39,670 nt of DNA, from positions 1 through 39,670 of the forward strand of contig CANQAL010000006.1 of the NCBI GenBank assembly GCA_947589255.1. The letters are read 5' to 3'. The notes below the pieces were generated by a model. It was not told where the DNA came from. It saw nothing but the letters and a program-made list of their open reading frames with translations, and ran no database searches. The stretch is from Candidatus Gastranaerophilales bacterium. GTDB lineage: Bacteria > Cyanobacteriota > Vampirovibrionia > Gastranaerophilales > Gastranaerophilaceae. A program made the position numbers and the translations under genes. Positions 1 to 39,670 of this stretch are shown here, one piece after another; position 1 is the first letter of the stretch, and each line of letters starts with the position of its first letter.

Positions 1-230
1 AATTCCGTGGGAGGATCATAGGATATTGGTTTAATATTATATGGAACTTCCGGTTCTTTAATAAAATTAATAATTCTTTTAAGTAAAGGACCTTTTGACT
101 TTTTGATTTCTTGTTCTTTTTTTAAGTATTCAAAAGTATCACCAAAAATTTTATTAGAATGAAAAGATGGAGTATTTTTTCTTTGTATATTGTTGTTTAA
201 TGAAAAATTTTGTTTAGGTGTAATTTTCAT
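1..230 (-). CDS. Partial hypothetical protein with N-terminal Phe-Gly tag
   Basis: Reading leftward from an ATG at 230-228, an open frame runs off the left edge of the window after 76 codons without a stop. The start is preceded by a good ribosome binding site (GGAGAAAAT just upstream on the minus strand). The visible residues are lysine- and asparagine-rich and show no signal peptide or membrane segment. Residues 21-31 include PSFHSNKIFGD, which resembles the short aromatic-Gly leaders on other proteins of this window (VSFGA at 426, VEFGK at 23816). It is divergent from the GH13 gene. I do not recognise the family, and most of the protein is outside the window. Confidence 0.6.
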   Translation of the reverse strand, partial: MKITPKQNFSLNNNIQRKNTPSFHSNKIFGDTFEYLKKEQEIKKSKGPLLKRIINFIKEPEVPYNIKPISYDPPTE

Positions 231-300
231 ATTTTCTCCGATGATTGTTTAATGTATAAACATAAGGGGAATTGTTATATTAATAAAAAATATCAAAATA

Positions 301-320
301 AATTTTACAAAATTTTACAA
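301..320. repeat. Tandem decamer AATTTTACAA x2 in divergent intergenic region
   Basis: Two exact consecutive copies of AATTTTACAA lie in the AT-rich 195-base gap between the partial minus-strand gene and the GH13 gene. I see no clear sigma70 promoter pair around it. It could be a regulator half-site pair or chance low-complexity sequence. Confidence 0.35.
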
Positions 321-425
321 AAATAATATGTAAATTTTTGTTAAAAAACAATTATAAATAAGCAATAAAAGAGCTTTATAAGTATTAAAACAATATACAT
401 TTTCTGCATGAAAAAGGAGTAAAAA

Positions 426-3400
426 TTGAATATTCACAAAAACGGGATTAATACACAAAAGGTATCATTTGGAGCTTATCATAAAGCGCCTGATAAGAAA
501 GGGAAACTCAAACATTACTTTAATTATTTGTTTGATTTGGATAAATATAAGTGTGAGTTGGAATTATATTCTTTAAAAAAAGATGAAAAAGGGAATATAA
601 CACCTTCTGAATTAATAGATACTCTTGAAATGCAAGATGGCAGAATTACAGTTGATATGTCAAAATATTCAGATGCAGATGAAGGTTTTGCATATCGTTA
701 TAAATTAACGGAAAAAACCGGAGATAAAAATGTATCATATGCATTTGATAACGGACTTGTTGCAGGAATTTTTACGGAAAAAAATGATGATAAATATAAT
801 ATAATCCTTAATAACAGAGCAACAATAAATAAAAATGGTGCTATGCAATTAATCATGCCGGATTTTTATTACCCGGGAATAGAAGGAGTAAACGGAAAAG
901 CAGTATTAAATAAAGCCCGTAGAGCAGAAGCACTTAAGAGTGTAAGAACGCATGCAAATAAACTGGGCGGTAATTTTTACGGAATTATGGCAAGACTGCC
1001 AAAACTGGAACAAGAAGGGATAAAAAGAATAGTAGGAACTCCGTTTACGAAAGATCAGGTTTCTTCTCATAAATATTGGACTGAAAATGCTTATCAGATT
1101 TCTCCTGATTTCGGTACGGAGGATGATTTTAAATTATTTCAAATAGAATTATTTAAACATAATATAAACTGGATAGCTGATGCCGCATTAGTTAATGAAG
1201 GACTGCAAGGTATTCATATGTCTGAGTTACTAAGAAAAGGTGCTGATTCATATTCTAAAAATATGTTTAGAGCATCGGATAAAATTTCCTTGGGTATACT
1301 TCCAAATAACTGTAACTACACCAGAATGAAAATAATAAATGCTCCATTTACTTTGCAAGAAGGAAAGTATAAGGAAGCAAATCCTGATTATAATCCTAAA
1401 AAACCTACATATATTCAATTTTACGATGACAGACTTGCAGATGAAGCACAAAAAAAATCAAATTCTCCCAAAGAATTAATGACCTATAAACATAAAAATA
1501 CTGATAATATTTTGGACATAACAAAACATGATGATGCAGTATATCCGTTTGCACTTGAAGTCAATCCGTTTGAACTGAAAAGAAATGTTGAAAAAATAGC
1601 ACAAAACAATGATAATTTTGTAAATTTATCAGATATTAATATAATTAAACAAGCTGCTGATTTTACTAATTTTAACGTTGTCGAAAAATCGAATGCGGGC
1701 GGAATTGAGGTATGGGACGGTAATGTTGATATAGCAAAAAGCTTGTTTTATTTAAGTTCTAAAGATGAAGAAAGATTTATAAAGCTCCCGCCGGATAAAA
1801 TTGACCGTGCAAGAAATGATTTATATAAAGGCACACTTGCAGTAAAAGATTATGCGATAAATTCAGGTAAATATTGGACAAAATTACCCGCTGATACACT
1901 TATTGAATATACGGCAAATAAGCTAAAAGAAGAAAGGAACGGTTCAACTGACTATTATACGGCAATAAGTGATTTGGTATTAAAAGGTGATTTACCGAAA
2001 AGTGTACCGGAAACATTAGATAAAGAAGTAGTGGAAAATATAAAACTTGATAAATATCATTCAAGAATGCTTGATGAAGAAGATATTAATGATTTTTCGG
2101 ACTATATTCTTAAACATTCAATGGATATGCCATTGGAAACACTTCCTGTCGCAAATAATTTACTTGGGGTATTAACATCTCCATATATGGAAAAGAAAGC
2201 TAACACGGAAGATGAACTCGGAGTATCAAGATATGATTTATACAAAGCGGGGAATCCAAATCTTCCGAAAGAGTATAAAAAAGTATATGAACAAGCAGAA
2301 TCATTCTATTTAAATAAAATGGTTCCTCTAATTACGAATATGGTAAGTTCTATAGATGGCTTGGAGGAAGATGGAGAAATAACTCCGTATGGAAAATATG
2401 TGTTGAATGAAATTACACCTGAATTAACCAAATATATATTCGTAAAGGCATTAAATCCTGATGCGGAAATTAAATTTATAGAAGACGGGCCATTGAAAGG
2501 ACATTTGGACTTCACCGGTGTTAATGAAGAAGATATAACAATACAATCTTTGGGAATTCCATATGAAGGAAAAACTCTTGAAGAAGAGGCTGATATTGTA
2601 TTAAATACTTTGAACCATGGCATAAAAAATATAACTAAAGAAGATATTAACAATATACAACTTCATTTAAACGAAAGATTTAAAAATATTTCTGTCGATG
2701 ATTTTAAGATAGCAGAAGCAATTGTTGACAGAACAGAAGCGGGACTTGGCTGGAGAATAGATGCATCTAAGGATGTAGCTCCTATTGATATGGTTAAAGC
2801 TGATTATGATACTATGATAAAGGCTTGGGATCAAGTTTTAGACTTTTGGAAAAAATATAATCAGGAAGTACTTAAAATTAATCCGCATGCATATACAACC
2901 GCAGAAATAACGGATTTATCCTCATTAATTCATCATGATAAAAATTTAAAATATACCTCTGATGGAGATGCAGAAAGAAAATTTTTAAATGAAACCGGTA
3001 TAACCTCAATAGCAAACTATAATTATTTATTCACACTACCCCCCGTATTGTATTATAATTATGATCCGGATGCAGATAAAGATAGCTGGATGGCAAAAGA
3101 AAGTAAGAACTTTGAATTGTTAAATAAACTGCATCAGGGCTGGGAAGGAACCCCGGGATTCTTATTCCAAAGTCCCGCAGATGGTGTTATTAATTCATAT
3201 TCATTTAACGATAATCACGATAAACGTCGTATAATGCATCATTTCGCCTTAAATATGTATTTGTTTAATACTGTTCCTCTGTCAAAAAAAGCGAATGAAG
3301 AATTGGCAGCAAAGGTAAAAGATTTAAATGACAAAAAAGAAAACAGTCCAAATAAAGAACTTTCAGCTGAAGATGCCGGAAAACTTAAGGAGCTTTCATT

Positions 3401-4472
3401 AGTACTTGACAGAGATAATAATTTTAGAAAAATTGCCTCACAAGTTTTTATGGTTCCTATTTCTGAAATAGATTTTGATAAAGTAAGCGGAAAATCACTG
3501 GCAATGGCTTATAGAATTGATAATGCAATTAATTCAGTCGTTAAAGATGAACATATTAAAAAAATATTAACAGAAGCAGTAAGTCATTTGGCAAACGGCG
3601 AATTTAAAGGAAGAAAATTTAGTAATGAAGCTTTCGGAACTCGTCCTTTTGAAATTGCAATAAAACTTGTAATGGATGAAGCGGAACAAAAAGAAAAAAT
3701 TCAAGACAGAAATAATATAGAAATACAGTTATTGAAGAATATATTAGAACCTGCTTTTGACAGAATGCATTCATTGACAAAACTATATACTGTTCTTCCG
3801 TGCAGTCCTACAGACTTCGCAGGCGACAGAGTCGGTTCTTCGGGTGATGAAACAATGGCGAAAAACTATGAACAGCAAAACAGAAATATAATACACTGGG
3901 AATATTTGGATAATCCCGAATATTCATTTGTTCAAGACCATTATAAAATGATGAATGATATATCTAATCTGAGAAACAGAAAAGAATTAAGTGCTTTAAA
4001 TACCGGTGCTACGGTTACATTACCGATGAATAATGAATTTGTTCAAGGTATCTTAAGATATAATGATGATTCAATCGTAATAGCATTAATGGATTCATCC
4101 GGTTCGACAAGTACAAATGAAGAAAAAATGGACAGAACAAAAAAATATTACGGTAATCCCATCTTGGATAATAATAAAAATGAGCTTAGAGATAACAACG
4201 GGCAGGTATTATGCGACGGAACAATAAATAATATTCCGTTAGATATAGACAGTTCAAAATTAAAACAAGGACTAAAACATGGTCTGCCTGTCGGAACCAA
4301 GTTTAAAAATGCTCGTCCTGATGATAAGTCAATATATGTAGTAAAAAAAGATGAACAAGGTAAATATTATATAGAAAGACAAGTTCTTGACGGACAAAAC
4401 AGACCTTGCACTATTCCTATTAAAATTGAAAAAGAAGATTTAAATACTTTAATTCTTTACAAAGTAAATTAG
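426..4472 (+). CDS. Very large GH13 (alpha-amylase family) glycoside hydrolase-like protein
   Basis: This 1348-residue protein carries the GH13 signature regions in order. The early barrel has GGNFYGIMARL (about 181-191) and HKYWTENAYQI. Region I is IADAALVNEG (D252, N257, with Glu where His is usual). Region II is GWRIDASKD (775-783, nucleophile D779), region III is AEITD (acid/base E827) and region IV is NDNHDK (N930-H931-D932). It probably acts on alpha-1,4/1,6-glucans. There is no signal peptide, so a cytoplasmic site is likely unless the N-terminal VSFGA leader acts in sorting. About 510 residues separate regions I and II, far more than a normal domain B, and about 415 residues follow region IV. 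The start is a TTG with AAGGAG six bases upstream; the in-frame ATG at 408 meets a stop after three codons. The exact substrate is unknown. Confidence 0.85.
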   Translation: MNIHKNGINTQKVSFGAYHKAPDKKGKLKHYFNYLFDLDKYKCELELYSLKKDEKGNITPSELIDTLEMQDGRITVDMSKYSDADEGFAYRYKLTEKTGDKNVSYAFDNGLVAGIFTEKNDDKYNIILNNRATINKNGAMQLIMPDFYYPGIEGVNGKAVLNKARRAEALKSVRTHANKLGGNFYGIMARLPKLEQEGIKRIVGTPFTKDQVSSHKYWTENAYQISPDFGTEDDFKLFQIELFKHNINWIADAALVNEGLQGIHMSELLRKGADSYSKNMFRASDKISLGILPNNCNYTRMKIINAPFTLQEGKYKEANPDYNPKKPTYIQFYDDRLADEAQKKSNSPKELMTYKHKNTDNILDITKHDDAVYPFALEVNPFELKRNVEKIAQNNDNFVNLSDINIIKQAADFTNFNVVEKSNAGGIEVWDGNVDIAKSLFYLSSKDEERFIKLPPDKIDRARNDLYKGTLAVKDYAINSGKYWTKLPADTLIEYTANKLKEERNGSTDYYTAISDLVLKGDLPKSVPETLDKEVVENIKLDKYHSRMLDEEDINDFSDYILKHSMDMPLETLPVANNLLGVLTSPYMEKKANTEDELGVSRYDLYKAGNPNLPKEYKKVYEQAESFYLNKMVPLITNMVSSIDGLEEDGEITPYGKYVLNEITPELTKYIFVKALNPDAEIKFIEDGPLKGHLDFTGVNEEDITIQSLGIPYEGKTLEEEADIVLNTLNHGIKNITKEDINNIQLHLNERFKNISVDDFKIAEAIVDRTEAGLGWRIDASKDVAPIDMVKADYDTMIKAWDQVLDFWKKYNQEVLKINPHAYTTAEITDLSSLIHHDKNLKYTSDGDAERKFLNETGITSIANYNYLFTLPPVLYYNYDPDADKDSWMAKESKNFELLNKLHQGWEGTPGFLFQSPADGVINSYSFNDNHDKRRIMHHFALNMYLFNTVPLSKKANEELAAKVKDLNDKKENSPNKELSAEDAGKLKELSLVLDRDNNFRKIASQVFMVPISEIDFDKVSGKSLAMAYRIDNAINSVVKDEHIKKILTEAVSHLANGEFKGRKFSNEAFGTRPFEIAIKLVMDEAEQKEKIQDRNNIEIQLLKNILEPAFDRMHSLTKLYTVLPCSPTDFAGDRVGSSGDETMAKNYEQQNRNIIHWEYLDNPEYSFVQDHYKMMNDISNLRNRKELSALNTGATVTLPMNNEFVQGILRYNDDSIVIALMDSSGSTSTNEEKMDRTKKYYGNPILDNNKNELRDNNGQVLCDGTINNIPLDIDSSKLKQGLKHGLPVGTKFKNARPDDKSIYVVKKDEQGKYYIERQVLDGQNRPCTIPIKIEKEDLNTLILYKVN

Positions 4473-4480
4473 TCAATATG

Positions 4481-4530
4481 AAATAAAAATCCTTTGTTGT
4501 AATATTTAATTATAAAAAGGATTTTTATTT
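4481..4530 (+). terminator. Perfect 15-bp hairpin ending at the cysS start codon
   Basis: Left arm 4481-4495 (AAATAAAAATCCTTT) is the exact reverse complement of right arm 4516-4530, with a 20-base loop. The right arm ends in a T-rich tract, so it can act as a terminator for the upstream GH13 gene. The same arm contains the only ribosome binding site for cysS (AAAAAGGA, 4514-4521), and the cysS ATG follows directly at 4531. It could therefore also limit translation of cysS. Confidence 0.6.
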
Positions 4531-5970
4531 ATGAAGTTATTTAATACATTTTCGGATGCACTTGAAGAATTTAAACCGATTAGCGGGAATAATGTAAGTA
4601 TGTATGTATGCGGACCTACGGTGTATGATTATCCGCATTTAGGGCATGCAAGATGTTATATTACTTGGGATGTTTTATACAGGTATTTAAAATTTGCCGG
4701 TTATAATGTTAAATATTGCAGAAATATAACCGATGTGGATGATAAAATTTTAAAAAAAGCAAAAGAAGAAAATACAACGGCAGAAGTTATATCAAAAAGA
4801 TATTATGAAATATTTGCTGATGCAATGAATAAACTGAATGTCTTAAAACCTGATGTAGAACCTTTTGCAACAAAAACATTAGGTGAAATGATTTCTATAA
4901 TAAAGGATTTAATTGCTAACGGATATGCATATGAAAAAGACGGAGATGTCTATTTCAGAGTAAAAAAATTTAAAAACTACGGAAAACTGAGCAAACAACC
5001 GATAGAAGATTTAATTGCCGGTGCAAGAGTTGAAACATCTGATAAAAAAGAAGATGTTTTAGATTTTGCTTTATGGAAAAAAGATGAAGAATTCGGCTAT
5101 AACAGCCCTTGGGGAAAAGGCAGACCCGGCTGGCATATTGAATGCAGCGCAATGTCAAGGAAATATCTCGGTAAACAAATAGATATCCACGCAGGCGGTG
5201 CTGATTTAATTTTCCCTCACCACGAAAATGAAATCGCTCAATCTGAATGTGCAAACGGATGTAAATTTGTTAATTATTGGCTTCATAACGGGTTCGTAAC
5301 AATAAATAAAGAAAAAATGTCAAAATCTTTAAAGAATTTTGTCACGATAAATGATATGCTGGCAAACTATGATGCAAATACAATAAGGTTATTTATTTTA
5401 ACCAATCATTACAGAATGCCTGTTGAATTTTCCTCTGAAGCATTAGACGGAGCAAAATCCGGATGGAAGCGAATTCAAACAGCTGTAAATGACGTATTAA
5501 GATTTACGGGAAAAGATAATCTTCCTGATATTTCTAACAGCGAGGAAGTGTTGTTGTTTAAACAATCAATGGATAATGATTTAAATACCTCAAAAGCGCT
5601 TGCTGTTATATTTGATACTGCTACAAATGCAAATAAAGCTGTTAATGAAAAAGATATTGAAAATTCAAAAAAATATGCTTCAATACTTTTAACACTTACA
5701 AATGCTTTAGGCTTTAACATAGAAAAAGAACAATTATCAGAAGAAGAACTTCAAAAAAAACTTGATACAATTCTATCTGAAATGGAATTTTTGTCTGAAG
5801 AAGATAAAAAATTATCAGGTTATAAATTAATGGATAAAATTATTGAATACAGAAATAATGCGAGAAAAGAGAAAAACTGGGCTTTAGCGGATAAAGTCAG
5901 AACATTATTTGACAGTATATCAATAGTATTAAAAGATTCTAAAGACTCCACAGTATGGGAAGAAAAATAA
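4531..5970 (+). CDS. cysS: Cysteinyl-tRNA synthetase
   Basis: Class I aminoacyl-tRNA synthetase that charges tRNA-Cys with cysteine in the cytoplasm. At 479 residues it is close to the usual length. The HIGH motif is H36-LGH39 within GPTVYDYPHLGHAR and the KMSKS loop is at 262-266. All four zinc ligands that select cysteine are present: C27 (YVCGPT), C205 (HIECSAM), H230 and E234 (HHENE). The C-terminal part (about 300-479) is the helical DALR/anticodon-binding region. It sits alone, 58 bases after the GH13 stop, and its ribosome binding site lies in the descending arm of a perfect hairpin immediately before the start. A terminator follows 60 bases after the stop. Confidence 0.97.
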   Translation: MKLFNTFSDALEEFKPISGNNVSMYVCGPTVYDYPHLGHARCYITWDVLYRYLKFAGYNVKYCRNITDVDDKILKKAKEENTTAEVISKRYYEIFADAMNKLNVLKPDVEPFATKTLGEMISIIKDLIANGYAYEKDGDVYFRVKKFKNYGKLSKQPIEDLIAGARVETSDKKEDVLDFALWKKDEEFGYNSPWGKGRPGWHIECSAMSRKYLGKQIDIHAGGADLIFPHHENEIAQSECANGCKFVNYWLHNGFVTINKEKMSKSLKNFVTINDMLANYDANTIRLFILTNHYRMPVEFSSEALDGAKSGWKRIQTAVNDVLRFTGKDNLPDISNSEEVLLFKQSMDNDLNTSKALAVIFDTATNANKAVNEKDIENSKKYASILLTLTNALGFNIEKEQLSEEELQKKLDTILSEMEFLSEEDKKLSGYKLMDKIIEYRNNARKEKNWALADKVRTLFDSISIVLKDSKDSTVWEEK

Positions 5971-6030
5971 GGAACTTTTTTTAATGTTCACTTGTCTTAA
6001 ATAAAGAGAGTAGTGTGGAGTAATATATAC

Positions 6031-6065
6031 AAAAAAGAACACGGCTGTTTTGCCGTGTCCTTTTT
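6031..6065. terminator. Bidirectional terminator between cysS and a convergent small gene
   Basis: Left arm AAAAAGAACACGGC pairs with right arm GCCGTGTCCTTTTT with one mismatch around a short TGTTTT loop. An A-run on one side and a T-run on the other let it work in both directions, ending cysS from the left and the 31-residue gene from the right. Confidence 0.85.
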
Positions 6066-6081
6066 GGAAAAATTATGTAAT

Positions 6082-6177
6082 CTAGTGTGCTCCGCTTCGT
6101 TTTTCAAACATTGAAGGCAGTGCAATAAGTAAGAAATACATTAAAGCTCCGAATAATAATAAGTAAAGACCATCCAT
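6082..6177 (-). CDS. 31-residue single-pass membrane peptide
   Basis: A short open frame runs from ATG (6177-6175) to TAG (6084-6082). Its translation begins MDGLYLLLFGALMYFLLI and ends PSMFEKRSGAH. It has one hydrophobic stretch of about 18 residues (4-21) followed by a charged tail (EKRSGAH), typical of a small single-span membrane protein with the basic tail in the cytoplasm. An AAGGG ribosome binding site lies about eight bases upstream, and the gene is followed by a bidirectional terminator, so it is bracketed as a real transcription unit. The size and layout recall accessory peptides of membrane complexes such as KdpF, but no kdp genes are nearby and I cannot assign it. Confidence 0.6.
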   Translation of the reverse strand: MDGLYLLLFGALMYFLLIALPSMFEKRSGAH

Positions 6178-6225
6178 AACGTAAACCCTTTATTTAAATA
6201 ACTACACATTTATATAATTCCACAA

Positions 6226-6254
6226 ATGACATTTTCTTAAACATTTTTTATAAT
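6226..6254 (+). promoter_or_regulatory. Sigma70-type promoter for the zinc-ribbon gene
   Basis: A -35 ATGACA (6226-6231, five of six consensus), a 17-base spacer and a perfect -10 TATAAT (6249-6254) lie 43 bases before the start of the zinc-ribbon gene. Confidence 0.65.
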
Positions 6255-6297
6255 GTTGAGTGTCCGATAAAAATTTATACTATAGAATTGAGGAGAT

Positions 6298-6627
6298 ATG
6301 GACAAAGCAAAACTAAAAAAATTATTTTCGGGATTATGCTGCAGTGTGTGCGGGCATGATTTTGATGAAGATGCAATATTTATAAAAAGAGAAGAAAAAA
6401 ATTTATTGGTATTGCAAGTCATATGTCCTGAATGCGGAAAAAGTTTCGGACTTGCACTTTTAGGCACGGGTGCATTATCTGTTAAAGATAAAGAAGATGA
6501 CCCGCTTGAAATACAGCCTTGTCCTATGCCGATAACATATGATGATGTACTTGATGCACACAATTTTATTGATAAACTGGAAAAAGACTGGATGAAATAT
6601 ATCCCCGATAACTTAAAAAATACTTAG
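6298..6627 (+). CDS. Small zinc-ribbon protein of unknown function
   Basis: A 109-residue protein with two cysteine pairs, CSVC near residue 15-18 and CPEC near 44-47, spaced as a zinc ribbon or treble-clef knuckle. The rest is acidic and soluble, with a C-terminal segment (PITYDDVLDAHNFIDKLEKDW) that looks helical. The start is supported by GAGGAG directly upstream and by a near-consensus promoter at 6226-6254. Its stop overlaps, by a few bases, the stop of the convergent glycosyltransferase pseudogene. There is no enzymatic motif; a nucleic acid or protein contact role is possible but not shown. I do not recognise a named family. Confidence 0.8.
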   Translation: MDKAKLKKLFSGLCCSVCGHDFDEDAIFIKREEKNLLVLQVICPECGKSFGLALLGTGALSVKDKEDDPLEIQPCPMPITYDDVLDAHNFIDKLEKDWMKYIPDNLKNT

Positions 6628-7074
6628 TTTATAATTTTATATAAATTTTCAACAATGTTATCTGCGGAATAATTTTCTGTAATAACGACGGAATTATATA
6701 ACTCTTTTCTAGGTGCCCAGTGTTTTATCATATCTGTTTGATAAAATATTGCACATATAGGGCATCGGACGGCACATGCTAAGTGCATTGTACCTGTATC
6801 TATTGAAATTACTCCTTTGCAGAATTTTAATAAGACGTTTTACTATATCAACTGCACTTTCAAGCGGAATATCTTTTTCTTCTTTTTTACTTACAGCACA
6901 TAATCCGATTACTTCTTCATTTTTATATTTTTCTTTTAATTCATTGGCGAAGCTGTCATTAACTCTTTGCCAGTCATATTTGACAGGTAATATTTGCGGT
7001 ATTTTTTTGTATATGGAATTAACAAACCATATTAATATCCTGCATATGATATCTGTTAGGTAAATTATTTTCAT
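6624..7074 (-). pseudogene. Decayed glycosyltransferase family 9 (heptosyltransferase-like) remnant
   Basis: Two reading frames on the minus strand together match the C-terminal half of a GT9 enzyme. The first frame, from ATG 7074, covers a segment ending IPLESAVDIVKRLIK, the start of the nucleotide-sugar domain. At an A-run near 6825-6828 the frame shifts, and the next frame reads CKGVISIDTGTMHLACAV, then CPICAIFYQTD and KHWAP, the typical GT9 donor-binding signature, ending at TAA 6626-6624. The N-terminal acceptor domain of a normal protein (about 340 residues) is missing. About 40-50 residues normally found between the VKRLIK helix and the CKGVISIDTG strand are also missing, perhaps by deletion between two LIK-coding repeats. 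It starts five bases after the SpoIID-like gene. A one-base sequencing error would not explain the other losses. Confidence 0.75.
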
Positions 7075-7079
7075 TCATT

Positions 7080-7949
7080 TTACAAATCCCAGTTGTCGCT
7101 AAGTCTTGCGAATTTAAAATCTTTATAAAAATAACCTAAAATTTGAAAGGCATTATATCCTTGGGAAGCCAAATTGTTTGCACCGTGCTGGCTCATCCCG
7201 ACACCGTGACCGTTTTTTTTCATATTTGAATCAAACGAAGGAACGGATTGCAAAAAAGAACTGCCCGAATTCCAAATTTTTGTTTGACCGCCGGAACTTG
7301 CGTGATAGTATGTAGGTAAAACTTTTTTATTTTGAACAAGAACGATACCTGTTGTATCTTTAACCGCTTTAGTAGTAGTAGCTTTTTCTGCACTTGCTCC
7401 GCCATATACTTGGTCAGCGGTAGTATCAACCAAATCAAACCCTTTAGAAGCATGTTTACCTGCATTTCTTGTTGCGACGGCATAACTCCTTGCTGCTATA
7501 GCCTGAGCTTTTAAAGCTTCTTCATTCCATTTAGAAGGCATTTCAGACGGTACTACTCCTTTTAAATAGTCTTCTAACGGTACGTTATTTATAAGAGTAA
7601 GTCCGGAACCCATATTGTTAATAACAAAATCCCCTCGATACCAAGCTCTTTTGGAACATAAGTAGCCCGGTTTTTTTGTTCTGATAATTATTTGATTTGT
7701 TCCCAATCCTACATTTTTTTTATTTATAACAATGGAAAGTTCATTACCCTTGCTTTTAAATTCGTATACTTTCATCGGGGTAATTTCATATAGAACCTTG
7801 TCTTTAAATCCGTCATATATTTGAGCTGAAACTGATGATGCAATTTTAATTTCTTTAGCATCAGTTCTTAAACCTATTCTTATTGCTTCCGCTCTTGCAC
7901 TAAACAGAAATAATAATACAATAACAGGAATAATTTTTTTTATATTCAT
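7080..7949 (-). CDS. Exported SpoIID/LytB-domain protein
   Basis: A 289-residue protein with an N-terminal signal peptide (KK, then a hydrophobic core ending near ARAEA, residue 22). The SpoIID/LytB domain has NNVPLEDYLKGVVPSEMP (about 121-138), then LKAQAIAARSYA, then the ending GHGVGMSQHGANNLA (about 248-262). In SpoIID this domain cleaves denuded glycan strands of peptidoglycan; LytB-type relatives modulate amidases. Here it probably acts on the cell wall outside the inner membrane. The stretch between SVPSFD and GHGVGM is only about a dozen residues, where sporulation SpoIID proteins have roughly a hundred, so it is a compact form. It is divergent from the flagellar operon, and a broken GT9 gene follows on the same strand. 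Sporulation is not implied. Confidence 0.85.
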   Translation of the reverse strand: MNIKKIIPVIVLLFLFSARAEAIRIGLRTDAKEIKIASSVSAQIYDGFKDKVLYEITPMKVYEFKSKGNELSIVINKKNVGLGTNQIIIRTKKPGYLCSKRAWYRGDFVINNMGSGLTLINNVPLEDYLKGVVPSEMPSKWNEEALKAQAIAARSYAVATRNAGKHASKGFDLVDTTADQVYGGASAEKATTTKAVKDTTGIVLVQNKKVLPTYYHASSGGQTKIWNSGSSFLQSVPSFDSNMKKNGHGVGMSQHGANNLASQGYNAFQILGYFYKDFKFARLSDNWDL

Positions 7950-8074
7950 AGCCCTAAACTCGTTAAATATATAAACATAATACCATATAAAAATTGTAAA
8001 GTAAGAAAAATCATATAAATGTATGAAAAAAGTTCAAATAAAATATCATATATCCACCAATAAAACGGGTACTT

Positions 8075-8104
8075 TTGACTTTCAATATTATATCATTATA
8101 TAGA
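8075..8104 (+). promoter_or_regulatory. Likely promoter of the flagellar operon
   Basis: TTGACT (8075-8080, five of six to the -35 consensus) is followed after 16-18 bases by overlapping -10 candidates TATATA (8097-8102) and TATAGA (8099-8104). They lie about 20 bases before the flgF-like start. I see no sigma28 (TAAA/GCCGATAA) or sigma54 (GG/GC) pattern here. Confidence 0.5.
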
Positions 8105-8123
8105 GTAAAAAAGGGAAAGTTGT

Positions 8124-8813
8124 ATGATAAACGGCAGTGTACATTTTACGGAACCGGGAATAGTTCAAAATATAAGAGCCATGAGAATGCAGATGATGCT
8201 CATGGGGATTACAAATGATAATATAACAGGGTTTGATAAAGTCGGATATCAAAGAAAAATTCCCGTAGTATCTTCTTTTGCGGAATATATCGGAGAAGAT
8301 GCCATTTCAACGACAACAGATGATACTGTGGGCAGATTATTTTTAACTGAAAATCCTTTAGATGTTGCATTGGCAGAAAAAGGATATTTTCAGGTAGAGT
8401 CAAAGGATGGTATTAAACTTACCCGTGACGGCAGATTTATGATGGATAAAACAGGTGCAATACTTACAATGGACGGAGAAAAGGTGCTTACAAATATGGG
8501 AACTCCTTTAGTTCTTCCGTTTGTCCCAGATAAATTGGATGATATATCTATTGATTTAAACGGAGTTGTAAGAGTTTTAAATAATAAAACAAGAAAGTTT
8601 GAAACGGCAGGTACATTATCTGTTGTTACTCAAGATGGTGTTGCAGTTTTAGCACCTAATGTAAGGCAAAAGTATAATGAATACTCAAATGTTTCTCTGC
8701 AGACGGAATTTATGCAAGCAATGTTATATCCGAGAACATTTGAAGCAAACAGACAGTTATATCAAATACAAAATTCAAATTTACAAAGAACAATTTCATC
8801 TCTCGGAAGTTAG
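8124..8813 (+). CDS. flgF: Flagellar rod protein, FlgF-like
   Basis: A 229-residue member of the flagellar hook/basal-body rod family. The N-terminal helix ends in NITGFDKVGYQR, a variant of the usual NxANxxTxGYK motif. The central FlgE/F/G core contains LDVALAEKGYFQV and LTRDGRFMMD, and the C-terminal helix (about 190-225) is amphipathic and ends RTISSLGS. Such proteins are exported by the flagellar type III machinery and build the proximal rod. It is the first gene of the operon, 11 bases before the flgG-like gene, to which it is clearly paralogous. The FlgF assignment rests on order and the more divergent N-terminus; it could be a second FlgG-type protein. Confidence 0.75.
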   Translation: MINGSVHFTEPGIVQNIRAMRMQMMLMGITNDNITGFDKVGYQRKIPVVSSFAEYIGEDAISTTTDDTVGRLFLTENPLDVALAEKGYFQVESKDGIKLTRDGRFMMDKTGAILTMDGEKVLTNMGTPLVLPFVPDKLDDISIDLNGVVRVLNNKTRKFETAGTLSVVTQDGVAVLAPNVRQKYNEYSNVSLQTEFMQAMLYPRTFEANRQLYQIQNSNLQRTISSLGS

Positions 8814-8824
8814 AAAGGTAATCA

Positions 8825-9538
8825 ATGACAACGATACAAGGTATAATTAACAAAGGTATAATAAATGCGGAACAACAATTTGATGCATTAAGTTATGTAT
8901 CAACAAATGTTGCAAACTATAATACCAATGGTTATAAATCAGTCAGATTTGAACAAATTCTTGATGAAAACGGTTATTTGCATGGTGTAGAAAGAACGGA
9001 TTTTTCTCAAGGTGCAATTCAAACGACTTCAAGAGATTTTGATGTTGCAATAGACGGATTAGGTTATATCCCTGTAACCTCTCCAACGGGTGATGTTTCA
9101 TATACTCGTGACGGTTCTTTAAAATTGGATAAAGACGGATATCTTATTACAAATGACGGATATCTGGTTGGTGACGGAATACAGCTTCCCGTCAATTATG
9201 AAAATTTCGAAGTTAAATCAGACGGACGAGTAGAAGTATTTTCAACGGACGGTACCAAAAGAGAATATTTAGGCACAATTCCGCTTGTTAATTTTAGAAA
9301 TCCCGAAGGCTTAAAAAGGGGCGACGGAAACAAGTATTACTTAACGGCTGAATCAGGCGAGCCTGTTTTAATAAAAAATCATAATAACTTCAAACAAAGA
9401 AATCTTGAAATTACAAACGTAGATATGATAAGTGAAGTTACTCTTGTAAGCAGAATAAATGCTTCAATGCAGGCAAGTTTTAAAATAATGCAGACAGTAA
9501 ATGAAATGTATTCAAAATCGTTACAATTAAATCAATAG
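8825..9538 (+). CDS. flgG: Flagellar distal rod protein FlgG
   Basis: A 237-residue rod protein with the classic N-terminal signature NVANYNTNGYKSVR (about 29-42) and the core pattern FDVAIDGLGYIPV followed by YTRDGSLKLDKDGYL. The C-terminal segment (EITNVDMISEVTLVSRINASMQA) is the usual coiled-coil helix. FlgG forms the distal rod crossing the peptidoglycan and outer-membrane bushing. The start follows GAAAGGTAATCA, a good ribosome binding site. It is 26 residues or so shorter than enterobacterial FlgG. The paralogue upstream gives the usual pair of FlgF/FlgG-type rod proteins. Confidence 0.85.
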   Translation: MTTIQGIINKGIINAEQQFDALSYVSTNVANYNTNGYKSVRFEQILDENGYLHGVERTDFSQGAIQTTSRDFDVAIDGLGYIPVTSPTGDVSYTRDGSLKLDKDGYLITNDGYLVGDGIQLPVNYENFEVKSDGRVEVFSTDGTKREYLGTIPLVNFRNPEGLKRGDGNKYYLTAESGEPVLIKNHNNFKQRNLEITNVDMISEVTLVSRINASMQASFKIMQTVNEMYSKSLQLNQ

Positions 9539-9552
9539 TAGGAAGTGAATAA

Positions 9553-9906
9553 ATGATCAATCCTGAAAATTCAATATCTTCAACATTACATGCGTTAGAT
9601 TTGATAGCTGAAAGACATAAAGCCCTTTCAACAAATCTTGCCAATATGCATACTCCTAATTATAGGAGAAAAGACATATCATTTTCTCAGTATTTGGGCG
9701 GGGTATCAAGCCCATTGGAAACAAAACTGGCTGCAAAAATGGGACCTTCGCCGGTAAGTGTTGATGAAATGTCAGGTAAAAAGGTAGATGCTGCGGAAGA
9801 GTTATCTGAAATACAGAAAAACTCAATATTATATACAATAGCAACAAGAAGAATGACTTCTATAATAACTGAAATGAGAACGGTAATAAATATGGGTAAC
9901 GGCTAA
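9553..9906 (+). CDS. flgB: Flagellar basal-body rod protein FlgB
   Basis: A 117-residue proximal rod component. The N-terminal half has ALSTNLANMHTPNYRRKDISF, matching the FlgB/FlgC rod motif (N-x-ANxxTPxYkxxd), and the C-terminal half is a single helix ending ITEMRTVINMGNG. FlgB lies close to the MS-ring and FliE. Its stop overlaps the flgC start (TAATG at 9904-9908), implying translational coupling. The length is slightly below the usual 130-140 residues because the central loop is short. Confidence 0.88.
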   Translation: MINPENSISSTLHALDLIAERHKALSTNLANMHTPNYRRKDISFSQYLGGVSSPLETKLAAKMGPSPVSVDEMSGKKVDAAEELSEIQKNSILYTIATRRMTSIITEMRTVINMGNG

Positions 9907-10349
9907 TGGGAATATTTAGTGCAATGCAGGTAGGCTGTGACGGCCTGAAAGTACATAGTGCAAGATTAGATTTAAACTCAAAGAATATTGCAAATATTGA
10001 TACACCTAATTATGTCAGGAAAATACCTTTAGTTGTATCAACAGACAGATCATCATTTTTAAGTGTAATGAATCAAATGAGAGAGTCCGTATTCGGTGCA
10101 GGAACAATGCCTTATGCTTCAGGCAGTGTAGCGCTGTCAGGAGTAGTAGAAGATCCGACATTGGGAGAAAAAATCTATAAGCCGGGGCATCCTGATGCGG
10201 ATGAAAACGGCTATATAAGAACATCTAATGTTGATCCGTTGGTTGAAATAACGGATGCTATAATGGCGCAAAGAGCATACGAAGCAAGTTTGGCTATTAT
10301 AACAATGACAAAATCTATGGCGGATAGGGCTGCTTCAATAGGTACATAA
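9906..10349 (+). CDS. flgC: Flagellar basal-body rod protein FlgC
   Basis: A 147-residue rod protein with N-terminal SKNIANIDTPNYVRK, the central signature KPGHPDADENGYIRTSNVD and C-terminal QRAYEASLAIITMTKSM, all standard for FlgC. With FlgB, FlgF and FliE it forms the proximal rod. It is translated directly from the end of flgB (one-base overlap) and is followed 18 bases later by a lytic transglycosylase gene. Length is normal for the family. Confidence 0.95.
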   Translation: MGIFSAMQVGCDGLKVHSARLDLNSKNIANIDTPNYVRKIPLVVSTDRSSFLSVMNQMRESVFGAGTMPYASGSVALSGVVEDPTLGEKIYKPGHPDADENGYIRTSNVDPLVEITDAIMAQRAYEASLAIITMTKSMADRAASIGT

Positions 10350-10367
10350 TATAAAAGGTAGTGTGTA

Positions 10368-11078
10368 ATGTTTACAGGGATAATACAAAATTTATTAAAT
10401 TCATCAGGTCAAGCCCAAGCAATTCAAAGGGCCAGACAAATCAATAATTATGTTCAAACACGGACAGTTCAGCCCCAAGAAATTGATAACGGGCTTGAGT
10501 TAAATACTTTTGAAGATGTAATGAAATCTTCATTAAATGTTCATACAAGATTTAATGTTAAAAATCCTGATAATAAGGTAAAATTCGGAGAACTAATTCA
10601 AAAAAATGTTAATGCGGTAAATTTAAGTGAACTGAATTTAAATCCGTATATTGATGAAGATACGGATGAAATTTCTCTTTCTTCTTTTCCTATAAGTGCT
10701 GATAAATCTCAAATTAAAGATATGATATCAAAAATTGCTCAAAAACACGGTATAGATGAAAAACTTGTTAATGCCGTAATAAAGCAGGAATCAGGATATA
10801 ACCCGAACGCAAAGTCATCTGCAGGTGCATTGGGATTAATGCAGTTAATGCCTGCAACAGCAAAGGCTTTAGGTGTTAATGATCCTTATAATCCCGTTCA
10901 AAATGTAGATGGCGGTGTAAGATATCTAAAAAGTATGATGCAAAAATATAACGGAAATTTAGTACTGGCACTTGCCGCTTATAATGCAGGTCCCGGGAAT
11001 GTTGATAAATATGACGGAGTTCCGCCTTTTAGGGAAACTCAAAATTACGTAAAAAATATACTTGCAAATTATTTATAG
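10368..11078 (+). CDS. Lytic transglycosylase (SLT domain) in the flagellar operon
   Basis: A 236-residue protein whose C-terminal half (about 118-236) is an SLT/LysM-type goose lysozyme-fold domain. It shows KQESGYNPNAKSSAGALG with the catalytic Glu at 141, then LMQLMPATAKALGV, then LALAAYNAGPGNVDKYDG. The enzyme cleaves the MurNAc-GlcNAc bond of peptidoglycan to make 1,6-anhydro ends. The N-terminal part is polar and has no obvious signal peptide. Position between flgC and fliE suggests it opens the wall for the rod, replacing the muramidase domain of FlgJ, and it could be exported through the flagellar pathway. Confidence 0.9.
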   Translation: MFTGIIQNLLNSSGQAQAIQRARQINNYVQTRTVQPQEIDNGLELNTFEDVMKSSLNVHTRFNVKNPDNKVKFGELIQKNVNAVNLSELNLNPYIDEDTDEISLSSFPISADKSQIKDMISKIAQKHGIDEKLVNAVIKQESGYNPNAKSSAGALGLMQLMPATAKALGVNDPYNPVQNVDGGVRYLKSMMQKYNGNLVLALAAYNAGPGNVDKYDGVPPFRETQNYVKNILANYL

Positions 11079-11090
11079 AAAGGTGAATAA

Positions 11091-11432
11091 ATGATGGAAA
11101 ACAGAATAGTTCCTAATATAAATATATTTTCAAACATAAACTCATCAATGCCGATAGATGAGTTTTCTCAAAAAGGGTTTGGAGTAAATTCGCTTAATGA
11201 CGGCTCCGGAAGTGATTTTAAGACGGTTTTGTCAGGGCTTGTAAACAAAATTAATGCTGAATCTGATAAACCGGATCAACTTTTAAACAGGCAAATGATG
11301 GGTGATAGTGAAGTTGATATCCATGATGTAACAACTGCTATTGCTAAAGCTGATTTAGGCATAACACTTGCAACTCAAATTACATCTAAGGTAGTTAATG
11401 CATATACGGCGGTAATGAACATTTCTATATAA
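11091..11432 (+). CDS. fliE: Flagellar hook-basal body protein FliE
   Basis: A 113-residue protein that joins the MS-ring to the proximal rod. The C-terminal half carries the FliE pattern: DFKTVLSGLVNKIN, then the conserved DIHDVTTAIAKADLGI and a final helix ATQITSKVVNAYTAVMNISI. The N-terminal 40 residues are variable. Two ATG codons in a row (11091, 11094) follow GAAAGGTG, so either may be used. The operon order flgB-flgC-(slt)-fliE-fliF-fliG is the common one. Confidence 0.88.
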   Translation: MMENRIVPNINIFSNINSSMPIDEFSQKGFGVNSLNDGSGSDFKTVLSGLVNKINAESDKPDQLLNRQMMGDSEVDIHDVTTAIAKADLGITLATQITSKVVNAYTAVMNISI

Positions 11433-11443
11433 GTGTTAAGAAG

Positions 11444-11472
11444 TTACCTGTTATAAAAAAAAATAGTATAAT
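11444..11472 (+). promoter_or_regulatory. Possible internal promoter before fliF
   Basis: A perfect TATAAT (11467-11472) lies in the 72-base gap between fliE and fliF, the widest gap in the operon. Seventeen bases upstream is only a poor -35 (TTACCT, 11444-11449). It may give extra expression of the fliF-fliI part. Confidence 0.35.
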
Positions 11473-11504
11473 ATCAATTAATAGTAGTATAAGATTAGGG
11501 ATTT

Positions 11505-13163
11505 ATGGATAAATTAAAAGAATTATTAAAAAATAAAACGATTTTATACTCCGTAATCGGCGGTGGTGTTTTATTGCTTTTTATAACAGTTTTGGGAATT
11601 ACAATATCAGTTTCAAACAGTAAGGGAACCCAAGCAAAACAAGCGGTTGAAAAAATGCAAAAAGAGCAATTTGATATAGTAACAACCGATAACCAAGGGA
11701 AAGCTATTGAAATACAAACTCTGCTTGCAAGAAACGGAATACATGCAAAAAGAAGTGTAGACGGCTCTAAAGTTACCGTTTTTTTGGAAGCCGGAAAATA
11801 CACAAATACGGATAGAGATGCAGCTCTCTTGGCTGTTGTAAAAAGCGGGTTAATTGATCAAAATGTAGGGCTTGAAATTTTTGATAAAAATGATTTTACT
11901 TCAACAAGAGAAGATAAAAGGATAAAGCTTGCCCGTGCGGTAAACGGAGAACTTTCAAGATTAATAAGACAAATGCCTAATATAGATAATGCTTCGGTAC
12001 TTATAACAATCCCTGAAAATTCAATGTTTAAGGCGGATAAAAAACCGATAAACGCAACGGTAATGCTTACAGTAGCAAGCGGAGTACGGCTTGATACTTC
12101 TGTTATAAAAGCAATAAAAAGTCTTTTAATAGGCAGTGTTGCCGATTTAACGGCTGAAAATATATCAATCACGGATTCTAACGGGAATGTATACAGCAGT
12201 CTTGTAAAATCATTGGATGATCAAATATCAAGGCTTCAGGAAAATGATGCGTATATGCAAAATAAAGTTGCAGCTCAGCTTGATATGCTCTTAGGTAAAG
12301 GAAACTACGTCGTAACGGTAAGCACATTTTTAAATCAGGTGCCTATAGAAGAAACAAGTATAAAATATGATCCTGCCGATAAAACAGCTATAACGGAACA
12401 GGTATTTAAGGAAGGACTTGGAGATAATTCAGAGGATACAAGTAAAGGCTCTGATGCTGTCAGTGTATATTTACCTAACGGACTTCAAAATTCCTCATCA
12501 TCTTCAACACAAAATAAAAGTTACCAAAGAACGGCAACAGAAACCAGTTATGGTGTTGGAAAAACTCATACATCAAAATATTATAAAACAGGTATAATAG
12601 AAAAAATATCAATAGCAGTTACAATGAATGCTGATGCGATGCCGCCGAATATGACAGAAGATGAGTTAAAGGCGCAGGTAGCATCTGCGGCATCGCCAAA
12701 GGTATCACCTGATGATGTTTCAATAGCATATGCCGAAACTATTGATCCGTATTTGGCATCGGATAGACCTGTTAATCTTCCGACCCCCGATGCATCCGGG
12801 AATCCCTGGTGGCTGGCGCTTATTTTATTGATATTAGGACTAATAACAGGTTTCGTTTTCGTTCATAAGAAATTAAAAGATTCTGCCAATGAACAATTAG
12901 AGGAATTAAATAATTTAAAAATAAAAACCGAACAGCAGGAAAAACAATTAGTTGATGTTAATTTAAAGGCTGCAGAATTGATTGAAAAGCAATCTATTCT
13001 TACTCAGGAATTATTGGAACAGCAAAAACAGCTTCAAATTGAAAAAAAAGCTGAAGAGGATATATCGTTATCTGATGTTTTAGAGGAGGTATCATCAGAT
13101 ATTGAGCAGTCTGATAGTGAAAAAACATTGAAGGAGCTTAAAAGCTGGATAGAAAAATCGTAA
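11505..13163 (+). CDS. fliF: Flagellar MS-ring protein FliF
   Basis: A 552-residue protein with one membrane span near each end (about 13-35 and 435-456), the FliF layout. Between them are the periplasmic ring-building domains, with LLARNGIHAKRS, LARAVNGELSRLIRQM and ASVLITIPENSMF in the first YscJ/FliF domain and LDMLLGKGNYVVTVSTFLN in the second. A serine-rich loop (about 325-345) precedes the last ring segment. The cytoplasmic tail is a long charged coiled coil (about 460-552) ending KELKSWIEKS, the part that docks FliG. FliF templates the whole basal body. It is followed 15 bases later by the fliG-position gene. Confidence 0.93.
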   Translation: MDKLKELLKNKTILYSVIGGGVLLLFITVLGITISVSNSKGTQAKQAVEKMQKEQFDIVTTDNQGKAIEIQTLLARNGIHAKRSVDGSKVTVFLEAGKYTNTDRDAALLAVVKSGLIDQNVGLEIFDKNDFTSTREDKRIKLARAVNGELSRLIRQMPNIDNASVLITIPENSMFKADKKPINATVMLTVASGVRLDTSVIKAIKSLLIGSVADLTAENISITDSNGNVYSSLVKSLDDQISRLQENDAYMQNKVAAQLDMLLGKGNYVVTVSTFLNQVPIEETSIKYDPADKTAITEQVFKEGLGDNSEDTSKGSDAVSVYLPNGLQNSSSSSTQNKSYQRTATETSYGVGKTHTSKYYKTGIIEKISIAVTMNADAMPPNMTEDELKAQVASAASPKVSPDDVSIAYAETIDPYLASDRPVNLPTPDASGNPWWLALILLILGLITGFVFVHKKLKDSANEQLEELNNLKIKTEQQEKQLVDVNLKAAELIEKQSILTQELLEQQKQLQIEKKAEEDISLSDVLEEVSSDIEQSDSEKTLKELKSWIEKS

Positions 13164-13178
13164 CGGAGTAAGGTTAAT

Positions 13179-14168
13179 ATGCCTATAGAAGGGTTTGATT
13201 ATAAAACATTTGCAATTGATTTAGCAAATCAAGCAATGGAAATATTACAACAAAAGAATTCTAATGCCGCACCTGAAGGCTTAACTGATGTTGATAAAAA
13301 AACAATAATAGATACAGTCCGAAAATTTTGTTTTATGTCAGGTGAGGCATTATATAATGATACACAGTTAAAATTTAATGCCGAGCAAGCTTGTTTGGTG
13401 ACACAGTTTATAGGTGAATGGACTTTTCATAAGTCTATTGATTTGATAAAAAGCAATGTTCCCGAAAAAAATCGAGATCCGATACTTCAAGCTATAGCCG
13501 GAAATATATTTAATACTGCGAAACTTGCGATAATAAAAAATATGCCTCAAGAGGCTTTAATTAGTCTTGTAGAAGAAAAAGTAAAAAAAATCTATAAAGA
13601 TGAATTGCAAAAACTTGCAAAACAAGGTGTTCTGACGCAAGATGCTTATGATAAAGCCGTTAATACTTCTAATTTAAATGACATGGTACAAAAAAATCAG
13701 GATGAAGCGAAAATAAATAATATTCAAAATAATACGGAATCTCAGGTTGAAGATAAAAAGGTTTTAAAACTGGTATCACTTGCTATTTTATTAAAAAGGC
13801 TTCCTGCTGAAAAAGTCGAGCAAATATTGTCCGTAATGGATAAAAAGGACATTGTACATGTTCAAAACTATATGAAAATGAGTAATCTCGAAGATAAAAT
13901 TGACCATGAAGTGATAATAAAGTCATTGGAGGAAATAAAAAAGCTAATTCCGGCTCCGGAAATAATAAATGTGGGAAGATTGCTTCAGAAGCACTATAAG
14001 TTTATAAAAACAGTCCCGCCGGAAGTATTAAGTCAAACTGCCAGTGATGAGCGAGAAGCTGTCAGAGATTTTATTTTGGATAATACATTTCCCGCGGAAG
14101 AAATGTTTTCCCCATATGTAATACAGTCACTTGTTACCGCTATAGAAGAAAAAATTAATGATTATTAA
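13179..14168 (+). CDS. Divergent FliG-like motor switch protein (by position)
   Basis: A 329-residue soluble protein in the exact fliG slot (fliF-X-fliH). Its length fits FliG (about 330-340), and residues 195-260 (LVSLAILLKRLPAEKVEQIL) resemble the repeated FliG helix unit in which LLxxLPxExxxxIL is followed by an EExxxV/I turn. The well-known FliG middle-domain EHPQ motif, and the charged C-terminal torque helix with its MFxFEDL segment, are not evident; the C-terminus instead ends FPAEEMFSPYVIQSLVTAIEEKIND. An Asn/Gln-rich linker lies around 160-195. Its last 11 bases overlap the fliH start. Most likely it is a strongly diverged FliG that links the MS-ring to the C-ring; an unrelated C-ring adaptor is the alternative. 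Confidence 0.55.
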   Translation: MPIEGFDYKTFAIDLANQAMEILQQKNSNAAPEGLTDVDKKTIIDTVRKFCFMSGEALYNDTQLKFNAEQACLVTQFIGEWTFHKSIDLIKSNVPEKNRDPILQAIAGNIFNTAKLAIIKNMPQEALISLVEEKVKKIYKDELQKLAKQGVLTQDAYDKAVNTSNLNDMVQKNQDEAKINNIQNNTESQVEDKKVLKLVSLAILLKRLPAEKVEQILSVMDKKDIVHVQNYMKMSNLEDKIDHEVIIKSLEEIKKLIPAPEIINVGRLLQKHYKFIKTVPPEVLSQTASDEREAVRDFILDNTFPAEEMFSPYVIQSLVTAIEEKINDY

Positions 14169-14928
14169 GAAAAAATATACAGATATAAAAAAATTAAATG
14201 AAATAATTGAGGTTGAAGATAATTCTGAAACTGACTTAAACCTTGAAAAAGATGTTGAATCTGTTGAAGAAGAAAACACTGTTCAAGAAGAGGAAGCTGA
14301 AAAGAATGATAATAATGATTTAGATTTAACCCTTGATAATATAAAATTTGAACAAAGAGGAGAACGCAGGGAAGGAACAAGAAGAAGAGGGTACAGAAGA
14401 AGTCAGGACAGAAATCTTATATCTCGGGCGCAGGAGGAAGCCGTTGCAATAAGAGAAGCAGCAAAACAAGACGGCTTTAAAGAAGGCATTAATAAGGCGG
14501 AATCTGCTATTGCAGAATTGAAGAACAATCTTTCTGAATTTTATACATATAAAGAAGAGGTCTTTAATAAAGTATCAGAATGTATTTTAGATATTGCCGT
14601 TGAAATAGCAAAAAAAATAATTAAAAAAGAAACACAAACTGATTCTGCAGCGACTCTTGCAATAATAAAGGAAGCACTTGAAGAGGTAAATAAAACGGAA
14701 AACAAAATTACAATAAAAGTAATGCCAAAAGATGTTGAAATAGTCAGGGATAAAATACCCGAAATGATTTCTTCTGATTATTATGAAGCCCAAGTAATTG
14801 TTGTTCCCGATAATACAATAAAAGAAGGCGGTGTAATTATAGAAACATCAAACGGAATAGTAGATGCAACAATAGGAACCCAGCTTGAGATAATAAAGAA
14901 AGCATTAATTACGGAGGAGGGAAACTAA
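14158..14928 (+). CDS. fliH: Flagellar export ATPase regulator FliH
   Basis: A 256-residue protein with a long acidic N-terminus (about 15-65, rich in Glu, Asp and Asn), then an arginine-rich patch (GERREGTRRRGYRRSQDR). After that comes a coiled coil and the conserved FliH/HrpE C-terminal domain: ECILDIAVEIAKKIIKKE, then TIKVMPKDVEIV, and GGVIIETSNGIVDATIGTQL near the end. FliH forms the stalk between the FliI ATPase and the C-ring/export gate. The start overlaps the preceding gene by 11 bases, and flhA follows after 5 bases. Confidence 0.85.
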   Translation: MIIKKKYTDIKKLNEIIEVEDNSETDLNLEKDVESVEEENTVQEEEAEKNDNNDLDLTLDNIKFEQRGERREGTRRRGYRRSQDRNLISRAQEEAVAIREAAKQDGFKEGINKAESAIAELKNNLSEFYTYKEEVFNKVSECILDIAVEIAKKIIKKETQTDSAATLAIIKEALEEVNKTENKITIKVMPKDVEIVRDKIPEMISSDYYEAQVIVVPDNTIKEGGVIIETSNGIVDATIGTQLEIIKKALITEEGN

Positions 14929-14933
14929 ACTAA

Positions 14934-17036
14934 ATGGCACAGCCGCAAGGGTTAAAACCTTCCATATTCAGTGAAATAGGATTGGCAATATTTGTAATAT
15001 TGTTGGTTGTACTGTTGATATGTGAACTTCCGCCTGTTGTTGTAAACTTTGCCATAAGTTTTAACATAACTCTTGGTATATTGTTATTGATGATTTCATT
15101 GTATATACAAAGACCGTTAGAATTGGCTGCATTTCCTTCTATTATATTAATAGGAACAATGTTCCGTCTTGTATTATCTATTGCATCAACAAGGCTGATA
15201 TTAGCAAAAGGCGATGCGGGTGAAGTTATTGATGCATTCGGAAACTTCGTTACGGGCGGAAACCTGATTGTAGGATTTGTAATATTTATTATTATAACTG
15301 TTGTTCAGTTTATGGTTATTACAAAAGGTTCTGAACGTATTGCAGAAGTTGCGGCAAGGTTTGCCTTAGATGCTATGCCGGGTAAACAAATGACTATTGA
15401 TGCCGATTTTAATGCGGGTTTAATTTCTCCTGATGAAGCCGTAAAGAGAAGAGAAGATTTGCAGAGAGAATCAAATCTGTATGGTTCAATGGATGGTGCG
15501 ATGAAGTTTGTAAAAGGTGATACGATGGCGGGTATCATCATTGTAATAATTAATATTGTAGGCGGTTTATGTATCGGTATATTGATGCAGGGGATGCCTG
15601 CAGGGGAAGCCGTTCAAAAATATACGGTATTAACAGTCGGTGACGGACTTGCTTCTCAGCTTCCTTCCTTATTAATGGCAGTTGCTGCCGGTATCGTTAT
15701 GACAAGGTCTACTGCAGCAGGCGGCTCTTTAGGCGGTGATTTGGCGGGACAAATTTTAAGTAAACCTTCAAGCTTAATATTTACAGTTGTATTCCTTATC
15801 TTAATTGCCTTAACAAGCTTTGTCACAGGGCTTCCTTGGTATACATTTACTCTTTATGCCGCGGTAATACTTGTTGCATTCCTTATTGTTTCCGTAAATA
15901 AAGATGTACAGGCTCAGCTTGGACAATTAGATGCGGTTAAGAAAAGTATGAGCGATTTAACAAACCCTAACAGAATGTATGAAAGACTTGGGGTTGATGT
16001 ATTAAATCTACAAGTCGGTACGGGATTATTGGAAATCGCCGACCCCGAACAAGACGGTTTATTGCTTCCTAAAATCGCTGCTTTGCGTCAAAGAGTTACG
16101 GATGAACTCGGTTATATTATTCCTAATATCAGAATAATGGATTCATCTGCCATTGGAGCAAATGAATATATGATTTCAGTGCGCGGAAATACCGTTGCAA
16201 CAGGTACCGTTTATCCGAAAAAGAGTATGGTTATTGCCGACCAATGGGATGCAACGGGCATGGAAGTTCCAAAAGATGCCATAATCGGTATTGACCCGAC
16301 ATTCCAAACACAGGCTTATTGGATGGATACGGAATTTTTGAAAAAACAAAAAGCGGTTGTTGCTGTTGATTCTGTTGATGTTATTATAACTCACCTTCAA
16401 GATTGCGTAAGGAAATATGTAGATGAAATTATGACAAAGACAGACGTCTTAAAACTTATGGAACTTGTTAAGAGCCAAGACCCGACACTTGTTAACGATT
16501 TGGTTCCGACAATTATTTCCACAAGCGATTTAAGAAAGATTTTTGTAAACTTAATTAGAGAAAAAGTTTCAATAAAAGATATTATATATATATTTGAGCG
16601 ATTATGCGATTATGCAAGATTTTCAAAAGAGCCTGATATATTGTCTGAAAGATTAAGGGCTGCACTCGGCAGACAAATATGTCTTGCTAATTGCAATCAG
16701 GATAAAGTAATGTATGCGCTTACATTATCTCCCGAATGGGAAAAAACACTTGACGACAGCTGCCAAAGAACGGAGCTTGGCACAATGTTTTTGTTAAATC
16801 CTATGCAGGTTCAGGAATTAATTGAATCATCCGCATCAACATTAATAAGAGCGCATCAGAGTATAAATGTACAACCTGTTATTTTATGTTCTCCAAGAAT
16901 CAGATTGCCGTTATATCAGCTTCTTGAAAGACATATTCCTACAATAGTTGTTATTTCGTATTCTGAATTAATAACGGATATTAGAGTAGAAGCCGTTGAT
17001 ACAATAGGTGAAGCGGCAAATTATAATTTTGAGTAA
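14934..17036 (+). CDS. flhA: Flagellar type III export gate protein FlhA
   Basis: A 700-residue export-gate protein. About eight membrane spans fill residues 15-330, and a cytoplasmic domain (about 345-700) binds chaperone-substrate complexes. The FHIPEP-family signature GSERIAEVAARFALDAMPG begins at residue 132, followed by IDADFNAGLISPDEA and the conserved MDGAMKFVKGD at 186-196. Length is normal. It lies between fliH and fliI, so export-gate, stalk and ATPase genes are contiguous. A GGAGGAGGG sequence inside the end of fliH is the likely ribosome binding site, although the spacing is wide. Confidence 0.97.
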   Translation: MAQPQGLKPSIFSEIGLAIFVILLVVLLICELPPVVVNFAISFNITLGILLLMISLYIQRPLELAAFPSIILIGTMFRLVLSIASTRLILAKGDAGEVIDAFGNFVTGGNLIVGFVIFIIITVVQFMVITKGSERIAEVAARFALDAMPGKQMTIDADFNAGLISPDEAVKRREDLQRESNLYGSMDGAMKFVKGDTMAGIIIVIINIVGGLCIGILMQGMPAGEAVQKYTVLTVGDGLASQLPSLLMAVAAGIVMTRSTAAGGSLGGDLAGQILSKPSSLIFTVVFLILIALTSFVTGLPWYTFTLYAAVILVAFLIVSVNKDVQAQLGQLDAVKKSMSDLTNPNRMYERLGVDVLNLQVGTGLLEIADPEQDGLLLPKIAALRQRVTDELGYIIPNIRIMDSSAIGANEYMISVRGNTVATGTVYPKKSMVIADQWDATGMEVPKDAIIGIDPTFQTQAYWMDTEFLKKQKAVVAVDSVDVIITHLQDCVRKYVDEIMTKTDVLKLMELVKSQDPTLVNDLVPTIISTSDLRKIFVNLIREKVSIKDIIYIFERLCDYARFSKEPDILSERLRAALGRQICLANCNQDKVMYALTLSPEWEKTLDDSCQRTELGTMFLLNPMQVQELIESSASTLIRAHQSINVQPVILCSPRIRLPLYQLLERHIPTIVVISYSELITDIRVEAVDTIGEAANYNFE

Positions 17037-17040
17037 GGTT

Positions 17041-18390
17041 ATGCTTGAACAATCAACTGAAAAATCAATAGAATATGTAAAAAAACAAGCCTTTGAAATA
17101 ATTAATTCAACAAAATTATATTCATATAAGGGCAGTGTATCAAAGCTTTTAGGTCTAACGGTAGAAGTAAAATTGCCGGGGCTGAAAATAGGTGATTTAT
17201 GCTTTATTGAAAACTATCAAGGCGAAAAAAAACCTGCCGAAGTTGTTGCATTTAAAGGTGAAAATGCACAGTTACTTTTATTATATGATGGTGCGGGTAT
17301 AGGGCAGGGCAGTTTAGTTACAACAACAGGACAGGCAATAAGTATTCCCGTGGGTGATTTTTTACTTGGCAGATTAATAAGTCCTTTAGGTGAACCTATA
17401 GACGGTAAACCCATGGATACAAGGGGCGCAGAGTGGACAAACATTGATAATCCTCCGCCCGATGCATTTGATAGACCTATTATTACGCAAATGTTTTCAA
17501 CAGGTGTAAGAGCAATCGATTCAATGCTAACATTAGGGGCGGGGCAGAGAATGGGATTATTTGCAGGCTCAGGGGTTGGTAAAAGTACTATGCTCGGGAT
17601 GATTGCCAGAAACTCTGATGCTGATGTCAATGTAGTAGCATTAATTGGAGAACGAGGCAGAGAAGTTAAAGAGTTTATTGAAAATTCGCTTGGAGAAGAA
17701 GGTATGCGAAAATCAGTCATAGTATGTTCAACGGGTGATCAGCCTCCTTTAATCAGACAAAAGTGCCTTCTGTCTGCCACTGCAGTTTGCGAATATTTTA
17801 GGGATAAAGGTAAAAAAGTTTTCTTAATGACTGATACCGTCACGAGGTGTGCTATGGCAGGCAGAGAGGTCGGGCTGTCGATTGGTGAACCTCCTACAAT
17901 TAAAGGTTATCCGCCTTCAATATTCTCTTGGCTTCAAAGAGTTCTGGAACGAAGCGGAAACAGCCCAAGAGGCTCTATTACAGCTTTATATACCGTTCTT
18001 ATGGAAGGTGATGATATTAATGACCCTGTTGTTGATACCGTAAGAGGTATTGTTGACGGACATATTTTCTTATCCAGAAAAATTGCCGAGATGAATCATT
18101 ACCCTGCGATTGATGTTTTAGGCAGTATTAGCCGTTTATTTACCGAAATTGTTACGGAAGAACACAAGCAGGCTGCTTATAAAATGCGCCAGTTAATGGC
18201 TTTATACCGTGAAAATAAAGATTTAATTGATGTCGGGATGTATAATGCAGGGTCAAATCATAAGCTTGATATAGCTATTGAACTTATGCCTCAAATTAAT
18301 GCATTTCTTCAACAGCGGACATCTGATAGTGTTACTATGGAAAATACAATTTCAACTTTAATTTCCATGATGAAGGATGTTGATATATAA
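17041..18390 (+). CDS. fliI: Flagellum-specific ATP synthase FliI
   Basis: An F1-beta-like ATPase that energises flagellar protein export, about 450 residues. Walker A is GSGVGKST at 176-183, then GERGREVKEF, Walker B VFLMTD (D265), and the export-ATPase stretch GYPPSIFSWLQRVLERSG. The N-terminal barrel (about 25-95) has GLTVEVKLPGL. I take ATG 17041, just after the flhA stop, as the start. A GTG in frame at 17008 would add 11 residues and overlap flhA by 29 bases. This is the last flagellar gene here; its stop meets the stop of the convergent minus-strand cluster with one base between them, and no hairpin terminator is visible. Confidence 0.96.
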   Translation: MLEQSTEKSIEYVKKQAFEIINSTKLYSYKGSVSKLLGLTVEVKLPGLKIGDLCFIENYQGEKKPAEVVAFKGENAQLLLLYDGAGIGQGSLVTTTGQAISIPVGDFLLGRLISPLGEPIDGKPMDTRGAEWTNIDNPPPDAFDRPIITQMFSTGVRAIDSMLTLGAGQRMGLFAGSGVGKSTMLGMIARNSDADVNVVALIGERGREVKEFIENSLGEEGMRKSVIVCSTGDQPPLIRQKCLLSATAVCEYFRDKGKKVFLMTDTVTRCAMAGREVGLSIGEPPTIKGYPPSIFSWLQRVLERSGNSPRGSITALYTVLMEGDDINDPVVDTVRGIVDGHIFLSRKIAEMNHYPAIDVLGSISRLFTEIVTEEHKQAAYKMRQLMALYRENKDLIDVGMYNAGSNHKLDIAIELMPQINAFLQQRTSDSVTMENTISTLISMMKDVDI

Positions 18391-18391
18391 A

Positions 18392-19333
18392 TTAAAAATT
18401 TAATTCTTTTGAAATCATAGGCACTATCAAGTCCCAAGCCTTGCTGCTCGGATGTGATTTATCTTGAAGCCAGTACTCTTCATGTTCGGTAAGTTGAGGG
18501 AGCTTATCGTTAATATACAAAATAATAATATCATCGGATATTTTACTTATATCTTTTAATAATTCATTGTATCTGTTTTTCTCATCCAAAGGACATTCAA
18601 AATATAAAATAACAAATTTTGCACCGGGAAAATTTTCTTTTATTTTTTTGTAAGATTCATCAAAAAGTTTTACGGTTAAATCTTTAACCTTTTTTGGATC
18701 GGAAGAATTTTTGTTTGTTATATATTCTTCGATAACAATGGATGTAAAAAATGAATGTAAAAATGGAAATTTAATTTTGTCTTCAATTAACTTGTTATCT
18801 TGAATTTTATACCTTAAGGAGTGGTTACTTGTGAGTACAAAATTTCTGTATCGAAATAATCGCGGGAAATGATCGGGAATTAAGGTAAATATTATGTATT
18901 GCGGATTTTTCGGCAATTCTTTTATAACGTCATCGTCATTAAGTTGATAGTATAAAAACGGAATGCCGGTACCCGAAACTCCTCTATTATATACACTTCT
19001 GTTTGTATATTGTGCAAGTTTGTGAGAGAATGTTTCATTTTCTTTAAGCCCGAAACCTTCGGTGTATGAACATCCGAATAGTATAATAGGCTTTAAATCG
19101 GGATTTTTATATTCAACGGGGCGAAATCCGCTTAATAAATTTTTTTTATTCGGTAAAGTAACTTTAGAATACTTTAAAAAAGGAATATTTATTTTACTTT
19201 CGCTGTTTACTATATTATTAAAAATTATAATATCTTCTTTGTATTTACAGAAAAGCATTACATAAGAACTTAATTCGGCAATAATAAATATTATAAATAT
19301 AATTAAAAGATTAATTAAAAGAAATTTTTTCAT
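18392..19333 (-). CDS. Membrane-anchored SGNH/GDSL-type hydrolase
   Basis: A 313-residue protein with one N-terminal hydrophobic anchor (about 5-28). The SGNH pattern follows: block I ILFGCSYTEGFG with the likely nucleophile S89, an Asn/Gly-containing block near NRGVSGTGIP, and block V DKSHPSSKAW giving D291 and H294. Such enzymes remove or transfer acyl groups on cell-envelope polysaccharides or lipids; the anchor places the catalytic domain outside the inner membrane. The ATG directly follows the aroE stop (no gap), so it is probably translated with aroE as the last gene of dprA-topA-aroE-this. The substrate is unknown. Confidence 0.78.
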   Translation of the reverse strand: MKKFLLINLLIIFIIFIIAELSSYVMLFCKYKEDIIIFNNIVNSESKINIPFLKYSKVTLPNKKNLLSGFRPVEYKNPDLKPIILFGCSYTEGFGLKENETFSHKLAQYTNRSVYNRGVSGTGIPFLYYQLNDDDVIKELPKNPQYIIFTLIPDHFPRLFRYRNFVLTSNHSLRYKIQDNKLIEDKIKFPFLHSFFTSIVIEEYITNKNSSDPKKVKDLTVKLFDESYKKIKENFPGAKFVILYFECPLDEKNRYNELLKDISKISDDIIILYINDKLPQLTEHEEYWLQDKSHPSSKAWDLIVPMISKELNF

Positions 19334-20185
19334 TTATTCCGCCATTTCTTCTAATGCGGCTATTTTCATTTTTAATACATCGGGTTTTTTGCCTGTCCAT
19401 ATTTCAAATGCTTTTGCACCTTGATAAATAAGCATATCAAGTCCTTGAATTGTATTAATTTTATGTTTTTTGGCAAGCTTTATTAATTCGGTTTTAAGCG
19501 GATTATATACTATATCATAAATGTATCCGCTTTTATTCATTGTTAAAACAACGTCTTCTTCAATGGGAGATAGCCCCATAGCTTTGCCTCTCATCCCAAT
19601 TGGAGTTGTATTTATAAGCATTGAATATTTAGATAAATCTTTAAGGCTTTCTATTTGATAACAGTTAATTTCAACGGAGGGAAAATTTTTCCTTAAACCT
19701 TCTGTCATTGACGAGGCATTTATTATATTCCTTACGAAAAAGTCAATTCTTTTAACCTTTAATATGGAAAGTCCTACTCCTATTGCCCTTGCGGCTCCGC
19801 CGTTACCTAAAACCGCCGTTGTTGTGCCTGCCAATTTTGCCCTAAACTCCGTTGGTATTGCTTCTACAAATCCGTATACATCGGTATTGTAGCCTATTAG
19901 TGTCCCATCGGGCATGATTTTTATTGTATTTGCGCTTTTTGCTATATTTGCAACATTATCAACTTCTGAGAGGAATAATGTTACAGGGACTTTTAAAGGG
20001 ATTGTTACGTTAAATCCTTGGAAGTTATTTGATTTTAAATATTTTATTCTAGGAACTAAATCCTCTGGCGGTGTTTCAAGTATTTCATAAGTGCCTTCTT
20101 CTCCTATGGATTTAAAAGCAGCTTCATGGATTACTTTTGACATTGAATGTGACAGAGGGTATCCGATTAAACCGAATTTATACAT
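19334..20185 (-). CDS. aroE: Shikimate dehydrogenase
   Basis: A 283-residue NADP-dependent enzyme that reduces 3-dehydroshikimate to shikimate in aromatic amino acid synthesis. The substrate-binding N-terminus has GYPLSHSMSKVIHE (8-21) and GFNVTIPLK with catalytic K65, and GYNTD gives D102. The Rossmann glycine loop is LGNGGAARA (about 126-134), followed by FFVRN for NADP. QGLDMLIYQGAKAFEIWTG near the C-terminus is also typical. Three bases separate it from topA and none from the SGNH gene. Confidence 0.96.
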   Translation of the reverse strand: MYKFGLIGYPLSHSMSKVIHEAAFKSIGEEGTYEILETPPEDLVPRIKYLKSNNFQGFNVTIPLKVPVTLFLSEVDNVANIAKSANTIKIMPDGTLIGYNTDVYGFVEAIPTEFRAKLAGTTTAVLGNGGAARAIGVGLSILKVKRIDFFVRNIINASSMTEGLRKNFPSVEINCYQIESLKDLSKYSMLINTTPIGMRGKAMGLSPIEEDVVLTMNKSGYIYDIVYNPLKTELIKLAKKHKINTIQGLDMLIYQGAKAFEIWTGKKPDVLKMKIAALEEMAE

Positions 20186-20188
20186 AAT

Positions 20189-22423
20189 TTATTCTTCCAT
20201 CTCTTTAGAAAATGAACATTTTTTGTTTGAGCAAACAAGTTTCTTTTCTTTTTTAGTAATTTTTTTTACAAGTATATTACCGCAATCGGGGCATCTTTCA
20301 TCAACGGGTTCATTCCAGGATACGAAATCGCAATTAGGGTATTCACTGCAGCCGAAGAATACTTTGCCGTATTTTGATTTTTTAAATATAATTTCCCCTT
20401 TTCCGCATTTAGGGCATTTTACACCTGTTGATTTAATTATTCGTTTTCTGTGTTTGCATTCGGGGTTTGTGCATTCTAAGTATTGACCGTATGGCCCTGT
20501 TTTTTGAACCATAGGCGAATTACATTTTTCGCATTTTTCATCCGTTTTCTGATTTTGAGGCAGTACTTGCCCATCCTTGCTTAAGGGAAGCATTGTTTTG
20601 CATTCGGGGTATTTTGAACATCCCAAAAATTGCGATCCGTACCTGCTTGTTCTTACAACCATTTTACTACCGCAAGCGGGGCATATTGTATCGGATTCAA
20701 TCGTAACTTTCTGCATATTTGTTTTAGCTTCCGTAACGGTATGAATAAACGGAATATAAAATTCTTGGATTACCTCATTCCATTTGAGCTTATCTTCGGC
20801 AATATCGTCTAATTTTGTTTCCATTCTTGCGGTAAACTCATAATTCATTATGTCTTTAAAGTATTCGTTTAATTGTTTGCATAAAGTCATACCTAAAGTG
20901 GTCGGAGCAAGTGCTTTTTCAATTTTTTCAACGTAATTTTTCTGCTGAATTTTGGATATAATAGGTGCATATGTTGAAGGTCTGCCAATGCCGTGTTCTT
21001 CGAGTGCTTTTACAAGCGATGCTTCCGTGTATCTTGGCGGAGGACTTGTAAAATGCTGTTTTGGCATTATTTCTTTTAATTTTAAATTATCGCCTTCTTT
21101 TAAATCAGGGATTTTAGATGATATTTCTTCTTCATCATCTTCATTATAAATTTTTAAATATCCGTCAAAGGTTATTTTGCTTACCCCTGCTTTAAATATG
21201 CAATCGCCTGCTTCTATATCTACTGTTGTATTTTTTACAGATGCATTTTCCATTTGCGAGGCAACAAATTTACTCCATATAAGTTTATAAAGATTATATT
21301 GTTCGCTTGAAAGGTATTGTTTAATGCTTTCGGGAGTTCTTTCTATATACGAAGGTCTGATTGCTTCATGGGCATCTTGTACGTTTTTTGATTTTTTTAC
21401 ATAATTATTTGGAGTTTTAGGGTAATATTTTTCTCCGTAATTTTCAATAATAAAATCTTTTGCAGCGGACTGTGCATCATCAGAGATCCTTACTGAGTCG
21501 GTTCTCATATAGGTTATTAACCCTACAGGTCCATCTGAGCCTATATCAATTCCTTCATACAACTTTTGGGCTATCTGCATTGTTTTTGATACCCCGTAGC
21601 CGAGCTTATTGCTTGCTTCTCTCTGCAAAGTTGATGTTATAAATGGAGCCGTAGGTTTTCTTGTTGTGTTTCTGTTTGTTATTTTGGAAACATTAAAAGT
21701 TCTGTCTTTTTCTTTTAAGTATTCAGCTATTTTTAATGCTTCTTTTTCATTTTTTATATCTGCTTTTGAATTTTTATATTTTGCAAGTTCAGCAGTAAAT
21801 TTTGTTTTATCCTTTAATAAATCTGCTGAAATTGTCCAGTATTCAACGGGAGTGAATGCGTTTATTTCATCTTCTCTTTCGCATATCATTTTTAGCGCAA
21901 CGCTTTGAACTCTGCCTGCACTTAAATGATAATTGCGCATTTTTTCCCATAAAACGGGGCTTATTTTATAGCCTACAAGCCTATCCAGTATTTGTCTTGT
22001 CTGCTGTGCTTTTACCCGTTTCATATCAATTTGTCTCGGGTTTTCTACCGCATAAGTTACAGCTTTCGGAGTTATTTCGTTAAACTCTATACGATAAACT
22101 TTATCATCCGGTACATCAATGACCTGCCTTACATGCCAGGCTATTGCTTCTCCTTCACGGTCAGGATCGGATGCAAGATATACTCTGTCAGACTTTTGTG
22201 CTAAATCGTTTAATTTTTTTACTACGGCTTTTTTTTCGGGAATAATTTCAAAAGTCGGTGTAAAGTTATTTTGAACATCAAAACCCAGTACTTTTGGCGG
22301 GAAATCCCTTATATGACCGTAACTCGCCTCTATTTCATATGAACTGCCAAGTATTTTTTTTATTGTTTTTGACTTCGCAGGCGACTCAACTATTACCAAA
22401 ATATTTTCTTTTTTCTTTGCCAT
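20189..22423 (-). CDS. topA: DNA topoisomerase I with four C-terminal zinc fingers
   Basis: A 744-residue type IA topoisomerase that relaxes negatively supercoiled DNA. The Toprim domain has IVESPAKSKTIKK (11-23) and DPDREGE (86-92). The active site is GLITYMRTDS with Y305. A GIGRPSTYAPII segment follows at about 475-490. From residue 581 on there are four cysteine-rich fingers, beginning CPACG, CEKCN, CPKCG and CPDCG, each closing with a second Cys pair (GCSKYPEC, CTNPEC, GCSEYPNC, CSNKKC). Order dprA-topA is conserved in many bacteria. The gene is 9 bases after dprA and 3 bases before aroE. Confidence 0.97.
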   Translation of the reverse strand: MAKKKENILVIVESPAKSKTIKKILGSSYEIEASYGHIRDFPPKVLGFDVQNNFTPTFEIIPEKKAVVKKLNDLAQKSDRVYLASDPDREGEAIAWHVRQVIDVPDDKVYRIEFNEITPKAVTYAVENPRQIDMKRVKAQQTRQILDRLVGYKISPVLWEKMRNYHLSAGRVQSVALKMICEREDEINAFTPVEYWTISADLLKDKTKFTAELAKYKNSKADIKNEKEALKIAEYLKEKDRTFNVSKITNRNTTRKPTAPFITSTLQREASNKLGYGVSKTMQIAQKLYEGIDIGSDGPVGLITYMRTDSVRISDDAQSAAKDFIIENYGEKYYPKTPNNYVKKSKNVQDAHEAIRPSYIERTPESIKQYLSSEQYNLYKLIWSKFVASQMENASVKNTTVDIEAGDCIFKAGVSKITFDGYLKIYNEDDEEEISSKIPDLKEGDNLKLKEIMPKQHFTSPPPRYTEASLVKALEEHGIGRPSTYAPIISKIQQKNYVEKIEKALAPTTLGMTLCKQLNEYFKDIMNYEFTARMETKLDDIAEDKLKWNEVIQEFYIPFIHTVTEAKTNMQKVTIESDTICPACGSKMVVRTSRYGSQFLGCSKYPECKTMLPLSKDGQVLPQNQKTDEKCEKCNSPMVQKTGPYGQYLECTNPECKHRKRIIKSTGVKCPKCGKGEIIFKKSKYGKVFFGCSEYPNCDFVSWNEPVDERCPDCGNILVKKITKKEKKLVCSNKKCSFSKEMEE

Positions 22424-22432
22424 GTCTTTCTT

Positions 22433-23533
22433 TTATACCATTGAGATGTATTTTCCGCCCTCTGTGGAGGAAATTGTTCCGTTTAATTCTAACTTTGTTA
22501 ATATTACCATTAAATCATTTATATTCAAGTTAGTTTTTAAAATCAGTTCATCCATTGTCAGCATATCTTTTTTTATGCATTCTATTACAAGTTGTTCATC
22601 GGATGTAAAAATTTGATTTTGTTCTGTATTTACACTTTCTTGTGTTTGATTTGTAATTCGCCAGTTTAGAGCATCTAAGATATCTTCGGTATTTGTTATA
22701 ACTGATGCTCCTGTTTTAATAAGTTTATATATCCCTTCCGTATTAGGGTTTGAAATTAACCCCGGCATGCACATTAATTCTTTGCCTTGTTCAAGAGCAA
22801 GTTTTGCCGTTATCATTGCACCTGATTTTAATGCGGCTTCTGCTACCAAAACTCCTTTAGAAAGTCCCGAAACTATTCTGTTCCTTAAAGGGAAATGCCA
22901 GCTTATTGCATCCTCACTGCACCAATATTCGGTGATAACAGCACCATTTCCTTCTTTTATTTGATTAAATAATTTTATATTTGATTTCGGGTAAATTTTA
23001 TCAAACCCTCCGCCTAATACGGCAATAGTTTTAATGTTATTTTCAATAGCTGCTTTATGTGCGGCAGTATCAATACCTTCTGCCATGCCTGATACTATAC
23101 AAATATCCGTATCATGAAACCCTGATAAAATTTTTCTTAATACTGTTTTGGAGTTTTCGCTTGCTTTTCTTGAACCTACAACGGCAAGAGTTCTTTCTAA
23201 GTTGCATGATTTTAAGTCGCCTAATACATATAATCCGATAGGCGGATTGAAGATGTGTTTTAATTGGTAAGGATAATCGCTATCTTCAGGACATATAAAT
23301 TGAATACCTCGGTTTTCTATGTATTCAATACACTCATCAGGATTTACTTTTTTTCTTTCTTCAAGAAAATTTTCAACAGAGGTTTTTCTTAGTCCTTCTA
23401 TTTTTTGTAAGTCATATTCTTTAGCATGCCAAGCGAGTTCCGCTGATTTAAAATTATGTATAAGTGTATTAACAAACGCAGTACCTGTATTTGTCAGTCT
23501 TGAAAATGCACACCAATATTTTTTGTTATTCAT
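22433..23533 (-). CDS. dprA: DNA processing protein DprA/Smf
   Basis: A 366-residue protein that loads RecA on incoming single-stranded DNA during natural transformation. The N-terminal 90 residues are helical (SAM/HhH-like). The Rossmann-type core starts at LAVVGSRKAS (116-125), then IVSGMAEGIDTAAHKAA, IAVLGGGFDKIYP, PLRNRIVSGLS and VAEAALKSGAMITAKLALEQGK. The C-terminal 70 residues are a winged-helix domain (DEQLVIECIKKDMLTMDEL). It heads the minus-strand operon dprA-topA-aroE-SGNH. No good ribosome binding site is visible before the ATG; the leader is AT-rich. It suggests natural competence but is also found widely in non-competent bacteria. Confidence 0.96.
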   Translation of the reverse strand: MNNKKYWCAFSRLTNTGTAFVNTLIHNFKSAELAWHAKEYDLQKIEGLRKTSVENFLEERKKVNPDECIEYIENRGIQFICPEDSDYPYQLKHIFNPPIGLYVLGDLKSCNLERTLAVVGSRKASENSKTVLRKILSGFHDTDICIVSGMAEGIDTAAHKAAIENNIKTIAVLGGGFDKIYPKSNIKLFNQIKEGNGAVITEYWCSEDAISWHFPLRNRIVSGLSKGVLVAEAALKSGAMITAKLALEQGKELMCMPGLISNPNTEGIYKLIKTGASVITNTEDILDALNWRITNQTQESVNTEQNQIFTSDEQLVIECIKKDMLTMDELILKTNLNINDLMVILTKLELNGTISSTEGGKYISMV

Positions 23534-23582
23534 AGCTAATAAATAACATATAAAAGTTATATAGTCCAGTTATTAAATAAAA

Positions 23583-23816
23583 TTAAGCTTCGCAAGTGCC
23601 GTTTTTTAAAAGATTTTCATATTGTGTTTTATAATACGCAGCTATACGGCATGCTAAATCATATTTTTGTTCTGTTATTGTTTTATCTTCAGCTTGAAAA
23701 AAATCAGGACTGTTTTGGATGGCTTCATTTAAATTAATTTTTTTTGACCTTTTCCCAAATTCAACTTGTTTTATCGGCTGACAGTTATGAACAGGATTAA
23801 TCGCTTGAATTTTCAT
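23583..23816 (-). CDS. Small 77-residue protein with Phe-Gly N-terminal tag
   Basis: A short soluble protein starting MKIQAINPVHN, with VEFGKRSKK at about 19-27, then helical segments with charged and aromatic residues, ending NLLKNGTCEA. I choose ATG 23816 because it follows a good AAGGGG ribosome binding site and because the candidate promoter at 23852-23880 would start transcription near 23845, which excludes the 15-residue longer frame from 23861. The leader resembles those of the GH13 protein (KVSFGA) and the truncated gene at the left edge (KIFGD). No family is recognised. It lies downstream of the M49-like peptidase gene on the same strand. Confidence 0.65.
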   Translation of the reverse strand: MKIQAINPVHNCQPIKQVEFGKRSKKINLNEAIQNSPDFFQAEDKTITEQKYDLACRIAAYYKTQYENLLKNGTCEA

Positions 23817-23851
23817 GAAAAGCCCCTTTACACATAATATTCCATGCCAAA

Positions 23852-23880
23852 ATCGTACCATAGATTAAGTGTATTTTCAA
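23852..23880 (-). promoter_or_regulatory. Candidate promoter for the 77-residue gene
   Basis: On the minus strand TTGAAA (23880-23875) is followed after 17 bases by TACGAT (23857-23852). This predicts a leader of about 29 bases containing the AAGGGG site of the small gene. Confidence 0.45.
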
Positions 23881-23905
23881 CTACTCTTTTAGATAATGTT
23901 TTATT

Positions 23906-25636
23906 TTATTTACATAAAATGTCCGCTAACGGAGTTTCTATCATTCCGTTTAATGCTTTATCAATTTCTTTTAATTTTATTGATACCGCATTTATTTCAT
24001 CAGTCCATTTGAAGTATTTGTTAACATATTCTTCGCCCTTGTTAAAATTTTGTGATAATTGGACTTGAATAATTTCAGTAAGCATTTTATTTGCGGTTTG
24101 AACCATTTTATCAATATTTATGTCAATAATACCGTCTTTATTTACCGACAATGCCCCTTCTTTTATAAAGAAATAAGCCTGCATAACAGTTCTTACACGA
24201 TGTGCTTGAGATAATTCAGGTTTTGCTTTTAGAAAACAGTTTGCTCCGAAAGTAACCAGTATTTGTTTTTTCTCTTCTTGTGTGTATACTCCTGCATCTG
24301 TAAGGCAATCTAGCAAAGCTAAAGACCCCATATCCGCTTTATTTTCTTCAATTATATTTTTGTATTTTCCAAGAGCCTCTGTTCCTGATTTTGGACCTAA
24401 TGAGTGAACATTTTCATGCCCGATTGTAAACCAATGATCGGCTTCAGGATTGTAATATTTGTGAAGTTCGGGGTTTAATGTTGCATTAAGTCTTTTTTTC
24501 CTTCTTTCTATTGCTTCGGGTGAGTTGCTTGTTCTTATTTGCCTGTGATATACATTTCTTCTTCCGCCGCCGATTGTAAGCGAAAGCTTATCATTATTCG
24601 GAAGATTTTGGGCGATTGTTATTCCGCCTCTATAAGAGCCTTCATCTCCTCTTAATGAAACAATATCAACATCCACCATTGTTTGAAGATTATCTTCTTC
24701 TGAGGATATATTTTGTTCATATTGTTCTTTTAAGGGCATATTTTCTGCCATTAAAGGAAGGTAATGTTTTACTTTTAATAAATCTTCCGTACCTTTTTTA
24801 TTTACAATTCCGACTCTTATTCCGATTGAATCTTTTGAAATTGCCGTTATATTATTCTTTTCAAGAAGCTGTTTTAATTCTTCATCTTCTATAACACTTC
24901 CCGTAAATAAATCGGCATATTGTTCTCTGGAAATTGTAAATTCTAAGGGAGTATCCTGAAGAGATGCCCATTTTTTATCGGCTTTTGCATCAAGCATTGG
25001 GTCATTTTCTCTTAATGCTTTTGCTTGTAATATTAAATATTCATTAAAATCTTTGTTTGTGGATGTTTTTGATGCGAGTTCAAGTTCATTTGCTATTTTA
25101 TTAAATTCTTCTTTAAATTCTTCCGTATAGTCATATGCTTTAAGTTTACTGCCGTTTCTTTTTACTATTGTTCTTTGGTTTAATATTTTTTCGACTTCAT
25201 CTTTTTCCCCGTTTTTAAGCATTTCTTTTAATATTTTATGGAGTTCTTCTTTTGTTAAATCATTCGGGTAAAAAGCTTTTCCGTCTGTTTCTTTTGCATC
25301 TTTTAACAAGATAACGGGGTTAGATTCAGAGTCTATTCCTATTATTCCTAATTGAGCGGTAAATAAAATTTTTGTTAATTCCGCCTGTTTATTACCTTTT
25401 AATGTTTCTTGATTTAAAAAATCAAGAAAAGACAGATTTAATTCGTTATCCTGCTTCATATAAATTATATTTGCATAATTTGCAGCTTTACAAAGGTGCT
25501 TAAGCGCTTCTTTATCGCCTTCCGCAAGAGTTTTATACTCCTCTGCATCTTCTTTTAACAATGGTTTTCTTATTAAATAATCTTTATGTGTTCTTTTCTC
25601 AAGTTCTTCAACAGATAAATTAAATTCAAATTTCAT
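23906..25636 (-). CDS. M49-like zinc metallopeptidase (dipeptidyl-peptidase III relative)
   Basis: A 576-residue cytoplasmic protein without signal peptide. The zinc motif is GHENVHSLGP, with H407, E408 and H411 in HExxH form, and a downstream EENKAD (430-435) that supplies the third ligand. This pair, HExxH-xLGP followed by an E-E-x-K-A-D helix, is characteristic of the M49 superfamily branch related to dipeptidyl-peptidase III, and the later AHRVRTVMQAYFFIKEGAL also matches that branch. The N-terminal 300 residues are charged and helical with no recognised domain. The start has GCAGGAGAAAATT upstream. It probably trims peptides; the substrate is unknown. It is 34 bases after the membrane protein gene on the same strand. 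Confidence 0.7.
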   Translation of the reverse strand: MKFEFNLSVEELEKRTHKDYLIRKPLLKEDAEEYKTLAEGDKEALKHLCKAANYANIIYMKQDNELNLSFLDFLNQETLKGNKQAELTKILFTAQLGIIGIDSESNPVILLKDAKETDGKAFYPNDLTKEELHKILKEMLKNGEKDEVEKILNQRTIVKRNGSKLKAYDYTEEFKEEFNKIANELELASKTSTNKDFNEYLILQAKALRENDPMLDAKADKKWASLQDTPLEFTISREQYADLFTGSVIEDEELKQLLEKNNITAISKDSIGIRVGIVNKKGTEDLLKVKHYLPLMAENMPLKEQYEQNISSEEDNLQTMVDVDIVSLRGDEGSYRGGITIAQNLPNNDKLSLTIGGGRRNVYHRQIRTSNSPEAIERRKKRLNATLNPELHKYYNPEADHWFTIGHENVHSLGPKSGTEALGKYKNIIEENKADMGSLALLDCLTDAGVYTQEEKKQILVTFGANCFLKAKPELSQAHRVRTVMQAYFFIKEGALSVNKDGIIDINIDKMVQTANKMLTEIIQVQLSQNFNKGEEYVNKYFKWTDEINAVSIKLKEIDKALNGMIETPLADILCK

Positions 25637-25670
25637 AATTTTTCTCCTGCTTTTTTATAATTGTATCATA

Positions 25671-27452
25671 TTATTGCAAAAGTACGGTATCGGGCATTTC
25701 ATAATATACGCAGGAAGGACATATTCTTTGAGCATAATATTTTCCGTCTTCATTATAAAATCTTGATTTATAGTTTGAAATTATTTTGGATTGTTTAGAT
25801 GTTTTTATGCAGAATACGTATGCTTTTACACTTTTATCCCGTATTTTAGGTAATATAAAATTAGAATCTTTGTACTCAATGGTAACAGGCTGTTTTTCTC
25901 TCGTTGCACTATTAATTAATTCTGTACTTGTCCAATATTGTTCTTGAGTATGATTTAGTCCGTATTTTCGTAAAATAGCGGTTAATTCGGGAATGTTCGG
26001 TATTCTTCCACCGTTAGCCATGCAGTATGCAGCTTTTTCATATCCCGATTTGATAACGGGTGTTTCTTGAATTACTTCAAAGGACGGCGAACAAAAACTT
26101 TGTTTCCATAATTCCGTTTGATTTTGTTTTGTCAGATTTGAATAATCCGTAAACGGGAAGTAACATAAATTTATTTTCTTTATATCAGAATTACCGTTTA
26201 TTTTTTTATATATGGTTGACTCTGTTGCTTCATAGTACGAATTTGCTCTTGATTCTTTATTATAATTATATCCTTCTTCTAATAATTTATTAAATATGTC
26301 TTCACTGACATGTTGTACACTAAAGTTAACATGTCTTATTTCGGGCGGCATTTTTTGAATTACTTGCTGTGTTTTATCAAATTTATTATCCATTACTGTT
26401 TTTATTTGATTTATATCGGGCGGGAATTTAAATTCTTTTGAATTTTTTTGTTTTATTGCATTTTCTTGTTTTATCGGGATTATTCGATAAAAATACTTCT
26501 TATCTTTTGATTTCAGTTCTGTAGATGCATTAGCAACACAATATAAGACGGGAGTTATATTTTGGGGCTTTATTTTAATATCATATGACATATTATTAAA
26601 ATGGAGTATAAGGTTATATTTACCCGCATAATTACTTGTCCAATAATACTGTTCGCCAAGAGTATTAAATTTATTAAATATTATGTTATAAATTTCATAA
26701 TGATTCGGCACCCTTGCATTTATTGATTTACAAAAATTTTCGGCTTCTTCATATGTTTTATATTTATATCCGAAAGATGTGTAATAAAGAGGAACCTTAA
26801 CTTTGTCATGTGATAATATTTTTATTCTTTCATCTGTTAAATCTTTATATTTCAAATATTTATCAGAATATGTTATAACCAGTTTTGAAACTTTGAATTT
26901 ATCCTTTTTATTTATGTTTAGATTATCTACAGCATCAGAAATAAATTTAAACATATAAAATAATAAGAAAATTAAAAATAAACAAAATAAAAGAATATTA
27001 ATTATTTTATTGCTTTTTTTCTTTTCCAAAGACGGTATTACAAATGCAGGAGTTACTATAAATATGTAAATAAGAAATATTAAAGAAGGAAGAAGCATTG
27101 TAATTGTACTTGCAAAAAAGGTTAATACTGCTGCAGAACTTAAAGCCTCTTTATTAACGGAATTAATAATAATTATATTTGTAATTAAAGTAAGAAATAT
27201 AAATATGAAAAATACTGAAATTAATAAGGGATAGTTAATATAAAATAATTCTTTTTTAATTTTTTGCCTATAATTATTTAATAATTGGGAAAGATTAATT
27301 TTGTACAGAAAAAATAAGCAAAAATTTATAATAATCGAAAATACCGTAAATTGATCTTTTTTCCCGATAAAAATAAAAAGACCTGTTAAATTTATTAATA
27401 TTAATAATAAAGTAAATTTTAAATTGTTTTTTAATAAAATATTATTTTTCAT
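25671..27452 (-). CDS. Multi-pass membrane protein with two DUF1566-like domains
   Basis: A 593-residue protein. The first 170 residues hold five or six membrane spans (about 12-30, 34-50, 73-97, 107-138, 150-170). The rest is soluble and contains two related modules: one around 225-310 (KTYEEAENFCKSINARVPNHYEIY then QYYWTS and YCVA) and one at 470-552 (GYEKAAYCMANGGRIPNIPEL then QYWTSTEL and VFCIKT). The pattern (A-x-x-C-x-x-x-GxR-x-Pxxx-E-L, then YWTS, then a closing Cys) is that of DUF1566/Lcl-type C-lectin-like folds, which bind ligands or surface partners. A CPSC pair lies near the C-terminus. Probably a surface or periplasmic-facing receptor; function unknown. It is divergent from kdsD. 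Confidence 0.65.
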   Translation of the reverse strand: MKNNILLKNNLKFTLLLILINLTGLFIFIGKKDQFTVFSIIINFCLFFLYKINLSQLLNNYRQKIKKELFYINYPLLISVFFIFIFLTLITNIIIINSVNKEALSSAAVLTFFASTITMLLPSLIFLIYIFIVTPAFVIPSLEKKKSNKIINILLFCLFLIFLLFYMFKFISDAVDNLNINKKDKFKVSKLVITYSDKYLKYKDLTDERIKILSHDKVKVPLYYTSFGYKYKTYEEAENFCKSINARVPNHYEIYNIIFNKFNTLGEQYYWTSNYAGKYNLILHFNNMSYDIKIKPQNITPVLYCVANASTELKSKDKKYFYRIIPIKQENAIKQKNSKEFKFPPDINQIKTVMDNKFDKTQQVIQKMPPEIRHVNFSVQHVSEDIFNKLLEEGYNYNKESRANSYYEATESTIYKKINGNSDIKKINLCYFPFTDYSNLTKQNQTELWKQSFCSPSFEVIQETPVIKSGYEKAAYCMANGGRIPNIPELTAILRKYGLNHTQEQYWTSTELINSATREKQPVTIEYKDSNFILPKIRDKSVKAYVFCIKTSKQSKIISNYKSRFYNEDGKYYAQRICPSCVYYEMPDTVLLQ

Positions 27453-27520
27453 AATGAATAATTTTTCCTAAACACTTTATTATTGTATAATTAAAATGAG
27501 AAAATATGGAAGGTGTAAAA

Positions 27521-28504
27521 TTGGAAATTATACAAAAATCTACATTAACGGAATTAGCAAAAGAGGTTTTTCAAATAGAATCAGATTCAATATTGAAGTT
27601 AAAAGAAAGATTAAATGAAAATCTGGAAAAAGCTGTTTTTACTATAATTAATACAAAAGGACGAGTAATCGTTACAGGGATGGGAAAATCGGGTTTGATA
27701 GGCAGAAAAATTGCAGCCACACTGTCATCAACAGGAACACCTGCATATTTTTTACATCCTGCAGAAAGTACACACGGGGATTCGGGTATTATAACAAGAG
27801 AAGATGTAGTGATAGCCATATCAAATAGCGGCGAAACAATGGAATTATTGAATTTACTCCCGTTAATAAAACGATTTGAAGTTCCGTTAATTGTGCTTGC
27901 AGGCAATAAAAATTCAACATTGGGAAAATGTGCCGATATATATTTTGATATATCTGTAGAAAAAGAAGCATGTCCTTTGGGTAAAGCCCCTACGGCAAGT
28001 ACCACGGCAACACTTGCAATGGGAGATGCAATAGCAATATGCCTGCTTAAGCAAAGAGGATTTTCCACCGAAGATTTTCTTTTATATCATCCTTCAGGTG
28101 CATTAGGTAAAGGTGTATTGTATATGGTTCAAGACTTAATGCTTAAAGACAAAGCACTACTGCCAATTGCTCACGAGAACGATACTTTTATTGAAACGGT
28201 AGATTTGATTTCCAAAAAGAAACTCGGATGTGCATTAATCGTTAATAATGAAAATAAATTAACAGGACTTATAACAGATGGTGATATAAGAAGGATTTTA
28301 TTAAGATATCCCGATGTTTCAATATTGAAAAATAATCAGGTTATGACTAAAAATCCTAAAACAATATCAGGCACTGATATGGCATCAAAAGCACTTGCAT
28401 TTATGGAAAAATACTCTATAACATCGCTTGCAGTATGTGATGAAGATAACTCGCCTATCGGTTTAATACATATTCATGACTTATTGAAAGCAGGAGTTGC
28501 ATAA
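27521..28504 (+). CDS. kdsD: Arabinose-5-phosphate isomerase (KpsF/GutQ family)
   Basis: Converts D-ribulose 5-phosphate to D-arabinose 5-phosphate, the first step to Kdo for lipopolysaccharide. The SIS domain (about 25-175) has TGMGKSGLIGRKIAATLSSTG (from about 52), HPAESTHGDSG and ISNSGET. Two CBS domains follow (about 200-325). I place the start at TTG 27521 because GGAAGGTG sits seven bases before it, matching other sites in this window. An in-frame ATG at 27506 would add five residues but has only a weak site, and lies about eight bases after the expected transcription start given TATAAT at 27486-27491. The stop overlaps the kdsC start (TAATG). Confidence 0.92.
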   Translation: MEIIQKSTLTELAKEVFQIESDSILKLKERLNENLEKAVFTIINTKGRVIVTGMGKSGLIGRKIAATLSSTGTPAYFLHPAESTHGDSGIITREDVVIAISNSGETMELLNLLPLIKRFEVPLIVLAGNKNSTLGKCADIYFDISVEKEACPLGKAPTASTTATLAMGDAIAICLLKQRGFSTEDFLLYHPSGALGKGVLYMVQDLMLKDKALLPIAHENDTFIETVDLISKKKLGCALIVNNENKLTGLITDGDIRRILLRYPDVSILKNNQVMTKNPKTISGTDMASKALAFMEKYSITSLAVCDEDNSPIGLIHIHDLLKAGVA

Positions 28505-29001
28505 TGACAAATGATGAATTGCAAAAAAAAGCTTCCGAAATAAAATTAGCTGCCTTTGATATTGATGGAGTTATGACTGATGGAAGTCTGACATTTGACG
28601 AAAACGGAGTTGAATATAAAACATTTAATGCAAAAGACGGTCAAGGTATTGTTATGATTACTAAAGCAGGTATAATAACAGCCATAATTACTGCCCGTGA
28701 TAACGGAACAGTTAAACATAGGTTTGAAGTCCTCGGAATGACAAGATTATTCATGGGGCAAAAAAATAAAATACTTGCTATGGAACAATTATTAAAGGAT
28801 TACAATCTTGATTTTTCTCAAGTTGCATATATGGGTGATGATTTGCCTGATTTATGTGTGTTAAATAAAGTGGGGCTGGCATGCTGCCCTAATGATGCCG
28901 TAGATGAAGTAAAACAAGTCTGCCATTTCGTTTCATCAAAAAACGGCGGAAGAGGAGCGGTAAGAGAACTTTGTGACTTGATTTATAAAGCTCAAAATTA
29001 A
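28504..29001 (+). CDS. kdsC: 3-deoxy-D-manno-octulosonate 8-phosphate phosphatase
   Basis: A 165-residue HAD-family phosphatase that releases phosphate from Kdo-8-phosphate. Motif I is DIDGVMTDG (D19, D21), the motif II region is IITARDN and motif III is MGDDLPDLCVL (D112, D113, D116). It lacks a cap domain, as expected for the tetrameric KdsC subclass. It is coupled to kdsD by a one-base overlap. Together they show Kdo synthesis; kdsA and kdsB are not in the window. An 87-base gap follows before the restriction-modification genes. Confidence 0.94.
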   Translation: MTNDELQKKASEIKLAAFDIDGVMTDGSLTFDENGVEYKTFNAKDGQGIVMITKAGIITAIITARDNGTVKHRFEVLGMTRLFMGQKNKILAMEQLLKDYNLDFSQVAYMGDDLPDLCVLNKVGLACCPNDAVDEVKQVCHFVSSKNGGRGAVRELCDLIYKAQN

Positions 29002-29087
29002 ATCAGATAATTTTATCGCAGTTTGTATAAAAAATCTTATTTTTAAAAATATAATTAAGAAATAACTTAATATAGCGGGAGTTAAAC

Positions 29088-31076
29088 GTGGTTAAAAATA
29101 ATCAAAATGATGTAACAAAAATCGGTTATGGTTTAAAAACTATTTTAAAAAATAATGAAGAAGTTACAAATAAAACATATGAACTTAATAAGTTAAAAAT
29201 TACATTTCCTCAATACTTTGATAAGGATGGTAAATTTGATTTTGATAAATTTAAAAATGCGTTTGACAATAAAGAGTTTTCTGATGAAGTTTTTTCAAAC
29301 AAAGAAAGTTACTCAATAAACTTTGTAGGTAAGAAATTTGCGCAAATTCAATGCGGACAAGAAACAACTACTGTAATAACACCTGATTTGGGGCATAATA
29401 ATAATCCTGAAAATATAAATAGTGAAAATATATATATAAAAGGTGATAATCTTGATGCGATAAAACACTTGTTAAAATCATATAAAGGTCTAATAAAGTG
29501 TATATACATAGACCCGCCATATAATACGGGTTCCGATAATTTTGCGTATAGCGATAATTTTAAATATGATAAAAATTCATTTATAAAAATGGGATTATCT
29601 GAAGAAGAAGCTCAACGGGTAGAGAGGTTATACGGAAAATCCACACATAGTGCTTGGCTTACATATATGTTGCCAAGATTAACTTTAGCCAGAGATTTAT
29701 TGACTGAAGATGGGGTTATATTTATATCTATTGATGATAATGAATATATGAATTTAAAAGAAATTTGTTGTAACGAAATCTTCGGGGAAGAAAATGTTGA
29801 TACCATGATTTGGAGAAAAAGCGGAAGCGGTCGGGATGGTAAAATGAAAAATACAACCACTTTTAGAAAAGATCATGAGTATATAGTTGTATGTTTTAAT
29901 AATGAATTATCACTAAATAAATCATATGAAAAACCAAATTGGGAAAATGATTACGGAAATCCTGATAATGACCCGAGAGGTCCTTGGTTATCAGGCAGTA
30001 TTTCCAGAGCTGATTATGCCTCAAACGAAAATTCAGAAAATTATTATGAAGTAACAAGCCCAAGCGGGAAAAAAATAACAAGGCAATTTGAAATATCTAA
30101 AGAAGAGTTTTTGGCTTTAGATAAGGACGGAAGAATATCTTGGGGAAAAGATGGGAATGCCGTTCCCAGAATAAAAACATTCATAAATGAGAAAAGAGAA
30201 ATAACAACATCATCATATATAGTAGAACGGGATGATTATATATCCGCCACTTGTATTGATGAAAAAAATTCCAATACAACAAAAGGTTCTAAAGAACTTG
30301 AAGAATTGCTTCATATTAATGGCATAGGAGCGGAGATGCGTCCAAAACCTGCAGATTTAATAGAAAAACTAATTCAAATCGGCTCAAATTCAGAAGATAT
30401 TATATTGGATTTCTTTTCAGGCTCGGCAACAACTGCTCAGGCTGTTATGCAATTAAACGCAGAAAAAAAGGAAAAGAGAAAATATATTCTTGTTCAACTC
30501 CAGGAGGAAACAAAAGAAAATTCGGTAGCGAAAAAAGCAGGTTTTAATAATATTTGTGAAATCGGTATTAAACGAATAAAGTGTTCTGCGCAAAAGATAA
30601 AAAACGAAACAAATGCAGATATTGATTACGGATTTAAAATTTATGAATTAAATACACCAAGTAATGATTTATTAGATAAAGTAGAATCATTTGATGAGTC
30701 ATTAAATCAATTATATTCGTCTGATTTTAGAGATTGGTATAAATTTAATAATATTGCAGGTGAAGAAACGATTTTACAAACTTGGAAAGTTCAAGACGGA
30801 TATGGTTTTACTGCACAACATGAAGAACTTAACTTAGACGGTAATATTGCATATAAAGTTGATAAAACTTTGTATCTTATTAATCCGACTGCTAATGATT
30901 TTGTAAAAGTCCTAACAGAAAAATTAGAAAATGAGTTAAATAAGATTAATAAAATTGTTGTATTCGGATATTCTTATACTTTTGTACAAATGCAATCACT
31001 TAAAATTAATATTAAAAATTACAACGATGCAATAAAGAATGTTAAAACAGAAATAATAACAGAGGTACGTTATTAA
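29088..31076 (+). CDS. mod: Type III restriction-modification methyltransferase (Mod)
   Basis: A 662-residue N6-adenine DNA methyltransferase of the beta class. Catalytic motif IV IDPPYNTGSDNF (D142-P-P-Y145) comes before the AdoMet-binding motif I DFFSGSATTAQAVM (D441 onward), the order typical of type III Mod proteins. The segment between them (about 235-405) is variable and probably contains the target recognition domain. The start is GTG with GCGGGAG upstream. The stop overlaps the res start (TAATG). A perfect TATAAT (29050-29055) in the preceding gap has no convincing -35 partner. I see no simple-sequence repeat that would make it phase variable. Confidence 0.95.
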   Translation: MVKNNQNDVTKIGYGLKTILKNNEEVTNKTYELNKLKITFPQYFDKDGKFDFDKFKNAFDNKEFSDEVFSNKESYSINFVGKKFAQIQCGQETTTVITPDLGHNNNPENINSENIYIKGDNLDAIKHLLKSYKGLIKCIYIDPPYNTGSDNFAYSDNFKYDKNSFIKMGLSEEEAQRVERLYGKSTHSAWLTYMLPRLTLARDLLTEDGVIFISIDDNEYMNLKEICCNEIFGEENVDTMIWRKSGSGRDGKMKNTTTFRKDHEYIVVCFNNELSLNKSYEKPNWENDYGNPDNDPRGPWLSGSISRADYASNENSENYYEVTSPSGKKITRQFEISKEEFLALDKDGRISWGKDGNAVPRIKTFINEKREITTSSYIVERDDYISATCIDEKNSNTTKGSKELEELLHINGIGAEMRPKPADLIEKLIQIGSNSEDIILDFFSGSATTAQAVMQLNAEKKEKRKYILVQLQEETKENSVAKKAGFNNICEIGIKRIKCSAQKIKNETNADIDYGFKIYELNTPSNDLLDKVESFDESLNQLYSSDFRDWYKFNNIAGEETILQTWKVQDGYGFTAQHEELNLDGNIAYKVDKTLYLINPTANDFVKVLTEKLENELNKINKIVVFGYSYTFVQMQSLKINIKNYNDAIKNVKTEIITEVRY

Positions 31077-34000
31077 TGAAAATTGAATTAACAGCGCTTC
31101 CTCATCAAAAGAAAGCAATAGAATCCGTTATTGAAATATTTAAGGATGCCCGAATAATAAGAAATGAACAGCAACCTCATTCTAATCCTGTAATAGACAA
31201 GACAAGTATTGTTTCCCGAATAATACCAAATATTAAAAAAATACAACAAGATAATTCCATTCAACCAGATATGAGAAATATATCGGTACCTGATGAGAAC
31301 TCCTCACTTGTAATAGATATAAAAATGGAGACAGGAACAGGTAAAACTTGTGTATATACAGAGCTTATGCTCGCATTAAATAAAAATTACGGATTTAATA
31401 AATTTTTGATTATTGTACCGACAATACCAATAAGAGAAGGAACTAAAAATTTTATTTTATCGGAATCCACAAAAACATACTTAAGAAAGGATTATGAAAA
31501 TCAGGAAATTATTTTAAATGTTTTTGAAGAACAAAAAAAATCTAAAAATAAGCATTTCCCAAGGGCAATAAAAGAATATTTTAACGGAAATATTCAGTTA
31601 AATAAAAAAGTGCATGCGCTATTAATCGGACAAGGGATGTTAAAAGATAGCTGTTCAATGGGCTATGATTACGAACAATCGTTATTTGATGAGTATACTA
31701 AGCCATTTGAGGCCATTTGTCATACAAAACCAATTCTTATAATTGATGAACCGCACCGGTTTAAAAAAGATAATAAAACATACAAATATATATTAGAAAA
31801 ATTAAAACCACAAATAATTTTCAGATTTGGTGCCACATTTCCCGAAATCAAAACAAACGATGGAATTATAAAAGATTACGAGAATTTAATTTATGATGTT
31901 AATGCCGCAAAAGCATTTAATGACAATTTAATAAAAGGGGTTGCACCTGAATATGTAGGAAATATTAAAGAAAATCCGATAAAAGTTGTTGAAATATCAC
32001 TTAAAAACGGAAATCAATATGTTAAATTTGATAAAGGAAACATTCCTTATATAAAAGATGATGATTTGGGTACTTTAGATAATAAATTATCAGGCATAAC
32101 AATAAATAAAATAGATAAAGATGAAATGTATTCTAATACCCCGGTAGTTGAATTTTCAAACGGATTAAAACTTGCAAAGGGTGAGAAATTCTTTCCTGAA
32201 ATATTTGGAGAAAAATACCAAATAACAATGATAAAAACCGCATTAAAAAGACATTTTGAAGCAGAGTTGGAAAATGTAAAAAGGGAAGATAAAATAAAAA
32301 CTTTATGTTTATTTTTTATTGACAGTATTGATGCGTACAGAAATAACAATGCTCCTGATAAAAAAGGATGGTTACGTATAAAATTTGAAGAAATTTTAAA
32401 CGAATATCTTAAACAACAAATTAATATAGTAGAAAAAGATATACAGAACGGGTATGATTTACAGGATTATAAAAAGTATCTGGAGGCTTCATTAAACAAT
32501 ATATCAGAAACAAACGGAGGATATTTTTGTAAAGATAATAATGAAAAAGATGAAGATATAAAGAGAGAAATTGATGATATATTGATAAATAAAGAAAAAT
32601 TATTATCTTTTACAAATATAGACGGCTCTTATAATTTAAGAAGATTTTTATTTTCAAAATGGACATTAAGAGAAGGATGGGATAATCCTAATGTATTTAC
32701 TATTGCAAAATTACGTTCAAGCGGAAGTGAAATCAGTAAACTTCAAGAAGTCGGCAGAGGTTTAAGACTGCCTGTTGATGTTGACGGGAACAGAAAAAAA
32801 GAGCAATTTTATTTAAATTATATAGTAGATGCTTCCGAAAAAGATTTTGCTAAAATGCTTATCAATCAAATTAATAGTGAAGTTATTGCACAAATAAATA
32901 TAAAGAATTTTATAAAAGAATATTCGGAACAAACAGGTGAAAAATTTCTTACTGTTGCAGCAAAACTTTCAGAAAGCGATTTTATAGATGATGATTATAT
33001 TTTAAATATGGATAAATTTGAAGAATTATCTGAAATTTATCCTGAAATCTCTGAAAAAATAATAACAATGCCTCAATTCAATAAAGGTTTAAAGAAAGGG
33101 AAAATTATTGAAAGAAGCAGTTTAAAAGATAAGGAAAAAGTTAAAATAAGACCCGAAAAATTCAATGAATTAAAAGATTTATGGGAAATTATAAACAGAA
33201 AATATTTTATTAAATTTGAGGATATTCCCGAAAATATTATTTTAAAATCTATTGAAGAATCAATTAATGAGTCTAAAAATGCTATTACGGAAATTATTAC
33301 AACAAGAGTTATGACAGTTAATAATAAGGAGTCAGTAGATTTAAAAGAAGTATCCGGACAGTCTTATAAATATGAAAAGCCTTTAAAATATAATGAAGTA
33401 TTAAAAAAAGTTTCACAAAAAACGAACCTTCCTATTTTAACTCTACATAAAGGATTTATTAAATTTCATCAGAATAATTCGGCTATTGATATAAATTCAA
33501 TGCTTAATGAAAATTTCGTTCAAAAATTAATCCAATCGTGTAATGATCGGATGCAAGAATCAATTTCAAAATATTCATATGAAAAACTTGATGTCAGCAA
33601 AAAGGAAACTTCTTTAACATATAGTAACGGTAAAGTAAAAGAATATGTTACAAAGTCTGATATAGGTGTTAAACTTCTCGAAAATTATGATACTCCGAAT
33701 AACTATCTTTATGAATCTTTATTATATGATAGTGATTTAGAGAAGAAAAACTTACAATTAAGTTCTCAAAGTGAAGTAATAGTATTTGGAAAAATACCGA
33801 GAAGGAGTATTCAAATTCCTACTTATTTCGGCGAAAATTATAGTCCTGATTTTATGTATGTTATAAAAAATGATAATTCCGTTAAAAAATTATTTTGTAT
33901 AGTTGAAACAAAAAATGTTAATTCCGACAGTGATAAAAGACAAAAAGAAAATGAAAAGATTAAATGTGCTAAAAAGTTTTACGCAAAATTGCAGGAAGAT

Positions 34001-34093
34001 TTAAAGGATCAAAATATTAAATTATACTATAAAGAACAGAAGGTCTATGACTCTGTAACACAAATAATCCATGAGTTGCTAAACAACAGTTAA
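31076..34093 (+). CDS. res: Type III restriction endonuclease subunit (Res)
   Basis: A 1005-residue superfamily 2 helicase-nuclease that with Mod forms the type III restriction complex. Motif I is METGTGKT (GTGKT at 87-91) and motif II is IIDEPHRF (DEPH at 224-227); FRFGATFPE is the motif III region. WTLREGWDNPNVFTIAKLR and LQEVGRGLRLP are motifs V-VI. The C-terminal nuclease domain has SPDF (D925) and VETK (E944, K946), the PD-(D/E)xK pattern. All key residues are present, so the system looks active. The gene is convergent with coaX, 13 bases away. The pair looks like a cassette placed between housekeeping genes, with similar base composition. Confidence 0.95.
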   Translation: MKIELTALPHQKKAIESVIEIFKDARIIRNEQQPHSNPVIDKTSIVSRIIPNIKKIQQDNSIQPDMRNISVPDENSSLVIDIKMETGTGKTCVYTELMLALNKNYGFNKFLIIVPTIPIREGTKNFILSESTKTYLRKDYENQEIILNVFEEQKKSKNKHFPRAIKEYFNGNIQLNKKVHALLIGQGMLKDSCSMGYDYEQSLFDEYTKPFEAICHTKPILIIDEPHRFKKDNKTYKYILEKLKPQIIFRFGATFPEIKTNDGIIKDYENLIYDVNAAKAFNDNLIKGVAPEYVGNIKENPIKVVEISLKNGNQYVKFDKGNIPYIKDDDLGTLDNKLSGITINKIDKDEMYSNTPVVEFSNGLKLAKGEKFFPEIFGEKYQITMIKTALKRHFEAELENVKREDKIKTLCLFFIDSIDAYRNNNAPDKKGWLRIKFEEILNEYLKQQINIVEKDIQNGYDLQDYKKYLEASLNNISETNGGYFCKDNNEKDEDIKREIDDILINKEKLLSFTNIDGSYNLRRFLFSKWTLREGWDNPNVFTIAKLRSSGSEISKLQEVGRGLRLPVDVDGNRKKEQFYLNYIVDASEKDFAKMLINQINSEVIAQINIKNFIKEYSEQTGEKFLTVAAKLSESDFIDDDYILNMDKFEELSEIYPEISEKIITMPQFNKGLKKGKIIERSSLKDKEKVKIRPEKFNELKDLWEIINRKYFIKFEDIPENIILKSIEESINESKNAITEIITTRVMTVNNKESVDLKEVSGQSYKYEKPLKYNEVLKKVSQKTNLPILTLHKGFIKFHQNNSAIDINSMLNENFVQKLIQSCNDRMQESISKYSYEKLDVSKKETSLTYSNGKVKEYVTKSDIGVKLLENYDTPNNYLYESLLYDSDLEKKNLQLSSQSEVIVFGKIPRRSIQIPTYFGENYSPDFMYVIKNDNSVKKLFCIVETKNVNSDSDKRQKENEKIKCAKKFYAKLQEDLKDQNIKLYYKEQKVYDSVTQIIHELLNNS

Positions 34094-34106
34094 ACTGCTT
34101 GTAACC

Positions 34107-34889
34107 TTATATATCTCTGCTATATTGATTATTTAATTGGTATAAAATCTTTGCACCGATTAGTGTTAAGTCAGGGTTAATATAATCAAATTTTCTGTTT
34201 AAATATTGGCTTATAATTGAAGAATATCCGCCTGTTGCAATAATAGTAGCTTTTTGTCCCAATTCCTTTTCACATTTTGAGATTAGTCCGTCTATCATTG
34301 CAGCATGACCTATTACAATACCCGAAAGCATTGCATCTATTGTATTTTTTCCTATAACATTTGAAGGCGCCTCAATATTTAATTTTGGCAATTTTGAAGT
34401 TTTGCTGCTTAAAGCTTCAGCTTGTATTTTCATTCCCGCCGTTATTATTCCGCCAATAAATTCATTGTTAGAATTTACTATATCGAAAGATGTAGCGGTA
34501 CCGAAATCTACAACAATAGCAGGCACCGAGTATAAATTAGCGGCGGCACATCCATTTGCAATTCTGTCAGCACCTATTTGAGCTGGATTATCTGTTTTAA
34601 ATTTTATATTTGTTTTTATCTTATGGGAAATAATAAAAGGATTTATATTTAAATATTTTTTTAATGCCGTTTCTATTTTTTCGGTTAATTGAACAACAAC
34701 ACTTGATATTACGGCAGATTTAACTTCTTTATCCAGATGAGTTTCTCGAAGAAGATTTTTTATAAATATTCCGTATTCATCTTCTGTTCTGGATAAATTT
34801 GTAGACAGCCTCCAGACATGAACAATATCAGAATTGTTAAAAATGCCTATTGTTATATTAGTATTTCCGATATCAGTTACTAAAAGCAT
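34107..34889 (-). CDS. coaX: Type III pantothenate kinase
   Basis: A 260-residue ATP-dependent kinase for the first step of coenzyme A synthesis. DIGNTNITIGIF at 6-17 is the phosphate loop, GADRIANGCAA (about 105-115) contains the catalytic region, VVDFGTATSFD the second phosphate motif and ATGGYSSII the adenosine motif. The start has a strong GGAGGG ribosome binding site and a promoter at 34907-34934. It is a single gene, divergent from the PQ-loop-like gene and convergent with res. Confidence 0.96.
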   Translation of the reverse strand: MLLVTDIGNTNITIGIFNNSDIVHVWRLSTNLSRTEDEYGIFIKNLLRETHLDKEVKSAVISSVVVQLTEKIETALKKYLNINPFIISHKIKTNIKFKTDNPAQIGADRIANGCAAANLYSVPAIVVDFGTATSFDIVNSNNEFIGGIITAGMKIQAEALSSKTSKLPKLNIEAPSNVIGKNTIDAMLSGIVIGHAAMIDGLISKCEKELGQKATIIATGGYSSIISQYLNRKFDYINPDLTLIGAKILYQLNNQYSRDI

Positions 34890-34906
34890 AAAAACCCTCC
34901 TTTTTT

Positions 34907-34934
34907 ATTCTACCAAAAACATATTTTGTGTTAA
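34907..34934 (-). promoter_or_regulatory. Promoter of coaX
   Basis: On the minus strand TTAACA (34934-34929, five of six) and TAGAAT (34912-34907, five of six) are separated by 16 bases. Transcription would start close to 34900, giving a very short leader that still includes the GGAGGG site. Confidence 0.55.
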
Positions 34935-34964
34935 AATAATTGCAAGGTAAAAAGGTTTTCACGG

Positions 34965-35273
34965 ATGTTGGATTTTCTTATTCAAAGTTTGCAGATAAAA
35001 TCAATGAGTTTATATGAGGCAGGTATGCTGATTTGTTTTGGCGCCAGCTGGCCATTTGCGGTTTTAAAAACATATAGAACCAAAGCGGTTAAAGGAAAAA
35101 GCAGACTTTTTTTAACTCTTATTATAATAGGTTACATCTTCGGAATAATTAATAAAATACTTAATTCTGTGGATTTCGTTTTGTGGCTTTATGTTATAAA
35201 CTTATTATTGGTAAGTATAGATTTTATATTATGTTTAGTTTATTCAAATTCTAAAGAAGGCAGAAGAGTATGA
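34965..35273 (+). CDS. Small three-span membrane protein, PQ-loop/SemiSWEET-like
   Basis: A 102-residue protein with about three membrane spans (18-36, 49-66 and 70-94). The segment GASWPFAVLKTYRTKAVKGKS (about 27-47) resembles the PQ-loop motif of SemiSWEET-type transporters, where a Pro near the end of helix 1 precedes KTxRTKSxxGxS; here the pair is W-P rather than P-Q. SemiSWEETs dimerise to carry sugars, but the substrate here cannot be said. Its stop overlaps the next gene by four bases (ATGA), so it is co-translated with the exported NTF2-like protein and lspA. Confidence 0.6.
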   Translation: MLDFLIQSLQIKSMSLYEAGMLICFGASWPFAVLKTYRTKAVKGKSRLFLTLIIIGYIFGIINKILNSVDFVLWLYVINLLLVSIDFILCLVYSNSKEGRRV

Positions 35274-36319
35274 CATTATTAAATAAAAAAATGATTTTTA
35301 ACATTGCACTATCTTCATTAATGCTGTTAATATCTCAATCACAGGTAATAGCCGTAACTCCTATTAATACTGATGCGGATAAAATTGATGTTTCGGTCAA
35401 TAAAGAAGATTTTAAAAATCAAGAAGCAAGTATTATTGAAAAATTCAGTTTAAAAAATAAATTTAAACGTTCACCCGAGGCCCAAGTTAAAAGTTTTATG
35501 AAAAAATTTAATAAATATTCAGAAATGAATAAAATTGATAAATTAGAAGAATTATATTCGGATTCTTATGTTAATAATGACGGTTTTGATAAAAAAAGTA
35601 TATTTGAATTAATGAAAGAAGCTTCCGAGTTATATAAAAATGTAAAATATAATACCCAAATAAAAGAAATTAAAATTAACGGTTCTAATGCAAAAGTAAG
35701 TATTTATGAAACAGCAAAGGGCGAAACATTAAAGGAAATAGAAAAATTTAACGGGAATGGTATTTTAGAGTCTGAAATGTATTATACTAATTACTTGCGG
35801 AAAGAAGACGGTGAGTGGAAATTGCTTGCAACCGACGTAAGAAAAGAAACGGTATCAATAAAATACGGTGATGCAAAATCAATAAATGTTGAAATGAACT
35901 CACCTGAATATGTTCCGGCAGGAAGCGAGTATGAAGTTTCAGTTAAATTAAATTCATGTGCAACGAAAATTCCCGTAAAAGATGAAGAAAATTTAGAACT
36001 TGAATCTGTTTCTCCGGATGGTGTATTTATTGTCGGGTCAATTACAAACGATCAAATTAAATATCCTCAAGATTCGGGGAAAGATGTATTAAGAGCTGTT
36101 AAATCGGACGAATTGGCAAGAATATTAAAAACGAATAAAGACGGATATAATGAATATGCAACAGCATCTTTAGGTATTACCAGGGTGCTTCTGGAACCGC
36201 CTTCTGTTTCAATTAAAATGTCAGGTATGGTAATTATAATGAACAGAATAAACGTATTTCCAATAAAAGCTACATATACACAAGAAAAGGAGAAAAAGAA
36301 TGCAGTCAAGAAAATATAA
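35270..36319 (+). CDS. Exported protein with NTF2/SnoaL-like domain, unknown function
   Basis: A 349-residue protein with an N-terminal signal peptide (NKK, hydrophobic core, cleavage likely after SQSQVIA, near residue 28). Residues about 68-195 (QVKSFMKKFNKYSEMNKIDKL, then YLRKEDGEWKLLATDVRKE) look like an NTF2-like cone fold: an initial helix, a YSDSYVNNDG turn and closing strands. The remaining 150 residues are beta-rich with many Val, Ser and Pro, without a known motif. No lipobox cysteine is seen at the signal cleavage site, so it is periplasmic or envelope-associated rather than a lipoprotein. It overlaps both neighbours (4 bases upstream, 20 bases with lspA downstream). Confidence 0.6.
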   Translation: MTLLNKKMIFNIALSSLMLLISQSQVIAVTPINTDADKIDVSVNKEDFKNQEASIIEKFSLKNKFKRSPEAQVKSFMKKFNKYSEMNKIDKLEELYSDSYVNNDGFDKKSIFELMKEASELYKNVKYNTQIKEIKINGSNAKVSIYETAKGETLKEIEKFNGNGILESEMYYTNYLRKEDGEWKLLATDVRKETVSIKYGDAKSINVEMNSPEYVPAGSEYEVSVKLNSCATKIPVKDEENLELESVSPDGVFIVGSITNDQIKYPQDSGKDVLRAVKSDELARILKTNKDGYNEYATASLGITRVLLEPPSVSIKMSGMVIIMNRINVFPIKATYTQEKEKKNAVKKI

Positions 36320-36794
36320 AAAACAAATCTTATTTGATTTTGGTGCTGTTATAGAATATTTTGTGTTGTCTGTATTATTTTCATTGGCAATTTTTGCAGT
36401 TAATAAGGTTGTATTAAATGCATTGGTTGCTAACTCTTTGAAAAAAATGGGTAATGAGGTTATTACTTTATATGAGGTTCATAATACAGGTGCAGCCTTT
36501 AATTTATTTTCTGATAGTCCTCAATTATTAATAAATACTTCTTTTGTAGTCATTGCAATAATTATATTTATAATATTTACAAAATCTGCAAAACTTAAAC
36601 ATAATGCAATATCTTCAATGGCGCTGTTATCGTCGGGAATTTTTATGAACACCCTTGAGAGAATACAAAATGGTTATGTTACGGATTATATAAGCTGTAA
36701 TTTATTACCTTATCTGCCTGTATTTAATACTGCTGATATTTTAATTGTATGCGGTGCTTTGGGTATAATTCTTTCATTATTTACAAGGAACTAG
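36300..36794 (+). CDS. lspA: Signal peptidase II (prolipoprotein signal peptidase)
   Basis: A 164-residue, four-span inner-membrane aspartic protease that cleaves the signal peptide of lipoproteins. The signature HNTGAAFNLFS (61-71) is present. The two catalytic aspartates are D129 in GYVTDYI and D146 in FNTADILI. Two usually conserved spots differ: the first helix reads AVNKVV where VDxxxK is common, and NTLERIQ replaces NxxDRxR. It overlaps the exported protein gene by 20 bases and is followed 12 bases later by the pseudouridine synthase gene, a common lspA-rluD order. Confidence 0.9.
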   Translation: MQSRKYKKQILFDFGAVIEYFVLSVLFSLAIFAVNKVVLNALVANSLKKMGNEVITLYEVHNTGAAFNLFSDSPQLLINTSFVVIAIIIFIIFTKSAKLKHNAISSMALLSSGIFMNTLERIQNGYVTDYISCNLLPYLPVFNTADILIVCGALGIILSLFTRN

Positions 36795-36806
36795 GCAGTA
36801 AAACTA

Positions 36807-37733
36807 ATGATTAAAAAATATATTTTTAATGTCCATTCTTTAAGTAGACCTTTAAGGCTGGACATTTTTTTATCTGAGCAGGAAATATTTTCATCCAGGT
36901 CTATGGTGCAAAATATAATTAAGAAAAATAAGGTTTCTGTTAACGGAAAAAATGCAAAGGCTTCCTTATTGGTTTCTAATGATGATGAAATCAGTGTTGA
37001 ACTTAATGAAGACTTTAATTTGATTATACAACCCGAAAATATAAAGCTTGATATTATTTATGAAGATGATGATATTCTTGTTGTAAATAAACCTAAAAAT
37101 ATGTTAACTCACCCTACTTCAAAAGAAATAACGGGAACACTCGTAAATGCTCTTTTGTATAAATACGGGTATGAAGGGTTATCTGATATAAACGGAATAA
37201 TGCGCCCCGGGATTGTTCATCGGCTTGATAGAAATACTTCGGGGCTTTTGATGATTGCAAAAAATAATAAAGCTCATGAATTTTTAACGGAGCAAATAAA
37301 AAATAAGACAGCTAAAAGAAACTATCTTGCCGTTATCGGGGGTAATTTAGATAAAAATGAAGGAACTATTGATGCACCTATATTAAGAAATCCAAATAAA
37401 CCGGAAAAAATGACAGTAATAGAAAGCGGAAAACCTTCGGTTACTCATTATAGAGTTATTGAGAATTTTAAAGGATATTCCTATGTTGAACTTGAACTTG
37501 ATACGGGAAGAACTCACCAAATAAGAGTACACATGGCTTATATCGGACATCCTATAGTTAATGATACACTGTATGGCGGGCAGAAATTAAAAGTTAAAAC
37601 TCAAGAGCAGGTGCTTCAGGCTTATAAACTTAAATTTGCGACTTTAAAAAATGATGATATAATTGAACTTGAAATAAAACCCGATAGTGATATTGAAAAA
37701 GTTTTAAAATATTTAAGGAGTAATTTTAAATGA
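36807..37733 (+). CDS. rluD: RluD-type 23S rRNA pseudouridine synthase
   Basis: A 308-residue enzyme that converts uridine to pseudouridine in large-subunit rRNA. An N-terminal S4 RNA-binding domain (about 14-75, RLDIFLSEQ then SRSMVQNIIKKNKVSVNG) precedes the RluA-family catalytic domain. Motifs are VVNKPKNMLTHP, then the active site GIVHRLDRNTSGLL with catalytic D141, and LDTGRTHQIRVHMAYIGHPI. RluD is the closest match given the S4 domain and the lspA neighbour, but the exact target position is not readable. The final TGA overlaps the next start (ATGA). Confidence 0.88.
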   Translation: MIKKYIFNVHSLSRPLRLDIFLSEQEIFSSRSMVQNIIKKNKVSVNGKNAKASLLVSNDDEISVELNEDFNLIIQPENIKLDIIYEDDDILVVNKPKNMLTHPTSKEITGTLVNALLYKYGYEGLSDINGIMRPGIVHRLDRNTSGLLMIAKNNKAHEFLTEQIKNKTAKRNYLAVIGGNLDKNEGTIDAPILRNPNKPEKMTVIESGKPSVTHYRVIENFKGYSYVELELDTGRTHQIRVHMAYIGHPIVNDTLYGGQKLKVKTQEQVLQAYKLKFATLKNDDIIELEIKPDSDIEKVLKYLRSNFK

Positions 37734-38092
37734 AAAGTAAAATAATTTTAATAGTTATAGAACTCATTGTATTTTGTTGTGTTTTATATTTTTTGACAGT
37801 AAATTTTCTTACAAAAACAACGGCAGGATTTAATGTGTCATTAGACGGAAACGGATATGTTGTATTAAGTACGTTTTGCGTTCTTATTTTAGGATATATT
37901 TTAGGACTGTTTTCGGGCAGTTTGTATTCATTAGTTTTAGGTGCAAGATACAAAGACCAGTTAGAATTTTATGCAAGAAAAAACGAAAAACTCGCTCAGC
38001 AGAATGAAATAGATTCAGATGACAGAGAAGCTTTGCAAAGAAAAATCGCATCACTTGAAATTGCACTTGATAATGCCCTGAAAAACAAATAA
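37730..38092 (+). CDS. Small two-span membrane protein with C-terminal coiled coil (LapA-like)
   Basis: A 120-residue protein with two hydrophobic helices (about 4-27 and 44-69) and a charged helical tail (75-120) with heptad-like pattern (LQRKIASLEIALDNALKNK). The layout resembles LapA/YciS-type membrane assembly factors: two N-terminal spans, then a cytoplasmic coiled coil. The similarity is in architecture only. It is coupled to the pseudouridine synthase gene by an ATGA overlap and ends the plus-strand run, stop-to-stop with the XRE regulator. Confidence 0.6.
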   Translation: MKSKIILIVIELIVFCCVLYFLTVNFLTKTTAGFNVSLDGNGYVVLSTFCVLILGYILGLFSGSLYSLVLGARYKDQLEFYARKNEKLAQQNEIDSDDREALQRKIASLEIALDNALKNK

Positions 38093-38413
38093 TTATAATT
38101 TCAACAGTATTGAAATGATGTTATAAATTTTTTTCAATTTTGTTTTTGTGCAATGCTTAAGAAGAAGTGTAATATTTTTAATAATTTCTTCATTGTCATT
38201 ATTTTCGTTAATCATAAGCAGTTCAACGGGTGTAATTTTAAATGCTTTACAGATATTATCAACTGTTTTTGCATTAGGCTGATAGCGGTTTCTTTCTATA
38301 TTTGATAACCCCTGCAAGCTTAAACCTGTTTTTTCTGCAAATTCTTCTTGTGTTAAGTTATGAGTTTGCCGTAATTTTTTTATGTTTGAGTTTATAAGTT
38401 TTTGATAGTCCAT
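38093..38413 (-). CDS. XRE-family transcriptional regulator
   Basis: A 106-residue Cro/CI-type helix-turn-helix protein. The HTH is at about 20-45 (LTQEEFAEKTGLSLQGLSNIERN), followed by the usual P-x-x-x-T-x-x-x-I-C-K segment (about 46-66). The C-terminal 40 residues form a helical, lysine-rich extension that probably dimerises. A near-perfect palindrome lies 25 bases upstream of its start (38438-38458), a natural autoregulatory operator. It is divergent from the unknown 215-residue gene and convergent with the LapA-like gene, with no bases between the stop codons. Confidence 0.85.
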   Translation of the reverse strand: MDYQKLINSNIKKLRQTHNLTQEEFAEKTGLSLQGLSNIERNRYQPNAKTVDNICKAFKITPVELLMINENNDNEEIIKNITLLLKHCTKTKLKKIYNIISILLKL

Positions 38414-38437
38414 TTTAATAATTTATAATATATAGTC

Positions 38438-38458
38438 ATTTAGTTTAATAAACTAAAT
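38438..38458. promoter_or_regulatory. Palindromic operator upstream of the XRE regulator
   Basis: ATTTAGTTTA, one central base, TAAACTAAAT: perfect 10-bp arms. An extra half-site-like CTAAAT lies at about 38473-38478. The site overlaps the region where the regulator gene's own promoter must be and may also control the divergent 215-residue gene. Confidence 0.6.
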
Positions 38459-38518
38459 AGATAATAATATGGCTAAATAATTATAAGAAATGTAACAAAA
38501 CACTTGAAAATTATCAAT

Positions 38519-38547
38519 TTGAAAAAGTCATATTTGTTAATTAAATT
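38519..38547 (+). promoter_or_regulatory. Candidate promoter for the 215-residue gene
   Basis: TTGAAA (38519-38524), a 17-base spacer and TAAATT (38542-38547) lie about 25 bases before the start codon, upstream of a good GGAG ribosome binding site. Confidence 0.4.
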
Positions 38548-38571
38548 ATAGAAAAGAAAAGGAGAAAAATT

Positions 38572-39219
38572 ATGACAATTCAAAACGTAAATCAAAACTC
38601 TTTAACAGGCAGAATAGGAAAATTTGTAAAACCGGAATTAATAATTAATGAAGAAGGTCCGAAACCTTCTGTGGAGGAAATAGAAAAACACTCTATGGAT
38701 GCTTTAAAAGCAGCAGCTGAACTTGGCAAAACTTTGGTTCGCAAGACGCAATTAAATACAGAACCTCAAGATTTTTCAAAAACACAAGCTAATGTTGGTA
38801 TTAAAGTAAATAAAAAAGTAAACATTTGTGATGAAAAAGTTAAATCAAATGATAATGCATTTCGCAGTATTGAAGATTTTAAAAATGCGGGTGGCTCTTT
38901 TGATAAATATGGAACAGCTTTAATTAATGGAAAACCTTTTGACGGTGTTATTAGATTGAAATATGATGAAAAATACCCGGAAGATGATTTTAGTTCAAGG
39001 TATAATTCAAGACAATATGCCATATTTGATGATAGCGGACATCTAAATCAAGTATTAACAGTTGATAATAAATGTGGCAAAGTTACACTTGATACTATGC
39101 GATTAAATTGGCCCGGCTCCAGTGTTGCAAATTATGAAATAATAACTGAACAATTTGATGTAACTGACTGTCCGTTTGAACACCATAATGTTTTGTTAGA
39201 AAAGTATGGAATCGGTTAA
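38572..39219 (+). CDS. Unknown 215-residue soluble protein
   Basis: A hydrophilic protein without signal peptide or membrane span. Start ATG follows AAAGGAGAAAAATT. Residues 1-85 look helical and low in complexity (MTIQNVNQNSL, then a Glu/Lys/Ala-rich helix 33-58). Residues 100-215 look like a compact beta-rich domain: SIEDFKNAGGSFDKYGTAL, then RQYAIFDDSGHLNQVLTVD and NYEIITEQFDVTDCPFEHHN, with an acidic and His-containing C-terminus. No named family is recognised. It is divergent from the XRE regulator and followed by a strong terminator, so it forms a single-gene unit probably controlled by that regulator. Confidence 0.75.
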   Translation: MTIQNVNQNSLTGRIGKFVKPELIINEEGPKPSVEEIEKHSMDALKAAAELGKTLVRKTQLNTEPQDFSKTQANVGIKVNKKVNICDEKVKSNDNAFRSIEDFKNAGGSFDKYGTALINGKPFDGVIRLKYDEKYPEDDFSSRYNSRQYAIFDDSGHLNQVLTVDNKCGKVTLDTMRLNWPGSSVANYEIITEQFDVTDCPFEHHNVLLEKYGIG

Positions 39220-39241
39220 TAATATCTGTAATAGTATTTAT

Positions 39242-39273
39242 AAAAAAAGAGTTATTTATAACTCTTTTTTTTT
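39242..39273 (+). terminator. Strong intrinsic terminator after the 215-residue gene
   Basis: AAAAAAAGAGTTA and TAACTCTTTTTTT form a perfect 13-bp stem with a four-base loop, ending in a long T-run. It insulates the rpsL promoter 35 bases further on. Confidence 0.92.
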
Positions 39274-39307
39274 GTTAATTTAAGTTTATATAAAGCGAAT
39301 TATAGTG

Positions 39308-39336
39308 TTGACAATGAATTATGCTTGTAGTATCAA
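39308..39336 (+). promoter_or_regulatory. rpsL promoter
   Basis: A perfect -35 TTGACA (39308-39313), a 17-base spacer and TATCAA (39331-39336). Transcription would start near 39343, giving a leader of about 113 bases before the rpsL ATG. Confidence 0.65.
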
Positions 39337-39368
39337 TAAATATATGATAGAAAGCGAGTGGTTTATTT

Positions 39369-39442
39369 GTGCTGAATGAGCCACGGGCTGAAGCCAAATG
39401 ACGGCGAGGAGGCGGCAGGAGGCGGAGGCTAAAAGAAATTAA
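39369..39442 (+). promoter_or_regulatory. GC-rich rpsL leader element with tandem AGGAGGCGG and mini-ORFs
   Basis: Bases 39371-39430 are about 67% G+C in an otherwise very AT-rich window. They contain AGGAGG at 39407-39412 and again at 39417-39422 inside a tandem 10-base unit, plus GGAGG at 39424-39428. Short complementary pieces (AGCC/GGCT, GGC-TGAA-GCC, GCC/GGC) allow alternative hairpins. Two tiny ORFs overlap there: GTG 39369 to TGA 39401 (VLNEPRAEAK) and ATG 39398 to TAA 39442 ([14 protein letters not shown]), linked by ATGA. The real rpsL ribosome binding site (AAGGAG, 39445-39450) follows. It probably regulates rpsL translation or mRNA stability; its class is unknown to me. Confidence 0.6.
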
Positions 39443-39455
39443 ACAAGGAGATAAT

Positions 39456-39670
39456 ATGCCAACAATAGCACAGTTAGTACGTAAAGAACGTAAAAGAACA
39501 ACTGATAAGACTAAATCACCGGCGTTAACAAATTGCCCTCAAAGAAGAGGTGTTTGTACGAGAGTTTATACAACAACTCCTAAAAAACCAAATTCTGCTT
39601 TGAGAAAAGTAGCAAGGGTAAGATTAACAAACGGATTTGAAGTTACTTCATATATTCCCGGTATCGGACA
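39456..39670 (+). CDS. rpsL: Ribosomal protein S12 (partial, cut by window edge)
   Basis: The first 71 codons of S12, a decoding-centre protein of the small ribosomal subunit. [34 protein letters not shown] and [17 protein letters not shown] match the family at every position expected. The [11 protein letters not shown] loop has K43 (E. coli K42), the residue changed in many streptomycin-resistant mutants; here it is the sensitive form. The start is ATG 39456 with AAGGAG six bases upstream. It is normally the first gene of the str operon (rpsL-rpsG-fusA-tuf), the rest being outside the window. Confidence 0.97.

Follow-up and report, generated by a model that had tools for sequence, protein, structure and literature searches.

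What machine is encoded by a flagellar-type gene cluster whose fliG position holds a gene that does not read as fliG? The question is raised by a window of 39,670 nucleotides, the whole stretch of DNA analysed here, from a Candidatus Gastranaerophilales (gut Cyanobacteriota) MAG of 166 contigs and 95% completeness. Its gene run is flgF-flgG-flgB-flgC-SLT-fliE-fliF-X-fliH-flhA-fliI (Table 1), and a SpoIID-domain gene (7080-7949, minus strand) lies divergently upstream. X, the gene of interest, encodes 329 residues from an ATG start. It begins 16 nt downstream of the fliF stop, and its last 11 nt overlap the beginning of fliH, which places it in the FliG slot, and its neighbours match FliF, FliH, FlhA, FliI and FliE in Pfam. 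X is a real gene, since orthologues are found in 54 of the 58 genomes searched and dN/dS is near 0.1. An earlier note on this DNA had remarked on a highly divergent protein in the fliG position and suggested a motor with a reworked rotor-stator interface. The first point stands. As for the machine, we propose that X is probably the cytoplasmic MS-ring adaptor of a motorless, rod-bearing, flagellum-derived T3SS, separate from the flagellum.

Table 1. Features of the X locus, in window coordinates.
Feature	Position	Strand	Basis
flgF (rod)	8124..8813	+	Pfam, NCBIfam
flgG (rod)	8825..9538	+	Pfam, NCBIfam
flgB-like (rod)	9553..9906	+	Position, length, weak phmmer match; no Pfam match
flgC (rod)	9906..10349	+	Pfam, NCBIfam; TIGR01395 95 bits
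SLT lytic transglycosylase, putative peptidoglycan opening for rod	10368..11078	+	SLT 2e-34; kept in cluster, f9 included
fliE	11091..11432	+	FliE 1e-16
fliF (MS-ring), divergent	11505..13163	+	YscJ_FliF 6e-34, FliF_C 3e-13; TIGR00206 120 bits, under cut-off
FliF C-terminal tail ...LKSWIEKS, proposed docking site for X core	13137..13160	+	Tail conservation
X, two-part candidate ring adaptor without torque domain	13179..14168	+	AF2 mean pLDDT 87.4, all helical; dN/dS about 0.1
X N-terminal helical domain, about 190 aa, motif QFIGEWTFHKSIDLI	13179..13745	+	Invariant E80 W81 F83 H84 K85 D88
X C-terminal core, about 140 aa, FliG-superfamily-like	13746..14165	+	Pfam recurrence, VIA rows, f9 orthologues
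FliG-like helical unit, X residues about 196-258	13764..13952	+	VIA structural alignment of core model
fliH (ATPase stator)	14158..14928	+	FliH 6e-25
flhA (export gate)	14934..17036	+	FHIPEP 4e-214; own clade in tree; dN/dS 0.02
fliI (export ATPase)	17008..18390	+	Pfam, NCBIfam

By sequence, X falls below every FliG family cut-off. It matches none of FliG_N, FliG_M and FliG_C in Pfam even at E = 1, has no match to the NCBIfam fliG model, and a phmmer search of the PDB returned nothing, FliG included. Its sole Pfam match is MgtE_N, at 0.02 over residues 201-232, the stretch that the earlier note had singled out as a FliG-like helix unit. A pattern emerges across the family. When the C-terminal cores of 50 members were scanned singly against Pfam at E<=0.1, MgtE_N was matched by 34, FliG_M by 26 and FliG_N by 21, the next most frequent family by at most 6; as a control, the N-domains of the same 50 proteins gave no recurrent family (at most 5). 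FliG_C was matched by only 2 of the 50 cores, with a best E of 0.011. The best member scanned singly reached 22.7 bits with FliG_M, against a curated cut-off of 25, and no member clears a curated FliG threshold. The profile-profile search against FliG that had been suggested as a check gave no real match between full-length X and the order's canonical FliG (probability 1.4%); the FliG alignment was thin, with 5 similar sequences, so this null result is compatible with kinship between the two. A profile of the core drew PrgK and FliG fragments from the PDB at E 0.006-5, too weak for use. The earlier note had seen neither an EHPQ motif nor a torque helix, and this absence is not divergence within those domains, because no FliG_C-like domain is detectable in X at all.

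To a structure prediction, X presents itself as a well-modelled, all-helical protein, for full-length X on a 56-row alignment as for the core alone (pLDDT 86.5). In a Foldseek search of the whole PDB with the core model, FliG accounted for 7 of the 17 matches, the FliG matches lying at E > 1 and none of any kind below 0.001. With VIA, the first seven rows were all FliG, at Z 4.9-6.4, followed by unrelated rows at 4.6 and then 3.1; a Z of 5-6 on a helical domain is middling by VIA's own warning. Core residues 7-69 superposed on residues 5-67 of FliG in 8wo5_B5 (Z 6.4, rmsd 3.6 over 63), and the core also aligned with FliG_M of 3usw/4fq0 (Z 6.2, about 3.3 Å over 62 residues) and with the T. maritima FliFc:FliGn complex 5tdy (84 residues, Z 6.3). 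The predicted fold of the core is suggestive of FliG; full-length X retrieved only generic helical proteins in Foldseek. The evidence for a FliG-like core is weak but consistent, and we consider the core likely to be FliG-derived because these individually weak lines and the gene position are taken together.

The remainder of X, its N-terminal domain of about 190 residues, belongs to no known family when 50 members are scanned against Pfam. It carries the motif EW.FHK..D, invariant in alignment A3. Its VIA matches (rotary ATPases, designed repeats, GPCRs) resemble generic helix packing and were set aside. The two parts of X also occur apart. The N-domain is missing from the short X orthologues (L238-L242) of f9, a family in another order of the same class. 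There the slot shows the same order flgF-flgG-..-flgB-flgC-SLT-fliE-fliF-X-fliH, and X measures 126-150 residues, the core alone, matching the core at E 4e-5 to 0.05 in addition to the synteny. Conversely, the N-domain occurs as a stand-alone, membrane-anchored protein of about 229 residues with C-terminal transmembrane helices (L157-L172, for example L164:8998-9690), which adjoins a protein of about 735 residues of no named family and lies distant from T3SS genes. Two genomes, G045 and G040, carry a tandem additional copy of the X N-domain (187 aa) between fliF and X (L031:6492-7055, L032:7843-8406), and G047 has a second X paralogue of 374 residues outside its T3SS cluster (L050:6782-7906).

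If X served a flagellar motor that rotates through a reworked rotor-stator interface at FliG, as the earlier note had suggested, other motor genes should accompany it. FliG_C (PF01706) has no match in the genome of the window, in a search that recovers FliG in four control genomes; none of the 35 genomes of the genus has it, against 20 of the 22 from the rest of the order. X itself is present in its own genome, in 33 of the 34 others of the genus and in 20 of the 22 same-order genomes outside it, giving the 54 of 58. The second fliG that the earlier note had advised looking for is accordingly absent by FliG_C search from this genome, and canonical fliG turns up in order-mates outside the genus. 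In sister families, these canonical FliGs are about 340 residues long, with an ENPQ motif and an MFVFEDI...LDDRSIQ torque helix, and are encoded by a separate gene on another contig, so that the X locus is a second system there and not a modified motor. G047, from a different family, independently has the X cluster, with FliG_C, flagellin and FlgI not found; together with the pattern in the genus, this indicates a second system that persists once the flagellum is gone.

The other components of a motile flagellum gave a similar picture. FlgI (P-ring) is found in none of the 35 genus genomes, the present one included. Flagellin has no match in this genome and is found in 2 of the 35; one of the two matches is a fragment, and the genome that carries it is 9% contaminated. 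A genus member without FliG or P-ring (G003:C32:21421-21831) has a frame of 348 aa that matches Flagellin_N well (110 bits), which could be a substrate of the X system or contamination. MotA_ExbB gives one match per genus genome, and the one in the present genome is ExbB-like, with a TonB-like gene on one side and two ExbD-like genes on the other (L085; named from their sequences). FliMN_C has no match in the genome, possibly through an assembly gap. The search for motA and fliM/fliN elsewhere in the genome, also proposed earlier, thus yielded only the ExbB-like gene, with a divergent SpoA protein in relatives within the genus. Flg_bbr_C has three matches, as many as the window has rod genes carrying this domain, leaving no extra hook-type gene. 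In family f4, an extra FlgE/F/G-type gene lies 3' of fliI in the X cluster (L251:8407-9240, L252:8645-9619), a candidate hook-like or rod-cap protein. Because the MAG is fragmented and the SpoA protein was not found in it, we rest these absences on agreement over the 35 genus genomes. The gene order fliF-X-fliH and the FliG-like unit in X would suit a rotating motor; with no stator, C-ring, filament, hook or P-ring gene found in the genome, a sole MotA match that is ExbB-like, and an X that is devoid of a detectable torque domain, we regard such a motor as highly improbable.

The lineage of the export gate FlhA sets the X system apart from the order's flagellum. In a maximum-likelihood tree of 54 rows (LG+C20+F+G4 PMSF), 22 X-system and 4 f9 sequences form one clade with 100/100 support on a long stem. 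Canonical Gastranaerophilales FlhA forms a separate clade, also 100/100, which joins the remaining flagella from the phylum, and four SctV sequences fall outside the X clade. The separation of X-clade FlhA from the flagellar FlhA of the order is clear; its placement among flagella is less certain, given several long outgroup branches. Nearly every f1 genome, G000 included, seemingly has a further FHIPEP match, which is weaker (about 1e-48 where a value is shown). The earlier description of the rest of the operon as conventional is right in part: FlhA lies outside the order's flagellar lineage, and FliF (120 vs 129.75 bits), FlhA (677 vs 772) and likewise FliI score under the NCBIfam flagellar equivalog cut-offs.

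Retention and selection bear on whether the cluster is a remnant, that is, whether motility was lost in the genus and what is left of the gene set, a decaying fliG included, survives by chance. Of 107 genomes sampled from the family, 105 have a full-length FlhA, and the two exceptions, G120 and G281, also lack full-length X and keep N-domain proteins only. Between the window and near relatives, dN/dS is 0.09-0.11 for X, about 0.06 for FliF and 0.02 for FlhA, so the genes are under purifying selection; such low values, and a locus kept by almost every genome, argue against decay. From GTDB genomes scanned with an X profile, 80 loci were kept, with labels Gastranaerophilales, Cyanobacteria/Melainabacteria or older. 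Partial flagellar sets in this order have been read as non-functional, after complete flagella were found in 3 of 9 Gastranaerophilales genomes and subsets in others (Soo et al. 2014, PMC4040986). A remnant is thus the published reading, and a genus without filament, P-ring and motor genes in which hook genes were not found speaks for it. A remnant is nevertheless very unlikely: 20 order-mates outside the genus carry the X locus, most of them together with canonical flagellar genes; the FlhA of the X locus lies outside the order's flagellar lineage; dN/dS is 0.02-0.1 with near-universal retention in the family; and X is not a decayed FliG, because it has gained a conserved N-domain.

A separate, maintained T3SS is therefore the reading that we carry forward, and its parts can be listed. 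The rod proteins and export apparatus are present, with rod genes in the window, flhB elsewhere in the same genome and FliPQR in genus relatives. The window retains flgB, flgC and fliE; flgB is assigned with reserve, from a weak phmmer match (30 bits) to the gene that occupies the flgB place in a canonical flagellar locus (L089). Close relatives in the genus (L073-L076, L083, L084) carry a second cluster that encodes a SpoA protein, a FliO-like protein, FliP, FliQ and FliR. The genus SpoA protein is divergent, about 400 residues long, and scores 65 bits with FliN and 52 bits with SctQ. It was not found in the present assembly, which we take for a MAG gap because the two closest relatives (80% identity in X) both have it.

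These parts also allow a different assignment, in which X is an SctK-type adaptor and the whole system a true member of the injectisome lineage of NF-T3SS. The slot order is shared with sctJ-sctK-sctL, SctL-type models fit FliH slightly better (86 vs 76 bits), and the SpoA protein matches SctQ too. Against this, FlhA, FliF, FliP and FliR all prefer flagellar over NF-T3SS models (for FlhA, 677 bits with TIGR01398 vs 597 with TIGR01399), and FlhA does not group with SctV in the tree. The rod genes and FliE, which have no NF-T3SS homologue (PMC3459982), are kept, and X matches no SctK family in Pfam or NCBIfam. On balance, membership of the injectisome lineage is unlikely.

For the motorless, rod-bearing system that we favour, the FliF tail suggests how X might be attached. 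Across Gastranaerophilales, the FliF proteins of X loci nearly all end in LKxWIE or a close variant, with LQIWLE in f9; among 13 diverse members the W is invariant and K, I and E are at least 90% conserved. A profile of this tail found only chance matches in the PDB, with no sequence match to solved FliF tails. Separately, in another class of the phylum, FliF of a flagellar gene set ends in a FliG_M domain (PF14841, 6e-13 to 1e-8), a natural FliF-FliG_M fusion (L248:6999-8933, L249:11990-13828, L246:11611-13539). By analogy with the docking of FliG_N on FliF, the X core, probably an armadillo-type unit related to FliG N/M, would most likely dock on the LKxWIE tail of its own FliF. The N-terminal helical domain would take the outer position, in place of the torque domain, and probably connect the MS ring with a membrane partner or with the sorting ring formed by SpoA (FliN/SctQ-like). 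A machine so assembled, from FliF-X-SpoA, FliHI and FlhAB-FliPQR, would export FliE and the rod proteins, the lytic transglycosylase opening the cell wall for the rod. Its product may be a short rod that serves secretion, presumably through the rod itself, or contact, and not swimming.

We further suggest, more tentatively, that this may be a third ancient flagellar-type export lineage, neither flagellum nor injectisome, which builds a rod without hook, filament or motor, exports substrates, uses a torque-less FliG with a new N-domain as its adaptor, and occurs in almost every gut member of Gastranaerophilales and in at least one further order of the class. The motor-gene searches covered genomes of Gastranaerophilales. 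In the open-access literature we found no paper on such a system or on a T3SS in Gastranaerophilales. Partial flagellar sets of Gastranaerophilales from human and animal guts, hitherto taken for incomplete or lost flagella, may form an apparatus dedicated to secretion or contact. If the core is indeed derived from FliG, the FliG adaptor unit would have outlived its torque domain, and in two sizes. The system also resembles the step required by models of injectisome origin, in which motor and filament are lost and the rod and export machine are kept; it is found here in sequenced genomes, alongside canonical flagellar genes in sister families and under strong purifying selection.

X and its system can be compared with several known ones. 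Like FliG, X lies between fliF and fliH, and its core seems close to the N/M helical unit of FliG in fold and, weakly, in sequence; unlike FliG, it has no detectable FliG_C torque domain or EHPQ motif, stays under every FliG cut-off and bears a new N-terminal domain of about 190 residues. SctK, the injectisome pod adaptor, shares the slot in the gene order and presumably the job of joining ring to sorting platform, but X has a FliG-like core in place of any SctK family match, and could be another kind of protein in the SctK role. Abby and Rocha (2012) have reconstructed a motorless stage that lies between the flagellum and the injectisome, with living examples in Myxococcales that lack FlgBC, FliE and FliG (PMC3459982). 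These secretin-less NF-T3SS are flagellum-derived and non-motile, with motor and filament absent, as is proposed for the X system; the X system differs in retaining rod genes, FliE and a putatively FliG-derived adaptor, and its FlhA falls on the flagellar side. The filament-less basal bodies of Buchnera, noted in the same work as a proposed export device (PMC3459982), offer the likeness of an export machine with a rod only, for which secretion has been proposed. There, however, an ordinary flagellum has been reduced, whereas the X system is a separate lineage that stands beside canonical flagellar genes in sister families.
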